Part shown: positions 1 to 64,000 of the stretch, in pieces
Numbering within the stretch: the stretch's first letter is position 1
Layout: each line of letters begins with the position of its first letter
Origin: Catellatospora sichuanensis
Lineage (GTDB): Bacteria; Actinomycetota; Actinomycetes; Mycobacteriales; Micromonosporaceae
Length of the DNA stretch: 64,000 nt
Direction: 5' to 3'
Assembly: GCF_007483665.1 (NCBI RefSeq)
Contig: NZ_ML660187.1
Span: 186,001-250,000, forward strand
Made by a program: the position numbers and the translations under genes
Notes under the pieces: generated by a model
The model's input: only the letters and a program-made list of their open reading frames with translations
Database searches by the model: none
What the model was told of the DNA's origin: nothing

Positions 1-385
1 CCAGCGTCACGTGCCCGGAGAAACCCGGGTCGATGAAGCCCGCCGTCGAGTGCGTCAGCAGCCCCAGCCGACCCAGGCTCGACTTGCCCTCCAGCCGCGC
101 CGCGAGCTGGTTGCCCAGCGTGACCACCTCGAGTGTCGAAGCGAGCACGAACTCGCCCGGGTGCAGCACGAACGGCTGCCCGTCCTGCACCTCGACCAGG
201 GTCGTCAGATCGTCCTGCTGCTCGGCCGGGTCGATGTGCGTGTACAGGTGGTTGTTGAACACCCGGAACAGGCGGTCCAGCCGCACGTCGATGCTCGAAG
301 GCTGCACCAGGCTCGGCTCGAACGGCTCCAGCTGCAGCTGGCCGGACTTGATCTCGGCCACGAGGTCCCGGTCGGATAACAACAC
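1..385 (-). CDS. dcd: dCTP deaminase, 5' part (gene runs off the window)
   Basis: Deaminates dCTP to dUTP (some family members go on to dUMP), supplying dTTP synthesis in the cytoplasm. The visible 128 N-terminal residues begin [20 protein letters not shown] and include the family signatures [10 protein letters not shown] and [20 protein letters not shown] followed by IDPGFSGH, which carry nucleotide-binding and catalytic residues. The C-terminal part lies beyond position 1. The GTG start is chosen because it gives the conserved MLLSDRD N-terminus; no Shine-Dalgarno sequence precedes it, but a -10-like TAGGCT ends eight bases upstream, so the mRNA may be leaderless. Family assignment is secure; whether it is mono- or bifunctional cannot be told from this part. 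Confidence 0.95.
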
Positions 386-392
386 GCTGGGG

Positions 393-398
393 AGCCTA
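393..398 (-). promoter_or_regulatory. Candidate -10 box of a leaderless dcd promoter
   Basis: TAGGCT on the minus strand fits TANNNT and ends 8 bases before the dcd GTG, the spacing expected if transcription begins at the start codon. No convincing -35 box is visible. Confidence 0.4.
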
Positions 399-504
399 CC
401 CCGGCGGGCACCCGCCTTCACCGAACGGCTCACCTGGCGGTACGTGAGACGTTCGACAAAAGATCACCCGTTGGGAGTCCTCACCGCGTGTCTCGATAGC
501 GATC

Positions 505-520
505 TCGAACATGTGTTCGA
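505..520. promoter_or_regulatory. LexA (SOS) box
   Basis: TCGAACATGTGTTCGA is a perfect inverted repeat (TCGAAC-N4-GTTCGA) matching the SOS box known from mycobacteria and other actinobacteria. It abuts the -10 box and lies 13 bases before the ATG of the following gene, so bound LexA should block the promoter. The match is seen directly; SOS regulation is inferred. Confidence 0.85.
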
Positions 521-526
521 TAAAGT
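521..526 (+). promoter_or_regulatory. -10 box of a leaderless promoter next to the LexA box
   Basis: TAAAGT (TANNNT) starts one base after the LexA box, and the ATG follows 7 bases later. No ribosome binding site separates them, so the transcript is probably leaderless. Confidence 0.55.
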
Positions 527-533
527 CCGGCGC

Positions 534-1040
534 ATGGCTACCTGGACCGAATTCGCCGCCGCCACGCCGTGGCTGGCCTCGTCGATCCGCGCCCTGCTGC
601 ACCAGTACGGGCCGGGCATGGGCTACCTGGCGACCGTACGGGCCGACGGCGGGCCGCGGGTGCACCCCGTCTCCCCGATCGTCACCGACGAGGGCCTCTA
701 CTGCTTCGTGATCGACTCACCGAAGCGGCGCGACCTCGAACGCGACGGGCGTTACGCCCTGCACGCCTTCCCCGCCGAGGACAGCGACGTCGAGGCATAC
801 CTCAGCGGCCGCGCCCACGCCGTCACCAGTCTCGCCACCGTCGAGCACCTGGTCCGCCGGCACCGAGCCGCGCCGACCGCCGACTGGCGGCTCTACGAGC
901 TCACGGTCGAGTCGGCGCTGCTGCACCGGCACGAGGCGGGGGCATACCCGAACACCTGGCGCGATCCGGCGGCGGGCAAGAACGGGCCGGCGCACGAGCG
1001 CCGGCCTCGCAAACCGTTGCTCCAGCTCGTGGCGGCGTGA
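534..1040 (+). CDS. Pyridoxamine 5'-phosphate oxidase-fold flavoprotein, predicted SOS-regulated
   Basis: A 168-residue protein of the PNPOx-like split-barrel superfamily, whose members bind FMN, F420 or heme and include oxidases and reductases. The N-terminal half has the typical strand pattern MGYLATVRADGGPRVHPVSP, then YCFVIDSPKRRDLERDGRYA, where small and basic residues contact the cofactor phosphate in this fold. The substrate cannot be predicted. The ATG is chosen over an in-frame upstream extension because the promoter and LexA box lie immediately before it. It stands alone, divergent from dcd and followed by tRNA-Gly. LexA control suggests a role during DNA damage, possibly detoxification or redox protection; this is inference. 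Confidence 0.8.
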   Translation: MATWTEFAAATPWLASSIRALLHQYGPGMGYLATVRADGGPRVHPVSPIVTDEGLYCFVIDSPKRRDLERDGRYALHAFPAEDSDVEAYLSGRAHAVTSLATVEHLVRRHRAAPTADWRLYELTVESALLHRHEAGAYPNTWRDPAAGKNGPAHERRPRKPLLQLVAA

Positions 1041-1098
1041 GCGGAGACCGCGGCGAACTGCCGCGGTTACCTACGTGCACGGGACCCGTGACGTCAGG

Positions 1099-1104
1099 TA
1101 CAGT
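1099..1104 (+). promoter_or_regulatory. Candidate -10 box for tRNA-Gly
   Basis: TACAGT fits TANNNT and ends 11 bases before the mature tRNA 5' end. The -35 region is weak. Confidence 0.4.
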
Positions 1105-1115
1105 GGTGGGCGCTC

Positions 1116-1189
1116 GCGGGTGTAGTTCAATGGCAGAACATCAGCTTCCCAAGCTGACAGTGAGGGTTCGATTCCCTTCACCCGCTCCA
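1116..1189 (+). tRNA. tRNA-Gly(CCC)
   Basis: Complete cloverleaf. The acceptor arms GCGGGTG and CACCCGC pair fully. The anticodon stem TCAGC/GCTGA closes the loop TTCCCAA with anticodon CCC, reading GGG. The T-arm GGGTTCGATTCCC is canonical. The discriminator base is T, and the CCA end (last three bases) is encoded. Confidence 0.97.
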
Positions 1190-1195
1190 CGAAGA

Positions 1196-1228
1196 AAGCC
1201 TGGTAGGACGCGAGTCCCGACCAGGCTT
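1196..1228 (+). terminator. Terminator downstream of tRNA-Gly
   Basis: AAGCCTGGT pairs with ACCAGGCTT around a nested GGAC/GTCC stem, starting 6 bases after the tRNA CCA. It is followed by a short mixed A/T stretch (CACTATTTC) rather than a clean T-tract. Confidence 0.7.
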
Positions 1229-1286
1229 CACTATTTCTCGCGATATCGGGAAGGGCGCGCCCTTCCTCCACGGACTCGCCGGACCG

Positions 1287-1796
1287 TCAGCCCACGTGCA
1301 GCACGAAGACCTCGTGGTCCGCGAGCGCGGCGATCTGATCCCGCAGGATTTCCAGGCCCTCACGCGCAGCTGTCGCGGCTTCGTCGAACCCGTAGCCCAT
1401 GACCTCGAAGTGACGGCGCAGCTCCTGCTCACTGTGCACGGAGGGATCCAGTTGCGGCAGGAACACCTTGTGCGCCGGAGTCATCAACACCGTCAGGTCG
1501 TACGCGGAGTTGATGACGTCGCTCTCGGCCCGGTACTCGGATGCGAACAGGTCCACGCCCCGGTCCTCCAGGTACGTCAGCAGGTGAACCATGCAGTAAC
1601 CGGACCAGCCGTAGTCGTCCGCCAGCTCTCGACCGACCGTCTGCAGCGTGTCACCCGGCAGCTCGTGGCCGCCGTCGACGATGTCCTCGTAGCTGACGTC
1701 GGGCCTCGCATCGAGTTCGGCGGCGAGTTCGGCCGCGGCCACGAGCCTGGGTATGTCGGCACGGTCGATCACGTGGAAACCGGCTATCGCGGACAC
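1287..1796 (-). CDS. Hypothetical protein (169 aa)
   Basis: I do not recognise a family. The protein is soluble and acidic, without signal peptide, membrane segment or obvious motif. It starts MSAIAGFHVIDRADIPRLVA and contains a Trp/Tyr-rich centre (DDYGWSGYCMVHLLTYLEDR) and a helical C-terminus. Composition and codon use are typical of neighbouring genes, and no better frame competes, so it is probably real. It faces the tRNA-Gly terminator and lies downstream of the deacetylase lipoprotein gene on the other side. No operon partner is evident. Confidence 0.6.
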   Translation of the reverse strand: MSAIAGFHVIDRADIPRLVAAAELAAELDARPDVSYEDIVDGGHELPGDTLQTVGRELADDYGWSGYCMVHLLTYLEDRGVDLFASEYRAESDVINSAYDLTVLMTPAHKVFLPQLDPSVHSEQELRRHFEVMGYGFDEAATAAREGLEILRDQIAALADHEVFVLHVG

Positions 1797-1950
1797 CTGT
1801 GCAACTCACCTCGGTCGTGACGAACGTGCAGGTGCCGACACGATACAGGCTCGGCACCAGGACACCCGCACACCGTCGCAGCCATCTCGACGCCCTTGTG
1901 CGGCGGGGCCACACCGTTCGTCCGGACTCGTGGGGCGGGCTCCTCCGCAT

Positions 1951-2829
1951 TCAGCCTGCGAGCACCTCGGACAGCGTCGCCGGCTTGAGGCCGCGCTCGG
2001 CCAGCCCTCGGAGGATGTGCGGCAGGGCCTCGTCGGTGAAGCGGGCGTTGGCCTCGGTGACGTGCAGGATGACCACGGAGCCGGGTTTGACCTTCTTGAG
2101 CACCGCGTCGACGATCGGCCGCCAGTCGGTGGCGAACGGGTCGCCGCTGACGACGTCGCCGTCGACGACGGTCAGGCCCAGTGAGGACATGGCACGCAGC
2201 GCCGCCCGGTCGTGGCACAGACCGGGGAAGCGGAAGTAGCGGGTCTGGCGCCCGCCGTACCGCTCAATGATCTTGAAGGTCTTCGCGACGTCCTCGGTCA
2301 TCGCAGCTGACGGGATGCGCGGCAGGCTGTAGCAGTCGGCCGTGAAGGCCTGGTGGCCGAAGGTGTGGTTGGCCAGCTCGAAGCGCGGGTTGCCGGCGAG
2401 GCGTGCGGTCAGCTCGGGATAGCGCTGCACCCACTTGCCGGTGAGGAAGAACGTCGCCGGGATCTTGTCGTGCTCCAGCATCTCGATGATCCGCACGTTC
2501 GCGTACGACTTGACGCTGCCGTTCTTGAGCTGCGCCAGCATGCGGTCGGTCATGTCCGCGTCGAAGGTGAGCGCGACCAGGTTGCCGGTGCGCGGCCCGT
2601 GGTCGACCACCGGCGGCAGCAGCCCGGCCTTGGTCTGACCGGGCCGCCCCGGCCGTGCGCTGGGGGACGCCGACAGGCTCGGCGTCGCGGACGGCGCGGC
2701 CGAGGACGGCGCGGCGGCGCTGCCGGGGGGCGCGGACACGAAAGCCGGCTCGTCCGCCTCCGCGCCGCACGCCGCCAGCAGGACGGCGGCTGCGGTGAGC
2801 AGGGCGGGAACGGCCGTGAGGAGACGCAC
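1951..2829 (-). CDS. Polysaccharide deacetylase lipoprotein (NodB domain)
   Basis: Predicted cell-surface carbohydrate esterase (CE4 family) of 292 residues that removes N-acetyl groups from a glycan such as peptidoglycan or a capsule. It has a lipoprotein signal peptide with lipobox LLAAC near residue 21, then a Ser/Pro/Ala linker to about residue 75. The NodB domain shows motif 1 TFDAD (catalytic base Asp), motif 2 NHTFGH (metal-binding His pair), motif 3 YFRFPGLCHD, and the terminal motif VILHV. GTG start; no strong ribosome binding site. It stands alone. A second CE4 enzyme is encoded at 7430-8731, but the two share only the domain. Confidence 0.9.
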   Translation of the reverse strand: MRLLTAVPALLTAAAVLLAACGAEADEPAFVSAPPGSAAAPSSAAPSATPSLSASPSARPGRPGQTKAGLLPPVVDHGPRTGNLVALTFDADMTDRMLAQLKNGSVKSYANVRIIEMLEHDKIPATFFLTGKWVQRYPELTARLAGNPRFELANHTFGHQAFTADCYSLPRIPSAAMTEDVAKTFKIIERYGGRQTRYFRFPGLCHDRAALRAMSSLGLTVVDGDVVSGDPFATDWRPIVDAVLKKVKPGSVVILHVTEANARFTDEALPHILRGLAERGLKPATLSEVLAG

Positions 2830-2878
2830 GGGGCAATGATCGCAGCAATGGCACCGTCCGCGTGGCCCCGGCGGCGGA

Positions 2879-3316
2879 TCAGCGCAGCAGCCGGCTCGCG
2901 ATCTCGCGGCCCTGCTCGGTCCACGGCGCGGGACGGCCGGAGCGGTCCATCTTCACCATGACCCGGCGGCCGTCGGCGAAGACCGTCGCGCCGTCCTCGG
3001 ACAGGAAGCGGAAGCCGTAGACGGCGCTGGTCTCGCCCATGCCGTCCAGCCAGAACTGGACCAGGATCGGGCCGGTGCCGCGCACGGGCGCGTGGTAGGT
3101 GATGGTGAACTCGCGCACCGCGGCGATCATGTCGGGGCTGCTCGGCGTGCCGTCCTGGAAGCCGTAGCCGTGCTCGGACCAGAACTCCGACATGGCCCGC
3201 TCCAGGATCAGGGCGTAGCGGGCATTGTGCATGATGCCGACGATGTCCAGGTCGTCGATGTGGACGACGGCCCGGCGGACCGTGCCGGTGGTGGGGTCGA
3301 GCGTGGCGGTGGTCAT
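2879..3316 (-). CDS. Acyl-CoA thioesterase (hotdog fold)
   Basis: A 145-residue single hotdog-domain protein of the 4-hydroxybenzoyl-CoA thioesterase type, expected to hydrolyse acyl-CoA. The motif DLDIVGIMHNARYALILERA contains the region aligning with the catalytic Asp/His segment of YbgC-like enzymes (usual form D..G...N..Y..Y.E). The central helix and strands follow (REFTITYHAPV, then SAVYGFRFLSEDG). The start lies 10 bases after the TetR gene stop on the same strand, so the two form an operon and the regulator probably controls its own thioesterase. The acyl substrate is unknown. Confidence 0.85.
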   Translation of the reverse strand: MTTATLDPTTGTVRRAVVHIDDLDIVGIMHNARYALILERAMSEFWSEHGYGFQDGTPSSPDMIAAVREFTITYHAPVRGTGPILVQFWLDGMGETSAVYGFRFLSEDGATVFADGRRVMVKMDRSGRPAPWTEQGREIASRLLR

Positions 3317-3326
3317 CTCGGGCCTT

Positions 3327-3956
3327 TCAGTGGTGCGGGAGCAGGTCGGGGTCGGTGGCGAGGCCGCGCAGGCGGGCGAGCACGGCCTGGCGGGCGTCGT
3401 CGAGGCTGCGCGCCAGCAGGCGCGAGTGCAGCAGCGCCGCGACACCGGCCGCGTCGATCTCGAAGGCGAGCCGCCGGGGCACCGTGTCGGGTGGCAGCTC
3501 GCCGAGCTCCACGGCCTCGGTGACCAGGCGCTCCAGCAGCGTGATCCACTCTGCGAGCACCGCCGCGAGCCGGTCGGGCACCGTGCCGGCGCGGCCGGCG
3601 GACTCGAACTCGGCGATGGCGAAGAAGCAGCCGCCGGGGAGCACCCGCTCGCTGTAGAAGGCCAGGCGGGACTCGTGCAGCGCGAACAGGCGGCGTATCC
3701 CGCGCGGCCGGTCGAGGGCCGGGCCGACGACACGGCGGGCCCACTGGTCGCGGGCGTGCTCGATCGCGGCGAGCTGCAACTCCTCCTTGGAGGACCAGTG
3801 CGCGAAAAGCCCGGACTTGCTGACGTGCAGCCGGTCGGCGAGCTGGCCGAGGGACAGGCCGTCGAGCCCTGCCTCGCTGGCCAGCGCCACGGCGGTGTCG
3901 AGCACCGTGTTGCGGGTGCGCTCGCCGCGGGCCAGCCGCCCGTCCGTTCCGGTCAT
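3327..3956 (-). CDS. TetR-family transcriptional regulator
   Basis: A 209-residue repressor-type protein. The N-terminal helix-turn-helix is typical of TetR (TRNTVLDTAVALASEAGLDG, then LSLGQLADRLHVSKSGLFAH and WSSKEEL, residues about 14-62). The C-terminal ligand domain includes LALHESRL-like helices and probably binds a small acyl compound, given the thioesterase gene cotranscribed downstream. It is likely autoregulated through the palindrome just upstream of its start. Confidence 0.92.
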   Translation of the reverse strand: MTGTDGRLARGERTRNTVLDTAVALASEAGLDGLSLGQLADRLHVSKSGLFAHWSSKEELQLAAIEHARDQWARRVVGPALDRPRGIRRLFALHESRLAFYSERVLPGGCFFAIAEFESAGRAGTVPDRLAAVLAEWITLLERLVTEAVELGELPPDTVPRRLAFEIDAAGVAALLHSRLLARSLDDARQAVLARLRGLATDPDLLPHH

Positions 3957-3978
3957 GGGTGTGAGGATATAAAAAGAA

Positions 3979-4003
3979 CGACCGGTCGCACACTTTTGTG
4001 TGC
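3979..4003. promoter_or_regulatory. Candidate TetR operator and adjacent inverted repeat
   Basis: CGACCGGTCG (3979-3988) is a perfect palindrome 23 bases before the TetR start, embedded in the AACGACCGGTCG form common for TetR operators. It is followed directly by GCACAC-TTTT-GTGTGC (3988-4003), a second inverted repeat. Binding by the adjacent regulator is inferred from position. Confidence 0.5.
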
Positions 4004-4110
4004 CTGCTCACGGCCAGGGCGGACGCGAGGGCGGTTTTCGGAGCTCGGGAGAGCTCGGCCGCACGGTCCGGGTCGCGGCCACCGCCACGGCCCGGACCGC
4101 CGGGCCGAAA

Positions 4111-5235
4111 CTAGGCCGAGCGCCGCTGCGGCACCACGACCGTCGTGACCAGCTTGGTCTTCACCGTGTGCTCGGCCGGCACCGACCGCACGATCACCGC
4201 ACCCGAAGCGACCTGGACGCCGTCACCCAGCTCCACGTGCGGCTCGATGAAGATGCCGGTACCGAGGCGCACCCGGTCACCGATCGTGACGAGCCCCGAC
4301 GACACGCACGAGGGCCCGGTGGAGATGTCCGTGCCCAGCGTGCTGTGGTGGTCGAACGAGTTGTACGCCGACAGGAAGTTGTTGTCCCCGATCCGGACCT
4401 CGGTCCCGAGGTGGCAGAAGGCGCAGATGACATTGCCCTGCCCCATTTGCACCCCGGTGGCGATCTTGGCAGTCGGGTCGATCGCGTTCGCGAGGGGAAT
4501 GCCCAGCGCTTGACACTTCTCCCGCAGTTTCCGACGCGCCGCCACGGAGGTGCTGATCGCGATGATCGCGGCGTCGAAGGTCTTGTCGGCGAAGAGCTGC
4601 CCGAGCCGGTCGCTGCCGCCCACGACGGGTACGCCCGCGACGAGCGTGCCCCACTTCTCCCGGCTGTCGTCGACGATCGCCACGGCTTGCTGCGTCGTCG
4701 ACCCACTCAGGATGTCGATGACCTGGGTGGCGCCGAGGCCGCCTCCGATCAGCAGCACCCGCTGCACGTCGGCGGCCGCGGTCAGCGGTGACGGCAGTGC
4801 GGACTCGTCGATCGTGCTGGACTTGGCCGCCGCCTCCTCCACGTCCTTCACCGTGATCAGACCGGCACCGACGATGGCGGAGAGATCGACGCCAAGCTCA
4901 GCGGCGCGCTGGACGGCCTTCTGCGAGGCGTGCACGGCCGGTGCCTCCGCCTGCGGAGCCGGCACCTGCGCCTGATGTGCCTGGTGCCCCTCCAGCGCGG
5001 CCAGGTCGGGGAAGAGCAGGGCCACCGGGTCGGCCAGGGAGAACTCGGTGCCCTCCGCGGCGAGGTGCAGCAGCGCTCCCGCTTCAGGCGCCACGACCTC
5101 CAGGACGGCCTTGCTCGTCTCCACCTCCGCGAGGAGATCACCCTGCTCGATCAGCGAGCCGCTGGCGGCGAACCACGCCACGAGGACCGCCCGCTCGCTG
5201 TTGACGTCGGTCGTGGGCACGATGATCGGCTTCAT
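4111..5235 (-). CDS. Chimeric lipoyl / subunit-binding / PglD-type sugar acyltransferase
   Basis: A 374-residue fusion. Residues 1-78 form a lipoyl domain with the lipoylation motif ETSKA (Lys42). An Ala/Pro/Gln linker follows, then an E3/E1 peripheral-subunit-binding domain (about 101-136, ASQKAVQRAAELGVDLSAIV). Residues 157-245 are a Rossmann-like PglD_N domain (VLLIGGGLGATQVID), the nucleotide-sugar-binding half of PglD/NeuD. Residues 252-355 are a left-handed beta-helix with hexapeptide repeats and the likely catalytic His (FDHHSTLG, His296/297). The usual E2 catalytic core is absent. It overlaps the E1beta gene by 4 bases and is translationally coupled to it. I infer that an acyl group made by E1 is carried on the lipoyl arm to an amino sugar. 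I know of no characterised enzyme of this architecture; a CoA donor is also possible. Confidence 0.85.
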   Translation of the reverse strand: MKPIIVPTTDVNSERAVLVAWFAASGSLIEQGDLLAEVETSKAVLEVVAPEAGALLHLAAEGTEFSLADPVALLFPDLAALEGHQAHQAQVPAPQAEAPAVHASQKAVQRAAELGVDLSAIVGAGLITVKDVEEAAAKSSTIDESALPSPLTAAADVQRVLLIGGGLGATQVIDILSGSTTQQAVAIVDDSREKWGTLVAGVPVVGGSDRLGQLFADKTFDAAIIAISTSVAARRKLREKCQALGIPLANAIDPTAKIATGVQMGQGNVICAFCHLGTEVRIGDNNFLSAYNSFDHHSTLGTDISTGPSCVSSGLVTIGDRVRLGTGIFIEPHVELGDGVQVASGAVIVRSVPAEHTVKTKLVTTVVVPQRRSA

Positions 5236-6242
5236 GCGGCAGCCACCCGGACGGCCGCGTCGATCCGGTCTGCGCCAACGAGCATGCTGCTCTCCTTCAG
5301 CTTCGATGATGGAACGATGTCACTGTCACTGGCCACGATCTCGACCGGGCGGCGCAGGCGCTGGAAGAGCCGCCGCGAGATGACCGCGGCCGCCTCGGTG
5401 CCCCAGGACCAGCCGGCGGTGCCCTCTTCGACGGTGACCAGGCTGCCGGTTGCGCTTACCGACCGCTCGACCGGGTCCCAGTCCATCGGCGCCAGCTGGC
5501 TCGGCACCACCAGTTCGGCGAAGATCTCGTCCTCCAGCGCCAGCCGCTCGACCACCCGAGCGGCGAGCGCGGCCTGATACCCGTAGGCGAGCACGGTGAC
5601 CGTGCACCGCTCCCGTGGCACGGCCGACAGGAAGACCGACGGGAGAGCCCCGGGAGACGAGTGCTCGCTCGCGAGCAGGCCGCCGATGCGGCCGTTCTCG
5701 GCAAGCGTGAGGTTCTCGGGGTAGAGCAGCTTGTGCTCGACGTAGAGCGCGGGGCTGGTCTGCTGGAGCAGCTCGGCGAAGATCCGGCGGGGGTCGTGGA
5801 CCAGGGAGGCGGCGACGACCCTGAGATGCGGTACGCCGAGGAAGTGCTTCTCCAGGCTCTGGCTGTGCGTGGGACCGTAGCCACGGTGGCCGCCCGAGGG
5901 CGCCCGCAGGATGACGGGGCAGTGCGCCTGGCCGGCGTACATGGCTTCGTACTTGGTGATGTGGTTGACCACCTGGTCGAACGTGAGGGTCAGGAAGTCA
6001 CCGAACATGATCTCGGCGATCGGGCGGTAGCCGGCGAGGGCCAGCCCCGCGGACACCCCCGCGATGGCCCCCTCGCTGATCGGCGTCGTGCGCACCCGGT
6101 CCGGGAAGTCGGTGGACAGCCCGCGGGTCACCTTGAACGCGCCACCGTAGGGGTCGGCGATGTCCTCGCCCAGCAGGACCACTCGTGGATCGTCGGCCAG
6201 GCAGGCCCGCAGCGTGGCACCCAGCTCCTTAGCGAAGATCAT
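5232..6242 (-). CDS. 2-oxoacid dehydrogenase E1 component, beta subunit
   Basis: A 336-residue transketolase-like beta subunit of a thiamine-diphosphate E1. It shows the conserved GEDIADPYGGAFKVTRGL region and TPISEGAIAGVSAG with the cofactor-activating Glu57, then FLTLTFDQVVNH and the C-terminal transketolase domain. With the alpha subunit it would decarboxylate a 2-oxo acid and reductively acylate the lipoyl domain. Start: ATG overlapping the alpha-subunit stop by 4 bases; its own stop overlaps the next start by 4 bases. No E3 (dihydrolipoamide dehydrogenase) is nearby, so a housekeeping E3 must be shared if the cycle turns over. Confidence 0.93.
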   Translation of the reverse strand: MIFAKELGATLRACLADDPRVVLLGEDIADPYGGAFKVTRGLSTDFPDRVRTTPISEGAIAGVSAGLALAGYRPIAEIMFGDFLTLTFDQVVNHITKYEAMYAGQAHCPVILRAPSGGHRGYGPTHSQSLEKHFLGVPHLRVVAASLVHDPRRIFAELLQQTSPALYVEHKLLYPENLTLAENGRIGGLLASEHSSPGALPSVFLSAVPRERCTVTVLAYGYQAALAARVVERLALEDEIFAELVVPSQLAPMDWDPVERSVSATGSLVTVEEGTAGWSWGTEAAAVISRRLFQRLRRPVEIVASDSDIVPSSKLKESSMLVGADRIDAAVRVAAA

Positions 6243-7162
6243 GCCAGGCCCTTCGCGGTCGTGACGACGTCGGAGATCGCCGCTTCGACGCTGTCGTCGA
6301 TCGCCTGGCGCTCGGTGTCGGTCAGGCGCTTGCCGTGTACGACGAGCGGCTCGACCAGCCAGCGGGCCTCGACCTCGGCGGCGGGCCGGTCGTCGTCGTT
6401 CTTGGAGTGGTGGCACAGGCGGTAGGTGTGGATGAGCAGCACCCGCGGGCCGCCGGTCCGCCGCAGCTCCTGGATCTCCTCGGCCGCGGCGTCGTCGAGC
6501 TCGAGGACATCGGTGCTGTCGATCTCGCGTACCGGAATGCCGAAAGCCTCGAAGCGGTGCCGCATGCTGCCGGCGAGGTTCGCGGAGACCGGCGTGCTCT
6601 GCGCCCACGCGTTGTCCTCGCAGACCACGAGCAGCGGCAGGCGCCACAGCGCCGCGATGTTGAGCGTCTCGTAGACGGCGCCCTCACCAAGGGTGCCGTC
6701 GCCGATGAAGACCACGCTGATCGCGTCCGAGCCGGAGAGCTGGTTGGCGAGCGCGATTCCGGCCGCGGCCGGGACGATGCCGCCCTGCACGCCGTTCGAC
6801 TTGAACCCTGGGGCGCAGATGTGCTGGCTGCCGCCGAGACCGCGGCAGACGCCCGCGTCCTTGCCCATGATCTCGGCGAGCAGGCCGACGGCGTCGCCGC
6901 TCTGGGCGAGGTAATGACCGTGGCAGCGGTGGTTGCTGAAGACGTGATCGCCGTCACGGAGGTGCTCCATCACGGCGACGGCGTCGGCCTCCTGCCCGAT
7001 GCAGGCGTGCGTGGTGCCGTTCAGCTCGCCCTGATCGAAGAGGCTGAGCAACGTCTCCTCGAACCGGCGGATGAAGCGCATGCGGCGGTACAGCCGCTCA
7101 TTGCGAGACTCGCGCGCGTACCCCGTCAATCGCTCATCGAGTACGCCTTGCACCACTGCCAT
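6239..7162 (-). CDS. 2-oxoacid dehydrogenase E1 component, alpha subunit
   Basis: A 307-residue alpha subunit of a heterotetrameric thiamine-diphosphate-dependent E1. It has HACIGQEA (51-60), the loop GLGGSQH (108-114) and the cofactor motif from GDG (154) to N184. It resembles the acetoin/pyruvate dehydrogenase type. The ATG used here is preferred over an upstream in-frame start because GGAGGGG lies 8 bases before it and the family normally begins about here. First gene of a three-gene coupled operon. The shared divergent interval (7163-7429) toward the plus-strand glycan genes must carry its promoter. The 2-oxo acid substrate is unknown. Confidence 0.93.
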   Translation of the reverse strand: MAVVQGVLDERLTGYARESRNERLYRRMRFIRRFEETLLSLFDQGELNGTTHACIGQEADAVAVMEHLRDGDHVFSNHRCHGHYLAQSGDAVGLLAEIMGKDAGVCRGLGGSQHICAPGFKSNGVQGGIVPAAAGIALANQLSGSDAISVVFIGDGTLGEGAVYETLNIAALWRLPLLVVCEDNAWAQSTPVSANLAGSMRHRFEAFGIPVREIDSTDVLELDDAAAEEIQELRRTGGPRVLLIHTYRLCHHSKNDDDRPAAEVEARWLVEPLVVHGKRLTDTERQAIDDSVEAAISDVVTTAKGLA

Positions 7163-7429
7163 CCGTTTTGCCCCTCCGTGTTCAGCTGGCGGTACGCCGA
7201 CAGCGCCAACGGACCTTACCTGCAGGTCGGGGGCCACTGGTAGTCGACAGCGCGGCGGTGGGACGAGTGGCCGGAGGGTGCCTGATCGCCCTGTCGAGGT
7301 CGACGTGCTCGGCCGAGATATCGCTTTGTCGCCTATTCCCCCTCAAGGCTGGAAGACCGTACGGTCCGGTGACCGAGGGCAGCCGTCCACCTGACCTCTA
7401 TCGTGAAAAACCTTATGTAAGCTGCCGCA

Positions 7430-8731
7430 GTGCAATCCTCCGACGAGACCGGAAACGCGAGCCGCGGGTCGGCCGACGCGACTGAGATCCTGCCGCGCAT
7501 CAAGGCTGACGACGCTTCGGCGCGCGCCGGTGACGCAGCGGTCTCCGACGAGGGGCCGGTCTCCGACGAGACCGGGAACCCGAGCCGGGGGTCGGCTGAC
7601 GCGACTGAGATCCTGCCGCGTATCAAGGCCGACGGCCCTTCGGCAGGGGACGCTGACGCAGCGGTGTCCGCCAGGACTCCGGCCGGTCGCCTGGCGACGG
7701 TCATCGACATCGTCCGGCCGGCGACCCGGCGGAGCAGGAACATCCTCGCGGCCGCCGGGTCGGCGCTGCTGGTGATCGCCGTCACCGTGTCGATCGTCGG
7801 TCTCGGCAGTCTGCGCAGCGTGCCGGTCGTCGCGGCCTTCGTCCCGGACTTCATCGAGGCGTCGCCGACCCAGGAAGCCGTCGCCGCCGGCACGCCGAAG
7901 CCGCCGAGCCGTCCGCAGGCGCGCCGGCCCAGCCCCAGCCCGACGCGCAAGCCGAGGAACAGCGAAAGCGTCGGGCAGCCGGGCCGGCCCGTCAACCTGC
8001 CCAGCCCCACCGGCGCGCCCCGGCCCAAGCCGGTCACGCTCGATGACTACCTGGCCCTGGTCCCGTCGTTCCCGCCTGCGCCCACGCCGGTCAAGGTCAA
8101 CCTGTCGCATGACGCGGGCGAAGCTGCGTACGTCAGCCGTGTCCCCACGTCCAAGCCGGTGGCTTTCATCACCATCGACGACGGCTGGCACCACAACCAG
8201 CTCACCCACGACCTGCTGCAGCGCTCCGGCATCCCGGTGACGGCGTTCCTCACGACCAACGCCGTCGACGATGCCGTGGACTTCTTCGGCAGCCTGCGGT
8301 CGAGCGGGATGGCCATCGAGAACCACACGATGACCCATCCCTGCCTGGCGAAGAACGAGAACACGTCGGATCCGTGCGGCGACGGCCTGACCTACGAGGA
8401 GCAGAAGGCGGAGCTCTGTGGCGCGTCCGACCTGCTCGACGGATGGTACGGACGGCGGCCGGCCTACTTCCGTGCGCCGTACCTGGAGAGCAACGCCGAC
8501 ACGATCCGCGCCGCGTGGGACTGTGGCCTGGTGGCGGGCTTCACCGGCCAGCAGTCCATCCACGCCGGCGTCATCAGCTGGGCTTCGGACGACCACCGCG
8601 TGAAGCCCGGGGACATCATGATCCTGCACTTCGACGCGGGCTTCGCCGACGACTTCATTCTCGCGCTGGAAGCGATCAAGGCGTCCGGCCTCACCCCGGT
8701 TCTGCTGCAGGACTGGGTCAGCGTCAGCTAG
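7430..8731 (+). CDS. Membrane-anchored polysaccharide deacetylase
   Basis: A 433-residue type II membrane protein. The N-terminal cytoplasmic tail (about 1-100) contains two copies of a 24-residue repeat with the motif ATEILPRI. It ends in basic RRSR before a transmembrane helix (ILAAAGSALLVIAVTVSIVG). A Pro-rich wall-spanning linker leads to a C-terminal NodB domain: FITIDDGWH (catalytic Asp), NHTMTH (metal ligands), YFRAPY, and MILHF. Predicted to deacetylate an extracellular glycan. GTG start without clear ribosome binding site; a TATGTA box 10 bases upstream suggests a very short leader. It heads the plus-strand glycan cluster. Confidence 0.85.
   Translation: MQSSDETGNASRGSADATEILPRIKADDASARAGDAAVSDEGPVSDETGNPSRGSADATEILPRIKADGPSAGDADAAVSARTPAGRLATVIDIVRPATRRSRNILAAAGSALLVIAVTVSIVGLGSLRSVPVVAAFVPDFIEASPTQEAVAAGTPKPPSRPQARRPSPSPTRKPRNSESVGQPGRPVNLPSPTGAPRPKPVTLDDYLALVPSFPPAPTPVKVNLSHDAGEAAYVSRVPTSKPVAFITIDDGWHHNQLTHDLLQRSGIPVTAFLTTNAVDDAVDFFGSLRSSGMAIENHTMTHPCLAKNENTSDPCGDGLTYEEQKAELCGASDLLDGWYGRRPAYFRAPYLESNADTIRAAWDCGLVAGFTGQQSIHAGVISWASDDHRVKPGDIMILHFDAGFADDFILALEAIKASGLTPVLLQDWVSVS
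7439..7633 (+). repeat. Two 72-bp direct repeats in the deacetylase gene
   Basis: Copies at 7439-7510 and 7562-7633 start 123 bases apart. They keep the reading frame and encode SDETGNxSRGSADATEILPR plus IKAD. Most differences are at wobble positions. Confidence 0.9.
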
Positions 8732-8803
8732 CCGGCCGCTGCGGCCGGAAGAAGACACTGCCTGCCCTGGGCGGGCGGAGAAGGACACGCAGGGGGAACG
8801 GTC

Positions 8804-10351
8804 ATGCCGAGTCTGTTGTTCTACGAGGCCGGAGAAGCACCCACGACACGGTCGGTGCGCGAGCTCAAGACGCTGCGTGAGCACGGTTGGGACATCACGG
8901 TGGCCCACATGCCCGACGCCACCGAACGGGTGGAGGCGCTCGGCTTCCGGTCCTGCCTGCTGCCCGGCCCCGCCCGCAATGCGATGTACGTGCACCTCCG
9001 CGACGAGGCCATCGAACTCCGCAAGCAGCTCGAGGAGATCAAGAACGAGATCGCTCAGCACGTCGAGTCGGTCCGTAGCCGCGAGGCCGGGCCGCGGGCG
9101 CGCCTCGTCGAGCTGCGTGACGAGGTCGAGGCGCACGTCGCCCGCATCGCGGAGCTTCGGGCCGCGGGCGACAAGACGGCGGAAGCCGCCGTCCGCGAAA
9201 GACTCGCCGCGGCCAAGGATGAGCGCACGGCCGTCGCTGCACATATCAACGCCATGACGGCCGCCTCCGGCCCCGTGCTGACCGTGCTCAAGGAGCGCCG
9301 GACAGAGTTGGCGGTCCGGTCCCGCGCCGTCAAGGCGACCCGAGGACTGCCTACGCCCATCACCGCCGGGGTGACCTTCGGCGACCTTGCCCGGTTCGAA
9401 CCGCGGTGGCACGCCCACGCCCCGGTGCTCGCCACCGTCACCGCCGACGTCTACTGGGCCGCCGACCTCGACGGGCTCCCGCCGGTCATCTGGGCCGCCG
9501 AGGCCGCCGAGAACAACCCGCCCGTCGTCTACGACTCGCACGAGCTGTTCTGCGAGCTGGAGTACATGCCGGAGCTGTACCGGGCCGCCTGGCGGCAGCT
9601 GGCCGACGTTTTCATCCCGCGCGCCACGGCCGTCATCACGGTCTGCCGGCCGATCGCCGACGTGCTCGACAAGGAGTACGGCGCCAACGGCACGCACGTG
9701 ATCGCGAACTACGCGGCCATCGGCCGGCCCGGCGTGCCCGCAGGGCTGCGGTCGACGGTGGGCGTCGGCGCGGACGTGCCGCTAGCCGTGCATATCGGCA
9801 ACGTCAGCCGCGGCCGCAATCCGGACCTCAGCGTCGATCTGCTGGCCGAATTCCCCGAGCTGCATGTCGCCTTCGTAGGCGCCGCGAGCGCGGAGATCAC
9901 CGACGACCTGCGGCAGCGCGCGAGCGCGCGCGGTGTCGCCTCGCGCCTGCACTTCGTGCCGCCGGTGCCGCTGGACGAGGTCAGCGCGTTCATCTCCGAC
10001 GCCGACCTCTCGCTGATCATGCTGGACGGCAGCCGATCCCGGGACACGCTCTTCACCATGCCGAACAAGCTCTTCGACTCCCTCTCGGCGGGCGTTCCCG
10101 TCATCGCGACGGAAGGCTCGGCCGCGGGCGATTTCCTGCTCGCAGAGGAGCTGGGCTGCGTCTTTGCGCTGAACACCACAGGCGCACTCTCGTCTGCTGT
10201 GCGTAGACTGCTCGCCGACACGGCGACCCGGGACCGGGCTCGGTCCCGGGTGGGGCAGTTCACCTGGGCAGAAGCAGAGGTCACTCTGCTGTCCGTGCTC
10301 GACGGCCTGCTCGACCGCGCGCGAGCAGACATCGCCGACAACGCCGCGTAA
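8804..10351 (+). CDS. GT-B glycosyltransferase with coiled-coil insertion
   Basis: A 515-residue predicted glycosyltransferase, probably family GT4-like. The N-terminal Rossmann half starts MPSLLFYEAGEAPTTRSVRE. Residues about 66-185 are an unusual Glu/Arg/Ala-rich coiled coil (for example ELRKQLEEIKNEIAQHVESV). The fold resumes with VYDSHELFCELEYMPELYR, and the C-terminal half carries a nucleotide-sugar site (PNKLFDSLSAGVPVIATEGS). No membrane segment; it would work on the cytoplasmic face. Start supported by GGGGA 7-8 bases upstream. It lies between the deacetylase and oxidoreductase genes, so it may transfer the sugar this cluster makes. Substrates are not predictable. Confidence 0.82.
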   Translation: MPSLLFYEAGEAPTTRSVRELKTLREHGWDITVAHMPDATERVEALGFRSCLLPGPARNAMYVHLRDEAIELRKQLEEIKNEIAQHVESVRSREAGPRARLVELRDEVEAHVARIAELRAAGDKTAEAAVRERLAAAKDERTAVAAHINAMTAASGPVLTVLKERRTELAVRSRAVKATRGLPTPITAGVTFGDLARFEPRWHAHAPVLATVTADVYWAADLDGLPPVIWAAEAAENNPPVVYDSHELFCELEYMPELYRAAWRQLADVFIPRATAVITVCRPIADVLDKEYGANGTHVIANYAAIGRPGVPAGLRSTVGVGADVPLAVHIGNVSRGRNPDLSVDLLAEFPELHVAFVGAASAEITDDLRQRASARGVASRLHFVPPVPLDEVSAFISDADLSLIMLDGSRSRDTLFTMPNKLFDSLSAGVPVIATEGSAAGDFLLAEELGCVFALNTTGALSSAVRRLLADTATRDRARSRVGQFTWAEAEVTLLSVLDGLLDRARADIADNAA

Positions 10352-10403
10352 CCCCCTCCACCGCGTCAGCGGTGTCTCGCAGAGCAAGGAACACGAACCA
10401 CAC

Positions 10404-11450
10404 ATGACCTCGAACCGTCCCCTCGGTGTCGCCGTCATCGGCGCCGGCTACTGGGGTCCCAACCTCGTCCGCAACTTCCAGGGGTCCGCCTCCTTCCAGC
10501 TGCGCTGGCTGTGCGACCTTGACCGGTCCCGCGCCGAGCGCGTCGTCGGGCGGTATTCGACCGTGCGGGTGAGCGTGGACCTCGACGAGGTGCTCGCCGA
10601 CCCCGAGGTCGACGCGGTCGCGATCGCCACCCCGGCCGGGACCCACATGCAGGTGGCGCTCGCGGCGCTGCGCGCCGGCAAGCACGTGCTGGTGGAGAAG
10701 CCGCTCGCGGTCACCGTCGCCGAGGCGGAGGAGCTGGTCCGCGAGGCCGAGAGCCGCGGCCTCACCCTCATGTGCGACCACACCTTCTGCTACACCCCGG
10801 TCGTCGCGCAGATCCGCGACCTCATCCACTCCGGGGACCTGGGCGACATCATGTGGGTCGACTCGATCCGCATCAACCTCGGTCTGGTCCAGCGGGACAT
10901 CGACGTCATCTGGGATCTCGCCCCGCACGACCTGGCAGTGCTCGACTTCATCATGCCGGAGGGCGTGGTGCCGGTAAGCGTCAGCGCGGTCGGCCGCGAC
11001 CCCATCGACGCCGGGCACAGCTGCCTTGCCTACCTGACCCTCAACCTGAGCAACGGCGCCATCGCGCACATCAACGTCAACTGGCTCTCGCCGGTCAAGG
11101 TGCGCAGCTTCACCGTGGGCGGGTCCAAGCGCACGCTCGTCTGGGACGACATGAACCCGATGTACCGCCTCAACATCTTCGACCGGGGCGTCGACATCAC
11201 TTCTGACGAGGATCTCGGGGTCGAGGAGAAGCGCAACCGGCTCATCTCCTACCGGTCGGGCGACATGATCGCGCCGGCCCTGCAGGAGCGCGAGGCGCTC
11301 CAGGCGATGGTCGAGGAGTACGCACACGCCATCCGTACCGGTACGCCGCCGAAGACCGACGGCCGGTCAGGCGTGCGCGTCCTGCGGATCCTTGAGGCAG
11401 CCTCGGCGAGTCTGGCCGAGAACGGCGCGTTGAAGATGGTGGAGCTGTGA
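10404..11450 (+). CDS. Gfo/Idh/MocA-family sugar oxidoreductase
   Basis: A 348-residue NAD(P)-dependent oxidoreductase. The N-terminal Rossmann motif is VAVIGAGYWGPNLVRNF, the nicotinamide-site motif is HVLVEKPLAV, and the catalytic-domain signature is WDLAPHDLAVLDF. The closest functional analogues by motif are WlbA/WbpB-type enzymes that oxidise NDP-sugars at C3 before transamination. The next gene is a DegT aminotransferase overlapping its stop, which supports a 3-keto then 3-amino sugar route. Substrate and cofactor identity are inference. Confidence 0.9.
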   Translation: MTSNRPLGVAVIGAGYWGPNLVRNFQGSASFQLRWLCDLDRSRAERVVGRYSTVRVSVDLDEVLADPEVDAVAIATPAGTHMQVALAALRAGKHVLVEKPLAVTVAEAEELVREAESRGLTLMCDHTFCYTPVVAQIRDLIHSGDLGDIMWVDSIRINLGLVQRDIDVIWDLAPHDLAVLDFIMPEGVVPVSVSAVGRDPIDAGHSCLAYLTLNLSNGAIAHINVNWLSPVKVRSFTVGGSKRTLVWDDMNPMYRLNIFDRGVDITSDEDLGVEEKRNRLISYRSGDMIAPALQEREALQAMVEEYAHAIRTGTPPKTDGRSGVRVLRILEAASASLAENGALKMVEL

Positions 11451-12565
11451 TGAACGTACCTCTGGTGGACCTGCGGGCCGCACACGTCGAGGTGGCCGAG
11501 GAGGTCAGCGCGGGTCTCCACCGCATCATGGCCGCCACCGCGTTCGTCGGCGGTGAGGAGGTCGCCGCTTTCGAGCGCGAGTATGCCGCCTTCACCGGGG
11601 TCGCGAACTGCGTCGGGCTCGCCAACGGCACCGACGCGGTGGAGTTCGCCCTGCGTGCGGCCGGCGTCGGCCCCGGCGACGAGGTGATCATCCCGGCCAA
11701 CACGTTCGTCGCGACAGCGGAGGCGGCGCACCGGGCCGGGGCGAAGATCGTCCTCGCGGACGTCGACCCGGCGACCTACCTCATGGACGTCGAGGACGCC
11801 CTGGCTCGCGTGACGCCGGCGACGAAGGCGATCGTGCCCGTCCATCTCTACGGGCAGATGGCTCCGCTGGAGCGGCTCAAGTCCGCCGTGGGCGGCAGCG
11901 GCGTCACGATCGTGGAGGACGCCGCGCAGTGCCAGGGAGCGCTGCGCCACGGGCTCCCCGCGGGCCATGACGGGATCGCGGCCACCAGTTTCTATCCCGG
12001 CAAGAACCTCGGCGCGTACGGCGATGCGGGCGCGGTCGTGACCGCCGACCCGGACCTGGCTCGGAAAGTACGCCTGCTGGGCAGCCATGGCGGGCTCACC
12101 CGCTACACCCACGAAGTGATCGGCTTCAACAGCCGGCTCGACGCGATGCAGGCCGTCGTCCTGCGGGCGAAGCTCGCGCGCCTGGCCGGCTGGAACGAGG
12201 CCCGGCGATCGGCTGCCGAGCGATACCACGGGCTGCTGGCGGGCCTCGACGTCGTACGCCCGGTGACGGCCGACGGAAACGAACACGTCTGGCACCTCTA
12301 CGTCGTCAGAGTGCCGGAGCGCGGTGTCCCGCAGCGGCGGGACAAGGTCCTCGAGCAACTCAACGCGGCGGGCGTCGGCGCGGCCCTGCACTATCCGACA
12401 CCGGTGCACCTCACCCCGGCGTTCGCAGGACTCGGCTACGCGGCCGGCGACTTCCCGAACGCCGAGCAGGTGGCAACGGAGATCCTTTCGCTCCCGCTCT
12501 ACCCGCAAATCACGCCTGAGCAGCAGGAATACGTCGTCAGCGTGCTGGCCGACGCACTCGGCTGA
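11450..12565 (+). CDS. DegT/DnrJ/EryC1 family sugar aminotransferase
   Basis: A 371-residue PLP-dependent aminotransferase, expected to convert a keto NDP-sugar to the amino sugar with glutamate as donor. It shows GLANGTDAVEFALRAAG, EVIIPANTFVATAEAAHRAG, the PLP contact VEDAAQCQGA, and the Schiff-base lysine in ATSFYPGKNLGAYGDAG. The ATG overlaps the oxidoreductase stop by one base (TGATG); a GTG three bases earlier is the alternative. With the oxidoreductase and the PglD-like chimera it forms the classical oxidise-aminate-acylate set for N-acyl amino sugars (Wbp/Wlb, Fdt and Qdt pathways). Confidence 0.93.
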   Translation: MNVPLVDLRAAHVEVAEEVSAGLHRIMAATAFVGGEEVAAFEREYAAFTGVANCVGLANGTDAVEFALRAAGVGPGDEVIIPANTFVATAEAAHRAGAKIVLADVDPATYLMDVEDALARVTPATKAIVPVHLYGQMAPLERLKSAVGGSGVTIVEDAAQCQGALRHGLPAGHDGIAATSFYPGKNLGAYGDAGAVVTADPDLARKVRLLGSHGGLTRYTHEVIGFNSRLDAMQAVVLRAKLARLAGWNEARRSAAERYHGLLAGLDVVRPVTADGNEHVWHLYVVRVPERGVPQRRDKVLEQLNAAGVGAALHYPTPVHLTPAFAGLGYAAGDFPNAEQVATEILSLPLYPQITPEQQEYVVSVLADALG

Positions 12566-12655
12566 CCATGGCCGGCGGAAAGTTCCTGCTGGTAAGCGGT
12601 GAGTTCTGGGGCAAGGTCGACAGCTGACGGCCCCCGGCCCGCGCCGACGGTCTGT

Positions 12656-12699
12656 GCGCGCGGGGCATGCGGGTGGTCACGCCCGCCTGCCTCGCGCGC
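12656..12699. terminator. Bidirectional terminator-like hairpin
   Basis: GCGCGCGGGGCA pairs with TGCCTCGCGCGC (one mismatch) around an inner GCGGG/CCCGC stem, between the convergent aminotransferase and NAD-kinase-like genes. No T-tract. Confidence 0.55.
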
Positions 12700-12753
12700 C
12701 CACCGGACCGGTGCGCCGCCCGCCTCTGCCCCGCCCCACGCACAAGACTGCGC

Positions 12754-13656
12754 TCAAGCCACGACGAGGTTGAGGTGGCGGGCGGCGGTGGCGATGGTGA
12801 TGCGCTGGCCCCACGCCATGACGAGATGATCGGACTCCACGCCGTCGGCGAAGGCGACCAGGCGCTCGCTCTCGCTGGTCAGCATGAGGCGTTGACCCGC
12901 ACCGAGGCGGCCCGCCGTGAGTTTCGCGCCGGTGGCGGGCGAGGGCCAGGCCTCGCGGACGAACCAGCACAGCTCAGACGCTTCCGGACCGGGCAGCGTG
13001 TCGGCCAGGTCGCGCATCAGCGCGACCGAGGCACACCAGCCGGTGGCCCCCGTGCCCGTGCCCACCAGCACGCCCGACGACGAGTGCCGTTCCTGCTCGC
13101 CCTCCGGCGTCGCGATGACGTACCGGGACGACTGGTGGGTCTGGTGGCCGATGTAGATCTCGTTGAGGCCGGAGAGTTGCTGGCCGTCGTCAAGGGTGGC
13201 CACGGCCATCGCGCGCGACTGCGTGGGCGCACGCCCGGCGAGCACCGCGGGCAGCAGGTCCGCCACGTCGCGGGCGGCGAACCTGGCCAGCACTCCGGGA
13301 TTGCGGTCGGGCTCGGGGTTCACGCCGAGCACCGGCTGCCCGGCGAGGTACTTCGCCACGTTCGCGACCAGGCCGTCCTGGCCGACCGTGACCACGATGT
13401 CCTCCGGCGCGAACAGGAACCGGGACAGATCGTCCCGGTGCACCTGCCCGCGCCGCCAGTCCGCCGGCAGGGCGGCACTGACCGTGGCCAGCGCCGCCTC
13501 CTGCGCGGCGTGCCGCGCCTCCACCTCGGCGATCTCCCTCCCCCGTTCCTTCAGGAAGTACGCCGCGGCGGCGCGCGTGCCGTGCCGGCCCAGCAGCTCG
13601 TCGAGCTCGCTGCGCCGGGACACCACGACCACCCGCGGGGCGAGCGTCGCGCTCAT
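12754..13656 (-). CDS. NAD kinase-like protein
   Basis: A 300-residue protein with the NAD/diacylglycerol kinase fold. The phosphate motif is VTVGQDGLVANVAKYLAG, where Gln replaces the second Gly of the usual GGDG. A second conserved region is LNEIYIGHQTHQSSRY, and the Gly-rich segment SSGVLVGTGTGATGW follows. The N-terminal 90 residues are helical and specific to this subfamily. The altered motif makes canonical NAD phosphorylation uncertain; another NAD-related ligand or a regulatory role is possible. It lies 77 bases downstream of the SPFH gene, same strand, probably one operon. Divergent control by an NrtR-like NAD-metabolite regulator fits this family. Confidence 0.78.
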   Translation of the reverse strand: MSATLAPRVVVVSRRSELDELLGRHGTRAAAAYFLKERGREIAEVEARHAAQEAALATVSAALPADWRRGQVHRDDLSRFLFAPEDIVVTVGQDGLVANVAKYLAGQPVLGVNPEPDRNPGVLARFAARDVADLLPAVLAGRAPTQSRAMAVATLDDGQQLSGLNEIYIGHQTHQSSRYVIATPEGEQERHSSSGVLVGTGTGATGWCASVALMRDLADTLPGPEASELCWFVREAWPSPATGAKLTAGRLGAGQRLMLTSESERLVAFADGVESDHLVMAWGQRITIATAARHLNLVVA

Positions 13657-13733
13657 GCCCCCTCCCCGCTCCGCTCGTCGTCACCATGAGTGCCGACCAA
13701 CATGGTTCGCTCGCTCACGCCTGCTCCTCGCTC

Positions 13734-14771
13734 TCAGCGGTCCGACGAGCCCGCGCCGAAGCGGGAGAGCAGGCCGGTGATGACGTCGGGCGTGACGGTG
13801 AGCTGGCCGATCTCCGGCAGCTGCCCGGCCAGCTCGCGCAGCGCCAGGCCGTGCAGCACCTCGGCGGGCAGGTCCCGGTATGCCGCGAGCTTGGCCGCCT
13901 CAGCCTCGCCCTCGGCGACACCGATCGCCCGCACACCCGCGGCCCTGGCCTCTGCCAGCAACTGCTCCTTCTCCGCCTCGGCGGCGTTGAGCAGCCGTTC
14001 GCGCTCGGCGCGTCCCTGCGCCTCGACGAGCTGCGCGGCGGCGCCGAGTTCGGCCTTGCGGCGGGTGTTGGCACCGTTCTGCTCGACCAGTTGCTGCTCG
14101 CGCCGGGCCAACTCGATCTTGTTCTGGAGCTCGTTCTCGGCGATACCGCGCTCCTGCTCGACGGCCTGCGCGCGGCGGGCGAAGGTGGCCCGGTCCGCCT
14201 CGACCTGCACCGCCTCGCGGGTCGGGGTCTGCAGCGCACGTTCCAGCTCCGGCTCCGGCCGGATCGCCACCACCCGGGCGCTGACCACCTGCACGCCCAG
14301 ATCGGACAGGCGCGGCTCGTTGCCCAGCGCGGCCGACACCGCCTCACGGACCGCGGCGACCTCGCTGAGCGCCTCGGCCAGCGGCAGCCGGGTGAGCAGG
14401 TCCAGCGCGGGCTGCTGGGCCAGCTCGGCCAGCAGCGTCGCGATCTGGTCCAGCGGCCGGGCGCGGGCCTTGCCCAGGTACGGGTCGATCGAGAAGTCCA
14501 GCCGGCCGACCGCGACGGCGGGCTCGGCGACCCGGTAGGTCACCGTGGCCTGCACGGTGACATCGGTGAAGTCGCTGGTGCGGGCGTGGAACAGCAGCGG
14601 TAGCTCGCGGTCGTCGACCGGCACCTCGCTGAGCACCGCGGTGAGCGGTCGATACCAGAAGGCCAGGCCGATGCCCTCCCGCTTGGCCCGTCCGCGCACG
14701 CTGTGGCGCACCCAGTTCGTCGGCGTGCTGCGCAGGTGGCGCAGGAAGAAGCGCTTGGACACGTCAGCCAT
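13734..14771 (-). CDS. SPFH/band-7 (flotillin-like) protein
   Basis: A 345-residue SPFH-domain protein lacking an N-terminal transmembrane helix. The SPFH domain spans about residues 40-200 (including DFTDVTVQATVTYRVAEP and LGVQVVSARVVAIRPEPELE). A long Ala/Glu-rich coiled coil follows (about 200-300, with VEAQGRAERERLLNAAEAEK), as in flotillins, and a short C-terminal domain. Such proteins oligomerise into membrane scaffolds. The start is backed by GGAG about 11 bases upstream. It precedes the NAD-kinase-like gene and is divergent from the Nudix regulator, across a 21-bp operator. Confidence 0.85.
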   Translation of the reverse strand: MADVSKRFFLRHLRSTPTNWVRHSVRGRAKREGIGLAFWYRPLTAVLSEVPVDDRELPLLFHARTSDFTDVTVQATVTYRVAEPAVAVGRLDFSIDPYLGKARARPLDQIATLLAELAQQPALDLLTRLPLAEALSEVAAVREAVSAALGNEPRLSDLGVQVVSARVVAIRPEPELERALQTPTREAVQVEADRATFARRAQAVEQERGIAENELQNKIELARREQQLVEQNGANTRRKAELGAAAQLVEAQGRAERERLLNAAEAEKEQLLAEARAAGVRAIGVAEGEAEAAKLAAYRDLPAEVLHGLALRELAGQLPEIGQLTVTPDVITGLLSRFGAGSSDR

Positions 14772-14807
14772 CGTGATCGTTCTCCTTCGGAGGATTCCCC
14801 GGTCCCT

Positions 14808-14828
14808 TTATCGTCACGATGACGATAA
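14808..14828. promoter_or_regulatory. Palindromic operator between SPFH and NrtR-like genes
   Basis: TTATCGTCA-CGA-TGACGATAA: perfect 9-bp inverted repeats with a 3-base spacer, centred 46 bases before the SPFH start and 50 before the regulator start. It is A/T-richer than its surroundings, as bacterial operators often are. A weaker related half (GTGATA) occurs toward the regulator gene. Most likely the site of the adjacent Nudix-winged-helix protein. Confidence 0.75.
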
Positions 14829-14867
14829 GCTCCGTGATACATTCTCGTCAAGGTGGTGATAAATCAG

Positions 14868-15545
14868 ATGGCCGACTTTCCCGCGTTTTCCGTCACAGCC
14901 GACCTGGTGGTGCTGACGGTGCAGGGCAACGAGTTGCGGGTGCTGCTGGTGCGCCGGGGCATCGAGCCCTACCGGGGGGCCTGGGCTCTGCCGGGCGGCT
15001 TCGTGCTGCCCGACGAGGACCTCGACGCGGCCGCCGTACGCGAACTGCGGGAGGAGACCGGGCTGACCGCGCCGGTAGGTCACCTCGAACAGCTGGCCAG
15101 CTACGGCGCGCCCGGTCGGGACCCGCGCGGCCGCGTGGTGACCGTGGCGTATCTGGCACTGCTCCCGCACCTGCCCGCCCCGGTCGCGGGCAGCGACGCG
15201 GAAGGTGCGGCCTGGGTGGCCCTGCCCCCCGGCGAGCTGGCCTTCGATCACGCGCGCATCCTGGCCGACGGCGTCGAGCGCGCCCGCGCCAAGCTGGAGT
15301 ACTCACCGCTGGCGACGGCGTTCTGCCCGCCCGAGTTCACCATCACGGAGCTGCGCGAGGTCTACGAGACGGTTTGGGACGCCAGGCTCGACCCCCGCAA
15401 CTTCCACCGCAAGGTGACCGGCACCCCCGGCTTCGTCGAGCCCGTGGGCCGCAGCATCGCCGCCGAACGCGGCCGCCCCGCCCAGCTCTTCCGTCGGGGC
15501 CCCGCCCGCCTCCTCCACCCACCCATGCTCCGCCCCACCCCCTAG
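14868..15545 (+). CDS. NrtR-like Nudix hydrolase / winged-helix regulator
   Basis: A 225-residue two-domain protein. The N-terminal Nudix domain has an intact Nudix box ([10 protein letters not shown] through RELREETGL, about residues 44-67). The C-terminal winged helix ([26 protein letters not shown]) is characteristic of NrtR-family repressors of NAD metabolism, which sense ADP-ribose or related metabolites. Because the box is intact, hydrolase activity may remain. ATG chosen because AGGTGG precedes it by 11 bases; in-frame GTG codons upstream are alternatives. It is divergent from the SPFH/NAD-kinase-like operon, its likely target. Confidence 0.85.
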
Positions 15546-15565
15546 ACCCCTCCCCACCGGCCGGG

Positions 15566-15599
15566 CCTGCCTGCCTGCCTGCCCGCCTGCCTGCCTGCC
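15566..15599. repeat. CTGC tetranucleotide repeat
   Basis: About eight tandem CTGC-type units (one changed to CCGC) directly before a 61-bp hairpin element. Non-coding; could vary in length. Confidence 0.8.
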
Positions 15600-15660
15600 G
15601 CAACTCTTGAAGAGTCGGGCCTTCGGAAGGAGTCCGAGGCCGTGACTCTTCAAGAGTTGC
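15600..15660. repeat. 61-bp hairpin element, copy A
   Basis: Perfect 17-bp outer arms GCAACTCTTGAAGAGTC and GACTCTTCAAGAGTTGC enclose a 27-base core that folds again. It lies between the convergent Nudix and NlpC/P60 genes and may act as a bidirectional terminator. Same length and outer arms as the elements at 23504 and 51046. Confidence 0.85.
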
Positions 15661-15693
15661 GCGTGGGGCGGGGTGGGGCGGCGGGAGGGGTGG

Positions 15694-16701
15694 TCAGGCG
15701 GGGCGGCCGAAGCTGTGGATGGGGGCTGCGTCCATGCGGCGCATGGCGATGGGTTTGCCGGTCTGGGAGGCGTGCACGATCCAGCCGTTGCCGGCGTACA
15801 TGCCGACGTGGTGCAGGTCGCTGTAGTAGAAGACGAGGTCGCCGGGCTTGAGGTCGGCGCGGCTGACGGACTTGACGTTGGCGCGCTGGGATCTGGCGTT
15901 GTGCGGCAGGGAGATCCCGGCCTGGGCCCACGCGGCCTTGGTCAGGCCGGAGCAGTCGAAGGTGCTCGGGCCCGCGTCGCCCCAGCCGTACATCTTGCCG
16001 ATCTGGCGGCAGGCGAACTGGACCGCCTTGCCGGCCGGGCCGCCGGGATAGGCCGTCGGGCAGGCCACGGGGGCGAGCTTGCCGATGCCGTTGCCGTTGG
16101 CGTACGCCTGCAGGCGCAGCTTGTTCAGCTTCGCGATCTCCGCCTCGATGGCCTTGGACCGGCCGGCCTGCTCGGCCTCGGTCTTGGCGAGCTGCGCGAT
16201 CGTCTCGTCCAGCGGCTGCTTGACCGCGTCCAGTGCCGACTTGGCGGCGAGAGTGTCGGCGATGCGTTCCTTCTTGTCGTGCGCCAGCTGGTCGATCACG
16301 AGCAGCCGCTTCGCCATGACGCCGGCGTCGCCGCTGCGCAGGAAGGCGTTGACCTGGGCCAGGGTGCCGCCGCGGTAGAGCTGGTCGGCCAGCGCGCCGA
16401 TGCGGGCCCGGGTGACCTCCACCTTCAGCTCCAGGGGCGCGAGCTGTGCGGACAGCTCGTCGGCCTTCTTGCGCTGCTTGGTCAGCTTGAGCTTGGTGGC
16501 GTTGTGCTCTTCGATGACCGGTTCGAGCTTGTCCCACTGCTCGTCGATCTGTTTCTCGATCTCGGCAGGGGTGGGGGCCGCGTGGGCCTGCGCCGCGGGC
16601 GCGAGCAGGGCGAGGAGGACGACGGCGGCCGTCATGAGGCCGCGGCGTATTCGTGGTGCACTGGGGAGCCCCGCGTCGAGGGGCCGATTATGGCTACACA
16701 C
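15694..16701 (-). CDS. Secreted NlpC/P60 peptidoglycan endopeptidase
   Basis: A 335-residue RipA-like hydrolase predicted to cleave stem-peptide bonds in the wall. A Sec signal peptide (RIRRG, then TAAVVLLALLAPAAQAHA) is followed by a long coiled coil (about residues 45-200) and a C-terminal NlpC/P60 domain with catalytic Cys in STFDCSGLTKAAW, His in DLHHVGMY, and the third polar residue at WIVHAS. The coiled coil probably gates or localises the enzyme, as in RipA. The start is the earliest GTG; a Met 22 codons later would cut off the basic n-region of the signal peptide. Paralogous to the protein at 19836-20828. Confidence 0.92.
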   Translation of the reverse strand: MCSHNRPLDAGLPSAPRIRRGLMTAAVVLLALLAPAAQAHAAPTPAEIEKQIDEQWDKLEPVIEEHNATKLKLTKQRKKADELSAQLAPLELKVEVTRARIGALADQLYRGGTLAQVNAFLRSGDAGVMAKRLLVIDQLAHDKKERIADTLAAKSALDAVKQPLDETIAQLAKTEAEQAGRSKAIEAEIAKLNKLRLQAYANGNGIGKLAPVACPTAYPGGPAGKAVQFACRQIGKMYGWGDAGPSTFDCSGLTKAAWAQAGISLPHNARSQRANVKSVSRADLKPGDLVFYYSDLHHVGMYAGNGWIVHASQTGKPIAMRRMDAAPIHSFGRPA

Positions 16702-16773
16702 AGGGATTCACGTTAGGCAAGACCGCTACAAGAGCGCAATTCCGTCGATGCAGTCGCGTGTCACCAGGGCGTT

Positions 16774-17604
16774 CTATCCGATCGCGACGAACAGGTCGTC
16801 GAGCGTGCCATGGAACTGGTCGTTGCCGGGGGCGACGCCCTTGCCGCCGATGCGCAGCGGGGCGTCGTTGGAGATGCTCAGGTCGGCCGGCACCGCGGCC
16901 TCGCGCTGCGGCACCCCGTCCACGGAGATGCGCAGCACGGCCCCGTCACGCGCGCAGGCGACCGTGTGCCAGCGCCCGTCGGCGACACCCTGCTCGGCCT
17001 GTGCCACGTGGATGGTGTTCCTTCCGTCCTGCGGTCCTGCCACGACGCAGGACGGGATGCCCTTGGCACCGTCGACCTGCAGCTTGAACTGCGTGCCGAA
17101 CTGGGAGTAGCCCTTCTGCAGCACGTTCGAGCCCTTGCTGGTCTCGCCGGGGGCCATCAGCACCGCGGCGCCCCAGCGGAACGCCCGCGGGCCGGGGTTG
17201 AGCGCCTTGTTCGCACCGGCGTCGAGGATCGCCCGCGGGCACTGCGTGTCGTCCTTGCTCGCGCAGGGGCCGGGAAAGCGCACCGCGAAGTCGCCGTCGC
17301 GCGGCACCAGCGAGACGTCGCCGCCGGTCTGGCTCTCCTCGCGCACGACCAGCGGCCCGGTCGCCGAGCCGAGCACGCGGGCCTGCTCCAGGCCATTGGC
17401 GAAGTCGAGCACCACACCCTCGCCGGTGACCTGCGCGGACGGGCTGGGGGCCGCCGCGCTCGGGCTCGGTGAGGCCGACGGCGAGGGCGGCGTCGCGCTG
17501 GGGGCCTCGGGCTCGTCGCCGGACAGCCACACCGCCGCGACCGTGCCGATCACAGCCGACAGCACCAGCACGGCAATGATCGCGGGCCACCGCTTTAGTC
17601 GCAT
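16774..17604 (-). CDS. Membrane-anchored LamG/concanavalin-type domain protein
   Basis: A 276-residue protein with an N-terminal signal anchor (WPAIIAVLVLSAVIGTVAAVW), a Ser/Pro linker (residues 30-60), and an extracellular jelly-roll domain of the LamG/pentraxin type. Typical features are FANGLEQ near its start, the strand GRWHTVACARDGAVLRISVD and the closing strand FHGTLDDLFVAIG. Such domains bind glycans or act as structural modules. Four Cys residues in the domain may form disulfides. It sits between two wall-hydrolase genes, 72 bases upstream of the NlpC/P60 gene and divergent from the amidase; a wall-binding role is inferred. Confidence 0.8.
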   Translation of the reverse strand: MRLKRWPAIIAVLVLSAVIGTVAAVWLSGDEPEAPSATPPSPSASPSPSAAAPSPSAQVTGEGVVLDFANGLEQARVLGSATGPLVVREESQTGGDVSLVPRDGDFAVRFPGPCASKDDTQCPRAILDAGANKALNPGPRAFRWGAAVLMAPGETSKGSNVLQKGYSQFGTQFKLQVDGAKGIPSCVVAGPQDGRNTIHVAQAEQGVADGRWHTVACARDGAVLRISVDGVPQREAAVPADLSISNDAPLRIGGKGVAPGNDQFHGTLDDLFVAIG

Positions 17605-17786
17605 TCGCCCATATTTACCAGAGCGGCAGTCGCCGCGGACACCCGGTGAGCAGTCGCATCACCTGTCGGTACGCGCGCCGCGCTTCTGAAGAATAGTTTC
17701 ATGTTCGTATCTGATATCGGTAACTATTGACTAACCATACGGCCGGGGGCAGGGTGACCGCATCGGACAGTCGAAGGGAGCCGTAC

Positions 17787-19766
17787 GTGTCATCCCGATT
17801 CCCCCTGCGCCGGCTGGCGCTGCTCACCGCGGTGGGTCTGGGACTCGGCGCCGGCGTTTCGCCGGTGGCCGCCCAGGCCGAACCGCCACCCACCCGACAG
17901 GCCGACTACCAGGCCGCGGCCCAGGAGTACGGCGTACCCGTGGACGTGCTGCTGGGCGTCTCCTATCTGGAGTCCCGCTGGGACGCCAACGCGGGCGCGC
18001 CCAGCACCTCGGGCGGCTACGGCCCGATGCACCTCACCGACGCGGCCTACGTGGCCGCCCTGGCCCCGGCCGCCGCGCCGGAGACCGCGGGCGAGCCCGC
18101 GCCCGAGGAGGACGCCCGCGGCGACGACAGCCGCCCCAAGGCGACCGGCCACCCCGTCGGCGCCCCGGCTCCGGCCGAGGCGGCGCTGCACACGCTGCCG
18201 GCCGCGGCGGACCTGACCGGCCTGTCCGCCGAGACGCTGCGCACCGACCCGGTCGCCAACATCCGCGGCGGAGCCGCGCTGCTGGCCTCGTACCAGGAGG
18301 CGCTCGGCGCGCCGAAGGGCGCGGACACCGACCCGGCGGCCTGGTACGGCGCGGTCGCCCGCTACTCCGGCGCGGACAGCGAGCAGGCCGCGGCCGTGTT
18401 CGCCGACGAGGTGTACGCCACCCTGCGCGACGGCGTCGCCCGCACCACCGACGAGGGCCACCCCCTCGCGCTGGCCGGCAGGCAGGTCACCCCGATCCGG
18501 GACTGGCTGATCCGGCTCGGCCTGCGCAAGCTCGCCCGGCCCGACGGCATCGAGTGCCCGATCGACATCTCCTGCGAGTCGCTGCCCGCCCCGTACGAGG
18601 CGTTCGGCGACGGCGACTACGGCAACCACGACAAGGGCAACCGGCCGCAGTCGCAGCGCATCGAGTACATCGTCATCCACGACACCGAGGCCAGCTGGGC
18701 GACGACCCTGAAGCTGGTCGCCGACCCGACGTACGTCAGCTGGCACTACTCGCTGCGCTCGGTCGACGGGCACATCGCCCAGCACGTGAAGGCGAAGGAC
18801 GTCGGCTGGCACGCGGGCAACTGGTACGTCAACGCCAAGTCCATCGGCCTGGAGCACGAGGGCTTCGCGGCGCAGGGCGGCTGGTACACCGAGGCGCTCT
18901 ACCGCACCTCGGCGAAGCTGGTGCGGCACCTGGCGCTGCGGCTGGGCATCCCGCTCGACCGCAAGCACATCATCGGCCACGACAACGTGCCCGGCACCAT
19001 CACCTCCACGGTCGCCGGCATGCACTGGGACCCGGGCCCGTACTGGGACTGGTCGCACTACTTCGACCTGCTCAAGGCCCCGTTCCGCGGGCTGCCGGAG
19101 CCGCTGGCGGGCCACGCCGGGCTGGTCACCCTGAACCCGGACTTCGCCACCAACAAGCCCGCGTTCACCGGCTGCACCGGCGCGGCGACCAACCCGTGCC
19201 CGCTGCGCTCCAGCTCCTCGGTGATCCTGCGCTCGGCGCCCGACCTGTCCGCCCCGCTGGTCCGCGACCCGGGCCGGTGCGGCACCAGGGCGAGCACCAT
19301 GCTGATCAGCGACCACTGCCCGCGGGCCTCGGCGGGCCAGACGTACGCCGTCGCCGAGCGCGCGGGCGAGTGGACCGCGATCTGGTATCTCGGCCAGAAG
19401 GCCTGGTTCCGCAACGCCGACGCGGGGCCGCTGTGGAACGTCGGGTTCGTGGTCGAGCCCAAGCCGGGCCTGGCGAGCATCCCGGTGTTCGGCCGGGCCT
19501 ACCCGGAGGCGGCGGCCTACCCGGCCGGCGTGCCGGTGCAGGCGGTCAGCCCGCTGGCGCAGTACACGATCACGGCAGGTCAGCGCTACGCGGCCGGACC
19601 GGTGCTGGCCGGGGAGTACTACCGCGCCACCACGTTCGACTGGTCGGGCCCAGGTGACGGCACCGTCATCCGGGGCGGGCAGCAGTACGTGCAGATCCAG
19701 TTCGGGCAGCGCATCGCGTACGTGCTGCGCTCAGACGTGGTGCTGAAGCCGGCCCTGACGTTCTGA
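17787..19766 (+). CDS. Transglycosylase-like / N-acetylmuramoyl-L-alanine amidase fusion
   Basis: A 659-residue secreted wall hydrolase. Signal peptide at residues 1-31 (VSSRFPLRRLALLTAVGLGL onward, ending VAAQA). Residues about 38-170 resemble a lysozyme-like transglycosylase domain (EYGVPVDVLLGVSYLESRWD with candidate Glu, then GGYGPMHLT). A zinc amidase domain (Ami_2) follows, with YIVIHDTEASW, SIGLEHEGF, HIIGHDNVPG and GMHWDPGPYW supplying His ligands. The C-terminal 200 residues look like SH3-type wall-binding repeats with paired Cys. The GTG is chosen over an upstream in-frame start because AAGGGAG precedes it by 8 bases. Confidence 0.88.
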   Translation: MSSRFPLRRLALLTAVGLGLGAGVSPVAAQAEPPPTRQADYQAAAQEYGVPVDVLLGVSYLESRWDANAGAPSTSGGYGPMHLTDAAYVAALAPAAAPETAGEPAPEEDARGDDSRPKATGHPVGAPAPAEAALHTLPAAADLTGLSAETLRTDPVANIRGGAALLASYQEALGAPKGADTDPAAWYGAVARYSGADSEQAAAVFADEVYATLRDGVARTTDEGHPLALAGRQVTPIRDWLIRLGLRKLARPDGIECPIDISCESLPAPYEAFGDGDYGNHDKGNRPQSQRIEYIVIHDTEASWATTLKLVADPTYVSWHYSLRSVDGHIAQHVKAKDVGWHAGNWYVNAKSIGLEHEGFAAQGGWYTEALYRTSAKLVRHLALRLGIPLDRKHIIGHDNVPGTITSTVAGMHWDPGPYWDWSHYFDLLKAPFRGLPEPLAGHAGLVTLNPDFATNKPAFTGCTGAATNPCPLRSSSSVILRSAPDLSAPLVRDPGRCGTRASTMLISDHCPRASAGQTYAVAERAGEWTAIWYLGQKAWFRNADAGPLWNVGFVVEPKPGLASIPVFGRAYPEAAAYPAGVPVQAVSPLAQYTITAGQRYAAGPVLAGEYYRATTFDWSGPGDGTVIRGGQQYVQIQFGQRIAYVLRSDVVLKPALTF

Positions 19767-19783
19767 ACCGGTCTCCCGGAAGG

Positions 19784-19818
19784 CGAAGGGCTCCCCGCGA
19801 ACCGCGGGGAGCCCTTCG
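19784..19818. terminator. Strong bidirectional hairpin terminator
   Basis: A perfect 16-bp stem CGAAGGGCTCCCCGCG / CGCGGGGAGCCCTTCG with an AAC loop, between the convergent amidase and NlpC/P60 genes. Confidence 0.88.
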
Positions 19819-19835
19819 TCATGCTGCGGGAGTCA

Positions 19836-20828
19836 CTAGGGCCGACGGTATCCCGCGACCGGCATGACGTCGATGTACTGCATGCGCACCACGTCGCCGG
19901 TATGCGGCGCGTGCACCATCACCCTCCGGCCGCCGACCGTACCGACATACATTCCGACGTGGTGCAGGTCTCCGTAAAAGAAGACCAGGTCACCGACCAT
20001 GGGCGTGCCGGACACCTTCGTCGTTTCGCCCCACTGGTCCTTGGTGTAGTGGGTGAGGCTGATACCTGCCTTGCCATACGCCCACTGGGTCAGGCCGGAG
20101 CAGTCGAAGCTGCCCGGACCGGCCGCGCCCCAAACGTACGGCTTGCTGATCTGCTTGCAGGCCCAGGAGGCGGCGGTCTGTCCCTTGCCGCTGCCCATCT
20201 GTGCGGGGCAGGCGTTGCCGAGCTTCAGCGAGCCGCCGGAGCCGCCCGAGCCGTAAGCCTGCGTCCGCAGCTTCTGCAGGCGGCTCATCTCGCCCTCGAT
20301 GACCTTCTTCTTCGCGGCCAGGTCGGTGTCCTTGGCCTTCTGGTCCGTGATGGCCTTGTCGAGCGCGGCCTTCTCACCGTCGAACTTGGCCTTCGCCTCC
20401 GAGGTGGCCGAGATCTGCTCCTGCTTGCCGTGCGCGATCTGCTGCAGGAGCATCAGCTGGTCGGCGAACTGTTTGGGCGAGCCGCTGCTCAGCAGCGCGT
20501 TCACCTCGGCGTTGCGGCCGCCCTTGTAGTACTCGGCGGCGATCGCGCCGACCCGGGTCCGGGTCACCTCGACGGTCATCCGCAGCGGCTGGAGCTTCGT
20601 CTCGAGGCCGGCGGCCTTCTTCTGCAGCTTGACCAGCTCACTGTGGACCTTGTTGTAGCCCTCGACCAGCGGCTCGAGCTTCTCCCACGTCTTGGCGATC
20701 TCGGCCTCGATTTCGCTGATCGACGGTTCGGCCTGTGCGGGCAGCGCCGGCGCGAGGCCGACGAGTAGAGCGGCGATCAGCACGAGCGCCCGGGTGAGCG
20801 AGCGCGACGCGGTACGGAGGGGGGTCAC
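19836..20828 (-). CDS. Secreted NlpC/P60 peptidoglycan endopeptidase
   Basis: A 330-residue paralogue of the protein at 15694-16701 with the same plan: signal peptide (ALVLIAALLVGLAPALPAQA), coiled coil (about residues 35-190), and NlpC/P60 domain with Cys in SFDCSGLTQWAYG, His in DLHHVGMYVG and the third residue in VMVHAPHTGD. A short Gly/Ser linker separates the parts. The GTG start is set by AAGGAG 7 bases upstream; an earlier in-frame start would add 34 residues without a signal-like sequence. Expressed from its own promoter about 115 bases upstream. Its product probably acts in septal or lateral wall cleavage. Confidence 0.92.
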   Translation of the reverse strand: MTPLRTASRSLTRALVLIAALLVGLAPALPAQAEPSISEIEAEIAKTWEKLEPLVEGYNKVHSELVKLQKKAAGLETKLQPLRMTVEVTRTRVGAIAAEYYKGGRNAEVNALLSSGSPKQFADQLMLLQQIAHGKQEQISATSEAKAKFDGEKAALDKAITDQKAKDTDLAAKKKVIEGEMSRLQKLRTQAYGSGGSGGSLKLGNACPAQMGSGKGQTAASWACKQISKPYVWGAAGPGSFDCSGLTQWAYGKAGISLTHYTKDQWGETTKVSGTPMVGDLVFFYGDLHHVGMYVGTVGGRRVMVHAPHTGDVVRMQYIDVMPVAGYRRP

Positions 20829-20943
20829 CGAAGCTCCTTTTCCGCCGACCGCGACCGGTGAAGCGTGGGGGTGAACCCGGGCGCGGTGTCCGGGGCGGGG
20901 TCGCGAGGGGTCACAACCCGGCGTACGCACCAGACGGTCACCA

Positions 20944-20973
20944 ACCCTAGAAAAGAAGGTGAGCCGGTTTCAA
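20944..20973 (-). promoter_or_regulatory. Promoter of the NlpC/P60 gene
   Basis: On the minus strand TTGAAA (20968-20973) and TAGGGT (20944-20949) are 18 bases apart, a good housekeeping-sigma promoter. Predicted transcription start about 20937, giving a leader of roughly 110 nt. I checked the leader for a c-di-AMP riboswitch, frequent before such genes, and saw no consensus. Confidence 0.55.
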
Positions 20974-21107
20974 GCCAGAACCGGGACAACTTCGCTGAGC
21001 TGCCCTGATGTCACTCAGCGTGCCCCAGGATTCTCGATCCGCGGGCACGTCGACAGCAGCTCTGACCAGCGCAGGCTTCGCCGCGGTCACGCTCCGTCAG
21101 GACCGGG

Positions 21108-22118
21108 TCATACCGCCGAGGCCATGATGGCGTTCAGCACGTCGTCGAGCGTGACCACACCCACCGGTAGCTGGCCCTCGCTCACCAGCACGATGTGCCG
21201 ACGCTCGCGCCGCATCGACAGCAGCAGCTCGGCCAGCGAACGGTCCGGCGGCACGATCGCCAGCGGCCGGATCAGCGTGCCCGGGATCGGCTCGCGGCGG
21301 CTCGCGCCCTCCATCCCGATCACGTCCTTGATGTGCACGAAGCCCAGCACCCGCCGGGTCCCGCGGGCCACCACCGGGAACCGGGACCGCCCGGTGCGGG
21401 TGGCCAGCACCTCCAGCGTGGCCGGCGAGGTGTCGTCGGTGACGATGGTGACCGCCGACCACGGCCGCAGCGCGTCCGCGGCGGTGCGCTGGTGCAGCGC
21501 CAGCGCACCCGCGATCCGGGCGTGCTGCTCGGGGTCCAGCAGGCCCTCGGTGTGCGCCTGCTGCACCAGGCCCGCCAGCTCCTCCGCGGTGAACACGGTC
21601 TTCACCGCGTCCGCGGCCTCGATCCGCCACAGCCGCAGCACCTTGCGCGACGCCCACTTCATCGCCACCAGCAGCGGCTTGGTGGCGATGCAGAACCCCA
21701 GCAGCAGCGGCCCCAGCCAGAGCACGCTGGCCTCCGGCCCGGCCAGGGTGATGTTCTTCGGCACCATCTCGCCGATCACGGTGTGCAGGAAGACCACGAT
21801 GAGCAGCGCGATCACGAACGCGATCGGGTGCCGCATGTTCTCGGGCAGGCCGAGGGCGTGGAACGCCGGTTCGATGAAATGGGCCAGCGCCGGCTCCGCG
21901 ATCGCACCCAGCGCCAGCGAGCACAGCGTGATGCCGAGCTGCGCTCCCGCGATCATCAACGGGATCTGGTTCATCGCCGACAGCGCCCAGGCCGCAGGGC
22001 GCGAGGTCTGCGCCTTCGGCTCGAGGACGGTACGCCGGGAGGCGATCAGCGCGAACTCCGCGCCGACGAAGAACGCGTTGCCCAGCAGCAGCGCCGCGGT
22101 GATCAGCAGTTCAGTCAT
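21108..22118 (-). CDS. CNNM/CorC-family membrane protein with CBS pair
   Basis: A 336-residue protein of the CNNM/CorC (hemolysin C-like) family, linked to Mg2+ or Co2+ export. The DUF21 transmembrane domain (residues 1-180) begins MTELLITAALLLGNAFFVGA and has AGAQLGITLCSLALGAIAEP. Cytoplasmic CBS domains follow (about 195-336). It lacks the C-terminal CorC_HlyC domain that its upstream partner retains. Its start overlaps the end of that gene by 8 bases, so the two are cotranscribed and may form a heteromer. Confidence 0.88.
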   Translation of the reverse strand: MTELLITAALLLGNAFFVGAEFALIASRRTVLEPKAQTSRPAAWALSAMNQIPLMIAGAQLGITLCSLALGAIAEPALAHFIEPAFHALGLPENMRHPIAFVIALLIVVFLHTVIGEMVPKNITLAGPEASVLWLGPLLLGFCIATKPLLVAMKWASRKVLRLWRIEAADAVKTVFTAEELAGLVQQAHTEGLLDPEQHARIAGALALHQRTAADALRPWSAVTIVTDDTSPATLEVLATRTGRSRFPVVARGTRRVLGFVHIKDVIGMEGASRREPIPGTLIRPLAIVPPDRSLAELLLSMRRERRHIVLVSEGQLPVGVVTLDDVLNAIMASAV

Positions 22119-23385
22119 CGTCGTCGCCCGCCAGCCGGACCAGCCGCACCTGCTCCACCCGGTGCCGGTCCATCTCCACCACGGTGAACTCCCAGTCGTT
22201 GGCGACCAGGGCGTCGCCCACCACCGGGATCCGGCCCAGCTCCGCCATCAGGTATCCGCCCAGCGTCTCGTACGGCCCCTCGGGCAGCCGGAACCCGGTC
22301 TGCTCGTCCAGCTCGTCCTCGCGCAGCATGCCGTCGACCAGCCAGGTGCGCACGCCGCCGGGCACGGTCACCTCGATCGAGCCCGACTCCTCCTCCTCGG
22401 CGGTGTCGTGCTCGTCGGCGATCTCCCCGACCAGCTCCTCGACCAGGTCCTCGATGGTGACCACACCGTCGGTACCGCCGTACTCGTCGACGACGATGGC
22501 GAAGTCGGAGCGTCCGGCCCGCAGCGCGGCCACCACCTTGTCCAGGTCCAGCGAGCCCGGCACCAGCACCGGTTCGCGGGCCACGGCGGCGACCGTGGTC
22601 AGCGAGCGGCGGGCGGGCGGCACCGCGAGCGCGTCGTTGACCGACACCACGCCGGTGACCGTGTCGAGCGTCTGCTCGTACACCGGGAAGCGGCTGTGCC
22701 CGGTCTCCCGCGCGGCCTCGAACAGCTCCGCGACCGTGGCCGAGCCGGCCAGGCCCACCACGTCGATGCGCGGCGTCATCGCCTCGGCGGCGTGTTTGTC
22801 ACCGAAGCGCACCGTGCGCTGCAGCAACAGGGCGGTGTCCGAGGGCAGCGCACCGGCCTGCGCCGAGATCGCGGCCAGCAGGCCCAGCTCCTCGGGCGAG
22901 CGGGCGCTGGCCAGCTCCTCCTGCGGCTCGATGCCCATTCTCCGCACCAGCCAGTTGGCGGTGCCGTTCAGCATGAAGATCAGCGGCTTGAACATGCGCG
23001 AGAAGACCCGCATCGGACCGGCCGTACGCAGCGCCACCGGCATCGGCCGGGACAGCGCCGCGTTCTTGGGCACCAGCTCGCCGAAGAGCATGGAGAACAG
23101 GGTCGCGATGCCGAGCGAGATCACGTGGCTCAGCCCGGCCGACACGCCCAGTGGCTCGACCAGCGGCCGCAGCGCCGGCTCGGCCAGGTAACCGGTGAGC
23201 AGCGCGGTCAGGGTGATGCCCAGCTGTGCGCCGGAGAGCTGGAACGACAGCTCCCGCAGCGCGCGGCGCACCGTGCGGGCCGGGCGCTCACCCCGGTCGG
23301 CCCGCGCGTCGATCTCTGCCCGGTCGACCGTGACCAGCGCGAACTCGGCCGCCACGAAGAACGCGGTGCCGACCGTGAGCAGCAC
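22111..23385 (-). CDS. CNNM/CorC-family membrane protein with CBS and CorC domains
   Basis: A 424-residue member of the same family with all three parts: DUF21 membrane domain (1-175), CBS pair (about 200-320, including DEYGGTDGVVTIEDLVEELV), and C-terminal CorC_HlyC domain (340-420, GFRLPEGPYETLGGYLMAEL). Implicated in divalent-cation export or resistance. The start is uncertain. The first GTG gives a first helix cut short at MLLTVGTAFFVAAEFAL, and the frame stays open upstream through a hydrophobic LVIDALSAILPILFF with only CTG, ATC or ATT codons before a stop, preceded by a good GAGGTGA. A non-canonical start is possible. Confidence 0.85.
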   Translation of the reverse strand: MLLTVGTAFFVAAEFALVTVDRAEIDARADRGERPARTVRRALRELSFQLSGAQLGITLTALLTGYLAEPALRPLVEPLGVSAGLSHVISLGIATLFSMLFGELVPKNAALSRPMPVALRTAGPMRVFSRMFKPLIFMLNGTANWLVRRMGIEPQEELASARSPEELGLLAAISAQAGALPSDTALLLQRTVRFGDKHAAEAMTPRIDVVGLAGSATVAELFEAARETGHSRFPVYEQTLDTVTGVVSVNDALAVPPARRSLTTVAAVAREPVLVPGSLDLDKVVAALRAGRSDFAIVVDEYGGTDGVVTIEDLVEELVGEIADEHDTAEEEESGSIEVTVPGGVRTWLVDGMLREDELDEQTGFRLPEGPYETLGGYLMAELGRIPVVGDALVANDWEFTVVEMDRHRVEQVRLVRLAGDDDD

Positions 23386-23503
23386 GAAGAACAGAATGGG
23401 CAGGATGGCGGACAGCGCGTCGATGACGAGATCACCTCAGCGCCCGATTCTGCCAGAACCCCGCACTCCCCCGCCCTCGCGGGCACACCCACCCCCACCT
23501 GGC

Positions 23504-23564
23504 GCAACTCTCGAAGAGTCGCGCCCTCAGCACGTGGCTGAGGGCGCGAGTGTTCAAGAGTTGC
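23504..23564. repeat. 61-bp hairpin element, copy B
   Basis: Outer arms GCAACTCTCGAAGAGTC and GAGTGTTCAAGAGTTGC (two mismatches) enclose a perfect GCGCCCTCAGC / GCTGAGGGCGC core with an ACGTG loop. Located 24 bases after the stop of the EtfD-type gene, so it can terminate that transcript. Confidence 0.85.
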
Positions 23565-23588
23565 GGCCCGAGGGGGCCGGGGGTGGGG

Positions 23589-25757
23589 TCAGGGGGCGGG
23601 GGTGGGTTTGACGGAGCGCAGGAGGACTGAGGCCACGTCGATGACCTCGACCTCTTCCTGGCCCTTGGAGCGGACGCCGTCGGTGATCATCGTGGAGCAG
23701 AAGGGGCAGCCGACGGCGATCGTCTTCGCGCCGGTGGCCAGGGCCTCCTCGGTGCGCTCGACGTTGATCCGCTTGCCGATGCGCTCCTCCATCCACATGC
23801 GGGCGCCACCGGCGCCGCAGCAGAACGAGCGCTCCTCGCGGCGACCCATCTCCAGGATTCCGGTGCCGCCCCCGGCGGACGTGGTCGAGCCCGCGCCGAT
23901 GGCCGCGCCGAGGACCTCGCGCGGCGGCGTGAAGACACGGTTGTGCCGGCCAAGGAAGCAGGGGTCGTGGTAGGTCAGCCCGCCGTCGATCGGTGCGACC
24001 GGGGTGAGCTTGCCGGTCTTGACCAGGTGGGCCAGCAGCTCGGTGTGGTGCACGATCTCGACCTCGAGACCGAGCTCCTTGTACTCGTTGCCGATGGTGT
24101 TGAAGCAGTGCGGGCAGGTCGCGACGATCTTCAGCGCGCCCGACTCCTTGATCGTCTCGACGTTCTGCTGGGCGAGCATCTGGTAGACGAACTCGTTGCC
24201 GATGCGCCGGGCCGGGTCGCCGGTGCAGGTCTCGTTGTTGCCGAGGATGGCGAAGTTGACCCCGGCCTCGTTGAGCAGCGTCGCGACAGCGCGGGTGGTC
24301 TTCTTCGCCTTGTCCTCGAACGCACCGGCGCAGCCGACCCAGAACAGGTACTCGAACTCCTCCACCTCGCCGACCCGCGGCACGGCGAAGTCCAGGCCCT
24401 TGGTCCAGTCCTCGCGGGTGTTGGGCGGCGCGCCCCACGGGTTGCCCTTGTTCTCCAGGTTGCGCAGCATCGCACCGGCCTCCGAAGGGAAGCTCGACTC
24501 GATCATCACCTGGTAGCGGCGCATGTCGACGATGTGGTCGACGTGCTCGATGTCGACGGGGCACTGCTCCACGCAGGCGCCGCACATGGTGCAGGACCAC
24601 AGCGCGTCCGGGTCGATGACGCCCAGCTCGGCCGCGCCGCCGATGAGCGGCCGCTCGGCCTCGGCCAGCGCGAGCACGTTGACGCCGGCCAACTGCTCCG
24701 CGGTGGCCTTCTCCTCACCGGACAGGTCCTTGCCGCCGCCTGCCAGCAGGTAGGGGGCCTTGGCGTACGCGTGGTCGCGCAGCGACAGCACGATCAGCTT
24801 CGGCGACAGCGGCTTGCCGGTGTTCCAGGCCGGGCACTGGGACTGGCAGCGGCCGCACTCGGTGCAGGTGGAGAAGTCCAGCAGGCCCTTCCAGCCGAAG
24901 TGCTCGACCTGGGAGACACCGAAGGTGTCCTTCTCCGGATCGGCCTCTTCTAGGTCGATCGGGGCACCGTTGGAGGTCATCGGCTTGAGCGCGCCGAGCG
25001 CGGGCGCGCCGCCGGCGTTGCGCTTGAAGTAGATGTTGGGGAAGGCGAGGAAGCGGTGCCAGGCCACGCCCATGGTCACGTTCAGGCCGATGGTGATCGC
25101 CCAGGCCATGGAGACCAGGATCTTGACCAGCGCGGTGATCGTGATGGCGTTCGGCCAGGCGGGCAGGACCGCACCGAGCGCGTGTGACAGCGGGGTGGCC
25201 CAGGCCGGGTGGTGGAACATGTCGTTGGCGACCTTGAAACCGCGGATCAGGAAGCCCAGGATCAGCACCGCGAGGATCACGTACTCGACGAAGTAGGCCT
25301 GCCACATGGTCGAACCTGCGAAACGCGAGTTCGACGTGCGGCTGGGCCGCTGGCGCAGCCGGATCGCGATCAGCACGATGATCGCCGGGATGCCGAGGAT
25401 GCCGATCCACTCGGTCACGAACGCGAAGACGTCCCAGCCGCCCAGGATCGGCAGCTCCCAGGCCGGGTTGACCACTTCGAAGTAGGCGCCCGCGACGAGC
25501 GTCGACAGCACGACGAAGCCGATCATCACGAACCAGTGCGCCGCGCCCACCACGGACCACTTGAACATCCGGGTGTGGCCGAGGGTCTCCCGGAACATGG
25601 TGGCGAGGCGGGTGCCGCGATCGTTGGACCGGGAGGGGTCGGGCTGGCCGAGCCTGATCACGGCGAACATCTGCCGCACCGCCCGTACGACCAGCGCCAC
25701 CGCGACCGCGGTCACGGCGACTGCGATGACCGTACTGACGATCTGTACGCCGCCCAT
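23589..25757 (-). CDS. etfD: Membrane Fe-S oxidoreductase, EtfD type
   Basis: A 722-residue integral membrane iron-sulfur protein of the heterodisulfide-reductase-like class, matching mycobacterial EtfD (Rv0338c), which passes electrons from electron-transfer flavoprotein to menaquinone during fatty-acid oxidation. The N-terminal 230 residues form five or so transmembrane helices. Two ferredoxin-type motifs follow (CTECGRCQSQCP and CTMCGACVEQCP), then two CCG-type domains (ATCPHCFNTIGNEYKELG, HDPCFLGRHN, SFCCGAGGARMWMEER) that bind a noncubane cluster in relatives. The ATG is set by GGAGG 8 bases upstream. No etfAB genes are nearby. An operator-like palindrome sits in its promoter region. Confidence 0.9.
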   Translation of the reverse strand: MGGVQIVSTVIAVAVTAVAVALVVRAVRQMFAVIRLGQPDPSRSNDRGTRLATMFRETLGHTRMFKWSVVGAAHWFVMIGFVVLSTLVAGAYFEVVNPAWELPILGGWDVFAFVTEWIGILGIPAIIVLIAIRLRQRPSRTSNSRFAGSTMWQAYFVEYVILAVLILGFLIRGFKVANDMFHHPAWATPLSHALGAVLPAWPNAITITALVKILVSMAWAITIGLNVTMGVAWHRFLAFPNIYFKRNAGGAPALGALKPMTSNGAPIDLEEADPEKDTFGVSQVEHFGWKGLLDFSTCTECGRCQSQCPAWNTGKPLSPKLIVLSLRDHAYAKAPYLLAGGGKDLSGEEKATAEQLAGVNVLALAEAERPLIGGAAELGVIDPDALWSCTMCGACVEQCPVDIEHVDHIVDMRRYQVMIESSFPSEAGAMLRNLENKGNPWGAPPNTREDWTKGLDFAVPRVGEVEEFEYLFWVGCAGAFEDKAKKTTRAVATLLNEAGVNFAILGNNETCTGDPARRIGNEFVYQMLAQQNVETIKESGALKIVATCPHCFNTIGNEYKELGLEVEIVHHTELLAHLVKTGKLTPVAPIDGGLTYHDPCFLGRHNRVFTPPREVLGAAIGAGSTTSAGGGTGILEMGRREERSFCCGAGGARMWMEERIGKRINVERTEEALATGAKTIAVGCPFCSTMITDGVRSKGQEEVEVIDVASVLLRSVKPTPAP

Positions 25758-25819
25758 ACCCACGCCTCCCTGCGTCGGAACAGCCCTGTGTATAAACCCC
25801 ACCGCAGCCTACGCCCTAG

Positions 25820-25833
25820 TTACCGTTCAGTAA
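25820..25833. promoter_or_regulatory. Operator-like palindrome upstream of etfD
   Basis: On the minus strand TTACTGAACGGTAA has arms TTAC/GTAA and a near-symmetric centre, the style of TetR-type operators found upstream of fatty-acid-degradation genes. A TAGGCT -10-like box lies a few bases downstream. The regulator is not in the window. Confidence 0.4.
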
Positions 25834-25989
25834 TGTGAGGGTTCGCACAGGCTGACCACCACCCTAGGGCAGCAGCAGGTCACCGGGGGTCGGACGGGTC
25901 CGGACAGCAACCGGGGTCACAACCGCTGCGCACACGCGCAGACAGGCCGCGACCCCGGATCGCGAGCTATCGTGGAGCGCTGCTGAAGC

Positions 25990-26253
25990 TCAGCGCCACT
26001 TGGAGAGCAGACCGAGCGCGCCGACCATGGCGCCGAAGCCGACAGCGAGGTTCCAGTACCCCCAGCCCTGCACCGGGTACAGCGTCTCGGACAGGTAGTA
26101 CACGACCAGCCAGGCGATACCGAAAACGATCAAGCTGACCGCGGTGATCGGCAGCCAGATCGGGCTCGGCTTCTTGTCCGCGGCGGTCGCCGAGGGCACC
26201 ACGTCGGTAGGCGGCGTGTAAATCTTCTTCTTGCGGACCTGCGACTTCGGCAC
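25990..26253 (-). CDS. crgA: Cell division protein CrgA
   Basis: An 87-residue two-helix membrane protein that in actinobacteria helps place FtsZ-ring partners and PBPs at the septum and coordinates growth with division. The N-terminal tail is basic and the sequence PKSQVRKKKIYTPP is the family signature. Transmembrane helices lie at about residues 31-53 (WLPITAVSLIVFGIAWLVVY) and 63-83. The GTG start follows AGGAG by 6 bases. It is divergent from the DUF881-sortase operon and close to trpG/pknB, as in other actinobacteria. Confidence 0.93.
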   Translation of the reverse strand: MPKSQVRKKKIYTPPTDVVPSATAADKKPSPIWLPITAVSLIVFGIAWLVVYYLSETLYPVQGWGYWNLAVGFGAMVGALGLLSKWR

Positions 26254-26365
26254 GGTTGTCTCCTGGAGGGGCCCTGCCCACACCGGTCGATGACCTTGAG
26301 CATGGGCCTGAATAATGTTCGACAGATAGCGTAGTCAGATCGTCGCGTTTTGGCACGGAGGGGGA

Positions 26366-27172
26366 GTGGTGGAATACACATCCGGCACCTCGTCATGGCG
26401 TAAAGCCGTACTCCGAGCCGGGCGCGCGTTCAGCCGCCTGCCCGGCCGACGCCGCAGCGGGTGGACCCTCGGCGTGCCGTTGATCGCGGCCATCGCCGGT
26501 CTGCTGTTCACCGTGAGCGCGACCACCTCCCAGGGGACCACGCTACGCGAGGACAACAGCGTCCGGCTGGACCAACTGGTGGGTAAGAAAGAAACCGAGG
26601 TCGGCGCGGCCGTCCAGAACGTGAACCAGCTGCGTGCCGACATCGACGCGCTGACCGGCAAGCAGGCCGGCGGCGATGGCCCGCTCGCGGCCGAACGCAC
26701 CCGCGGCGAGGGTTACCTGGCCGACGCCGGCCTGACCGCGGTGCACGGCCCAGGCCTGACCGTACGCATGGACGACGCGCCGCCCGGCGGCAACGGCCTG
26801 TCCACCGGAGCCACCCAGGACGACCTGGTGGTGCACCAGCAGGACGTACAGGCCGTGGTCAACGCGCTCTGGGCGGGTGGGGCCGAGGCCATGACGATCA
26901 TGGGCGTACGGGTCGTCACCACCACCGCCGTGCTGTGCGTCGGCAACACCCTGCTGCTCGAGGGACGGCGCTACTCCCCCGAGTTCGTGATCTCGGCGAT
27001 CGGCGACCCGGCCCGCCTGCAGGCATCGCTCGACGCAGCCCTCGGCGTCCAGGCGTTCCGGGACGCTGTACGCGCATACGGCCTGGGATATAGCGTCACC
27101 CGCGAGACGGACATCGTCGCTCCCGCGTACCAGGGATCGGTGCTGCTGCGCCATGCTTCGGTGCCGCGTTAG
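26366..27172 (+). CDS. DUF881-domain membrane protein
   Basis: A 268-residue protein with one N-terminal transmembrane helix (about residues 36-54, GVPLIAAIAGLLFTVSA), a short coiled coil (KKETEVGAAVQNVNQLRADI) and an extracytoplasmic DUF881 domain. Landmarks are VHGPGLTVRMDDAP, DLVVHQQDVQAVVNALWAGG, and RYSPEFVISAIGD. In actinobacteria and firmicutes this family is genetically linked with division and sortase genes; its biochemical role is unknown. The start is the first GTG of GTGGTG after GGAGGGGG. Eighteen bases upstream of the sortase gene, same transcript. Confidence 0.88.
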   Translation: MVEYTSGTSSWRKAVLRAGRAFSRLPGRRRSGWTLGVPLIAAIAGLLFTVSATTSQGTTLREDNSVRLDQLVGKKETEVGAAVQNVNQLRADIDALTGKQAGGDGPLAAERTRGEGYLADAGLTAVHGPGLTVRMDDAPPGGNGLSTGATQDDLVVHQQDVQAVVNALWAGGAEAMTIMGVRVVTTTAVLCVGNTLLLEGRRYSPEFVISAIGDPARLQASLDAALGVQAFRDAVRAYGLGYSVTRETDIVAPAYQGSVLLRHASVPR

Positions 27173-27190
27173 TAAGAGCCGGAGACACGG

Positions 27191-28531
27191 ATGAGCAGGC
27201 ATCGGGCGCACGAACCCGAGGACGACGAGACGACCACGTTCCCCCGCGTGGCCGACGCCGCGCCGAAGACGGACGCCGCGTCCATCACCGGCGTGCTGCC
27301 CGTCGTCCCCGCGGCGGACGCCACCACGGTGCTGCCCGTGATCACCTCCACCACCGCCCCGCCGTCGCCCCGACCCGCCACACCACCCGCACCACCGAAC
27401 CCGGTGGCACCGCAGCGCCCGGCGGCGCCGTCGAACGTGGCCACGCCGGTCAGCCAGGCCGCATCACCGAGCGCCGTAACGCTGTCGAGCCCGGCGGCAC
27501 CGCTCAATCCGGCGGCACCGCTCAGTCCGGCGGCACCGCTCAGTCCGGCGGCACCGCTCAGTCCGGCGGCGGCCGACGTGACCACGCAGCTGCCCCGGAT
27601 CACGGACCAGACCACCCAGCTGCCACGGGTCACCCGGCCCGCGCCCACGATGGCGACCGGGCGGGCCGCGGCCACCGACGAGACCGGCCTGCTGGGCGCG
27701 ATCCCGCCCGCGCCGCCACCGTCGCCTGAAGACGTCGCCAAGCCGTCGCCGCGACCCCGCTGGAGCGGGGAGCCGCCACCGCCCCCGGTCAAGGCGATCC
27801 GAGCCGGCGACAAGAACTACCGGAGCATCCACTCCGAGTACACCCGCACCACGGTCGGCTCGGTGATCCGCACGACGCTGCGCGGCACCGGCGAACTCAT
27901 GATCACTTTCGGCCTGGTCATCCTGCTGTTCGCCGGGTACGAGGTGTGGGGCAAGACCGCCATCGTCGACGCCCACCAGAGCCAGCTCGAGCAGCAACTG
28001 AACTGGGACGAGCCGACCGTCGGCCCGACCCCGTCGGTGTCCGCCTCCCCGCTGGCGCCGCTGCCCGGCAACGCGGTGGCGAAGCTCTACCTGCCCACGC
28101 TGAAGAAGCACTGGGTGGTGGTGCAGGGCGTGACCCAGAAGGACATCCGGTTCGCTCCCGGCCACTACCCCAACAGCGCGATGCCGGGCCAGAAGGGCAA
28201 CTTCTCGGTGGCCGGCCACCGCAATCGGGCCACCTTCTGGGACCTCGACAAGCTGAGGCCCGCCGAGGACGGCAAACCTGCCGACCGGATCGTGGTGGAG
28301 ACGCCCACCACCTTCTACGTCTACGAGGTGGTCAAGCAGCGCATCGTGCTGCCGACCGCGGTGGAGGTGGTGCGCGCGGTGCCGCCGTCCATGGAAGCGG
28401 GCAAGCTGATCACGCTGACCACCTGCAATCCCAAGTTCGACAACTACCAGCGGCTGATCATCCACGGCAAGCTCGTCGACGAGCAGCCGCGCTCCGAGGG
28501 ACGCCCGGTCGAGCTGGCGGGGATGGCCTGA
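27191..28531 (+). CDS. srtE: Class E sortase with long cytoplasmic tail
   Basis: A 446-residue sortase that would anchor surface proteins to peptidoglycan, in actinobacteria typically recognising LAXTG. The catalytic set is His343 ([11 protein letters not shown]), Cys412 ([12 protein letters not shown]) and Arg421. A transmembrane helix ([18 protein letters not shown]) lies at about residues 235-257. The 230-residue cytoplasmic tail is unusual: Pro/Ala-rich, with four PAAPLS/N units and five T-x-x-L/F-P motifs (including TTQLPRI and TTQLPRV). The small membrane protein gene overlaps its stop. No sortase substrate with an LAXTG signal is seen in the window. Confidence 0.93.
27491..27562 (+). 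repeat. Four 18-bp tandem repeats in the sortase gene
   Basis: Units of CCGGCGGCACCGCTCAGT (first copy with one change) encode PAAPLS/N. In-frame expansion or contraction would change tail length only. Confidence 0.9.
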
Positions 28532-28818
28532 TGTACGCGTGGATCTGGCGCAAACTGCCCTTCGGCCTCGGCGGCAAGCTGACCGGCTCGGTGGTGCTGC
28601 TCGGCGTGCTCGGCGCGCTGCTGTGGTACGTGATCTTCCCGTGGGCCGAGCCGCTGCTGCCCTTCGACGATGTCCAGGTCGGCGACCCCGACAGCGGATA
28701 CTCGCAGCTGGACGAGACGTTCCCGGATCCGTCGGGCACGCCGTCGCAGGAGCCGGGCGACGGCCACGACATCCCGTACGACACCGGGGAGACCCCGGTG
28801 CCGACGCCGAGCAGGTGA
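28531..28818 (+). CDS. Small membrane protein linked to sortase E
   Basis: A 95-residue protein with one transmembrane helix (LTGSVVLLGVLGALLWYVIF, about residues 17-39) and an acidic Pro-rich extracytoplasmic tail containing FDDVQVGDPDSGY. The ATG shares one base with the sortase stop and the gene precedes trpG by 5 bases, so all are cotranscribed. Proteins of this size and position recur in actinobacterial sortase-trpG operons; function unknown. Possibly an accessory to the sortase; inference only. Confidence 0.75.
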   Translation: MYAWIWRKLPFGLGGKLTGSVVLLGVLGALLWYVIFPWAEPLLPFDDVQVGDPDSGYSQLDETFPDPSGTPSQEPGDGHDIPYDTGETPVPTPSR

Positions 28819-28823
28819 GGGCC

Positions 28824-29486
28824 ATGCGCGTTCTCGTGATCGACAACTACGACTCGTTCGTCTACAACCTGGTGCAGTACCTCGGGCAGCTCGGGGTGGA
28901 GTGCGAGGTGCGGCGCAACGACGAGATCAGCGTCGCCGACGTCGGGCGGGTCGGGGCGGCCGGCGTGCTGCTGTCCCCCGGGCCGGGCGCGCCCGAGTCG
29001 GCCGGCATCTGCCTCGACGTCATCGCCGAGTACGCCGGGAAGATCCCGCTGTTCGGGGTGTGCCTGGGCCACCAGGCCATCGGGCAGGCCTTCGGGGGCA
29101 CGGTGACCCGCGCCCCGGAGCTGCTGCACGGCAAGACGTCCCAGGTCACGCATACCGGTGTCGGCGTGCTGGCGGGCCTGCCGGACCCGTTCACGGCCAC
29201 CCGATACCACTCCCTGGCCGTCCTCGAGAACACCCTGCCCGCGGAGATCGAGGTCACCGGGCGTACCGCGCCTGTCGACGGCTCAGCGGGGGTGGTGATG
29301 GCCATGCGGCACCGCACGCTGCCGATCGAGGGCGTGCAGTTCCACCCGGAGTCGGTGCTCACCCAGGGCGGCCATCTGATGCTGGCGAACTGGCTGGCCT
29401 CCTGCGGCTACCCGCAGGCCCTGGACCGTGCACCCGAGCTGGCCGAAGAGGTCGAGCAGCGCCGCCTGGCGGCCTTCCCCGCCTGA
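28824..29486 (+). CDS. trpG: Glutamine amidotransferase subunit TrpG/PabA
   Basis: A 220-residue class I glutamine amidotransferase that releases ammonia from glutamine for anthranilate or aminodeoxychorismate synthase. The catalytic Cys80 lies in PLFGVCLGHQAIGQAFGG, and the His/Glu pair in IEGVQFHPESVLT. The N-terminus is MRVLVIDNYDSFVYNLVQYL. No synthase partner (trpE/pabB) is nearby. The position beside pknB matches other actinobacteria, where the gene is annotated trpG or pabA. The last 20 residues extend beyond the domain. Confidence 0.92.
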   Translation: MRVLVIDNYDSFVYNLVQYLGQLGVECEVRRNDEISVADVGRVGAAGVLLSPGPGAPESAGICLDVIAEYAGKIPLFGVCLGHQAIGQAFGGTVTRAPELLHGKTSQVTHTGVGVLAGLPDPFTATRYHSLAVLENTLPAEIEVTGRTAPVDGSAGVVMAMRHRTLPIEGVQFHPESVLTQGGHLMLANWLASCGYPQALDRAPELAEEVEQRRLAAFPA

Positions 29487-29533
29487 ACCGGCCCGGCCGA
29501 CGAGGGCCGGGACGACGGCCCCGGAACGACGAC

Positions 29534-29563
29534 GGCGCCCGCTCCCCGAAGGGAACGGGCGCC
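29534..29563. terminator. Bidirectional terminator between trpG and pknB
   Basis: GGCGCCCG-C-TCCC and GGGA-A-CGGGCGCC pair around a CGAA loop, with a single C/A mismatch. The genes on either side converge here. Confidence 0.8.
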
Positions 29564-29577
29564 GGTCACGTCTGCCG

Positions 29578-31284
29578 TCAGCCGGGCTGCGAAGGCGTCA
29601 CGGACGGCGAAGGCGGCGGCTCCTGCTCCTTGAGCTGGAACACCACCAGAGTGATCGTGGTGCCCTTGGGCTTCAGCGTGTCCTTCTTCGGGTCCTGCTC
29701 CTGCACGGTGCCGACCTTGCTCTGATCATCGGTCAGATCGCCCGGCACGATCTTGTTGCCGAGGCCGAGGCCGGTCAGGATCGCGATCGCGTCGGCCTGC
29801 GTCTTGCCGACCAGGGACGGGACCTTGACCAGGCCCTTGGAGACGATCACCGTCACGGTGCCGCCCTCGGAGATCAGCTCGTTCTCCTTGGGGCTGGTCT
29901 CCAGCACCTGACCGGCCTGCGCGTCGCTGTCCTTCTCCTTGAACACCGGCACCAGGCCGAGCGCGGTCAGCTGGCTCTCCGCGTTGGCGCGATTCGAGCC
30001 GACCAGCGGCGGCACCTTGACCTGCGGCTTGCCGCCGCAGATCTGGAAGGTGACCTCGCTCTGCTCCCGGACCTCGCGGCCCTTGGCGGGGTCCTGCTTG
30101 AAGACGGTGTTCTCGGTGCAGTCCGACTGCCGCAGCGGCTCGCCGAGCCGCGGCTTGAGACCCGCCGCGGTCACGGCCTCCCGCGCCTGCTGCTCGGTCA
30201 ACCCGAACAGGTCCGGGACAGAGACGTCCTTGGGCTGGTTGGCCAGGATCAGGCCGGCGGTCAGCGCCACCACGGCCAGCACGCCCAGCGCGGTCAGCGT
30301 CGCGATGACCCAGCCGGAGGCGCGGCGGCGGCGGGCGTCGCCGACCCGGGCGGGGGCGTTGCGGTTGGTGTTGGTCCGCGTGGCCGCGGTCATCGGGACC
30401 GTCTGCTCCTCGCGGAGCACCGGCGTCGCCAGGACCGGTCGGCCCGCGGCGGCGCGCAGCAGGTCGGCACGCATCTCGCCGGCCGACTGGTAGCGGTTGG
30501 CCGGGTTCTTCGACAGCGCCTTGAGCACGACCGCGTCGACGTCGGGGGTGACGTCGCGGTTGGACTCGCTCGGCGCCGGCGGCTCCTCCCGCACGTGCTG
30601 GTAGGCCACCGCCACCGGGGAGTCGCCGACGAACGGCGGGTGTCCGCAGAGCAGCTCGAACAGCACGCAACCGGCGGCGTACACGTCGGAGCGGGCGTCC
30701 ACGGCCTCACCGCGGGCCTGCTCCGGGGAGAGGTACTGCGCGGTGCCGATGACGGCGGAGGTCTGCGTCATGGTGGTCGCGCCGGACGCGAGCGCCCGCG
30801 CGATGCCGAAGTCCATGACCTTGACCTGGGCGTTCGGCGTGAACATGACGTTGCCGGGCTTGATGTCCCGGTGGATGATGCCGTGCCGGTGGCTGAACTC
30901 CAGCGCGGCGCAGATGTCCGCGGTGATCTCCATGGCCCGCCGGGGCATCAGTCGCCCCTCGGCGGCCAGCACCTCCTTGAGGGTGCGGCCGGCCACGAAC
31001 TCCATGACGATGTAGGGCAGGACCTCGCCGGTGGGCCCGCGCTCCTCGCCGGTGTCGTAGACCGCGACGATCGCCGGGTGGTTCAGCGCCGCGGCGTTCT
31101 GTGCCTCGCGGCGGAACCGCATCTGGAACGTCGCGTCCCGGGCCAGGTCCGTGCGCAGCAATTTGATCGCGACGTCGCGCCCGAGGCGCAGGTCACGTCC
31201 CCGGTGCACCTCGGCCATGCCGCCGTAGCCGAGCAACTCGCCGACTTGATACCTGCCACCCAGCAGGCGGGCCTGCGCGTTCAT
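29578..31284 (-). CDS. pknB: Ser/Thr protein kinase PknB with PASTA domains
   Basis: A 568-residue receptor kinase that controls peptidoglycan synthesis and division. The kinase domain (about 12-275) has ATP-binding Lys41, HRDIKPGN (138-145), DFG (158-160) and the autophosphorylation loop TTMTQTSAV (170-178), like Mtb PknB. A transmembrane helix (324-348) leads to three extracellular PASTA repeats (starting VSVPDLFGLTEQQA, VKVPPLVGSNRANA, VKVPSLVGKTQADA), one fewer than the four in Mtb PknB, and an unstructured Pro/Ser tail. Last gene of the operon; start overlaps the pknA stop by 4 bases. Confidence 0.95.
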   Translation of the reverse strand: MNAQARLLGGRYQVGELLGYGGMAEVHRGRDLRLGRDVAIKLLRTDLARDATFQMRFRREAQNAAALNHPAIVAVYDTGEERGPTGEVLPYIVMEFVAGRTLKEVLAAEGRLMPRRAMEITADICAALEFSHRHGIIHRDIKPGNVMFTPNAQVKVMDFGIARALASGATTMTQTSAVIGTAQYLSPEQARGEAVDARSDVYAAGCVLFELLCGHPPFVGDSPVAVAYQHVREEPPAPSESNRDVTPDVDAVVLKALSKNPANRYQSAGEMRADLLRAAAGRPVLATPVLREEQTVPMTAATRTNTNRNAPARVGDARRRRASGWVIATLTALGVLAVVALTAGLILANQPKDVSVPDLFGLTEQQAREAVTAAGLKPRLGEPLRQSDCTENTVFKQDPAKGREVREQSEVTFQICGGKPQVKVPPLVGSNRANAESQLTALGLVPVFKEKDSDAQAGQVLETSPKENELISEGGTVTVIVSKGLVKVPSLVGKTQADAIAILTGLGLGNKIVPGDLTDDQSKVGTVQEQDPKKDTLKPKGTTITLVVFQLKEQEPPPSPSVTPSQPG

Positions 31285-32552
31285 CGCGTACGTCGTCCTT
31301 CGGTCATTGGGTCCATGCTCACGTGGTCAGCCCCGTTCAGCCATCCGCCAGCCGAAAGTGTGACGATTTCGGAATGTGCCGGGCTGCTCCGGGCATTTTC
31401 CTTGTCCTTGGCCTTTTTGGCCTCCCAGCCGAGCCAACCGGCGCAAGCGAGCACTGCCAGCATCCCGACGACCACCAGGACCACGGTCAGGGCAGTCCGG
31501 CCGCCACCACCGGCGGGCGCGGGAGCCTGCGGCCCGTACGGTACCCCGTGGACGGGGGTCAGTGAGGCAGGCGCAGCCGGGACGGGTGCAGATCCTCGCT
31601 GGTAGCCCCCGTTGGGGCGAACCGGAACGGGGGTCGCCGGGCTCAGCGGGCGCGACGGCCCCGGCGAGACCGGGCTGGCCGAGACCGGGCTCGGCGAGAC
31701 CGGCTGCACGGGCAGCATCGGCCCGCTGCCGTGGGTCAGCGCGCCGGCGGCCTGCCGGGCGGCGTTGGCGAACGCCGCCGCTGTCGGCCACCGGTTGCCG
31801 GGCTCCTTGGCCATGGCCCGCTCGACGATCTGGCGCACCACCGGCGGGATGTCGTTCGGCATCGCCTTCGGGGTGCCGGTGACGTGCTTCATCGCGATCT
31901 CTAGCGGGGTGTCGCCGTCGTACGGCCGGTGCCCGGTGAGGCACTGGTAGGCCACCACACCCAGCGAGTAGACGTCGGAGATGGCTGATGCGCCGACCCC
32001 GGAAGCCTGCTCCGGGGCCAGGTAGGAGGCAGTGCCCATGACCGCGCCGGTGGCCGTCAGCTGGCTGGCCGCCGCCGACCGGGCGATGCCGAAGTCGGTC
32101 AGCACCAGCGTGCCGTTGGGGCGCACCAGCAGGTTGCCCGGCTTCACGTCGCGGTGCACGATGCCCTTGTCATGGGCGGCCTGCAGCGCGTCGGCCGCCT
32201 GCGCGATCAGCAGCATGGTGCGGGACGGGGTGAGCCGGCCGACCTTGTTGAGCGTGCGGGAGAGCGGGTCGCCCTCGATCAGCTCCATGATCAGGTACGC
32301 CAGGTGCTGGTCGTTGCCGAAGTCGTAGATGCGCACGACGCCCGGGTGGTTGATGCCGGCCATCGTCTTGGCCTCGGCGTGGAAGCGCTTGACGAAGCCC
32401 GGCTCCTCCAGCAGCGCCGACAGCATGATCTTGATGGCGACGGTCCGGTCGAGCACGTCGTCGGTGCCCTTCCAGACGTCACCCATGCCGCCGGAGGCGA
32501 TCCGCGAATCGATACGGTAACGGCCGTTGAGCACGGTGCCAGGGGAGACCAT
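31281..32552 (-). CDS. pknA: Ser/Thr protein kinase PknA
   Basis: A 423-residue membrane kinase regulating cell shape and division together with PknB. The kinase domain carries Lys41, HRDVKPGN (133-140) and DFG (153-155). A Pro/Ser/Val linker with SPVSASPVSPG repeats follows, then a transmembrane helix (LTVVLVVVGMLAVLACAGWL) and a short extracytoplasmic tail; no sensor domain. ATG overlaps the pbpA stop by one base (TGATG); a GTG codon three bases earlier is the alternative. The product probably shares substrates with PknB, including FhaA/FhaB. Confidence 0.93.
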   Translation of the reverse strand: MVSPGTVLNGRYRIDSRIASGGMGDVWKGTDDVLDRTVAIKIMLSALLEEPGFVKRFHAEAKTMAGINHPGVVRIYDFGNDQHLAYLIMELIEGDPLSRTLNKVGRLTPSRTMLLIAQAADALQAAHDKGIVHRDVKPGNLLVRPNGTLVLTDFGIARSAAASQLTATGAVMGTASYLAPEQASGVGASAISDVYSLGVVAYQCLTGHRPYDGDTPLEIAMKHVTGTPKAMPNDIPPVVRQIVERAMAKEPGNRWPTAAAFANAARQAAGALTHGSGPMLPVQPVSPSPVSASPVSPGPSRPLSPATPVPVRPNGGYQRGSAPVPAAPASLTPVHGVPYGPQAPAPAGGGGRTALTVVLVVVGMLAVLACAGWLGWEAKKAKDKENARSSPAHSEIVTLSAGGWLNGADHVSMDPMTEGRRTR

Positions 32553-34072
32553 CACTTGCCACCCTTGTCCTCGATCACGCCTTTCATGACCAGCCCGGCG
32601 ATCCGGGCCGCTTCCCCGCTGCCGCCCTTGCCTGCGTCGTCCAGGATGACTGCGACAGCGGCGACCGCTCGACCGTCCTTCATCGCGAATCCGATGAACC
32701 AGCCATCGGATCCGGCGTTGGCCTCCTCGTCAGCGGTGCCCGTGCCGGTCTTGCCGCCGACCACGTACCCGTTGATCTGGGCCTTCTTGCCGGTGCCGTT
32801 CTCGACAACGCTGACCATCATCTCGCGCAGCTGCGCCGCCTCGCTTGCCGTGCAGCTGCGTCGCAGCTCCTTCGGGGCCGCGGCGTACAGGCCGGTGGTG
32901 AGGTCCGGCCCGACCAGCCGCTCGACCAGGTACGGCCGCATCTGCGAGCAGTCGTTGGCGATCGCCGCGGCGACCATCGCGTTCTGCAGCGGGGTCACCC
33001 GGACCTCATTGAGGCCGATCGACGAGATCGCGATGTTCGGCTTGTCGTCGCCGCCCGAGCTGGTGGTCAGCGGGCCGAGCACGCTCTCCTCGACCCGCAT
33101 GCCGCGGTCGGTCGCGGACAGGTTGCCGACCCGCAGGCTGTCGTCGTAGAAGCCGAAGGCCCGCGCGGTGTCGTTGAGCCGCTGCGAGCCGAGCTCCACG
33201 CCGAGGCGGGCGAACGCCGTGTTGCAGGAGACGGTCAGCGCCTCCTTCAGCGTCATCTGCTCCTGGGGGCAGGTCGACGACGTCGCGTTGCGGATGATGT
33301 GCGTGGTGCCCGGCGCCTGGTAGCCCGGACCCGCCAGCAGCGGAGTGTCGGGGTTGCGGTTGGCGGACAGCGCCGCGGCCGACACCAGCACCTTGAACGT
33401 CGACGCCGGCGGGTAGGTCTCCTGCAGCGCGCGGTTCAGCAGCGGGTTGCCGGCCTGGCCTTCCAGCCGCTTGTACGCGTCGCTCGCCTTGGCGTCGTGG
33501 GCGACCAGCGGGTTCGGGTCGAAGCTCGGGAAGGAGGCCAGGGCGAGGATCGCGCCGGTGTTCGGGTCCAGCGCCACCACCGCGCCCGACTTCGCGCCGA
33601 TCTTGTTCTTGACCAGCTGCTCGTAGGCGGTGTCCTGCGCGGTCTTGGACAGCGTCAGCGTCACGTTGCCGCCGGCGGTGTGCGAGCCGGTGAAGATGTC
33701 ACGCAGCCGGTCGGCGAAGAGCTTGTCGGACGTGCCGGAGAGGATGTCGTTCTCCAGCTGCTCGACCCCGGTCGCCGTGCCGTTGACCGGCTTGTAGCCG
33801 ATCACGTGCGCGTACGCGGCGCCGCCGGGGTAGCTGCGCAGGTACTTCAGGTTGTTCTTGGTGGCCGTGGAGAGCGCGATCGGCTTGCTGCCGGGGTTGC
33901 TCACCATGATGTAGCCGCGCTGGCGGTCGTACTCGTCGATCTGCACGCGGCCGTTGTAGGGACTGGTCCGGTAGTCGTTGCCCTTGTACGCCTGGACCCA
34001 GTTCAGGTTGGCGAAGAGCAGGCCGAACAGCACCATCACGACCACGCCGACTCGTCGCAGAGGGGCGTTCAC
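32552..34072 (-). CDS. pbpA: Penicillin-binding protein PbpA (class B transpeptidase)
   Basis: A 506-residue class B PBP cross-linking peptidoglycan during elongation or division. An N-terminal signal anchor (VGVVVMVLFGLLFANLNWVQ), then a dimerisation domain and the transpeptidase domain with SxxK motif STFK (in YPPASTFKVLVSAAAL), SCN (LTVSCNTAFARLG) and KTG (VVGGKTGTGTADE). The partner SEDS protein RodA is encoded immediately upstream, overlapping by 4 bases, as expected for a cognate glycosyltransferase/transpeptidase pair. Confidence 0.95.
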   Translation of the reverse strand: MNAPLRRVGVVVMVLFGLLFANLNWVQAYKGNDYRTSPYNGRVQIDEYDRQRGYIMVSNPGSKPIALSTATKNNLKYLRSYPGGAAYAHVIGYKPVNGTATGVEQLENDILSGTSDKLFADRLRDIFTGSHTAGGNVTLTLSKTAQDTAYEQLVKNKIGAKSGAVVALDPNTGAILALASFPSFDPNPLVAHDAKASDAYKRLEGQAGNPLLNRALQETYPPASTFKVLVSAAALSANRNPDTPLLAGPGYQAPGTTHIIRNATSSTCPQEQMTLKEALTVSCNTAFARLGVELGSQRLNDTARAFGFYDDSLRVGNLSATDRGMRVEESVLGPLTTSSGGDDKPNIAISSIGLNEVRVTPLQNAMVAAAIANDCSQMRPYLVERLVGPDLTTGLYAAAPKELRRSCTASEAAQLREMMVSVVENGTGKKAQINGYVVGGKTGTGTADEEANAGSDGWFIGFAMKDGRAVAAVAVILDDAGKGGSGEAARIAGLVMKGVIEDKGGK

Positions 34073-35532
34073 CGGCGTACACCTCCCGTCGATGCGGGCG
34101 TGCGCGCCGCGTCTGAGATCCGCAGCAGCAACGCGATCAGCAGCCAGTTGGCCACCAGCGACGAGCCGCCCGCGGACAGGAACGGCGTGGTCTGACCCGT
34201 CAGCGGGATCAGCTTGCTCACCCCACCGATGATCACGAACACCTGCAGCGCCAGCGTGAACGCCAGGCCACCGGCCAGCAGCTTGCCGAACGAGTCGCGC
34301 ACGGCCAGCGCGGCGCGCAGGCCGCGGGACACCACGAGCAGGTACAGCGCCAGCATGGCGGTGAGGCCGAACAGGCCGATCTCCTCGCCCATGCCGGCGA
34401 AGATGAAGTCGTTGCGCACCTCGGGGACCAGCAGCGGGTTGCCCGCGCCGGGGCCGGTGCCGAACATGCCGCCGGTGCCCAGGCCGAGCATCGACTGGAC
34501 GAGCTGGTAGCCGCGGTCGTACGGCTCGGCGAACGGGTCCAGCCAGATCTCGACCCGCTGGCCGAAGTTGGTGAACGGGCCGCCGACCGCGCCGGCCAGC
34601 AGATATGCCAGCACGGCGCCGCCGAAGAACAGCACCAGACCGATGATCAGCCAGCTGACCCGCTCGGTGGCGACGTAGAGCGTCACCACGAACATGCCGA
34701 AGTACAGCAGCGAGGTGCCCAGGTCCTTCTCGAAGATGAGGACCAGGAGGCTCATCGCCCAGACCACGATGACCGGGCCCAGGTCGCGCCCGCGGGGGAA
34801 GTCGATGCCGAGGAAGCGGCGGCTGGCCAGCGCCAGCACCTCGCGCTTGCGGACCAGGTAGTAGGCGAAGAAGGCCAGCAGCATCAGCTTGGCGAACTCA
34901 CCGGGCTGGATGGCGAAGAAGCTGCCGAACCGGATCCACAGCTTGGCGCCGTTGACCTCGGAGACGCTGCTCGGCAGCACCGCGGGCAGCAGCACCAGGA
35001 CGATACCGGCCAGGCCGAGCGTCCAGGCGTACTTGGACACCTCGCGGTGGTCGCGCACGAACCACAGCAGCGCCATCGCGCCGGTCACCGCGATCAGCGT
35101 CCAGAGCAGCTGCTTGCCGCCGTCCCCCGCGAAGATCGCGAGTTCGGGCCGGTCGTCGATCTTCGCCCGGCCCAGGTCGAGTCGGCGCAGGAACGCCACG
35201 CCGAGACCGTTGAGCAGCGCCACGGTCGGCACCAGCACCGGGTCGGCGAATGGTGCACGCAGCCGGATGACCACGTGCAGCGCCAGGAAGACGGCGGTCA
35301 GCACGCCCACCGGGTACCAGAAGTCCATCGTGACCGTGTCGAGCATGTTCGCCTCGACCGCCGCCAGGTAACCGGCGACCATGGCCATGGCGAGCAGGAG
35401 CAGCCACAGCTCGGTGCGGCGCACCCTGCGGGCCGCCGGATCCAGGCGCAGCAGCGACGGCTTCGCCGCCGCCGGCGTCTCGGGGACGGCGGCGGCCGCT
35501 GCTGCGGGAGGGGCGGTATGGGGGGTGGTCAC
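34069..35532 (-). CDS. rodA: SEDS-family peptidoglycan glycosyltransferase RodA
   Basis: A 487-residue polytopic membrane protein of the RodA/FtsW family that polymerises lipid II. After a 40-residue Ala/Pro-rich cytoplasmic tail there are about twelve helices. Signature regions are KLWIRFGSFFAIQPGEFAKL and LLVLIFEKDLGTSLL (conserved catalytic-site Asp), plus the C-terminal LTGQTTPFLSAGGSSLVANW. GTG start, 13 bases after the pstP stop. Its neighbour PbpA is the likely transpeptidase partner. Confidence 0.95.
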   Translation of the reverse strand: MTTPHTAPPAAAAAAVPETPAAAKPSLLRLDPAARRVRRTELWLLLLAMAMVAGYLAAVEANMLDTVTMDFWYPVGVLTAVFLALHVVIRLRAPFADPVLVPTVALLNGLGVAFLRRLDLGRAKIDDRPELAIFAGDGGKQLLWTLIAVTGAMALLWFVRDHREVSKYAWTLGLAGIVLVLLPAVLPSSVSEVNGAKLWIRFGSFFAIQPGEFAKLMLLAFFAYYLVRKREVLALASRRFLGIDFPRGRDLGPVIVVWAMSLLVLIFEKDLGTSLLYFGMFVVTLYVATERVSWLIIGLVLFFGGAVLAYLLAGAVGGPFTNFGQRVEIWLDPFAEPYDRGYQLVQSMLGLGTGGMFGTGPGAGNPLLVPEVRNDFIFAGMGEEIGLFGLTAMLALYLLVVSRGLRAALAVRDSFGKLLAGGLAFTLALQVFVIIGGVSKLIPLTGQTTPFLSAGGSSLVANWLLIALLLRISDAARTPASTGGVRR

Positions 35533-35545
35533 GACGTCCTCATGC

Positions 35546-36916
35546 TCAATTCGGCCGGCAGGGCACCGGACTCGGCACCACCGGCTCGCTGGGCGGGCTG
35601 CTCGCGTCGGCGGCCGGCAACGGGGTGGCCGTCGGCGTGGCCCCGGCCGACGGCGTGGCCGACGGGGAGGGGCTGGCCGAGGTCGGGCAGCTGGGCAGGA
35701 TGTTCATGTTGGCCGGATCGTCGCGGATCAGGTTCTCCAGCCGGGAGACCGCGTCGGCCTCGCTGTCGGCCTGGATGCCCTTGCGCACCTGTTCCTGCGC
35801 GACGCTGGTCAGGTCGTCCAGGGTGACCTCGCTGACCTGCTCCGCCTGGGACAGGTCGAAGCCCGCGATCTGGCCCGGCACGCCGCGGAATATCGCCACC
35901 TGCCCGGCCTCGGTCGCGCCGATGTAGTAGCGCGACTGGGAGTAGTCCCAGGCGAACCAGACACCCGCGCCGAGCACCACGAGCAGGCCCAGCACGAGCA
36001 GCCCGGCACGCACCGGGTGCCGGGCGCGCCGCGCCGCCGGTTCCGCGACCGGAGCCGGGGGCTCGGCCGCGGCCGGGCGTGGCGTGGCGGTCAGCGCCGA
36101 GGCGCGGGCCGCCGGGGTCGACTCGACCTGCGCCTCGCTCGTGTTGCCGCGATCACGGGCGGCCGCGCCGCCGACCACGGGCGCCTGCTCGACGATGTCC
36201 TCGTCGGTGGCGTCCGCGATGATCACGGTGATGTTGTCCGGTCCGCCGCCCCGCAGCGCGAGCGCGATGAGGCGCTCCACGCAGGCCGTCGGGTCGACGT
36301 ACTCGCGCATGGTCTGCCCGATGGTCTCCGCGCTGACCACGCCCGACAGTCCGTCGGAGCAGATCAGGTAGCGGTCGCCGGGGTGCACCGGCCGGACGGT
36401 GTAGTCCGGCTCGATGTCGCGCCCGTCCATCGCGCGGGTGAGCAGCGAGCGCTGGGGATGGCTGCTGGCCTCCTCCGCGCTGATGCGACCCTCGTCCACC
36501 AGCATCTGGACGTACGTGTCGTCCTTGGTGATCTGGTTGAACTCGCCGTCGCGCAGGAGGTAGGCCCGCGAGTCGCCGATATGGGCCATGCCCAGTTTGG
36601 AGCCGGTGAAGAGCATCGCGGTCAGGGTGGTGCCCATACCCTCCAGGTGGGGGTTGGCGTCCACGGTGTCGCGAAGCTGCTGGTTGGCGAGATTGACGGC
36701 CGATCGAAGGGCGTCGACGATCGCATCGCCGGGGACGTCCTCGTCGAGCGGGGCCATGGCGCCGATGACGATGTTGCTGGCGACGTCACCGGCGGCCATG
36801 CCGCCCATGCCGTCGGCAACGGCGAGCAGCCGCGGCCCAGCGTAGACGGAGTCCTGGTTTCCGTCTCGGATGAGGCCGCGGTCACTGCGGGCCGCGTAGC
36901 GCAGGATGATTGTCAT
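35546..36916 (-). CDS. pstP: PP2C-type Ser/Thr phosphatase PstP
   Basis: A 456-residue phosphatase that reverses PknA/PknB phosphorylation. The PP2C domain (residues 1-240) has metal-binding Asp residues in IRDGNQDSVYAG, LLAVADGMGGMAAGD, YLICSDGLSGV and GGGPDNITVIIAD. A cytoplasmic linker, a transmembrane helix (AGLLVLGLLVVLGAGVWFAW) and an extracellular region of about 140 residues ending in a Pro/Ala-rich tail follow. ATG overlaps the fhaB stop by 4 bases. Confidence 0.95.
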   Translation of the reverse strand: MTIILRYAARSDRGLIRDGNQDSVYAGPRLLAVADGMGGMAAGDVASNIVIGAMAPLDEDVPGDAIVDALRSAVNLANQQLRDTVDANPHLEGMGTTLTAMLFTGSKLGMAHIGDSRAYLLRDGEFNQITKDDTYVQMLVDEGRISAEEASSHPQRSLLTRAMDGRDIEPDYTVRPVHPGDRYLICSDGLSGVVSAETIGQTMREYVDPTACVERLIALALRGGGPDNITVIIADATDEDIVEQAPVVGGAAARDRGNTSEAQVESTPAARASALTATPRPAAAEPPAPVAEPAARRARHPVRAGLLVLGLLVVLGAGVWFAWDYSQSRYYIGATEAGQVAIFRGVPGQIAGFDLSQAEQVSEVTLDDLTSVAQEQVRKGIQADSEADAVSRLENLIRDDPANMNILPSCPTSASPSPSATPSAGATPTATPLPAADASSPPSEPVVPSPVPCRPN

Positions 36917-37404
36917 GGCCGTAATTCGAGGGACGTGCGGCCGATGCGAATCGGCACGCCGAGGGGTACGGGAGTAGGTCCGCTCACCTTGCTGCGGTCC
37001 AGATACGTGCCATTGGTCGAGCCGAGGTCCTCCACCATCCACTGCCCGTCCCGGGGGACCAGGCGGGCATGGCGGGCGGAGGCGTAGTCGTCGGTGATGA
37101 CGAGTGTGGAGTCCTCCGCCCGGCCGATGGTGATCGGAGCCTCGCCCAGTGTGATCTTGGTGCCGGCGAGCGAGCCCGCCGTGACCACCAAGGTGTGCGC
37201 GGCCCGGCCTTTCTTGACCTTGGCCGGGCGCGCGCTGCCCGCCGCCTGCGCGGCACCCGCGACCCCGCGGGGCGCGGCGACCAGCCGACTCGTACGCGAG
37301 CCGGCGAACAGATCCCGTCGGATGACACCGACCACCGTGAACACGAAGATCCACAGCAGCACGAGGAAACCGAAGCGGGCGGCGGTGAGGACGATTTCGG
37401 GCAA
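36913..37404 (-). CDS. fhaB: FHA-domain protein FhaB (FipA)
   Basis: A 163-residue protein with an N-terminal transmembrane helix (GFLVLLWIFVFTVVGVI), a linker and a C-terminal FHA domain (about 85-160) binding phosphothreonine. Motifs are ITIGRAEDSTLVITDDYAS, SARHARLV and DLGSTNGTYLD. In mycobacteria FipA links kinase signalling to FtsZ and FtsQ. Six bases separate it from fhaA upstream. Confidence 0.93.
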   Translation of the reverse strand: MPEIVLTAARFGFLVLLWIFVFTVVGVIRRDLFAGSRTSRLVAAPRGVAGAAQAAGSARPAKVKKGRAAHTLVVTAGSLAGTKITLGEAPITIGRAEDSTLVITDDYASARHARLVPRDGQWMVEDLGSTNGTYLDRSKVSGPTPVPLGVPIRIGRTSLELRP

Positions 37405-37410
37405 GGCCGA

Positions 37411-38160
37411 TCAGCCGTCCACGCGGAACGTCAGGGTCGTGGTGCCGATCTGGATCATGTCGCCGGGATTCAGGGCGACCGCGGAGACCCGCTGGCCGTT
37501 GACCATCGTCCCGTTGGTCGACCCGAGATCGGTCAGCACCACCTGGGCACCGTCGAAGTCCAGCCGGGCGTGCCGCCGCGAGATGCCGACGTCGGGCAGG
37601 CGCAGGTTGGCCTGGTCCCCACGACCGATCGTGGTCGACCCGATGGCCAGCGGGAACGTCCGCCCGTCACCGGAGACGAGGCGCACGTTGCGCGCGCCGC
37701 CGCCACCCGGCGGTGGGCCGGCCTGCTGGCCGCCGTACGGCGGGTACTGCTGCGGCGGGGGCTCATAGCTCGCCTGCGGCGCCTGGTCGGCCGTGTAGAC
37801 CTCGGCCGAGACCCGGAACATGCCCGTGTCCAGCCCGTCTCCACGCTCGATCTCGACGATCACGTCGCCGTACACCGTCCAGGCCTGCTCGCCGATGAAC
37901 TCGGCCTGCGACTGCGCCAGCTCCTGAGCCAGCGCGGCCGCGTACGGGGCCAGCCGGCTGTGGTCGTAGGGCGAGAGATCGATCACATAGCGGTTCGGCA
38001 CGAGCGTGCGCCCACCAACCAGGATCGCCTTGTGAGCTTCTGCCTCACGCTGCATGGCATTCAGGATCTCCACAGGGTGGACGACCCCCTTGAATACCTT
38101 CGCGAAGGCGCCCTCAACCAGGCCTTCCAGGCGTTTCTCGAAGCGTTGCAACACGCTCAC
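37411..38160 (-). CDS. fhaA: FHA-domain protein FhaA
   Basis: A 249-residue protein. The N-terminal DUF3662 domain (1-125, MSVLQRFEKRLEGLVEGAFA) is followed by a Pro/Tyr/Gln/Gly-rich linker (130-160) and a C-terminal FHA domain (about 160-248) with TTIGRGDQANLRLPDVGISR, RRHARLDFDG and DLGSTNGTMVNG. In mycobacteria FhaA binds the phosphorylated pseudokinase domain of MviN (MurJ), coupling PknB to lipid II export. First gene of the seven-gene operon; its linker is much shorter than in Mtb FhaA. Confidence 0.94.
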   Translation of the reverse strand: MSVLQRFEKRLEGLVEGAFAKVFKGVVHPVEILNAMQREAEAHKAILVGGRTLVPNRYVIDLSPYDHSRLAPYAAALAQELAQSQAEFIGEQAWTVYGDVIVEIERGDGLDTGMFRVSAEVYTADQAPQASYEPPPQQYPPYGGQQAGPPPGGGGARNVRLVSGDGRTFPLAIGSTTIGRGDQANLRLPDVGISRRHARLDFDGAQVVLTDLGSTNGTMVNGQRVSAVALNPGDMIQIGTTTLTFRVDG

Positions 38161-38461
38161 CGGTCCTCCTCGGGTTCCGAGGACATGATGTTATCTGCCC
38201 TCCACTCCCGCGTCTTCGCCCAATACGTCCGCCGTTGCCGACGCCACGCCAGCATGACGACCATCCTTGCCTCCGATTTCGGCCTTGGCCAGGTGGTCGT
38301 GTTAGTGTTCTCCCCGCAACGCCGACCGGGATAACCGGTTGGCGAGGCGGAGCAGGCATAGCGTAAGCTGTGCCAGCACGCAACGGGAGGTGACTCCCTT
38401 GCGAACCGCGGGGACTGCTAAAGTTCCTGCACACGCCACGGGACAGCAACATCGTCCCCAA
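38161..38461. other. Intergenic region between fhaA and tRNA-Leu
   Basis: Holds the divergent promoters of the kinase operon (minus) and tRNA-Leu (plus). For the tRNA, TAAAGT at 38419-38424 is a possible -10 with no good -35. I see no gene or conserved element otherwise. Confidence 0.5.
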
Positions 38462-38547
38462 GGGGATGTGGCGGAATGGCAGACGCGCACGGTTCAGGTC
38501 CGTGTGTCCGAAAGGACGTGGGGGTTCAACTCCCCCCATCCCCACCA
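38462..38547 (+). tRNA. tRNA-Leu(CAG)
   Basis: Class II tRNA with a long variable arm. The acceptor pairs are GGGGATG / CATCCCC, the anticodon loop is TTCAGGT (anticodon CAG, reading CUG), and the T-arm GGGGGTTCAACTCCCCC pairs fully. The CCA end (last three bases) is encoded. Confidence 0.97.
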
Positions 38548-38549
38548 GC

Positions 38550-38582
38550 AAGAAGGCCTCCTCCGGGAGGCCTTCTTCTTTT
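38550..38582 (+). terminator. Intrinsic terminator of tRNA-Leu
   Basis: AAGAAGGCCTCC / GGAGGCCTTCTT stem of 12 bp, TCCG loop, followed by CTTTT. Starts three bases after the CCA end. Confidence 0.93.
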
Positions 38583-38837
38583 GTGTCGCCTTCGCGGCGC
38601 TCGGCCGAACTGTCGGCCGTCTCACACAAAGATCGCAGATTTCCGTCAGAGGCTCGGGGCCCTGACCACACGTTTTGCCCCGAAACGGGGATCTTGTGCA
38701 GTCGCGGTCCGGCTCCATCGGACGCGACCGCCGCCCCGATACGCGACCGCCGCGGGCGCGACCCGGGAGGAAGGTCGCGTCCGCGGCGGACGGTCATGCG
38801 TGACGATCACCGCGGAAGATCACGGCGTGTCGGGCGA

Positions 38838-40052
38838 TCACGGCGTGGCGAGGGCCTCCGTCGGGGACAGGCGGGAGGCCCGCACCGCCGGGTAGAGGCC
38901 CGCCAGGCCCCCGATCACCAGCGTCGCGCCCAGACCGCCGAGCATCGCCCAGGCCGGAACCACCGTCGGCCAGCCCTGATACGCCGCGTATCCCGAGGTC
39001 ACCGCGATGCCGAGGAGCACCCCGCCCGCCCCTCCCAGCGCGGACAGCAGCAGCGACTCGGCCAGGAACTGCAGCCGGATCTGTCCCCGGGTCGCGCCGA
39101 GCGAGCGCCGCAGGCCGATCTCGGCCCGCCGCTCCAGCACCGAGATGACCATCGTGTTGGCCACCCCGACCCCGCCGACCAGCAGCGCGACGGCGCCCAA
39201 ACCGAGCAACAGCCCGGTGAACGCCTGGTTGGCGGCCTGCTTGGCCTCCAGCGCGTCGGACGGCCGCGACACGTCGACCTCGTTCGGGGCCTCCGGGTTC
39301 GCGGTCGCCGCCAGTACGCCCTGCACCGCCGTGACGGCCGACTCCACCGACCGGGTATAGACGGTCGTCGGATGCCCGTCGAAGGCGAGCCGGTCCGCCG
39401 CAGCCGGCCAGCCGACCAGCACCGCGGCGTCCAGCTCGGGTGCCAGCGCCACCGGCTCCAGCACGCCCACCACGGTGAACCGCCGGCCGCCGACCATGAT
39501 CTGGGTGTCCGGGCCGACCGTGCCGATGCCGAGCCGGGCGGCCGTGTCCGCGCCGATCACCACCGCCGGGTAGCGCTCGGTGGCCGCGTTGAGCCAGGTC
39601 CCGGCCCGCAGCTTCGCCCCGACCGTGTCCATCAGGTCGAGCCGGGCGGCGTACACGGCCAGGCCGTTGGTCTGCGCCGCGGGTATGCGGTCCGACCGGT
39701 AGACCTTGGCCCCGTCGACCTTGCCGATCGCCGACACCTGCTCCACCGGGGCGATCCGGGAGATCATGGCGACCGACTCGACCGGCAACTGCGCGTCCGC
39801 GCCGAACATGGTCCGGCCCGGGGTCACCGTGAGCAGGTTGGTGCCCAGCGCGGCCAGCGTGCGGTCCAGCTCGGCCCGCGACGACGACGAGATGCCGACC
39901 ACGGCGATCATCGCCGCGATGCCGATCGCGATGCCCAGCGCCGACAGGAACGCCCGTACCGGCCGGGTACGCAGCCCCACTCCCCCGACGCGCAGCACGT
40001 CGCGAGGTCGCATCCGGGCCGGATGGAGCCTGGGCAGGGCGGGGGCCGTCAT
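38838..40052 (-). CDS. MacB-like ABC transporter permease
   Basis: A 404-residue permease of the MacB/FtsX class: one N-terminal helix ([20 protein letters not shown]), a large extracytoplasmic MacB periplasmic-core domain (about 60-260), then three helices ([60 protein letters not shown]). Such permeases do not pump through the membrane in the usual sense but use mechanotransmission to move lipoproteins, peptides or drugs. ATG overlaps the ATPase stop by 4 bases. Confidence 0.92.
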
Positions 40053-40858
40053 CGCGCCCTCCCGCCGGTGCCGATGGCGTGCGCCGCCGGTCCGGCCACC
40101 GACGGATCCGCCGACCGCGGAACCGCGCCGAGGGCCGGATGACCGGCCGGCGGGCCGGCCGTGGCCGGCTCCGTCTCGGGCAGGGTCGCGACTGCCGGGC
40201 CGCTGTCGGCGACCACTCTGCCGTCGCGCATCTGCACCTGGCGGGGCACCCCCGCGGCGATCTCCCGGTCGTGCGTGATGATCACCACGGTGGTGCCCGC
40301 GGCATGCAACTCGTGCAGCAGCGCCATGATGCCTGCGCCGGAAGCCGAGTCCAGGTTGCCCGTGGGCTCGTCGGCCAGCAACAGGGGCGGGTTGCCGACC
40401 ACGGCCCGCGCGATCGCGACGCGCTGGCGCTCGCCGCCCGACAGCTCGTGCGGCTCGTGGTCCATCCGGTGGGCCAGGCCGACCCGTTCCAGCGCGGCGA
40501 CCGCGCGGCGGCGGCGCTCACCCAGGGTGCGCCCGCCGTAGAGCAGACCGTCGGCGACGTTGTCCAGCGCGCTCACCCCGGCGGCGAGGTGGAACTGCTG
40601 GAACACGAAACCGACCCGGGCCGCCCGCAGCGCCGACAGCTGCCGGTCCGACAGGGCGGCCACGTCGTAGCCGGCGATGCGCACCGACCCGGCACTGGGC
40701 CGGTCCAGCGTGCCGATGATGTGCAGCATGGTCGACTTGCCGGAGCCGGACGGCCCGACGATCGCCGCCATCTCGCCCGCGTACACGGTCAGCGACACCC
40801 CGTCCAGGGCGGTGACGCCACCCGGGTAGACCTTGGTGACGCCGTCCAGGGCGATCAT
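40049..40858 (-). CDS. ABC transporter ATP-binding protein (MacB/LolD type)
   Basis: A 269-residue ATPase. Walker [11 protein letters not shown]-loop FVFQQFHL, signature [14 protein letters not shown], Walker [14 protein letters not shown] and H-loop VVIITHD are all intact. A 50-residue Pro/Ala-rich C-terminal tail is additional. Partner of the permease downstream; start overlaps the membrane-fusion-protein stop by 4 bases. Confidence 0.95.
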
Positions 40859-41979
40859 CGCGGGATCCCCACGGTCATGCCCTCGGCCAGGCCCGCACCG
40901 CTGACCTCGACCCGGCCACCGGAGAACAGGCCTGTCTCCACCGCGAGGTAGCGGCTGGCGCCGCCCTCGACGATCTCGACGCCGTACCCGCCCTCGCGCA
41001 GCGCGACCAGCGCCGACACGGGCACGGTGAGCACGTCGGGGCGCTCCGCCGCGGTGAAGGTGACGTCGACCGCGGCCTGGTTGAAGCCGGCGACCGCCTT
41101 CTGGTCGGCCAGCGACACCACCGCCTCGAGCTTCGTGGTGGCCTCCTCGCCCTGGCCACCGGCCTCGATCACGGTGTACGCCTTGGCCACCTTGCCGTCG
41201 GCCGTGCCGCCCGCGGGCAGCTCGACCTTCACAGCTGCGCCCACCTTGGCCAGCCGCTGGTCGGCGACGTCCAGCTGCACCACCACGACGCGGACCGTGC
41301 CCGTGTACTTGAGCACCGCTGATCCGGGCTGCGCCGGCGCGCTCACCGTGGCCTCCAGGCTCTCCACCCGGACCTGCCCCAAGGCGAAGACGACGCGGCC
41401 GAACTCGACCCGGCCCGTCTCCGCCAGCCCGAGCTTGTCCTGCCACTTCTTGACCGCGGTGGCGGTGGACGAGGTGAACTCGTCGTCCACCGTGAAGCCG
41501 CCGTAGCCGAGCGCCTTGAGGTTCTGCTCCAGCTGCCTGACGTCGGCCCCCTCGTCGCCCGACTTGAGCTCGCGGTAGGCGGGCACGTTTCCGTACATCA
41601 GCACGGCCGGGCTGTTGTCGATCCGGTACAGGGGCTTGCCACGGGAAATCACCGCGCCGGACTCGGGCAGCCAGGTCACCGTCCCGTTGAGCCGGTTCAC
41701 GGCCGAGTAGGTCGGGCCGAAGCCCAGTTCGCCGTCGACGGTCTGGCTGTCCTGCAGGGTCTGCCGGGTCACCGGGGCGGTGGCCGGCGGCAGATTGCTC
41801 GCGGGCGGGGTGCCGCCGTCCCCGCCGCCGAACCCGACCGCGGCGGCCGCGGCGGCCCCGCCCGCGGCGAGCGCGCCGATCACCAGCAGCGCGGTGCGTG
41901 CCCCGCGCCGGCGGCGGCGCCGGACGGGCGCCGCGCCGGCGGGGGTCTCCAGTGCGACAAGCTGTGCGGTCTCGGTCAC
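40855..41979 (-). CDS. Membrane-fusion-type protein with peptidoglycan-binding domain
   Basis: A 374-residue protein with an N-terminal cytoplasmic tail, a basic stretch ([13 protein letters not shown]) and a single transmembrane helix, then an extracytoplasmic HlyD/MacA-like part. Inserted in it is a peptidoglycan-binding_1 domain (about residues 130-185, [20 protein letters not shown]) in place of the alpha-helical hairpin. The C-terminal beta-barrel and membrane-proximal domains resemble periplasmic adaptor proteins. GTG start overlaps the lipoprotein stop by 4 bases. In a monoderm it may anchor the exporter to the wall rather than to an outer-membrane channel. Confidence 0.87.
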
Positions 41980-42515
41980 GGTGCCTTCTTCTGGACCGCG
42001 CCCGGCATGAACTTCTCCTGGCACAGCTTCTGCGCGGCCTCGAAGTCCGGGTCATCGCCGATCGTCTTGTCGATCATCACGCGACCGCCGTCCGGGTCCG
42101 GGAAGTTCGGCACCCCGTTGTCGCGCATGCACTGGGCGAACTTGCGCATGTTCTCGGCCATCTGCGGATCGGCGTTCGCCGGGCCGCCCTCGGCGAACGG
42201 CGAGTACTGCTTGCACGCCTCCTGCGCCTTCTCGAACTTGTCCCGGTCGACCGGGCCGCCGCTGATGCGCACCCGGACCGGGCCGCCGTTGGGATCGGGG
42301 TCGGGCATGTCGACGCCGTTCTCACGCATGCACTGCGCGAACTTGAGGCCCTTCTCCTCCTGGCTCAGGCTCGGTCCGGCACTGGGCGTCGCCGCGGCGG
42401 TCCCGTTGCCGACCGAGGCGATGCCGTCGTCGCCGCCCTGCTGCGCGCAGCCGGACAGCGCCAGCGCCGCCATCAGCGGCAACGCCAGCACCACCCCCAG
42501 CAGCCGTCGCTTCAT
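41976..42515 (-). CDS. Lipoprotein with duplicated Cys motif
   Basis: A 179-residue lipoprotein. The signal peptide ends in lipobox LALSGC (Cys22). Two homologous units follow: [20 protein letters not shown] ... [13 protein letters not shown] and [20 protein letters not shown] ... [14 protein letters not shown]. Each unit has two Cys that may pair or bind a ligand. The family is often seen next to MacB-type transporters in actinobacteria; its function is not known to me. First gene of the four-gene exporter operon, divergent from the response-regulator gene. Confidence 0.85.
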
Positions 42516-42579
42516 CGCGTGTCTCCTTCGTCGGGCCGCCGGCCGGTCGCCGGCGGCACGGAGCCCAGTTCACGCGGGG

Positions 42580-42599
42580 GGCCGTTTCGCGGCCGTTTC
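42580..42599. promoter_or_regulatory. Direct repeats, candidate OmpR-type operator
   Basis: Two copies of GGCCGTTTC start exactly 11 bp apart (42580 and 42591), about one helical turn, the arrangement bound by OmpR/PhoB regulators. Located between the lipoprotein/exporter operon and the two-component genes. Confidence 0.55.
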
Positions 42600-42680
42600 C
42601 GCTCGCGATAACGGCGAAGAAACATCACGTCGGGTAACTATTGGCTGGCCGGGCGGACCGGCGGGGAGGCGGAGCCGGAC

Positions 42681-43337
42681 ATGCGGGTACTCGTGGTCGA
42701 AGACGAGGCACTGCTCGCCGACGCCATCGCCGAGTGGCTGCGTGACGACGCTCACGCCGTCGACGTGGTGTACGACGGCGACGCGGCGCTGGAGCGGCTG
42801 GCCGTACACGACTACGACGTGGTGCTGCTGGACCGGGATCTGCCGGTGGTGCACGGCGACGACGTGTGCCGCTCGCTGGTCGACTCGCAGTCCAGCGCCC
42901 GGGTACTGATGCTCACCGCCGCCGCCGAGGTCGGCGACCGGGTCGCCGGGCTGACCCTGGGCGCCGACGACTACCTGTCCAAGCCGTTCGCGTTCGCCGA
43001 GCTCGCCGCCCGGGTGCACGCCCTCGGCCGACGCGCCCGCCCGGCCAGCGCGCCGACCCTGGTGCGCGGCGGGATCCGGCTCGACCAGGCCCGCCGGGAG
43101 GTCTTCCGGGACGGCCACTACGTGCCGCTGTCGCGCAAGGAGTTCGGCGTGCTGGCCGAGCTGCTGCGGGCCGAGGGCGCGGTGGTCTCCGCGGAGAGCC
43201 TGCTGGAGAAGGTCTGGGACGAGCACGCCGACCCGTTCACCTCCGCGGTCCGGCTGACCATCCTCAAGCTGCGCCGCAAGCTGGGCGACCCGCCCGTCGT
43301 CACCACCGTCGCCGGAGTGGGGTATCGGATCCCGTGA
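42681..43337 (+). CDS. OmpR/PhoB-family response regulator
   Basis: A 218-residue regulator. The receiver domain (1-115) has acidic residues E7, D8, phospho-acceptor Asp51 (DVVLLDRDLPV), and the Lys of DDYLSKPFAF. The winged-helix DNA-binding domain (125-218) has VPLSRKEFGVLAELLRAEGA and TTVAGVGYRIP. Coupled to the kinase gene by a GTGA overlap. The divergent MacB-like exporter operon is the likely target, as is usual for this arrangement. Confidence 0.95.
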   Translation: MRVLVVEDEALLADAIAEWLRDDAHAVDVVYDGDAALERLAVHDYDVVLLDRDLPVVHGDDVCRSLVDSQSSARVLMLTAAAEVGDRVAGLTLGADDYLSKPFAFAELAARVHALGRRARPASAPTLVRGGIRLDQARREVFRDGHYVPLSRKEFGVLAELLRAEGAVVSAESLLEKVWDEHADPFTSAVRLTILKLRRKLGDPPVVTTVAGVGYRIP

Positions 43338-44539
43338 GACTGCCGTCGTACCGCCTGACCATCCGCGCCCGCCTCACCCTCGTCTACGGCGGGCTGTTCT
43401 TCCTCGCCGGGCTGGCCCTGCTGGTGGTGACCTACTTCCTGGTCGACCAGTCGCTGCTGCAGAAGTTCACCTTCCACGCCCCGCTGCCCGACCTCGGCCA
43501 GGCGCCCGGGGTCGCCGGGCTGGCCGAGCAGGGCGGCGGCGCGCGGGTGCGGGTCCTCATCAACAACAACCCCGACCTCGTCTACTACATGGACAAGCAG
43601 GCCGAGTCGCTGCGCCACGCGACCATGGTCGCGCTGCTCCAGCAGGGCGCGATCGCGCTGCTGGTGGTGGGTGCCGTGTCCATCGCGCTGGGCTGGCTGA
43701 TCGCGGGCCGGCTGCTGTCGCCGCTGCACCGGATCACCGACACCGCCCGCCGGATCAGCACCGCCCCCGCCGCCGACCGCGGGCTGCACGAGCGCATCGC
43801 GCTGCGGGGCCCCAACGACGAGATCCAGGAGCTGGCCGACACCTTCGACGCCATGCTGGCCCGGCTGGACCAGGCCTTCGACGGGCAGCGGCGCTTCGTC
43901 GCGAACGCGTCGCACGAGCTGCGTACGCCGCTGACGCTGAACCGGTCACTGGTGGAGCTGGCCATGCACCGCAAGACCGCCTCCGACGACGTCAAACGGC
44001 TCGGCGAGACGCTGCTCGACATCAACGGCCGGCACGAGCGCCTGATCGAAGGGCTGCTGCTGCTGGCGCGCTCGGAGAACGAGGTGGTGGAGCGGCGGCC
44101 GATGGACCTCGCCGACGTCGTCGACCACGTCGGGCTGCAGAGCGCGGGCGCGGCGGCCGAGGCCGACGTGGCGGTGGCCGTCGAAGCCGCCCCCGCGGAG
44201 ACCACCGGTGACCCGGTGCTGCTGGAGCGGGTCGCGCAGAACCTCATCGGCAACGCGATCAGGCACAACGCCGCGGGCGGCTGGGTCCGGGCCGCGACCT
44301 CCACCCGGGGCGGCCGGGTGGAGTTGGAGGTGTCCAACACCGGGCCGGTGGTGGCAGCGTACGAGGTGGAGGGGTTGTTCGAGCCGTTCCGCCGGGGCAG
44401 CGAGCGCACCCGCTCCGACCAGGGCGTGGGGCTCGGGCTGTCGATCGTGCGAGCGATCACGCGGGCGCACGGCGGCACGGTCACCGCTCGGCCGCGCGAG
44501 GGCGGGGGCCTCGTGGTGACGGTCTCGCTGCCCCGGTAG
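43334..44539 (+). CDS. Sensor histidine kinase
   Basis: A 401-residue kinase with two transmembrane helices (about 16-37 and 104-126), an extracytoplasmic loop of about 65 residues, a HAMP domain (127-180), a HisKA domain with phospho-acceptor His194 (NASHELRTPL), and a HATPase domain with N box NLIGNAIRHNA and G box GVGLGLSIV. The short sensor loop has no recognised fold. GTG start overlaps the regulator stop by 4 bases. Confidence 0.95.
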   Translation: MRLPSYRLTIRARLTLVYGGLFFLAGLALLVVTYFLVDQSLLQKFTFHAPLPDLGQAPGVAGLAEQGGGARVRVLINNNPDLVYYMDKQAESLRHATMVALLQQGAIALLVVGAVSIALGWLIAGRLLSPLHRITDTARRISTAPAADRGLHERIALRGPNDEIQELADTFDAMLARLDQAFDGQRRFVANASHELRTPLTLNRSLVELAMHRKTASDDVKRLGETLLDINGRHERLIEGLLLLARSENEVVERRPMDLADVVDHVGLQSAGAAAEADVAVAVEAAPAETTGDPVLLERVAQNLIGNAIRHNAAGGWVRAATSTRGGRVELEVSNTGPVVAAYEVEGLFEPFRRGSERTRSDQGVGLGLSIVRAITRAHGGTVTARPREGGGLVVTVSLPR

Positions 44540-44627
44540 AGACATTCGTCTGCAACATTCCCGCGCCCCAGCGCGTGCCAGAGGAAAGCCGCCGCTGTGG
44601 GCGGCTCCGGCCCGCGGGGAGCGCCGC

Positions 44628-45122
44628 ATGTCACCACCGACGGGGTTCACGGAGCTCTACGCGACCCACTTCCAGCGCCTCGCCACGCAGCTCTACGCCT
44701 ACCTCGGCGATCACGCCGAGGCGCAGGACCTGGCGCAGGAGGCGTTCTGCCGGGCGTTCGACCGCTGGCACCGGATCAGCGCGTACGACGACCCGGCCGG
44801 CTGGGTGCGCCGGGTCGCCTGGAATCTGGCCACCAGCCGGTTGCGGCGGCGCGCCACCGCGCTGCGCTACCTGTCCCGACAGCGGGAGGAGCACGTGGCC
44901 GGGCCGGAACCCGACCGGGTCGCGCTGGTGGAGGCGCTGGCGAAGCTGCCCGCCAGGCACCGGCTCGCGGTCGTGCTGCACCACCTCGGGCAGCTGTCCA
45001 CCGCCGAGATCGCCGAGCAGCAGGGCGTCGCCGAGGGGACGGTCCGGTCCTGGCTGTCGCGCGGCCGGGCCGCGCTGGCCGCCCATGTCAGCGACGTTCG
45101 CGAGGAGAGCAGCCGTGCCTGA
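44628..45122 (+). CDS. RNA polymerase sigma factor, ECF type (SigE family)
   Basis: A 164-residue extracytoplasmic-function sigma factor. Region 2 (about 8-70) has YLGDHAEAQDLAQEAFCRAF and WVRRVAWNLATSRLRR. Region 4 (100-155) has LPARHRLAVVLHHLGQLSTA followed by EGTVRSWLSRGRAAL. ATG preceded by GGGGAGC. Its stop overlaps the start of the next gene by 8 bases, so that membrane protein is the candidate anti-sigma or sensor. Belongs to the actinobacterial SigE-like group by motif. Confidence 0.92.
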   Translation: MSPPTGFTELYATHFQRLATQLYAYLGDHAEAQDLAQEAFCRAFDRWHRISAYDDPAGWVRRVAWNLATSRLRRRATALRYLSRQREEHVAGPEPDRVALVEALAKLPARHRLAVVLHHLGQLSTAEIAEQQGVAEGTVRSWLSRGRAALAAHVSDVREESSRA

Positions 45123-46413
45123 GCCGATGGATCAGACCTTCGCCGACTTCGCCGCGCGCACCGCGGGCACCTTCCGGGCCGTGCCGGTCGAGGCCGTCGC
45201 TTCGGCGGTACGCCGCCGACGGCGCACCCGGCACGGCGCGCTCGCCGCGCTCGCACTGGCCGCGATCATCGCTCCGGTGACGCTGCTGAACCTCGGTGGC
45301 CGCGGCGAGACCCCGCCCGTGGTCACCCCCTCGACGCCCGCCGTGACAAGCCCTTCGGGCAGCCCGTCGGCCGCGCCCGCACCCGTTGTGGAGACCAGGG
45401 CGGTGCAGGTGCCGGGCGTCGCGCCCGACTTCCCGGCGACCGTGGTGTTCACCGACGCCGAGCACGGCTGGGCGCTGCTGGTGGGCTGCCCGTCGCGCGC
45501 CCCGGCCTGCGACCAGGACGACTGCGTGCAAGCCGGCCACACCTGCACCGCGGTGCTGGCGCGCACCGGGGACGGCGGGCGCACCTGGCACCGGGTCACC
45601 GGCGTGCCGTCCCTGGACGGCAAGGTGATCAACCTGTACGCCCTCGACGGGCAGACCATCGCGCTGCACCTGATCAAGGAAAAGTTCCTGCTGACGCGGG
45701 ACGGCGGGGCGACCTTCACGACGCACCCGCTCTCCGCTCCGCCGCAGGAGGCGGTGCTGGCCGACGCCCGCGCCCACGGACACGAGGGCTATGGGCTGGC
45801 CTGCCCCGGCGCGGTGACCTTCGAGGACGGCGCGTCCGCCCCCGAGTGCGAGCGCGTACAGCTCTACAAGATCGGATCCGGCCCGGTGGTGCCGCAGCCC
45901 CAGCTCGGCGGCAACCCGAACCGCGCGTCGTCGCTGCACCGCGGGCTGGACGGACGGTTCTGGCTGCTCACCTCACCCGAGCACGAGGGCGCGCCGCGGA
46001 TCCAGCTGAGCGAGGACGGTTTGCGCAGCTGGCGGCAACTGCCCGCACCGGCACAGGCGACCGCCTTCGGGCTGGTGCTGTCGCCCGACGGCGCCGAGGT
46101 CTGGCTCACGGGCAACACGCAGCAGCTCTGGCGGCTGGTCGGCGGGGCCTGGCAGCGCCAGGCCGACCTGCCCGCGGAGACCCAGCCGCACCAGGTCGTG
46201 GCGCTGGGCGGCGGCATCCTGCTCGCCGGCAACCCGTCGGGGGTGTGGCGGCTGCAGGACGGCGTCTTCACCCAGGTGCCAGGCCTGCCCGGGCTGGGCA
46301 TCCTGACCCGGCTGCCTGACGGCACCCTGTTTGGATACGACGACAATGGCCGGAAGTGGCTGAGTCCGGGCACCGGTAACGCTGCCGACCGCCCCTGGAT
46401 CAAGATCTTCTAG
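45115..46413 (+). CDS. Membrane-anchored beta-propeller protein, putative anti-sigma sensor
   Basis: A 432-residue protein. A 40-residue cytoplasmic segment (MDQTFADFAARTAGTFRAVP) precedes a basic patch, one transmembrane helix (ALAALALAAIIAPVTLLNL) and a large extracytoplasmic region with BNR/sortilin-type repeats (ARTGDGGRTWHRV, LTRDGGATFTTH, LSEDGLRSWRQL) consistent with a beta-propeller. Three Cys pairs lie in the second blade region. The cytoplasmic part has no zinc anti-sigma motif, so anti-sigma function is inferred only from topology and the 8-base overlap with the sigma gene. Confidence 0.8.
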   Translation: MPEPMDQTFADFAARTAGTFRAVPVEAVASAVRRRRRTRHGALAALALAAIIAPVTLLNLGGRGETPPVVTPSTPAVTSPSGSPSAAPAPVVETRAVQVPGVAPDFPATVVFTDAEHGWALLVGCPSRAPACDQDDCVQAGHTCTAVLARTGDGGRTWHRVTGVPSLDGKVINLYALDGQTIALHLIKEKFLLTRDGGATFTTHPLSAPPQEAVLADARAHGHEGYGLACPGAVTFEDGASAPECERVQLYKIGSGPVVPQPQLGGNPNRASSLHRGLDGRFWLLTSPEHEGAPRIQLSEDGLRSWRQLPAPAQATAFGLVLSPDGAEVWLTGNTQQLWRLVGGAWQRQADLPAETQPHQVVALGGGILLAGNPSGVWRLQDGVFTQVPGLPGLGILTRLPDGTLFGYDDNGRKWLSPGTGNAADRPWIKIF

Positions 46414-46425
46414 CCGGGTAGCGAG

Positions 46426-46469
46426 CCTGGCGCCTGGTGGTCCGCGATCGCGGACCACCAGGCGCCAGG
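46426..46469. terminator. Perfect 44-nt palindrome, bidirectional terminator
   Basis: CCTGGCGCCTGGTGGTCCGC on one side is exactly complementary to the other, with a GATC loop. It separates convergent genes, ending 6 bases before the stop of the minus-strand one. No T-tract. Confidence 0.8.
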
Positions 46470-46475
46470 TCGGTG

Positions 46476-48872
46476 CTACGGAGCCGTCACCTGAATGCTG
46501 TGCCAGGTGTAGCCGGAGACGAGTCCGTCCGCGGTGAAGCTGCGCACCTCGATCTGCAGCCAGTACTCCTGCTGCTCGGGGGTGAACGTCACGGTCGCCT
46601 TGCCGTCGGGTCCGGCGGCGACACGCTGGATCTCGCCCTCGTACCCGATCCGGTATTCGAACTCGGTGGTGCCGGCGAGCTGCGCCGTGAAGGTGATCTC
46701 CTGCGGCTGCCCGACCACGCCGTCCGTCGCCGAGATCAGCGGCTCGAGGCCGTTCACCGCGATGGAGTGGTAGGCCGGGTCCGAGAGCAGGCCGTCGGCG
46801 CTACGCGACTGCACCAGGAGGCTGTACCAGCCACCGTAGGTGCTGTTGTAGACACGAGGGGTCCACTCCACCGACGCGGTGCCGTCCGGCGCCGCGGCGA
46901 TCACCTGCTCCGGTCCGTCATCGAACCGGTAGACGTACTCGACCACCTCCGGCACGGCCGGGGTGAACACGAACGTCCCGGGCATCCCGATACCGCCGCC
47001 CCGGATGCCGTTCGGGTAGACGGCCGACTCCACGCCCGGCGCGATCGACGCCGGGTAGAAGGCGACGCCCGACTCCTCCGAGGTGAACCCGTCGGCGGTG
47101 CGGCTGCTGACATCGAGCGTGTTGTAGCCCGCCCGCGTCGCGGTGAACGGGAGGGTGACGGAGCCGTCCGGGCCGGCCGCCACGGTCTGCGCGGGCTGCT
47201 CGTCCTCCTGGTACCGGTTGAACTGGTACGTGTACTCCACGACGCCGTGCATCCGGGGCTTGAAGGTGAAGTGGCCCTTCGTGCCGACCGGAAGACCCTG
47301 CGTGCCGTCCATCGGGAAGTCGGTAGAGATGATCTCCGGCGCGGTCCAGACCGAGAGCTGCCTCCAGTTCTCCCCCGAGAGCAGGCCGGTCGCCGTCGTG
47401 CTGCGCACGTAGACCGTCGAGCCCTGGACCGACGGGGTGACGACGACCTGGGCGGTGCCGTCCGCGGCCGCGGCGACCGTCTGGTCCGGGCCGTCGTCGA
47501 GCCGGTAGGTGTACGACACGACGTCGTCCATGTTCGGCCGGAAGGTCAGGTGGTGCGGGTCGCCTGCCCAGGCCTCAGGATCGGCGTCCTCGATCATCGG
47601 CGCGGTCCGGCGCACGATGAAGTTGTACGAGACCTGGCTGGAGGAGTTGCCCGCCCGGTCGACGCTGTACACGTACAGCGTCTGGTATCCGTCCCGGGTC
47701 GGGGTGATCGGCACGGTGACCGCGGCGCCGAGGCTCGGCGCGGCGACGTACTGGTAGGCGCCGCCGATGCCGTACCGGTAGCCGGCCACGTCGGCCACTC
47801 CGTTGGCGCTGAACGTGAAGTCGCCCGCGAGGCCGGGGCCGCCATGCGTCCACTGCCCGTCGTTGGGGTAGTCGACGGAGCTGACCAGCGGCGGCTGGGA
47901 CGGCCGCTCCCGGTCCACGGTGAACCGGCATTCGGCGCTCCACGGCCCGGCCACGTCGTCGTCCGCGGCGCGCACCGCGGCAACGTAGGTGCGGCCCTGC
48001 TCCAGCACGCCGCTCGGGACCGTCCCGGACACCCACCGCGGCGCGTAGCTGCGGTAGGTCGTCCACTCGACGCGCTTCTCGGGCTCGTCGGCGGGCCACA
48101 CCGCGAACGTCGGCATGATCGGGTCGCCGATGGTGTTGCCCGGCGCGACGTCGGGGTCGGTGGCCCACGCGGTGATCGTGGGGGTGGCGGTGGGGATGAA
48201 GAGCGCCTGCTCCACGCCGCAGCTCTGGTTGGCGACGGTGAGCTGCGTGGGGGCACCCGGTGCCGCGTTGGCGGTGATCGAGATGCCGGTGTTGCGCACG
48301 CGGCGGCCGTAGTGCAGGTTGCCCTCGACCTCCTCCGGCACACGCAGTGCGAGCGTCAGCGAGGTCTGCCCGGCGGCGAGCGAGTCGCGCACCAGGTCGA
48401 GGACGTCCACGCGAAGGTACCGGGGCGGGCAGGAAGGCCCGTCGAACCCGGCGAGCCTGGCCAGCTCCTGCGGCGGGGCGGCCCAGGTGGTGCTCCCACT
48501 CACCGGGGAGGTCCGCCACAGTTCCAGGCTGCGCTGCTTGTCGCAGTCGTTGGCCGCGGTCTCCGTGGCCGCGAAGGCCGCCGCGGAGATCGTCTTGCCC
48601 CGGTAGGCGGACAGGTCGTACGTGAAGTACGCCCGAGACTTGTGGTGCTTGCCGGCGTCGTCGCGCCACGAGCCCACGGGCATGTCGTACGCGGTGACGT
48701 CGATGTAGGGGGTGTTCTTGTCCCGCGAATCGGTGTGGGCCCACGTGCTCGCGGTGACGAAGGTCATCGTCGCCGCGTCGGCCGGCCGGCTCGGCGCGAG
48801 CACGCCCGCGGCCGCCAGCGCCAGCACGCCGCCCAGCACAGCCAGGCGCCTGCCCCCGTAATACTTGATCAC
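46476..48872 (-). CDS. Secreted multi-domain protein (DNRLRE-like plus Ig-like repeats)
   Basis: A 798-residue secreted protein. The signal peptide (MIKYYGGRRLAVLGGVLALA) ends near residue 34 (ADAA). Residues about 35-205 resemble a DNRLRE carbohydrate-binding-type beta domain (SRAYFTYDLSAYRGKTISAA, LRVDVLDLVRDSL). The rest is a series of about six beta-sandwich modules sharing YxYRxDDGPxQTVAA-type and TADG/SADGLLS-type motifs. No catalytic motif is seen. Probably an adhesive or wall-associated surface protein. Alone between the palindrome and a divergent epimerase gene. Confidence 0.75.
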   Translation of the reverse strand: MIKYYGGRRLAVLGGVLALAAAGVLAPSRPADAATMTFVTASTWAHTDSRDKNTPYIDVTAYDMPVGSWRDDAGKHHKSRAYFTYDLSAYRGKTISAAAFAATETAANDCDKQRSLELWRTSPVSGSTTWAAPPQELARLAGFDGPSCPPRYLRVDVLDLVRDSLAAGQTSLTLALRVPEEVEGNLHYGRRVRNTGISITANAAPGAPTQLTVANQSCGVEQALFIPTATPTITAWATDPDVAPGNTIGDPIMPTFAVWPADEPEKRVEWTTYRSYAPRWVSGTVPSGVLEQGRTYVAAVRAADDDVAGPWSAECRFTVDRERPSQPPLVSSVDYPNDGQWTHGGPGLAGDFTFSANGVADVAGYRYGIGGAYQYVAAPSLGAAVTVPITPTRDGYQTLYVYSVDRAGNSSSQVSYNFIVRRTAPMIEDADPEAWAGDPHHLTFRPNMDDVVSYTYRLDDGPDQTVAAAADGTAQVVVTPSVQGSTVYVRSTTATGLLSGENWRQLSVWTAPEIISTDFPMDGTQGLPVGTKGHFTFKPRMHGVVEYTYQFNRYQEDEQPAQTVAAGPDGSVTLPFTATRAGYNTLDVSSRTADGFTSEESGVAFYPASIAPGVESAVYPNGIRGGGIGMPGTFVFTPAVPEVVEYVYRFDDGPEQVIAAAPDGTASVEWTPRVYNSTYGGWYSLLVQSRSADGLLSDPAYHSIAVNGLEPLISATDGVVGQPQEITFTAQLAGTTEFEYRIGYEGEIQRVAAGPDGKATVTFTPEQQEYWLQIEVRSFTADGLVSGYTWHSIQVTAP

Positions 48873-48930
48873 ACGACCTCCGTTGGTAGACGTGAAAGCG
48901 GTGGGATCGTAGCGGCGCGGCCGGACCGCC

Positions 48931-48953
48931 GCCGACCCGGTTTCCGGGTCGGC
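48931..48953. other. Hairpin in the divergent intergenic region
   Basis: GCCGACCCGG-TTT-CCGGGTCGGC, a perfect 10-bp stem. It lies upstream of both the secreted-protein gene and the epimerase gene, so it is not an ordinary gene-end terminator; it could be a leader structure or protein site. Confidence 0.5.
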
Positions 48954-49095
48954 GGGTCCCGGACCCGGCAGCGGAACGAGATCTTCACGCTCCGTGTACG
49001 CAAGGCCACCCGGCCGACAGGCTGCCCCCGACCAGGGCCGGTCAGGGTAAGCTCTCCGCTGGTCGCGATCGTCGATTGGTTACAGGGAGTGTCTG

Positions 49096-50160
49096 GTGAG
49101 CGTTGCGTTGGTGACCGGTTCGGCCGGTCTGATCGGTTCCGAGGCAGCCCGCCACTTCGCCGGCCTGGGCATGCACGTCGTCGGCCTCGACAACGACATG
49201 CGCAAGTACTTCTTCGGCGAGGACGGCTCGACGGCCTGGAGCCTGGTGAACCTCACCAGCAAGCTCGGCGACTCGTACACCCACTACGACGTCGACATCC
49301 GCGACCGTGACGTGCTCAACAAGATCTTCGAGCGGTACGGCAAGGACATCTCGCTGGTGATCCACACCGCGGCCCAGCCCAGCCACGACTGGGCGGCCAA
49401 GGAGCCGTTCACCGACTTCGACGTCAACGCCGTCGGCACGCTGAACGTGCTGGAGTACACCCGCCAGCACTGCCCCGACGCCGCGTTCATCTTCTGCTCG
49501 ACGAACAAGGTCTACGGCGACACCCCGAACCGCCTCCCGCTGGTCGAGCAGGAGACCCGGTACGAGATCGACCCGAACCACCAGTTCGCGGGCGGCATCA
49601 CCGAAGACATGACGATCGACAACAGCATGCACTCGATCTTCGGCGTGTCCAAGGTCGCCGCGGACGTGGCGGTGCAGGAGTACGGCCGCTACTTCGGCAT
49701 GAAGACGGCGTCCTTCCGCGGCGGCACGCTGACCGGCCCGGCCCACTCGGCCGCCGAGCTGCACGGCTTCCTGGCGTACCTGATGCGCTGCGTGATGGAG
49801 GGCCGCACCTACAACCTGTTCGGCTACAAGGGCAAGATGGTCCGCGACGCCATCCACTCGCACGACGTGCTCACCGCGTTCGAGGCCTTCTTCCGCAACC
49901 CGCGTTCCGGCGAGGTCTACAACCTGGGCGGCGGCCGCTTCTCCAACACCTCGCACCTCGAGGCCTTCGCCATCGCCGAGAAGATCGCGGGCAGGGAAGC
50001 GAAGGTCAACTACGTGGAGCAGGCCCGCATGGGCGACCACCAGTGGTACGTCAGCGACATGGCCAAGTTCCAGGCGCACTACCCGGACTGGCGGATGACG
50101 TACGACGTGCCCGCTATCCTCAACGAGATCTACGAGGCCAACGCCGACAAGTGGATGTAG
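49096..50160 (+). CDS. NAD-dependent epimerase/dehydratase, CDP-paratose 2-epimerase-like
   Basis: A 354-residue short-chain sugar epimerase/dehydratase. The Rossmann motif is [19 protein letters not shown], and [20 protein letters not shown] and [19 protein letters not shown] follow. The catalytic YxxxK position reads FGVSK, Phe replacing Tyr, a variant I associate with CDP-paratose/tyvelose-epimerase-like homologues. The C-terminal substrate region includes [23 protein letters not shown] start with GGGAG 8 bases upstream. Followed by a WecG/TagA glycosyltransferase, so it likely supplies an NDP-sugar for a surface polymer. Confidence 0.85.
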
Positions 50161-50195
50161 TCCCCCCGATCGGCGCGCACACCCCGAGGAACGTC

Positions 50196-51014
50196 ATGAC
50201 GACGACGCTTAACAGCGGCAGCAAGCGCAACGTGCTCGGCGTCCTCGTCGACGCCACGGACTACGACGACGCCACCGAGCGCATCATCCGCGCCGCGGCG
50301 GACGGGCGGCCGTTCGCGGTCACCGCGCTCGCGGTGCACGGGGTGATGGAGGGCGTCGCCGACGGCACGCTCGGCGCGCAGCTCAACAGCTTCGACCTGA
50401 TCACCCCGGACGGCCAGCCGGTGCGCTGGGCGCTCAACCTGCTGCACGGCGCCGGGCTGCGCGACCGGGTGTACGGACCGGAGCTCACCCTGCGGGTGCT
50501 CGGCCGGGCCGCCGAACAGGGCCTGCCGGTGTACCTCTACGGCTCGACCCAGCCTGTGCTGGACCTGCTGATCCCGGCGCTGATCGCGAAATTCCCGGCG
50601 CTGAAGATCGCCGGGAGCGAGCCGTCGAAGTTCCGCGGTGTGGAGCCCGGCGAGCCCGAGCAGATCGCGGCGCGCATCACCGGCTCGGGCGCCCGGATCG
50701 TGCTGGTCGGCCTCGGCTGCCCGCGGCAGGAGAAGTTCGCCTACGCGATGCGGCCGTACCTGGCGATGCCGCTGCTGGCGGTCGGGGCGGCGTTCGACTA
50801 CCACGCCGGCGGGCTGCGCAAGCCGCCCGCGTGGATGCAGCGGAACGCCCTGGAGTGGCTGTGGCGCCTGGGACTGGAGCCCAAGCGCCTGTGGCGTCGC
50901 TACCTGATCCTCAACCCGAAGTACCTGGCCCGCCTCACCGCCCAGAAGACCCGCCTCTGGCGCGCCACCCCGGTCACCCCCGCCACGAACTCCCCCTCAA
51001 CCTTCGCGGTCTGA
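50196..51014 (+). CDS. WecG/TagA/CpsF-family glycosyltransferase
   Basis: A 272-residue GT26 enzyme, the family that transfers N-acetylmannosamine-type sugars to lipid-linked intermediates in teichoic-acid and antigen synthesis. Motifs are NSFDLITPDGQPVRWAL, YLYGSTQPVLDLL, ARIVLVGLGCPRQEKFAY and LLAVGAAFDYHAGGLRKPP. The C-terminal basic segment (EPKRLWRRYLILNPKYLARL) may contact the membrane. ATG after GAGGA. Cotranscribed with the epimerase, 35 bases apart. Confidence 0.92.
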   Translation: MTTTLNSGSKRNVLGVLVDATDYDDATERIIRAAADGRPFAVTALAVHGVMEGVADGTLGAQLNSFDLITPDGQPVRWALNLLHGAGLRDRVYGPELTLRVLGRAAEQGLPVYLYGSTQPVLDLLIPALIAKFPALKIAGSEPSKFRGVEPGEPEQIAARITGSGARIVLVGLGCPRQEKFAYAMRPYLAMPLLAVGAAFDYHAGGLRKPPAWMQRNALEWLWRLGLEPKRLWRRYLILNPKYLARLTAQKTRLWRATPVTPATNSPSTFAV

Positions 51015-51045
51015 CCCACCCCACCCACCCGCCGTCATCCGGGTC

Positions 51046-51106
51046 GCAACTCTTAAAGAGTCGCGGCTTCCAGGGGAGACGGATGCCGCGACCTTTTAAG
51101 AGTTGC
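51046..51106. repeat. 61-bp hairpin element, copy C
   Basis: Outer arms GCAACTCTTAAAGAGTC and GACCTTTTAAGAGTTGC with a GCGGCTTCC / GGATGCCGC inner stem. Lies between convergent genes; same length and outer arms as copies at 15600 and 23504. Confidence 0.85.
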
Positions 51107-51151
51107 GACCCGGGTGGACGGCGTGGGCCGGCGGGGAGGCCGGTGGGGAGG

Positions 51152-51490
51152 TTACCTGCGCAGGTAGATGAGGCCCAGGACGGAGCGGGTGGCGTCGAAC
51201 CAGCGGTCGAACCACTCCTCGGTGGGCGGTGCGTTGCGGGGCGGGAGCTCCAGGAGCAGGCCGCGCAGCAGCGGGTGGTCGACGAGGGTGGACTCGGCGG
51301 GCATGTCCAGCCAGCTCGACGGAGCGAACGACTGCTCGCCGAACCTGTCCAGGCCGAGCGCCTGCAGCGGCCCGGGGCCCGGCTCCAGCAGGGTGTCTCC
51401 CGGCAACTGGACCCGTTCGGAGTCGCGCAGGTTGCGCTCGCGCGGAGCGGGGCTGGCGTTCTGGCTGGGCACGTGTTCAGGCATCGTCAT
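51152..51490 (-). CDS. Hypothetical protein (112 aa)
   Basis: No recognised family. The N-terminal half is polar and Pro-rich, probably disordered; the C-terminal half looks folded and amphipathic (WLDMPAESTLVDHPLLRGLL, EEWFDRWFDATRSVLGLIYL). No signal peptide or membrane helix. Either of two in-frame ATG codons at the beginning could start it. Convergent with the WecG-type gene across hairpin copy C and divergent from the next gene. Confidence 0.6.
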   Translation of the reverse strand: MTMPEHVPSQNASPAPRERNLRDSERVQLPGDTLLEPGPGPLQALGLDRFGEQSFAPSSWLDMPAESTLVDHPLLRGLLLELPPRNAPPTEEWFDRWFDATRSVLGLIYLRR

Positions 51491-51656
51491 CTTCGTCCTA
51501 CCCGGTCGGCGAGTTTCGCGGTGTGGTGGGGCGCCGTCTGATACAACGACCGCAACGGAATGCAGGCGACGGTCTACCCGCGATCGTCACTGCACGTGTT
51601 GCTTGCGTGACTATGCGCAAGCAAACCAGTTGTGCATCACGTGCGGGGGAACCACC

Positions 51657-52430
51657 ATGGTCGCTGAACCGGCGTCCACACCATTGCCATCTCAGGTCAC
51701 GCCGGCGCAGCTGATCGGCGAGATCAGCCGGCTCGTCCGGCAGCTGCCCTGTCCGCACTGCGGCCAGGAGGGCGCCGACTCCGCGCGCGCCCACTACCAG
51801 GCGGTGGTCCCGGCGGCCCGGGAACCCTACGACGACGTCGCCCCGCTCGACCCGCTGGACGAGATCGGCGACGACGAGCGCTGGCTGTGGCGCCTGGTCG
51901 AGGAGGCCGAGCGCGTCGCCGCGGCCGCGCCTCCCGGGCCGGATCCGCGCCAGGTCGCGCTCGCCGAGCAGCGCTGCCAGGAGGCGTACGAGGCCGAGCA
52001 GAAGGTCCAGACGCGCATCCACGCGACCATCACCGCGCTCGCCCAGCCGTCGTCATGGCTGCGGCCCCGCCACCGGTCCGCGCTCGCCCGGCACCTGCGC
52101 GAGGACCGGGCCGCCGCCGTGCTGACCGCGATCCAGCGGGGACGCATCGAGGAGATCCGGGGCCGGCTGCGTGCCGTCGCCAACCGGCGGGCCGACTACC
52201 TCACGGCGCATCGCGCCACGCTGGAGGCCGGGCGCAACGCGCGGGTGGAACTGACCCGGGTGCTCGACGACCTGATCGACCGGTACGCCCGGATGGCGCA
52301 GCCGCCCGCCTGGTTCAAGTTCGGGCTGGACTACCCGCCGGAACCCGGCACGCGCCGGGAGTGGCTGCAGCACGCCCGGGAGACGATGATCGAGCGGCGC
52401 CGCGCCAACCTGCACCGCGTCCTGCTGTAG
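51657..52430 (+). CDS. Hypothetical helical protein (257 aa)
   Basis: No recognised family. Mostly alpha-helical and Ala/Arg/Glu-rich, with a CPHCGQEGAD two-Cys motif near residue 32 and a long helical region (about 85-200, including LAEQRCQEAYEAEQKVQTRI). No export signal. ATG chosen because GGGGGA lies 6-7 bases before it. The frame remains open upstream and there reads a Cys-rich segment (CTCCLRDYAQANQLCITCGG), but no ATG or GTG codon serves it. Followed by a terminator. Confidence 0.65.
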   Translation: MVAEPASTPLPSQVTPAQLIGEISRLVRQLPCPHCGQEGADSARAHYQAVVPAAREPYDDVAPLDPLDEIGDDERWLWRLVEEAERVAAAAPPGPDPRQVALAEQRCQEAYEAEQKVQTRIHATITALAQPSSWLRPRHRSALARHLREDRAAAVLTAIQRGRIEEIRGRLRAVANRRADYLTAHRATLEAGRNARVELTRVLDDLIDRYARMAQPPAWFKFGLDYPPEPGTRREWLQHARETMIERRRANLHRVLL

Positions 52431-52449
52431 TCGGCCGGGTACGACGAAA

Positions 52450-52489
52450 GACCCCCTTCTGCGCCCTTGAGGGTGGCGCGAAGGGGGTC
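52450..52489. terminator. Terminator between convergent genes
   Basis: GACCCCCTTC-T-GCGCC pairs with GGCGC-GAAGGGGGTC; one bulged T. It lies 20 bases after the helical-protein stop. Confidence 0.8.
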
Positions 52490-52534
52490 CCCCGCAAGCG
52501 TGATCCAGAGCTGTAACCCGGGCGCGGGTTCGTC

Positions 52535-52759
52535 CTAGAGATCGAACTCCCCGTCCTTGGCACCCTCCACAAAGGCGTCCCACTCGTCCGGCGTGAAGAT
52601 CAATGCCGGTCCGGCGGGATTCTTGGAGTCGCGAAGCGCGATCGCACCACCAACAAACGCGACTTCAACGCAGTTGTCGCAGTTCGGCCCACTCCGCGTG
52701 CTCTTGTACCAACGTGCTTCACTCAGATCGACTCGAAACCCCTTGGTCTCGACTTCCAT
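52535..52759 (-). CDS. DUF397 protein
   Basis: A 74-residue small protein with the family hallmarks WYKSTRSGPNCDNCVEVA, VALRDSKNPAGPALIFTP-type core (here AIALRDSKNPAGPALIFTPD) and EWDAFVEGAKDGEF. DUF397 proteins are encoded beside XRE/DUF5753 regulators by the dozen in streptomycetes and relatives and act as their partners (WhiJ/BldB-type modules). Overlaps the regulator gene by 37 bases. Confidence 0.93.
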   Translation of the reverse strand: MEVETKGFRVDLSEARWYKSTRSGPNCDNCVEVAFVGGAIALRDSKNPAGPALIFTPDEWDAFVEGAKDGEFDL

Positions 52760-53607
52760 AGTGGCTCCTCCGCCAGTTGTGCGATCAGCTCGGCGGACTC
52801 CTCGGGGCTCAACGCAGCCCTCCGGATGTTCTCGAAGATCTTGGTGTACTTCCCCAGCTCATCGTTTTTTTCCAGGAAAAGTCCCCCGGTCGCATTCTCC
52901 GCGTAAACGACATCTGAGTCACCTGGTTCGGGAAACTCCAGGATGGCGAAAGTACCGTCCATACCGGCGTGTGGACCTGCCTCGAACGGCAACACTTGCA
53001 AGGTCACGTTAGGCCACGAGGCTGCTTCGGCCAGTAGCCGAAGCTGGTCTCGCATGACCTTGTCGCCGCCCACGGGCCGGCTCACCACCGACTCATCGAG
53101 CACCACCTGAAACCTGATCGCATCGTCTTGTCGCGTGAGCAACGATTGGCGGCCCATCCGGACACGGACACGATTCATGATCGCTTCTTCGTCCCAGTCC
53201 GGCCAGGCGCCGCGAATCATCGCCTCGGCATACTCGGCTGATTGCAGCAGGCCGGGGACAACCTGCTGTTCGTACGCGCGGATGGAGCTGGCCGCAGCCT
53301 CCAGCCCGACATAAGCGCCCACGAGCACGCTGCTGTAGGGATGCCACCAGCCCTTCTGCCGGGCCTCCTTGGCGATCTCCACCAGCACGTCGACCTCACC
53401 GGCCGGCGTGTTGTAGATCGTCAACATCTCTCGGACGTCGCGACTGGTCACCGAGCTGTGCCCGGTCTCGATCCGCGAGATCTTGGACTGTGAGCACTCC
53501 ATCCTCTCGGCCACGAACTCCAGCGTGATGCCGGCATGTTCGCGCCGCTTGCGCAGTTCGGCACCGAGTCTTCGTCGGCGCACTGTCGGGCTCTGTCGGG
53601 TTGTCAC
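52723..53607 (-). CDS. XRE-family regulator with DUF5753 domain
   Basis: A 294-residue regulator. The helix-turn-helix (about 10-70) includes RLGAELRKRREHAGITLEFV and ERMECSQSKISRIETGHSS. The C-terminal DUF5753 domain (100-285) includes YEQQVVPGLLQSAEYAEAMI and WPNVTLQVLPFEAGPHAGMD. The GTG is fixed by GGAGG 6 bases upstream; the frame is open further but lacks a site. With the overlapping DUF397 gene it forms a typical developmental or antibiotic-linked module. It probably binds its own upstream region. Confidence 0.93.
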   Translation of the reverse strand: MTTRQSPTVRRRRLGAELRKRREHAGITLEFVAERMECSQSKISRIETGHSSVTSRDVREMLTIYNTPAGEVDVLVEIAKEARQKGWWHPYSSVLVGAYVGLEAAASSIRAYEQQVVPGLLQSAEYAEAMIRGAWPDWDEEAIMNRVRVRMGRQSLLTRQDDAIRFQVVLDESVVSRPVGGDKVMRDQLRLLAEAASWPNVTLQVLPFEAGPHAGMDGTFAILEFPEPGDSDVVYAENATGGLFLEKNDELGKYTKIFENIRRAALSPEESAELIAQLAEEPLWKSRPRGFESI

Positions 53608-53991
53608 GGCGCACCTCCGCGACGCACGTCGGCGGAGGCACGAAAGTCGATGCCCCCGCCCGATGGAACTTGCATATGTCGTGTTGCGAGTCTGCTCCGA
53701 CGATCGGCGAATCTTCAACCGGCCGAACGCACAGAGGGTGCGACACGACATCACCGGGGAGACCGACACCAGCTTGTCACATACCGGACGAAGGACACCA
53801 GTGCGCATACGCACTTTGCAACTTGCATTAAGCAAAGTCTTCCGGCACAGTGTCTGTTATGGCCCCCGCTGTGCTGATCTTCCGTTTTCATGATCACGCA
53901 CGGTGGGCGGAGCTTCACCTCTAGCGTTCAACGAGCGACTCCCGATTACGTGTTGTCCATTCGCACCGGTACGAGAGAGCAAGGAGAAAAG
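53608..53991. other. Divergent regulatory region of the XRE/DUF397 module
   Basis: 384 bases without a supported gene. Contains AGTGCG-CATA-CGCACT (53800-53815), overlapping ACTTTGC-N12-GCAAAGT (53813-53838), and two copies of AACTTGCAT near 53668 and 53820. These are candidates for the XRE binding site. The plus-strand gene follows with AAGGAG before its GTG. Confidence 0.5.
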
Positions 53992-54309
53992 GTGACTCCC
54001 CAAGCCGGCGACATCCTCCACGTCACTCGCGAAGCCAGCGTCCAGTTCCTGCGCCCGATGATGTTCCGGGTGATCCGCGTGCACGACTGGCCGACCTACG
54101 AGGGCTGGGTGTGGCTCGACGGCTACCAGCTCAACGCCGCCGGTGACGCCGTGGAGCGCCGCTCGATCTTCGTACAGCGTGCCGGCCTGCGCATAGTGCC
54201 CGACAACAGCGCCTCGGCCCGCGCCCGCACGGTGCCCAGCCGCGTCGGCCAGCGCCCCGCACTGAGCCGCACCCCGCACCTGCGCCCCGCGACCGCGGGC
54301 GCTCGCTGA
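53992..54309 (+). CDS. Small conserved-looking protein (105 aa)
   Basis: I do not recognise a named family. A compact beta-rich domain spans residues 1-70 (VTPQAGDILHVTREASVQFL, MMFRVIRVHDWPTYEGWVWL) and a basic Arg/Pro/Ala-rich tail follows. GTG start with AAGGAG 6-7 bases before it, favoured over an upstream in-frame ATG that lacks a site. Divergent from the XRE module, which may regulate it. Confidence 0.65.
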   Translation: MTPQAGDILHVTREASVQFLRPMMFRVIRVHDWPTYEGWVWLDGYQLNAAGDAVERRSIFVQRAGLRIVPDNSASARARTVPSRVGQRPALSRTPHLRPATAGAR

Positions 54310-54481
54310 GGATTTCTCGCGATCGGCCTCCGGCCTGCCCATACCGGATCTACGCTCGAATAACCCTAGTTGAACGACGGTGGCGACTCGCCCGGCCGAC
54401 TGCAGTCCGCAGGCTGCCGCGACGAGTTCCTACCGTCTGCCCTCGCGTGGCACGGCACCCGCTCACCCGGGGGACGGCGCC

Positions 54482-54805
54482 ATGGACATCCGAACGATCG
54501 CTTCTGGACGCGAGCCCAGGGCGACCATTCCACATCGGCCCCACCGGCTCGCCGCACTGTGCGGTGCGGCGCTGGCAGCGGCGTTCTTCACGCCGGTGCC
54601 GGCCACCGCCGGGGCGACCGAGGTGCGGGCCGCAACGGTTGCGGACGCATCCATCGCGCGGCAGGCACCGTTGCCCGCCGCAGTCAGTGCCCACTCCGTG
54701 CCACCCGAGCTGATGGCACGTTCGCTCATCTCCACCGGCATGATCGGCATCGGTCTCGCGCTGGGCGGGATCGTCATCGTCACCCACCGGCGCCGCCAGT
54801 GGTGA
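54482..54805 (+). CDS. Small secreted protein with C-terminal membrane anchor
   Basis: A 107-residue protein with a signal peptide (RLAALCGAALAAAFFTPVPA, about residues 22-43), a short polar region and a C-terminal hydrophobic helix (STGMIGIGLALGGIVIVTHR) ending in RRRQW. The topology imitates a sortase substrate, but no LAXTG or LPXTG motif is visible before the helix. ATG preceded by GGGGGA. Function unknown; followed by a terminator. Confidence 0.65.
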   Translation: MDIRTIASGREPRATIPHRPHRLAALCGAALAAAFFTPVPATAGATEVRAATVADASIARQAPLPAAVSAHSVPPELMARSLISTGMIGIGLALGGIVIVTHRRRQW

Positions 54806-54824
54806 CGTGCCGCCTGCCGGACAG

Positions 54825-54862
54825 GAACGCGCCCATGCCGCGACTGCGACCTGGGCGCGTTC
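54825..54862. terminator. Bidirectional terminator
   Basis: GAACGCGCCCA / TGGGCGCGTTC, a perfect 11-bp stem, between convergent genes. Confidence 0.75.
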
Positions 54863-54880
54863 TCGTGCCTGCGGCGGACG

Positions 54881-55828
54881 TCAATCGCCGTCCGGGCTGG
54901 GGCTCTCCTCCGGGCTGGGGCTCGGCTCGGGGGACGGGCTGGGTGGTGCCGAGGCCACCACGATGGTCACCGTCTCCCCGACCTCCAGCACCGAGCCGCC
55001 CTCCGGTTGCACCTCCACCACGGTGCCCGGAGCGGCGTCACCGGTGACGCGCAGGGTGATCCGCGGGTTCAGACCCAGCGCATTCAGCGCGGCGATGGCC
55101 TCCTGCTCCGACAGGCCCACCAGGTTCGACGGCACCCGCACCGTCGACGGCACCGGTGACGGCGACACGGATGCCGACGGGCTCGGCGCGGCACTGCTGG
55201 GCGCGGCCGTGGTCCGCGCCGGGGTCGGCGAGGCACTCGGCGACGGTGTCGGCCCGCTGCCCCGCAGCGCGAGCCAGGCAGCCACCCCGAACAGCGCGAG
55301 CAGCAGCAGTGCGATCCCGATGATGACGAGCGGGGCCCGCCAGGTGCGTTGTCCCTCGCCGTACTCGATGCCGCGTGGCGGGGTGGCGTCGCGCATCGGC
55401 GCGGGCTCCCGGGCGGGCACCCCCGCGCGACCGGTCCAGACGTCCTGGGCCGGCATCACCGAGGTGCGCTCGTCCGGCGGGGTGGGGCGACCACCGGCAG
55501 GAGGCAGCACCGAGGTCGGCTCGCCGCCCGGTGGCACGGCCCTGGGCCCGCCCGCCGGCAGCACGGTCGTCGCGTCGTCGCCGGTGTGCCCGCCCGTCGG
55601 CAGCACGGTCGTGGCCTCGTCGCCGGCGCGTCCGCCCGCGGGCAGGACGGTCGTGGCCTCGTCGCCGGCGGACCCGCCCGCGGGCAGGACGGTCGTCGGT
55701 TCGTCGCCGGGGCTGGGTTGCTCGTCCCGCCGGTGAGCAGGCATGGGGGCGGTCTCGTCGGGGGACGACCCGGGGCCGCTCCCGCCCGCCGCCGGATCGC
55801 TGTCGTCGTGCCGCTGCTCATCGGACAT
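54881..55828 (-). CDS. Single-PASTA membrane protein with TTVLP-repeat tail
   Basis: A 315-residue protein. The 170-residue cytoplasmic tail contains six T-x-x-L/M-P motifs (four TTVLP, plus TSVLP and TSVMP), mostly preceded by acidic residues. Next come one transmembrane helix (PLVIIGIALLLLALFGVAAW), a Ser/Pro linker, and a single extracellular PASTA domain (about 225-295, VRVPSNLVGLSEQEAIAALN). There is no kinase domain. PASTA domains bind peptidoglycan fragments or lipid II. Lies next to a second kinase-less PASTA gene, 78 bases downstream of it. I infer a phosphorylation-controlled wall sensor or scaffold. Confidence 0.82.
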   Translation of the reverse strand: MSDEQRHDDSDPAAGGSGPGSSPDETAPMPAHRRDEQPSPGDEPTTVLPAGGSAGDEATTVLPAGGRAGDEATTVLPTGGHTGDDATTVLPAGGPRAVPPGGEPTSVLPPAGGRPTPPDERTSVMPAQDVWTGRAGVPAREPAPMRDATPPRGIEYGEGQRTWRAPLVIIGIALLLLALFGVAAWLALRGSGPTPSPSASPTPARTTAAPSSAAPSPSASVSPSPVPSTVRVPSNLVGLSEQEAIAALNALGLNPRITLRVTGDAAPGTVVEVQPEGGSVLEVGETVTIVVASAPPSPSPEPSPSPEESPSPDGD

Positions 55829-55906
55829 GCTGAGGTCCTACCACGTCGCCGGGCCGGTTAAGCATTACCTGGACACGTGGCGCACCGCAGCACGCCACCA
55901 CCGTCG

Positions 55907-56587
55907 TCAGCCCGCCGCCGGGGAAGGAGGCGCGGCGGTCTCGCAGGTGAGCGAGACCTCGGTGTTCCACCTGAGCTTCGTACCGGCCTCGGCGGTGGCC
56001 GCGGTGACCATGCCGACCTTCTCCGCCGGGTACGGCCCGACCCGCAGACCCGCGGCGACCAAGGCCTTCTTCGCCTCCTCGCAGGACGTGCCGACCAGCG
56101 TGGGCACGTCGACGTCGACGATCGGACCCGCCACGTAGAGCTTCACGCTCGTGCCCGGACGTACCGGGAGGTCCGCCGCGGGCTCGGTCTTCACGATGTG
56201 GCCCGCCTCGCCATCCTGGTCGAACTGGACCGTGACGGTCACCTTGAAGTCGGCCATGATTTGGCGGCGGATGGACTGGAAGTCCTTGCCGGCCACGTTG
56301 GGCATGCGCGGGCCGTCCGGCGCGGGCGATGCGGCGCTCGGCTCGACCGTCGGCGTCGGTGAGGGCAGCTCGCTCGGGGACGCGTCAGCCGTCGGCGAGA
56401 TCACAGCGCTCGGGCTGGCGCTCGTCTGGACTTTCGGGTCGCCGTCACCGGCCGCGAACCATCCGATCGCGAGTCCTGCGACGGCCAGCAGCACGGTGGC
56501 CGTCGCCAGCACGGCGACGGTGCCGGGGCTGAACCCGCGTGGTCGCTGCGGCGTCAACGGCGCCGTCTGTGCCCACGGGTCGGTCAT
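55907..56587 (-). CDS. PASTA-domain membrane protein
   Basis: A 226-residue protein with a short cytoplasmic tail (MTDPWAQTAPLTPQRPRG), a transmembrane helix (VAVLATATVLLAVAGLAIGW), a Ser/Pro-rich linker and two extracellular PASTA-like domains (MPNVAGKDFQSIRRQIMADF; VPTLVGTSCEEAKKALVAAG). No enzyme domain. ATG fixed by GAGGAG 7 bases upstream. Probably cotranscribed with the following PASTA gene and divergent from a membrane protein gene. Confidence 0.82.
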   Translation of the reverse strand: MTDPWAQTAPLTPQRPRGFSPGTVAVLATATVLLAVAGLAIGWFAAGDGDPKVQTSASPSAVISPTADASPSELPSPTPTVEPSAASPAPDGPRMPNVAGKDFQSIRRQIMADFKVTVTVQFDQDGEAGHIVKTEPAADLPVRPGTSVKLYVAGPIVDVDVPTLVGTSCEEAKKALVAAGLRVGPYPAEKVGMVTAATAEAGTKLRWNTEVSLTCETAAPPSPAAG

Positions 56588-56684
56588 GATGGTCTCCTCT
56601 TTCGGGTACGCCCGGCGAACGCTACGCCGCAACGAGAGTAAACCGTTCACACGAACCCCCCTCGCATTGCTATACGCTCGCGTC

Positions 56685-57929
56685 ATGTCACTTCAGGGCC
56701 CGGGTACGCGGCTGGGACTGAGCTCGGTCGCGGTCGCGGCGGGCGTTGCCGCCGCTGCGGGAGCAGCACAGTTGGGCGTCGGATACGGCCTGGGCGTCTT
56801 CTCCTGGGTGCCCACCGTGCACGGCGGCGATGAAGCCGCGTGGCTGGCGAGTCTGGCCTGGACGGTGTGGATTTCGGCCCTGTCGGTGGTGCTCGGTGCC
56901 GTAGTGGCCGATCGCGTCGGCCAACCGACTGTCCAGTCGTCGACAGCGGTCCGCGTGCTGCGCCGGGCCGCGCTGTCGATCGCCGCCGCGTTGGGCGGCC
57001 TGGTGGTCGTCGCGCTGACCGCGGTGCCCGCCCGGGTGGCCGAGCGGGCCGACACCTTCGCGCCGCATCTGATCGTCGGCGGATACGCCATCGCCGGGGT
57101 GCTGCTCGGCCTGTTCATCTCCGTGGCCGCCCTGGTCGCCCGCTCGATCGCCGCCAACGTGCTGGCCACCGGCGGCTGGCTGTGGCTGCTCGCGGTCACC
57201 GCGGCGGCCGACGGCATCGCGGCGGGCCGCGACCCCGTCGTGGCACAGCTCGGCGCCTGGCCGGTCACCGCCGCCGGGCCCTGGTTCCGCAGCGTCTACC
57301 TGCCCGGCGCGGCCATCGCCGGTGTCGCCGCCGTGGTCATCGGCTTCCTAGCCGCGCTGCCCGCCGCGCGCCGCCGCGACGGCCAGGCGGGGGTGGCGCT
57401 CTCCGGCGCCGCCGGCCCGGCCCTGGTCGCCGTGGCGTACCTGCTGGCCGCGCCGAAGCTGACCGGCGCGCTGCCGGAGCCGGAGCAGCTCTCGGCGCAC
57501 CTGGTGGCGCCATACGCCGTGGTCACCGGTCTCATCGGCTCGGTGCTGGCACTGGTGCTCTGCAGCCCACGCCGCCCGCGGCGCGTCACCGCATCGACCG
57601 CGCCGGTCCCGCCGCAGTACACCGGCTCCGACGCCGCACCGGCTCCGGCCGTGCCCGCGCAGACCACCCCGGGCAAGTCCGGCTCGGCCAAGGACACCCC
57701 CGCCAAGGACACCCCGGTCAAGGACACTTCCGACAAGACCGCGTCCGACAAGGCCGCCACCGGCAGAACCGCCACCGGCAGGGCCACGGTCGTCAAGGCG
57801 GCCCCGGACACCACCGCCACCGAGAAGGCGGCGGACGCGCCTGACGCGGCCGCGTCAGGCACCACCGCGGGCGGGGTCTCCCCCGTCGCGGACCCGCCGG
57901 GCCCCAGGCAGCCGCGCAAGAAGCGCTGA
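56685..57929 (+). CDS. Polytopic membrane protein with Lys/Thr/Ala-rich tail
   Basis: A 414-residue protein with about seven hydrophobic helices in residues 10-300. A low-complexity cytoplasmic or extracytoplasmic tail (about 320-414) is rich in Lys-Asp-Thr-Pro and Ala units (SAKDTPAKDTPVKDTSDKTA). It resembles no transporter family I can name. No ribosome binding site; TATACG ends 8 bases before the ATG, suggesting a leaderless mRNA. Divergent from the PASTA pair and therefore possibly coregulated. Confidence 0.7.
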   Translation: MSLQGPGTRLGLSSVAVAAGVAAAAGAAQLGVGYGLGVFSWVPTVHGGDEAAWLASLAWTVWISALSVVLGAVVADRVGQPTVQSSTAVRVLRRAALSIAAALGGLVVVALTAVPARVAERADTFAPHLIVGGYAIAGVLLGLFISVAALVARSIAANVLATGGWLWLLAVTAAADGIAAGRDPVVAQLGAWPVTAAGPWFRSVYLPGAAIAGVAAVVIGFLAALPAARRRDGQAGVALSGAAGPALVAVAYLLAAPKLTGALPEPEQLSAHLVAPYAVVTGLIGSVLALVLCSPRRPRRVTASTAPVPPQYTGSDAAPAPAVPAQTTPGKSGSAKDTPAKDTPVKDTSDKTASDKAATGRTATGRATVVKAAPDTTATEKAADAPDAAASGTTAGGVSPVADPPGPRQPRKKR

Positions 57930-57952
57930 CCTGCCCTGATCTCGCGCCGCGA

Positions 57953-57978
57953 GCCGGTCATCCGGCGGCGTGACCGGC
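57953..57978. terminator. Terminator-like hairpin
   Basis: GCCGGTCA / TGACCGGC with a 10-base loop, between convergent genes. Confidence 0.5.
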
Positions 57979-58022
57979 ACCGACGCGACCACCGGCCAGC
58001 ACGGCCGCTCAGGCGGCGCGCG

Positions 58023-59288
58023 TCAGCGCACCACGACCATGCCGACGCTGCCCGCGCCGCGTGAGCGCAGCACCCGGGCAGAGCGTTCGCCGCTGGCCCG
58101 GCAGGCCGCGCGGCGGGCCGCCGGGCACGCCGTCACCAGCAGCACCCTGACCGGGGCATCGTTGAGCTGCATGTACGTCGGCAGCGCGGCGACCGCCGAC
58201 ACCGTGAACCGGCCGGGTGCCGTCTCCAGGAAGGTGAACCGGCCGATCACCCCGTCCCGGGTGACGTCCGAGAAGTTCTGGTTCGAGACGTGGTTGCCCA
58301 TGCCGTAGGCGACCCAGCGCCCCTCGATCCGCTCGAACGGCTGCACCACGTGCGCATGGTGGCCCAGGATCAGGTCCACCGCGCCGTCGCGCAGCAGCCG
58401 CCGGGCGACCGACACCTGCTGCTCGTTGGGGCGCTGCTGATACTCGGTGCCCCAGTGGATCGAGACGATGACGACCTCGGCCCCGGCCCGCCGAGCCCGG
58501 CCCGCCGCCTGCCGGACGTGCTCCGGGTCGAGCGAGTTGACCAGCCACTCCTTGCTCCTGGGCCGGGTCAGCCCGTTGAAGGAGAAGGTGTACGACAGCA
58601 GCGCCACCTTGACCCCGCGCACCGTGACGATCGTCGGCTTGTCCTGCTCGGCGCGGCTGCGGGCCATGCCCGCGTGGGCGATCCCGGCCGCATCCAGCGC
58701 GGCGAGGGTGCGGCGCACGCCCGCCTCGCCGCCGTCCAGGGAGTGGTTGGACGCGGTGGAGCAGGCGTCGTAGCCGGTCTGCTGCAGGGCGGGCACGATC
58801 TGCGGCGGCACCTTGAAGATCGGGTATCCGGTGAACGGGCCCTGCGGGCCGCCCAGCGGAGTCTCCAGGTGGCAGATGGCCAGGTCGGCTGACTCGATCA
58901 CCGGGCGCACGCCCTTGAGCAGCGGCGCGAAGTCGTAGCCGCGGCCGCCCGCGTCCCGCTGCGCCTGCCGCCAGAGTCCGCTGTGCAGCAGCACGTCGCC
59001 GCTGCCGGCCACGGTGAACGTACGCGGCACGAACGACCCGCCCGCAGGAGTCGGCGAACCGGCCCCCGGGCTCGGTGAAGCCGCGGGTGACCGGCTCGGC
59101 ACCGGCTCGGCGCTGCTCGACGCAGGACGGGGCACCGGTACCGTCGCCGTCGGCAGGACCTGCGACGACGGCCGCGGCGCCTGACCGGGCAGCCACGGCG
59201 GCAATGCCACTGCGGCGACTGCGGCCAGCAACACGGCCAGGGTCACCGGCAGCGTCCAGGGCCTGAGGTCACTTCGGTCACCGGTCAC
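58023..59288 (-). CDS. CapA-family membrane-anchored phosphoesterase
   Basis: A 421-residue protein of the CapA/PgsA (poly-gamma-glutamate) family, which has the metallophosphoesterase fold. An N-terminal signal anchor (LPVTLAVLLAAVAAVALPPW) precedes a Pro/Ser linker. The catalytic domain (about 85-370) has FTVAGSGDVLLHSGLW, DLAICHLETPLGG, CSTASNHSLDGGEAG (usual form TxANNHxxDxG), VVIVSIHWGTEY and LILGHHAHVVQP. Substrate unknown; many relatives act on cell-surface polymers. GTG start after GGGGGAAGG. Separated from the GCL gene by 52 bases on the same strand. Confidence 0.9.
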   Translation of the reverse strand: MTGDRSDLRPWTLPVTLAVLLAAVAAVALPPWLPGQAPRPSSQVLPTATVPVPRPASSSAEPVPSRSPAASPSPGAGSPTPAGGSFVPRTFTVAGSGDVLLHSGLWRQAQRDAGGRGYDFAPLLKGVRPVIESADLAICHLETPLGGPQGPFTGYPIFKVPPQIVPALQQTGYDACSTASNHSLDGGEAGVRRTLAALDAAGIAHAGMARSRAEQDKPTIVTVRGVKVALLSYTFSFNGLTRPRSKEWLVNSLDPEHVRQAAGRARRAGAEVVIVSIHWGTEYQQRPNEQQVSVARRLLRDGAVDLILGHHAHVVQPFERIEGRWVAYGMGNHVSNQNFSDVTRDGVIGRFTFLETAPGRFTVSAVAALPTYMQLNDAPVRVLLVTACPAARRAACRASGERSARVLRSRGAGSVGMVVVR

Positions 59289-59340
59289 GGCTGCACCTTC
59301 CCCCGAGGTCGTCGGTCACACCATCCGCTGTCAGGCCGAG

Positions 59341-60816
59341 TCAGCCCACGGGCCAGGTGTGCACCGGTTCATTGGTGCGCTGGTGCTCGGCATACCGGCC
59401 GACCATGGCACGCAACGCCGCGGGCCGGGTCGCGCCGGCCGCCTCCAGCGCACGCACCGTGGCCACCTGCCAGGTGGAACCGTTCTGCCCGGTGACGCAG
59501 CGCTGCTCGATGATGCCGAGCAGGCGATCCCGGTGCGCCGGGTCGACGCCGAAGCGGTCGAGGCCTTCGGCGGCCCGCGGCAGCAGCATCTCCAGCACCA
59601 GATCGGTCACCCGGATCTCGCCGAGCCGCGGCCACCAGACCGGCGCGACGATGCCCCGGCGGGCGGCGGCGTGGAAGTTGTCCTGCGCCACGCTGAAGGG
59701 CAGCTGCGTCCAGAGCGGACGGTCCTCCTCCACCAGCGCGCGTACGAGACCGAAGTAGAGAGCCCCGTTGGCCAGCATGTCGACCACGGTCGGCCCCGCA
59801 GGCAGCACCCGGTTCTCCACCCGCAGGTGCGGGCGGCCGCCCATGATGTCGTAGACCGGCCGGTTCCAGCGGTAGACGGTGCCGTTGTGCAGCCGCAGCT
59901 CGCCCAGCCGGGGCACCCCGCCGTCGCGCAGCACGGTCAGCGGGTCCTCCTCCTCGGCGATCGGCAGCAGCGGAGGGAAGTAGCGGACGTTCTCCTCGAA
60001 CAGGTCGAAGATCGAGGTGACCCAGCGCTCACCGAACCAGACCCGGGGGCGTACGCCCTGGGCCTTCAACTCGTCGGGGCGGGTGTCGGTGGCCTGCTCG
60101 AACAGCGCGATCCGGGTCTCCGACCACAACTGGTGGCCGAACAGGTACGGCGAGTTGGCGCCGACCGCGACCTGCACCCCGGCGATGACCTGCGAGGCGT
60201 TCCAGTACGCGGCGAATTCCGCGGGCGACACCTGCAGGTGGAACTGCAGGCTGGTGCACGCGGCCTCGGGCGCGATGGAGTCGGTGCGGATGCGCAACCG
60301 GTCCGCTCCCCTGATGTCGACGCCGATCTGCTCGCCGCGGGCGGCCAGGATCTCCTCGTTGAGCGAGCGGTAGCGCCCGTTGACGGAGAGGTTCTCGGTG
60401 ACCGTGTGGTCGGTGGTGAGCGTCGGCAGGATGCCGATGGTGAGCAGCGCCGCGTCGTGCTTGCGGGCGTGTGCGTCCGCGCGGCGCAGGCTCTCGATGA
60501 TCTGCTGCTCGTACTGGACCAGCCCGTCACCCGAGATGAGTCGCGGCGGAACGTTCAGCTCCAGATTGAACCGTCCGAGTTCGGTCTGGAACTGGGGATC
60601 GGCCAGGTCGCGCAGGACCTCCTCGTTCACCATCGTCGGCAGGTGCTCGGCGTCGACCAGGTTCAGCTCGATCTCCAGCCCGGTGGTCGGGTGGTCGGCA
60701 TCGAAGCTGAAGTCGTTGAGCATCAACGCGAACACGTCCAGGCAGCGCCTGACCTTCTGGCGGTAGTGCTCCCGTTCCTGGCGGCTGAACGTCTGCAGCG
60801 AAACGTCCTTGCCCAT
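59341..60816 (-). CDS. Glutamate-cysteine ligase family protein (GCS2)
   Basis: A 491-residue carboxylate-amine ligase of the GCS2 family (PF04107-type). Signature segments are TGLEIELNLVD near residue 45 (metal-binding Glu pair), LGRFNLELNVPP, TSLQFHLQVSPAEFAAYWNA and RPHLRVENRVLPAG. Some members make gamma-glutamylcysteine (for example EgtA in ergothioneine synthesis); others join different amines. No ergothioneine genes are nearby, so the product is uncertain. ATG set by GGAGGG upstream. Divergent from a MarR regulator. Confidence 0.88.
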   Translation of the reverse strand: MGKDVSLQTFSRQEREHYRQKVRRCLDVFALMLNDFSFDADHPTTGLEIELNLVDAEHLPTMVNEEVLRDLADPQFQTELGRFNLELNVPPRLISGDGLVQYEQQIIESLRRADAHARKHDAALLTIGILPTLTTDHTVTENLSVNGRYRSLNEEILAARGEQIGVDIRGADRLRIRTDSIAPEAACTSLQFHLQVSPAEFAAYWNASQVIAGVQVAVGANSPYLFGHQLWSETRIALFEQATDTRPDELKAQGVRPRVWFGERWVTSIFDLFEENVRYFPPLLPIAEEEDPLTVLRDGGVPRLGELRLHNGTVYRWNRPVYDIMGGRPHLRVENRVLPAGPTVVDMLANGALYFGLVRALVEEDRPLWTQLPFSVAQDNFHAAARRGIVAPVWWPRLGEIRVTDLVLEMLLPRAAEGLDRFGVDPAHRDRLLGIIEQRCVTGQNGSTWQVATVRALEAAGATRPAALRAMVGRYAEHQRTNEPVHTWPVG

Positions 60817-60844
60817 GAGCCCTCCCCGACGCACGGTCACCAAA

Positions 60845-60899
60845 CGAACCCTCAGAGTACGGTTCGCGGGCGACAGTCGTATCGGGTGGTCGTCCCGAT
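60845..60899. promoter_or_regulatory. Inverted repeats in the ligase-MarR intergenic region
   Basis: CGAACC-N10-GGTTCG (60845-60866) and ATCGGG-N7-CCCGAT (60881-60899). Either could be the MarR operator controlling both divergent genes. Confidence 0.45.
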
Positions 60900-60943
60900 T
60901 GGCACACCCGTCGTCCCACTCTGCGGGAAACGAAGGGCAACAA

Positions 60944-61444
60944 ATGTGCTATCTCTCCATATACGATGCGCAAATGGAGCTACTCGAGGATTCGAGGCTC
61001 ACCGCCATGGGCCTTTTGACAGAGGCGTACACCAGCCTCAACACCCTCTGCGCGGAGCATCTCGCCGCGCACGGCCTGGCACCTGTCGAGTTCGAAGTGC
61101 TGCTGCGGCTGGCCCGCTCGCCTGCACGACGGCTGCGCATGACCGACCTTTCCCGACAGACCTCCATGAGCACGAGCGGGGTGACCCGCATGATCGACAG
61201 GCTCGAGCGGGAGGCCCTGGTCTGCCGGGTGCCCTGCGACATCGACCGGCGCAGCTCGTACGCCGCACTCACCAGCAAAGGCCTGGCCCGCCTGCAGGAG
61301 ACCGTCCCCGGCCACTTGGAACTGATTGACGAATGGCTCATCGGCCCACTTACCCAGCGCCAACTGCAGGGCCTGCTCGTCGGCCTGCGCGTGGTGCGAG
61401 ACGCGGTCCGCCCGGAGGCGACCGCGGGCGTCCATGACCGGTGA
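60944..61444 (+). CDS. MarR-family transcriptional regulator
   Basis: A 166-residue winged-helix regulator. The DNA-binding part has FEVLLRLARSPARRLRMTDL, STSGVTRMIDRLEREALVCR and the wing DIDRRSSYAALTSKG (usual form D.RR....LT..G). ATG chosen because GAAGGG lies about 7 bases upstream; other in-frame Met codons follow. It probably regulates itself and the divergent ligase gene; the ligand is unknown. Confidence 0.92.
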   Translation: MCYLSIYDAQMELLEDSRLTAMGLLTEAYTSLNTLCAEHLAAHGLAPVEFEVLLRLARSPARRLRMTDLSRQTSMSTSGVTRMIDRLEREALVCRVPCDIDRRSSYAALTSKGLARLQETVPGHLELIDEWLIGPLTQRQLQGLLVGLRVVRDAVRPEATAGVHDR

Positions 61445-61800
61445 CGACCCTGGGAGGCGGCGTTCAGCTGCCGCTGCGGCAGAACCGGCGGCAGAAGTGC
61501 CGAGCTCTGGCCAGAAAGGACGGTTAAAGCCCCGAATCGGGTGAACCGGGCTGCTAGCGTCATGGCCCTGTGGGAGGACGGCCAGGCCGGCCTTCTCACG
61601 GGGGCTGCATCGGCGCGGGCGGAGACGGCGGGGGGCGCGGTTTGCCACGGCGGGCCGCGGAGGGACATCATCCGTCGGGGGGCCGCCCGCGCCGAACCCA
61701 GCGCCTCGAAGCGGCCGCTCGGCGTCATCCGGAGCACAGCGCAGGATGACACCGGTTGAATCCGCGTAGCGGGATCCGCGTGGCCCGCCCACACCGGCTT
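61445..61800. other. Intergenic region downstream of the MarR gene
   Basis: 356 bases between convergent genes. An open frame of about 65 codons from an ATG at 61561 has a TAGCGT box upstream, but its codon use and composition are unconvincing. I see no RNA gene or clear terminator. Confidence 0.4.
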
Positions 61801-64000
61801 TCAGAGGTTGCTGAGCAGTCCCAGCGCGTGCGGCGTCAGCGAGATGCCCGTGCTGTCCCGCAGCTCGTAGAGCCGGGTCACCACCTCCGCCGGCTCGTCG
61901 CTGGTCGCCGCCAGCCCCACGAGTGCCTCCATCATGTCCCGCCGGTCGTTGAGGCCGCTGGTCAGCCGCGCCGCAGCCGCGAACCAGGAGGCCGCCAGCG
62001 TGCGATGACCCCGCTGCCAGGCCACCGTCGCCTCGATCATCGCGCAGTGCCAGTCCTCCTCGGGCTCGGTCGCACCGGGCACGTCCACCCCCGGGCCGGG
62101 CTCCTCCAGCAGCACCGCACGGATGTCGGACAGCGTCTTCTCCGCCTCCTCCAGCCGACCGCCCTGCGCGTACGCCAGACCCACCACACCCACCAGCCGC
62201 CGGCGCTCGCCCGGATTGCCGACCTCGGCCAGCATCTCCGCGGCCTGCAGCCCCACCCGCACCGCCTCGTCGTAGCGGCCGTCCAAGCGCAGCACCTCGG
62301 CCAGGTTGGCCCGCGCCAGCGCGCGCAGCTTGTGCTCGCCGGACCGCGCCGACAGCCGGTCCACCGCGGCCAGCCGCCGCTGGGCCGCGGCGAGGTCGGC
62401 CTCGCGCAGGTCGTGCCAGATCAGGTTGTGCTGGGCCACGGCCATGTCGTCGACCCGGCCGGTGCGGGTGGCCAGCGCCAAGGTCGCTTCACCGTGGCGA
62501 CGGGCGTCGTCGTACTCCCCCGCGCTCTGGTGCACGACCTGCAGCACGGCACGCGCCGCGAGCTCCCCGGTCACGTCGCCCACCAGGAGGAACGCCGCCA
62601 GCGCGGCCTCACCCCGGGCGAGTTCCGCCCGGCCTGCGCCGTGCTCGGCCGCGAGCTGCACCACGCCCAGGTTCGCCCAGGCGCGCACGATCGGGTCGGC
62701 GTCGGCGGTGCGCGGGTCGTCGAGCAGCCGCAGCAACCACTGCCTGCCCTGCTGGTCCCGGCCGCGGAAACGCCACCAGCGGGGCAGCTTCGACGCCAGG
62801 CACAGCGCGGTGTGCGGGTCGTGCTCGGCGGCGTGGGCCAGCGCCGCCCACAGGTCGCTGGCCACGTCGTCGAGCCGGGCCACCGCCGCGGCCAGCGTGG
62901 ACCCCACCATCGTCGGGGCGGTGCGGGCCGCGAACCGGGCGAAGACCACGCCGTGCTGCCGGCGTGCCTCGGCCAGCTCACCGGCCACCTCAGCCTGCTC
63001 GGTGGCGTACTCCTTCACCACGTCCAGCAGCACGAAGCGGAACGCGCCGGAGCCGCGCACCTGCACCAGGCCCAGTTCCACCAGCCGCTCCAGCACCGGC
63101 ACCACGTCGACCTGCGGGCCAAGCAGGTCCTCGGCCAGCTCGACCGACCAGCGGTAGCCGAACACGGCCAGCCGTCGCAGCGCCTCCCGCTGCGCGGGCT
63201 CCAGCAGGCGGTAACTGGCCGTCACCACATCGCGCAGGGTCACCACCGGCGGCGAGGCCGCGACGTCGGCGCTGCCCAGCTCCAGCAGCCGGTTGCCGTA
63301 CCGGGCCAGCATCTCCGCCGGATCGAGCACCCGGCCCCGGGCTGCGGCCAGCTCGATGGCCAGCGGCAGTCCGCCCAGCCGGCGTACGAGCGTGACCAGT
63401 GCCTCCACCTCGACATCGGCCGACGACCGGCGCACCTGCCGCCACCGGGCCAGAAACAGCGCGCTCGCCGGATGCCGCTCGGCCTCGCCCAGCGAGCGCG
63501 TCCCGGCCGGGGGCAGCGCCAGCGGTCCCAGCGGCCACACGTGCTCGCCCGCGGGGCCCAGCGGGGCCCGTGCCGAGGCCAGCACGCGCAACGCCGGCGC
63601 GACAGCCACCAGTTCGGCCAGCACCGTCCGGAAGGCGTCCGGCGAGCGGTCCACCGCGTCCACCATGAGCAGCACCGGCTGCTCGAGCCGGGTGGGCAGA
63701 TCGGCCGGGCGGCTCACCTCCAGCACCGCGCAGACCACCTCGCGGATGTCCGTGACGGTGTCCCCGGCCGCGACGCTGATCGCGTGCACGCCCGTCGGGA
63801 ACTGCGGCTGTGCCTGATGCGCCACGCTCAGCGCGAGCGCGCTCTTGCCCACCCCGGCCAGGCCCACCAGCGTGGTGAGCCCGGGCCGGCCGGCGAGATG
63901 GGCGATCAGAGCCGCGGACTCCTCGGCGCGGCCGTACAGCTCCGGCGGGGCGGGCAGGGTGAACGCGGGCCGGATGGGCGCGGACGGCTGGGGCGCCTGG
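61801..64000 (-). CDS. NB-ARC/TPR regulator, AfsR/SARP-like (5' end outside window)
   Basis: The visible 732 residues cover the C-terminal part of a large signal-transduction ATPase. A P-loop (LVGLAGVGKSALALSV) with Walker B (PVLLMVDAVD) starts an NB-ARC-type ATPase. A winged-helix-like segment (REALRRLAVFGYRWSVELAE) and a long TPR-like helical repeat region extend to the end. In actinobacteria such proteins usually carry an N-terminal SARP (OmpR-like plus BTAD) or other DNA-binding domain, which would lie beyond position 64000. Likely a transcriptional activator of secondary metabolism or development; target unknown. Confidence 0.85.
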   Translation of the reverse strand, partial: QAPQPSAPIRPAFTLPAPPELYGRAEESAALIAHLAGRPGLTTLVGLAGVGKSALALSVAHQAQPQFPTGVHAISVAAGDTVTDIREVVCAVLEVSRPADLPTRLEQPVLLMVDAVDRSPDAFRTVLAELVAVAPALRVLASARAPLGPAGEHVWPLGPLALPPAGTRSLGEAERHPASALFLARWRQVRRSSADVEVEALVTLVRRLGGLPLAIELAAARGRVLDPAEMLARYGNRLLELGSADVAASPPVVTLRDVVTASYRLLEPAQREALRRLAVFGYRWSVELAEDLLGPQVDVVPVLERLVELGLVQVRGSGAFRFVLLDVVKEYATEQAEVAGELAEARRQHGVVFARFAARTAPTMVGSTLAAAVARLDDVASDLWAALAHAAEHDPHTALCLASKLPRWWRFRGRDQQGRQWLLRLLDDPRTADADPIVRAWANLGVVQLAAEHGAGRAELARGEAALAAFLLVGDVTGELAARAVLQVVHQSAGEYDDARRHGEATLALATRTGRVDDMAVAQHNLIWHDLREADLAAAQRRLAAVDRLSARSGEHKLRALARANLAEVLRLDGRYDEAVRVGLQAAEMLAEVGNPGERRRLVGVVGLAYAQGGRLEEAEKTLSDIRAVLLEEPGPGVDVPGATEPEEDWHCAMIEATVAWQRGHRTLAASWFAAAARLTSGLNDRRDMMEALVGLAATSDEPAEVVTRLYELRDSTGISLTPHALGLLSNL

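Follow-up and report, generated by a model that had tools for sequence, protein, structure and literature searches.

A stretch of Catellatospora sichuanensis DNA of 64,000 nucleotides (the window) carries two genes for a ThDP-dependent E1 enzyme followed by a third whose product joins a lipoyl domain to a sugar acyltransferase fold, which raises the question of whether an acyl group carried on a lipoyl arm could be delivered directly to a sugar. With a probability of about 0.68, the sequences point to an operon encoding an N-acyltransferase that is fed by lipoyl and acts on a nucleotide-linked amino sugar by direct transfer without CoA, whatever the acyl group may be. The acyl group itself is probably glycolyl, a version to which the larger part of that probability belongs.

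A three-gene operon and its chimera

The genes for E1alpha, E1beta and the chimera overlap by 4 bases at each of the two junctions, in agreement with the original prediction made for this DNA, and the ThDP folds of both E1 subunits are borne out by Pfam and PDB matches (Table 1). That prediction had left room for a misassembly. A search for the same domain order and its neighbours found the fusion behind E1alpha and E1beta in all 11 loci read within the bacterial family; the same fusion is present in many genomes, so that a misassembly or frame artefact can be set aside, and the three-gene operon is confirmed as a real observation. Its E1alpha is 71-80% identical across the 10 other loci of the window's type.

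Table 1. Positions in the window of the operon, the parts of the chimera and the nearby sugar genes
Feature	Position	Strand	Evidence
E1alpha subunit, ThDP-dependent, 307 aa	6239..7162	-	Pfam E1_dh 166.7 bits
E1beta subunit, 336 aa, with RGYGPTHSQS	5232..6242	-	Pfam Transket_pyr 85 bits, Transketolase_C 57.1 bits
Chimera (lipoyl / PSBD-like / PglD-type / beta-helix), 374 aa	4111..5235	-	
Lipoyl domain, residues 1-76	5008..5235	-	Pfam Biotin_lipoyl 37.1 bits (cut-off 22.1)
Lys42 in ETSK, predicted lipoylation site (codon)	5110..5112	-	Conserved in homolog alignments
Subunit-binding-like segment, residues 103-140	4816..4929	-	Weak: E3_binding 15.9 bits, below cut-off 23.7
PerB-like half (PglD-type Rossmann domain and left-handed beta-helix), residues 158-361	4153..4764	-	
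His296, predicted catalytic base	4348..4350	-	Aligned to PerB H141; residue altered in H141N entry 4eaa
His297	4345..4347	-	
Glycosyltransferase-like gene of sugar locus	8804..10351	+	Pfam Glyco_trans_1_4 44.5 bits
Gfo/Idh/MocA oxidoreductase, possible sugar 3-dehydrogenase	10404..11450	+	Pfam; NCBIfam UDP-GlcNAc 3-dehydrogenase
DegT/DnrJ/EryC1/StrS aminotransferase	11447..12565	+	Pfam 359 bits

The E2-type lipoyl domain with Lys42, as first proposed, is well founded: the domain scores above the Pfam cut-off, PDB matches of the chimera include E2 lipoyl domains, and the motif ETSK42 around the predicted lipoylation site is invariant in 118/118 rows of the close-homolog alignment (the best 120 of 778 homologs, with the window's own protein as P0001 and with P0052 and P0109 omitted). 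The lysine is also invariant in 38/38 rows of an alignment of chosen homologs from two clades that are 22-28% alike; ET(S/T)K is missing from the first 120 residues in three of the 121 clade-two matches (P0200, P0205 and P0222). A subunit-binding domain had been claimed as well, and a segment is present that forms two helices in the structure model, but its E3_binding match is weak and below the cut-off (E=0.016), with such matches at E<=1 in 10 of the 38 aligned homologs. The E2 core, PF00198, is absent from the Pfam matches of the chimera and from the 25 families most shared by the 38 homologs; the chimera is therefore not an ordinary E2, and the view that the acyltransferase core has been replaced is upheld.

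The C-terminal half matches Hexapep (46.1 bits; cut-off 27) and, slightly below the cut-off of 23.4, PglD_N (21.7 bits). Structure prediction of the chimera alone gave a PerB-like fold, PerB being the best structural match for the models of both the window chimera and clade two, and the fold also matches VioB and PglD (absence of a family from this structure comparison listing, VIA-align, carries no weight). The positions of the PglD/NeuD nucleotide-sugar-binding and beta-helix half and of His296/297 are as originally given, and H296 is invariant in the 118 close-homolog rows and in the 38 chosen rows of two clades. The chimera thus resembles PerB, VioB, PglD and NeuD (TIGR03570) in its Rossmann and beta-helix fold with an aligned catalytic His; unlike them, it has an added lipoyl domain and PSBD-like segment and a dedicated E1, it lacks the GxPA(K/R) ending, and it scores 126.3 bits on TIGR03570, below the curated cut-off of 160.8 (clade-two P0121 reaches 159.0 bits).

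In CoA-using relatives the GxPA(K/R) ending has a role at CoA. Of the 18 stand-alone NeuD controls (those with loci among the 26 over-cut-off matches listed), 17 carry it; it occurs in none of the 118 close homologs or the 121 clade-two chimera-type matches. The CoA end had been described as still recognisable in GAVIVRSVP; this stretch is found at residues 345-353, but the GxPA(K/R) downstream of it is gone.

Distribution of the chimera and the question of CoA

Of 7998 candidates scored, 778 are homologs of the chimera at E<=1e-3, far more than chance would give, with members also in Chloroflexota and other phyla. Ten of 200 family genomes carry the chimera and the identical 10 carry the matching E1beta, which no other of the 200 has at 73% identity or more; this supports a conserved family that is linked to an E1 pair of its own. 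A second chimera clade, 22-28% identical, is found beyond this bacterial family (P0121-P0241, nine of which are omitted from the clade-two alignment). Ten clade-two stretches were read from 11 genomes, the chimera of G846 lying at a contig end; their constant neighbour is a sulfotransferase-like gene, not an aminotransferase, and in two of the ten the E1 genes do not adjoin the chimera. Genomes G653, G908 and G846 have an E1beta of 63-67% identity elsewhere or on a different contig, and in G653 and G908 this distant E1beta adjoins a second type of lipoyl/beta-helix chimera. A tblastn search for plasmid copies with P0121 returned 28 plasmid records, none with at least 80% query coverage, and all 28 matches begin at residue 144 or later and are thus without the lipoyl domain.

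The second lipoyl/beta-helix type (L131, L132), which also adjoins E1 genes, retains GVPA(K/R), so that loss of the ending is neither required for lipoyl feeding nor proof of it; on these sequences, the argument against CoA from the missing ending is weakened. This retention would suit an alternative in which the beta-helix half uses acyl-CoA as PerB and PglD do, with the lipoyl domain and E1 regulatory, vestigial or serving another reaction, and so would the likeness of the fold to the CoA-using PerB, VioB and PglD and the fact that the stand-alone relatives are widespread CoA enzymes. Such a route is nevertheless unlikely, given the invariance of K42 in 38 rows from two clades, the co-occurrence of the chimera with a matching E1, the absence of GxPA(K/R) from both sets of chimera-type sequences, and the lack of an E2 core with which to make acyl-CoA.

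Relatives of the E1 pair

The operon shares its E1alpha/E1beta folds and lipoyl domain with the 2-oxoacid dehydrogenase complexes (PDH, BCKDH, acetoin), and differs from them in having no E2 core, an E1beta that is set apart, and the gene set of a sugar locus. In the E1beta tree, for which the program flags long branches, the window-type sequences (10 of 11 rows, L028 being omitted) split at 100/100 from 10 ordinary E1beta (10 of 11, L118 having no usable match) and group at 98/96 with those of look-alike natural-product cassettes (L121-L130), the ten loci read from 17 other family genomes with an E1beta at E<=1e-60. RGYG(P/A)THSQ is present in 31/31 E1beta of this clade and in 0/10 ordinary ones, and the window E1beta has ten fixed columns in common with the natural-product type. 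Peptide-synthetase-like neighbours were seen, judging by eye, in L121-L130.

These cassettes contain lipoyl and PF00198 together in 7/7 lipoyl proteins scanned, and their layout matches that of SclQ1-4 and QncN-L-M, in which, according to published accounts, glycolyl is taken from a ketose phosphate and loaded via lipoyl on an ACP. The E1 of the window is apparently of the same type as that of QncN/QncL/QncM, NapB/C/D/E and SclQ1-4, whose characterised sequences stand outside the tree, the link being one of layout and length through the look-alike cassettes. Lipoyl sequences of two of these, L126 and L128, are similar to chimera residues 4-133. The acceptor in Qnc/Nap/Scl is non-CoA (an ACP), as is the amino sugar proposed here; whereas those systems have a PF00198 core and an ACP, the window chimera has a PerB-like acyltransferase instead, and no ACP was matched in the 11 window-type loci or in 10 clade-two stretches by a model built from seven natural-product ACPs, which would miss unlike ACPs. 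The model matches 7 of the 10 natural-product stretches, namely the seven used to build it. An ACP-like ORF of L122, spotted by eye, was not picked up by it.

Lipoyl-fed direct transfer could also start from a 2-oxo acid (pyruvate, hydroxypyruvate or a branched one) that E1 decarboxylates to acetyl or another acyl group, and the original prediction had a 2-oxo acid set the group. This is in keeping with E1alpha, whose top matches, among curated families and solved structures alike, are pyruvate dehydrogenases (the closest solved being human PDH E1alpha 6cer, E 8.9e-41), and with the finding of no transketolase proper above cut-off in Pfam or NCBIfam. The separation of E1beta from the ordinary sequences, and the motif and fixed columns shared with the natural-product type, argue the other way, and for acetyl, acetyl-CoA would already be at hand; this donor now looks doubtful and takes a minor share of the probability given to lipoyl-fed transfer. 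Since E1beta groups with the natural-product type, a ketose phosphate donor and a glycolyl group would be the better guess.

Sugar genes and the proposed reaction

Among the nearby sugar genes, the DegT aminotransferase (nearest solved relatives QdtB, 2oga and WbpE) has a homolog in 11/11 window-type loci, and the Gfo/Idh/MocA gene, whose top NCBIfam match is UDP-GlcNAc 3-dehydrogenase at 156 bits against a cut-off of 450, in 5/11. The placing of the operon in a sugar locus would also agree with an E1 that gives a ketosugar a two-carbon branch by carbon-carbon bond formation, while the lipoyl protein assists or acylates separately. The PDH-like pairs AviB1/AviB2 and Pau11/Pau12 likewise act on sugars, and such pairs are proposed, in the accessible text of PMC4425429, to form the two-carbon branches of paulomycose and methyleurekanate; that text, however, names no lipoyl protein for them, unlike the window operon, and the reading would not account for the joining of an invariant lipoyl lysine to an N-acyltransferase fold or for the aminotransferase nearby. 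We consider this reading very improbable.

Direct transfer from lipoyl to an amino sugar, the central idea of the original prediction, remains the best reading because K42 and H296 are invariant, the fold is PerB-like, GxPA(K/R) is missing, and the E2 core is swapped within a cassette type whose described relatives hand the acyl group on from lipoyl to an acceptor other than CoA (an ACP). E1alpha/E1beta with ThDP would cleave a small donor, which by analogy with the Qnc/Nap/Scl cassettes is most likely a ketose phosphate. A lipoyl group on Lys42 would thereby be reductively acylated to glycolyl-S-dihydrolipoyl. The lipoyl domain would then swing over to the beta-helix active site, where His296 would activate a sugar amine installed by the DegT aminotransferase, probably at C3; the thioester would be converted without CoA to an amide, N-glycolyl being the most likely, and the arm would presumably be reoxidised by a housekeeping E3. 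The beta-helix acyltransferases LpxA and LpxD are fed from phosphopantetheine on an ACP, whereas the arm of the chimera would be a lipoyl-lysine on its own chain.

More tentatively, the chimeras of several phyla could make up one class of amino-sugar N-glycolyltransferases that depend on lipoyl and not on CoA. Their two-carbon unit would come, through a transketolase-like E1, from a pentose-phosphate ketose, and the E1-lipoyl unit would be an interchangeable acyl-feeding cartridge, its output domain swapped between ACP loading in natural products and sugar acylation in surface glycans. The swap has perhaps occurred more than once, because two unlike lipoyl/beta-helix types exist.

No published account of a lipoyl-fed sugar acyltransferase chimera was found in the literature searched, which mostly excludes subscription journals. 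PMC4875605 was ruled out as a prior description, 'lipoylation' in its available text meaning fatty-acid chains. The earlier statement that no enzyme of this design is characterised agrees with this search, but it did not name the close precedent of Qnc/Nap/Scl. What looks uncharacterised is the design itself, an E1 of the clade of the natural-product cassettes with the E2 core swapped for a PerB-like N-acyltransferase. If correct, it would provide a further way to feed beta-helix sugar acyltransferases besides acyl-CoA and acyl-ACP, would bypass CoA by tying glycan decoration straight to a ketose or oxo acid, would make the E1-lipoyl unit a portable module, and would predict an unusual sugar, probably N-glycolyl, in the surface glycans of these bacteria. 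It would also give a function to a family known in databases by generic names, at present 'biotin/lipoyl-containing protein' and 'NeuD/PglB/VioB family sugar acetyltransferase'.

Operon and domain organization

The E1alpha, E1beta and chimera genes, all on the minus strand, overlap by 4 bases at their junctions, as the original prediction had it, and K42, H296 and H297 of the chimera lie where that prediction had placed them. Pfam detects the lipoyl domain (37.1 bits) and hexapeptide repeats in the chimera, with PglD_N scoring slightly below its cut-off. The subunit-binding domain that had also been read from the sequence stands only as a weak match (15.9 bits versus a cut-off of 23.7), found at E<=1 in 10 of 38 chimera homologs; the predicted model has two helices in this segment (105-114 and 129-139). 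A polysaccharide-deacetylase gene lies directly upstream of the operon, and a second gene resembles another.

Coordinates of the genes described (L-numbers denote loci read from other genomes)
Feature	Location	Strand	Assignment
E1alpha	window 6239-7162	minus	confirmed by Pfam
E1beta	window 5232-6242	minus	confirmed by Pfam
Chimera, 374 aa	window 4111-5235	minus	Pfam domains
Polysaccharide deacetylase	window 7430-8731	plus	Pfam
Resembles second polysaccharide deacetylase	window 1951-2829	minus	by eye
Region with free-standing lipoyl protein, 170 aa	L125:4811-6566		
Sulfotransferase-family gene	L074:8222-9265		Pfam
Second lipoyl/beta-helix type, 522 aa	L131:5065-6633		
Second lipoyl/beta-helix type, 524 aa	L132:5703-7277		

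A patchily distributed family inherited with its E1

The family is real: a protein database search yielded 778 homologs (7998 candidates scored). Names of close matches (Micromonospora, Dactylosporangium, Actinoplanes) suggest Micromonosporaceae as the window's bacterial family. E39-T40-S41-K42, H296 and H297 are unchanged throughout an alignment of 118 close homologs, the window protein counted. When 296 genomes from across the phylum were searched, the only match apart from the window was a distant relative from outside its class. This protein adjoins E1 genes and, as a query, retrieved 436 homologs, from sources including Thermoleophilia, Gaiellaceae, Chloroflexota and Anaerolineales. Proteins of this second clade are 22-28% identical to the window protein, and positions invariant over both clades include P7, N12, E39, T40, K42 and H296 (38 chosen sequences).

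The chimera occurs patchily and is inherited together with its own E1. It is present in 1 of 296 class-sample genomes, the window's own, and in 10 of 200 family-sample genomes, with no match in the ten other same-genus genomes listed in the latter sample. An E1beta query (E<=1e-60) matched 27 of those 200; E1beta proteins at least 73% identical occur in exactly the ten genomes with the chimera, the next best being 48%. Every one of the 11 loci examined, which are the window's own, L001 and L021-L029, keeps the order E1alpha, E1beta, chimera. The second clade, found in 11 of 199 genomes, has E1beta within about 2 kb of the chimera in 8 of 10 stretches; a 67%-identical E1beta lies far from the chimera in the single-contig genome G653, and E1beta is on another contig in G908 (64%) and G846 (63%). 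A sulfotransferase-family gene, assigned by Pfam on the L074 copy, adjoins the chimera in all ten stretches (L066, L074-L082).

Relationship to natural-product cassettes

Ten loci with the family's next-nearest E1beta (40-48% identity; L121-L130) have surroundings that by eye resemble natural-product clusters. E1beta is adjoined by E1alpha, and most of the loci also have an ACP-like gene nearby as well as a lipoyl protein, which is fused to E1beta in L124, L129 and L130; no lipoyl protein was seen in L127. All seven lipoyl proteins scanned carry the E2 core PF00198 in addition to the lipoyl domain. L129 includes a 336-aa KAS III gene. The layout of these loci is like that of the Qnc/Nap/Scl glycolyl cassettes; the cassettes of NapB, NapC, NapD and NapE (306, 76, 754 and 336 aa; PMC7570522) and SclQ1-4 (76, 305, 338 and 386 aa; PMC6335953) are similar to them in layout and lengths.

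In a tree of 41 E1beta sequences, for which the program warned of long branches, a 100/100 branch separates window, natural-product and second-clade rows from 10 ordinary E1beta, and within the group the natural-product rows are joined to those of the window with 98/96 support. RGYG(P/A)THSQ is found in 31/31 group members versus 0/10 ordinary ones, and its GPTH resembles transketolase; at ten columns the group has a fixed residue (>=93%) that is absent outside it. Because BLAST similarity to the E2 proteins of L126 and L128 spans chimera residues 4-133, stopping short of the acyltransferase half, the lipoyl module seems to be a single cartridge to which different output domains are attached. 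The free-standing L125 lipoyl protein, near E1 genes, lacks an E2 core and adjoins an AllG-family (oxamate carbamoyltransferase subunit) gene; it is perhaps another output of this cartridge.

Proposed acyl transfer and sugar pathway

We propose, with a probability of roughly two in three, that the chimera performs lipoyl-fed direct N-acylation: E1 would charge lipoyl-K42 with glycolyl or another small acyl group, the lipoyl arm would hand this to a sugar amine at H296, and an E3 would reset the arm. The larger part of this probability goes to glycolyl, which stands at somewhat under even odds overall, and a smaller part to a 2-oxo-acid-derived group, which is rather unlikely overall. The system would work like a cross of a NeuD-family CoA enzyme and a glycolyl-ACP cassette; we found no description of it in the literature searched. 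Without an E2 core it is not classed as a 2-oxoacid dehydrogenase complex, nor, with no ACP found either, as a glycolyl-ACP cassette; the chimera is not classed as a NeuD-family CoA enzyme because it falls below the cut-off and lacks the GxPA(K/R) ending.

That ending, presumably placed at the CoA site, is present in 17 of 18 stand-alone NeuD relatives from the window's bacterial family and absent from all 118 window-type and 121 second-clade matches. Its loss should not be over-read, since a second, unlike lipoyl/beta-helix protein adjoining E1alpha and E1beta (L131, L132) retains GVPAK/GVPAR; a CoA route for the chimera itself is improbable. This second type has a long additional C-terminal part, and in L131 a sulfatase-family gene adjoins it.

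N-acylation is the step absent from an amino-sugar pathway of the kind that the neighbouring genes suggest, and the chimera fits it. All 11 window-type loci have a DegT aminotransferase no more than about 7 kb away, the identity to the window protein being 41-72%, and five have a Gfo/Idh/MocA oxidoreductase. Among solved structures the window DegT is nearest to QdtB, to the transaminase 2oga and to WbpE; QdtB and WbpE aminate sugar C3. The best curated model for the oxidoreductase is UDP-GlcNAc 3-dehydrogenase (156 bits versus a cut-off of 450). In L001 an extra stand-alone protein, related to the sugar half of the chimera, adjoins a second DegT gene, as if the two served another sugar.
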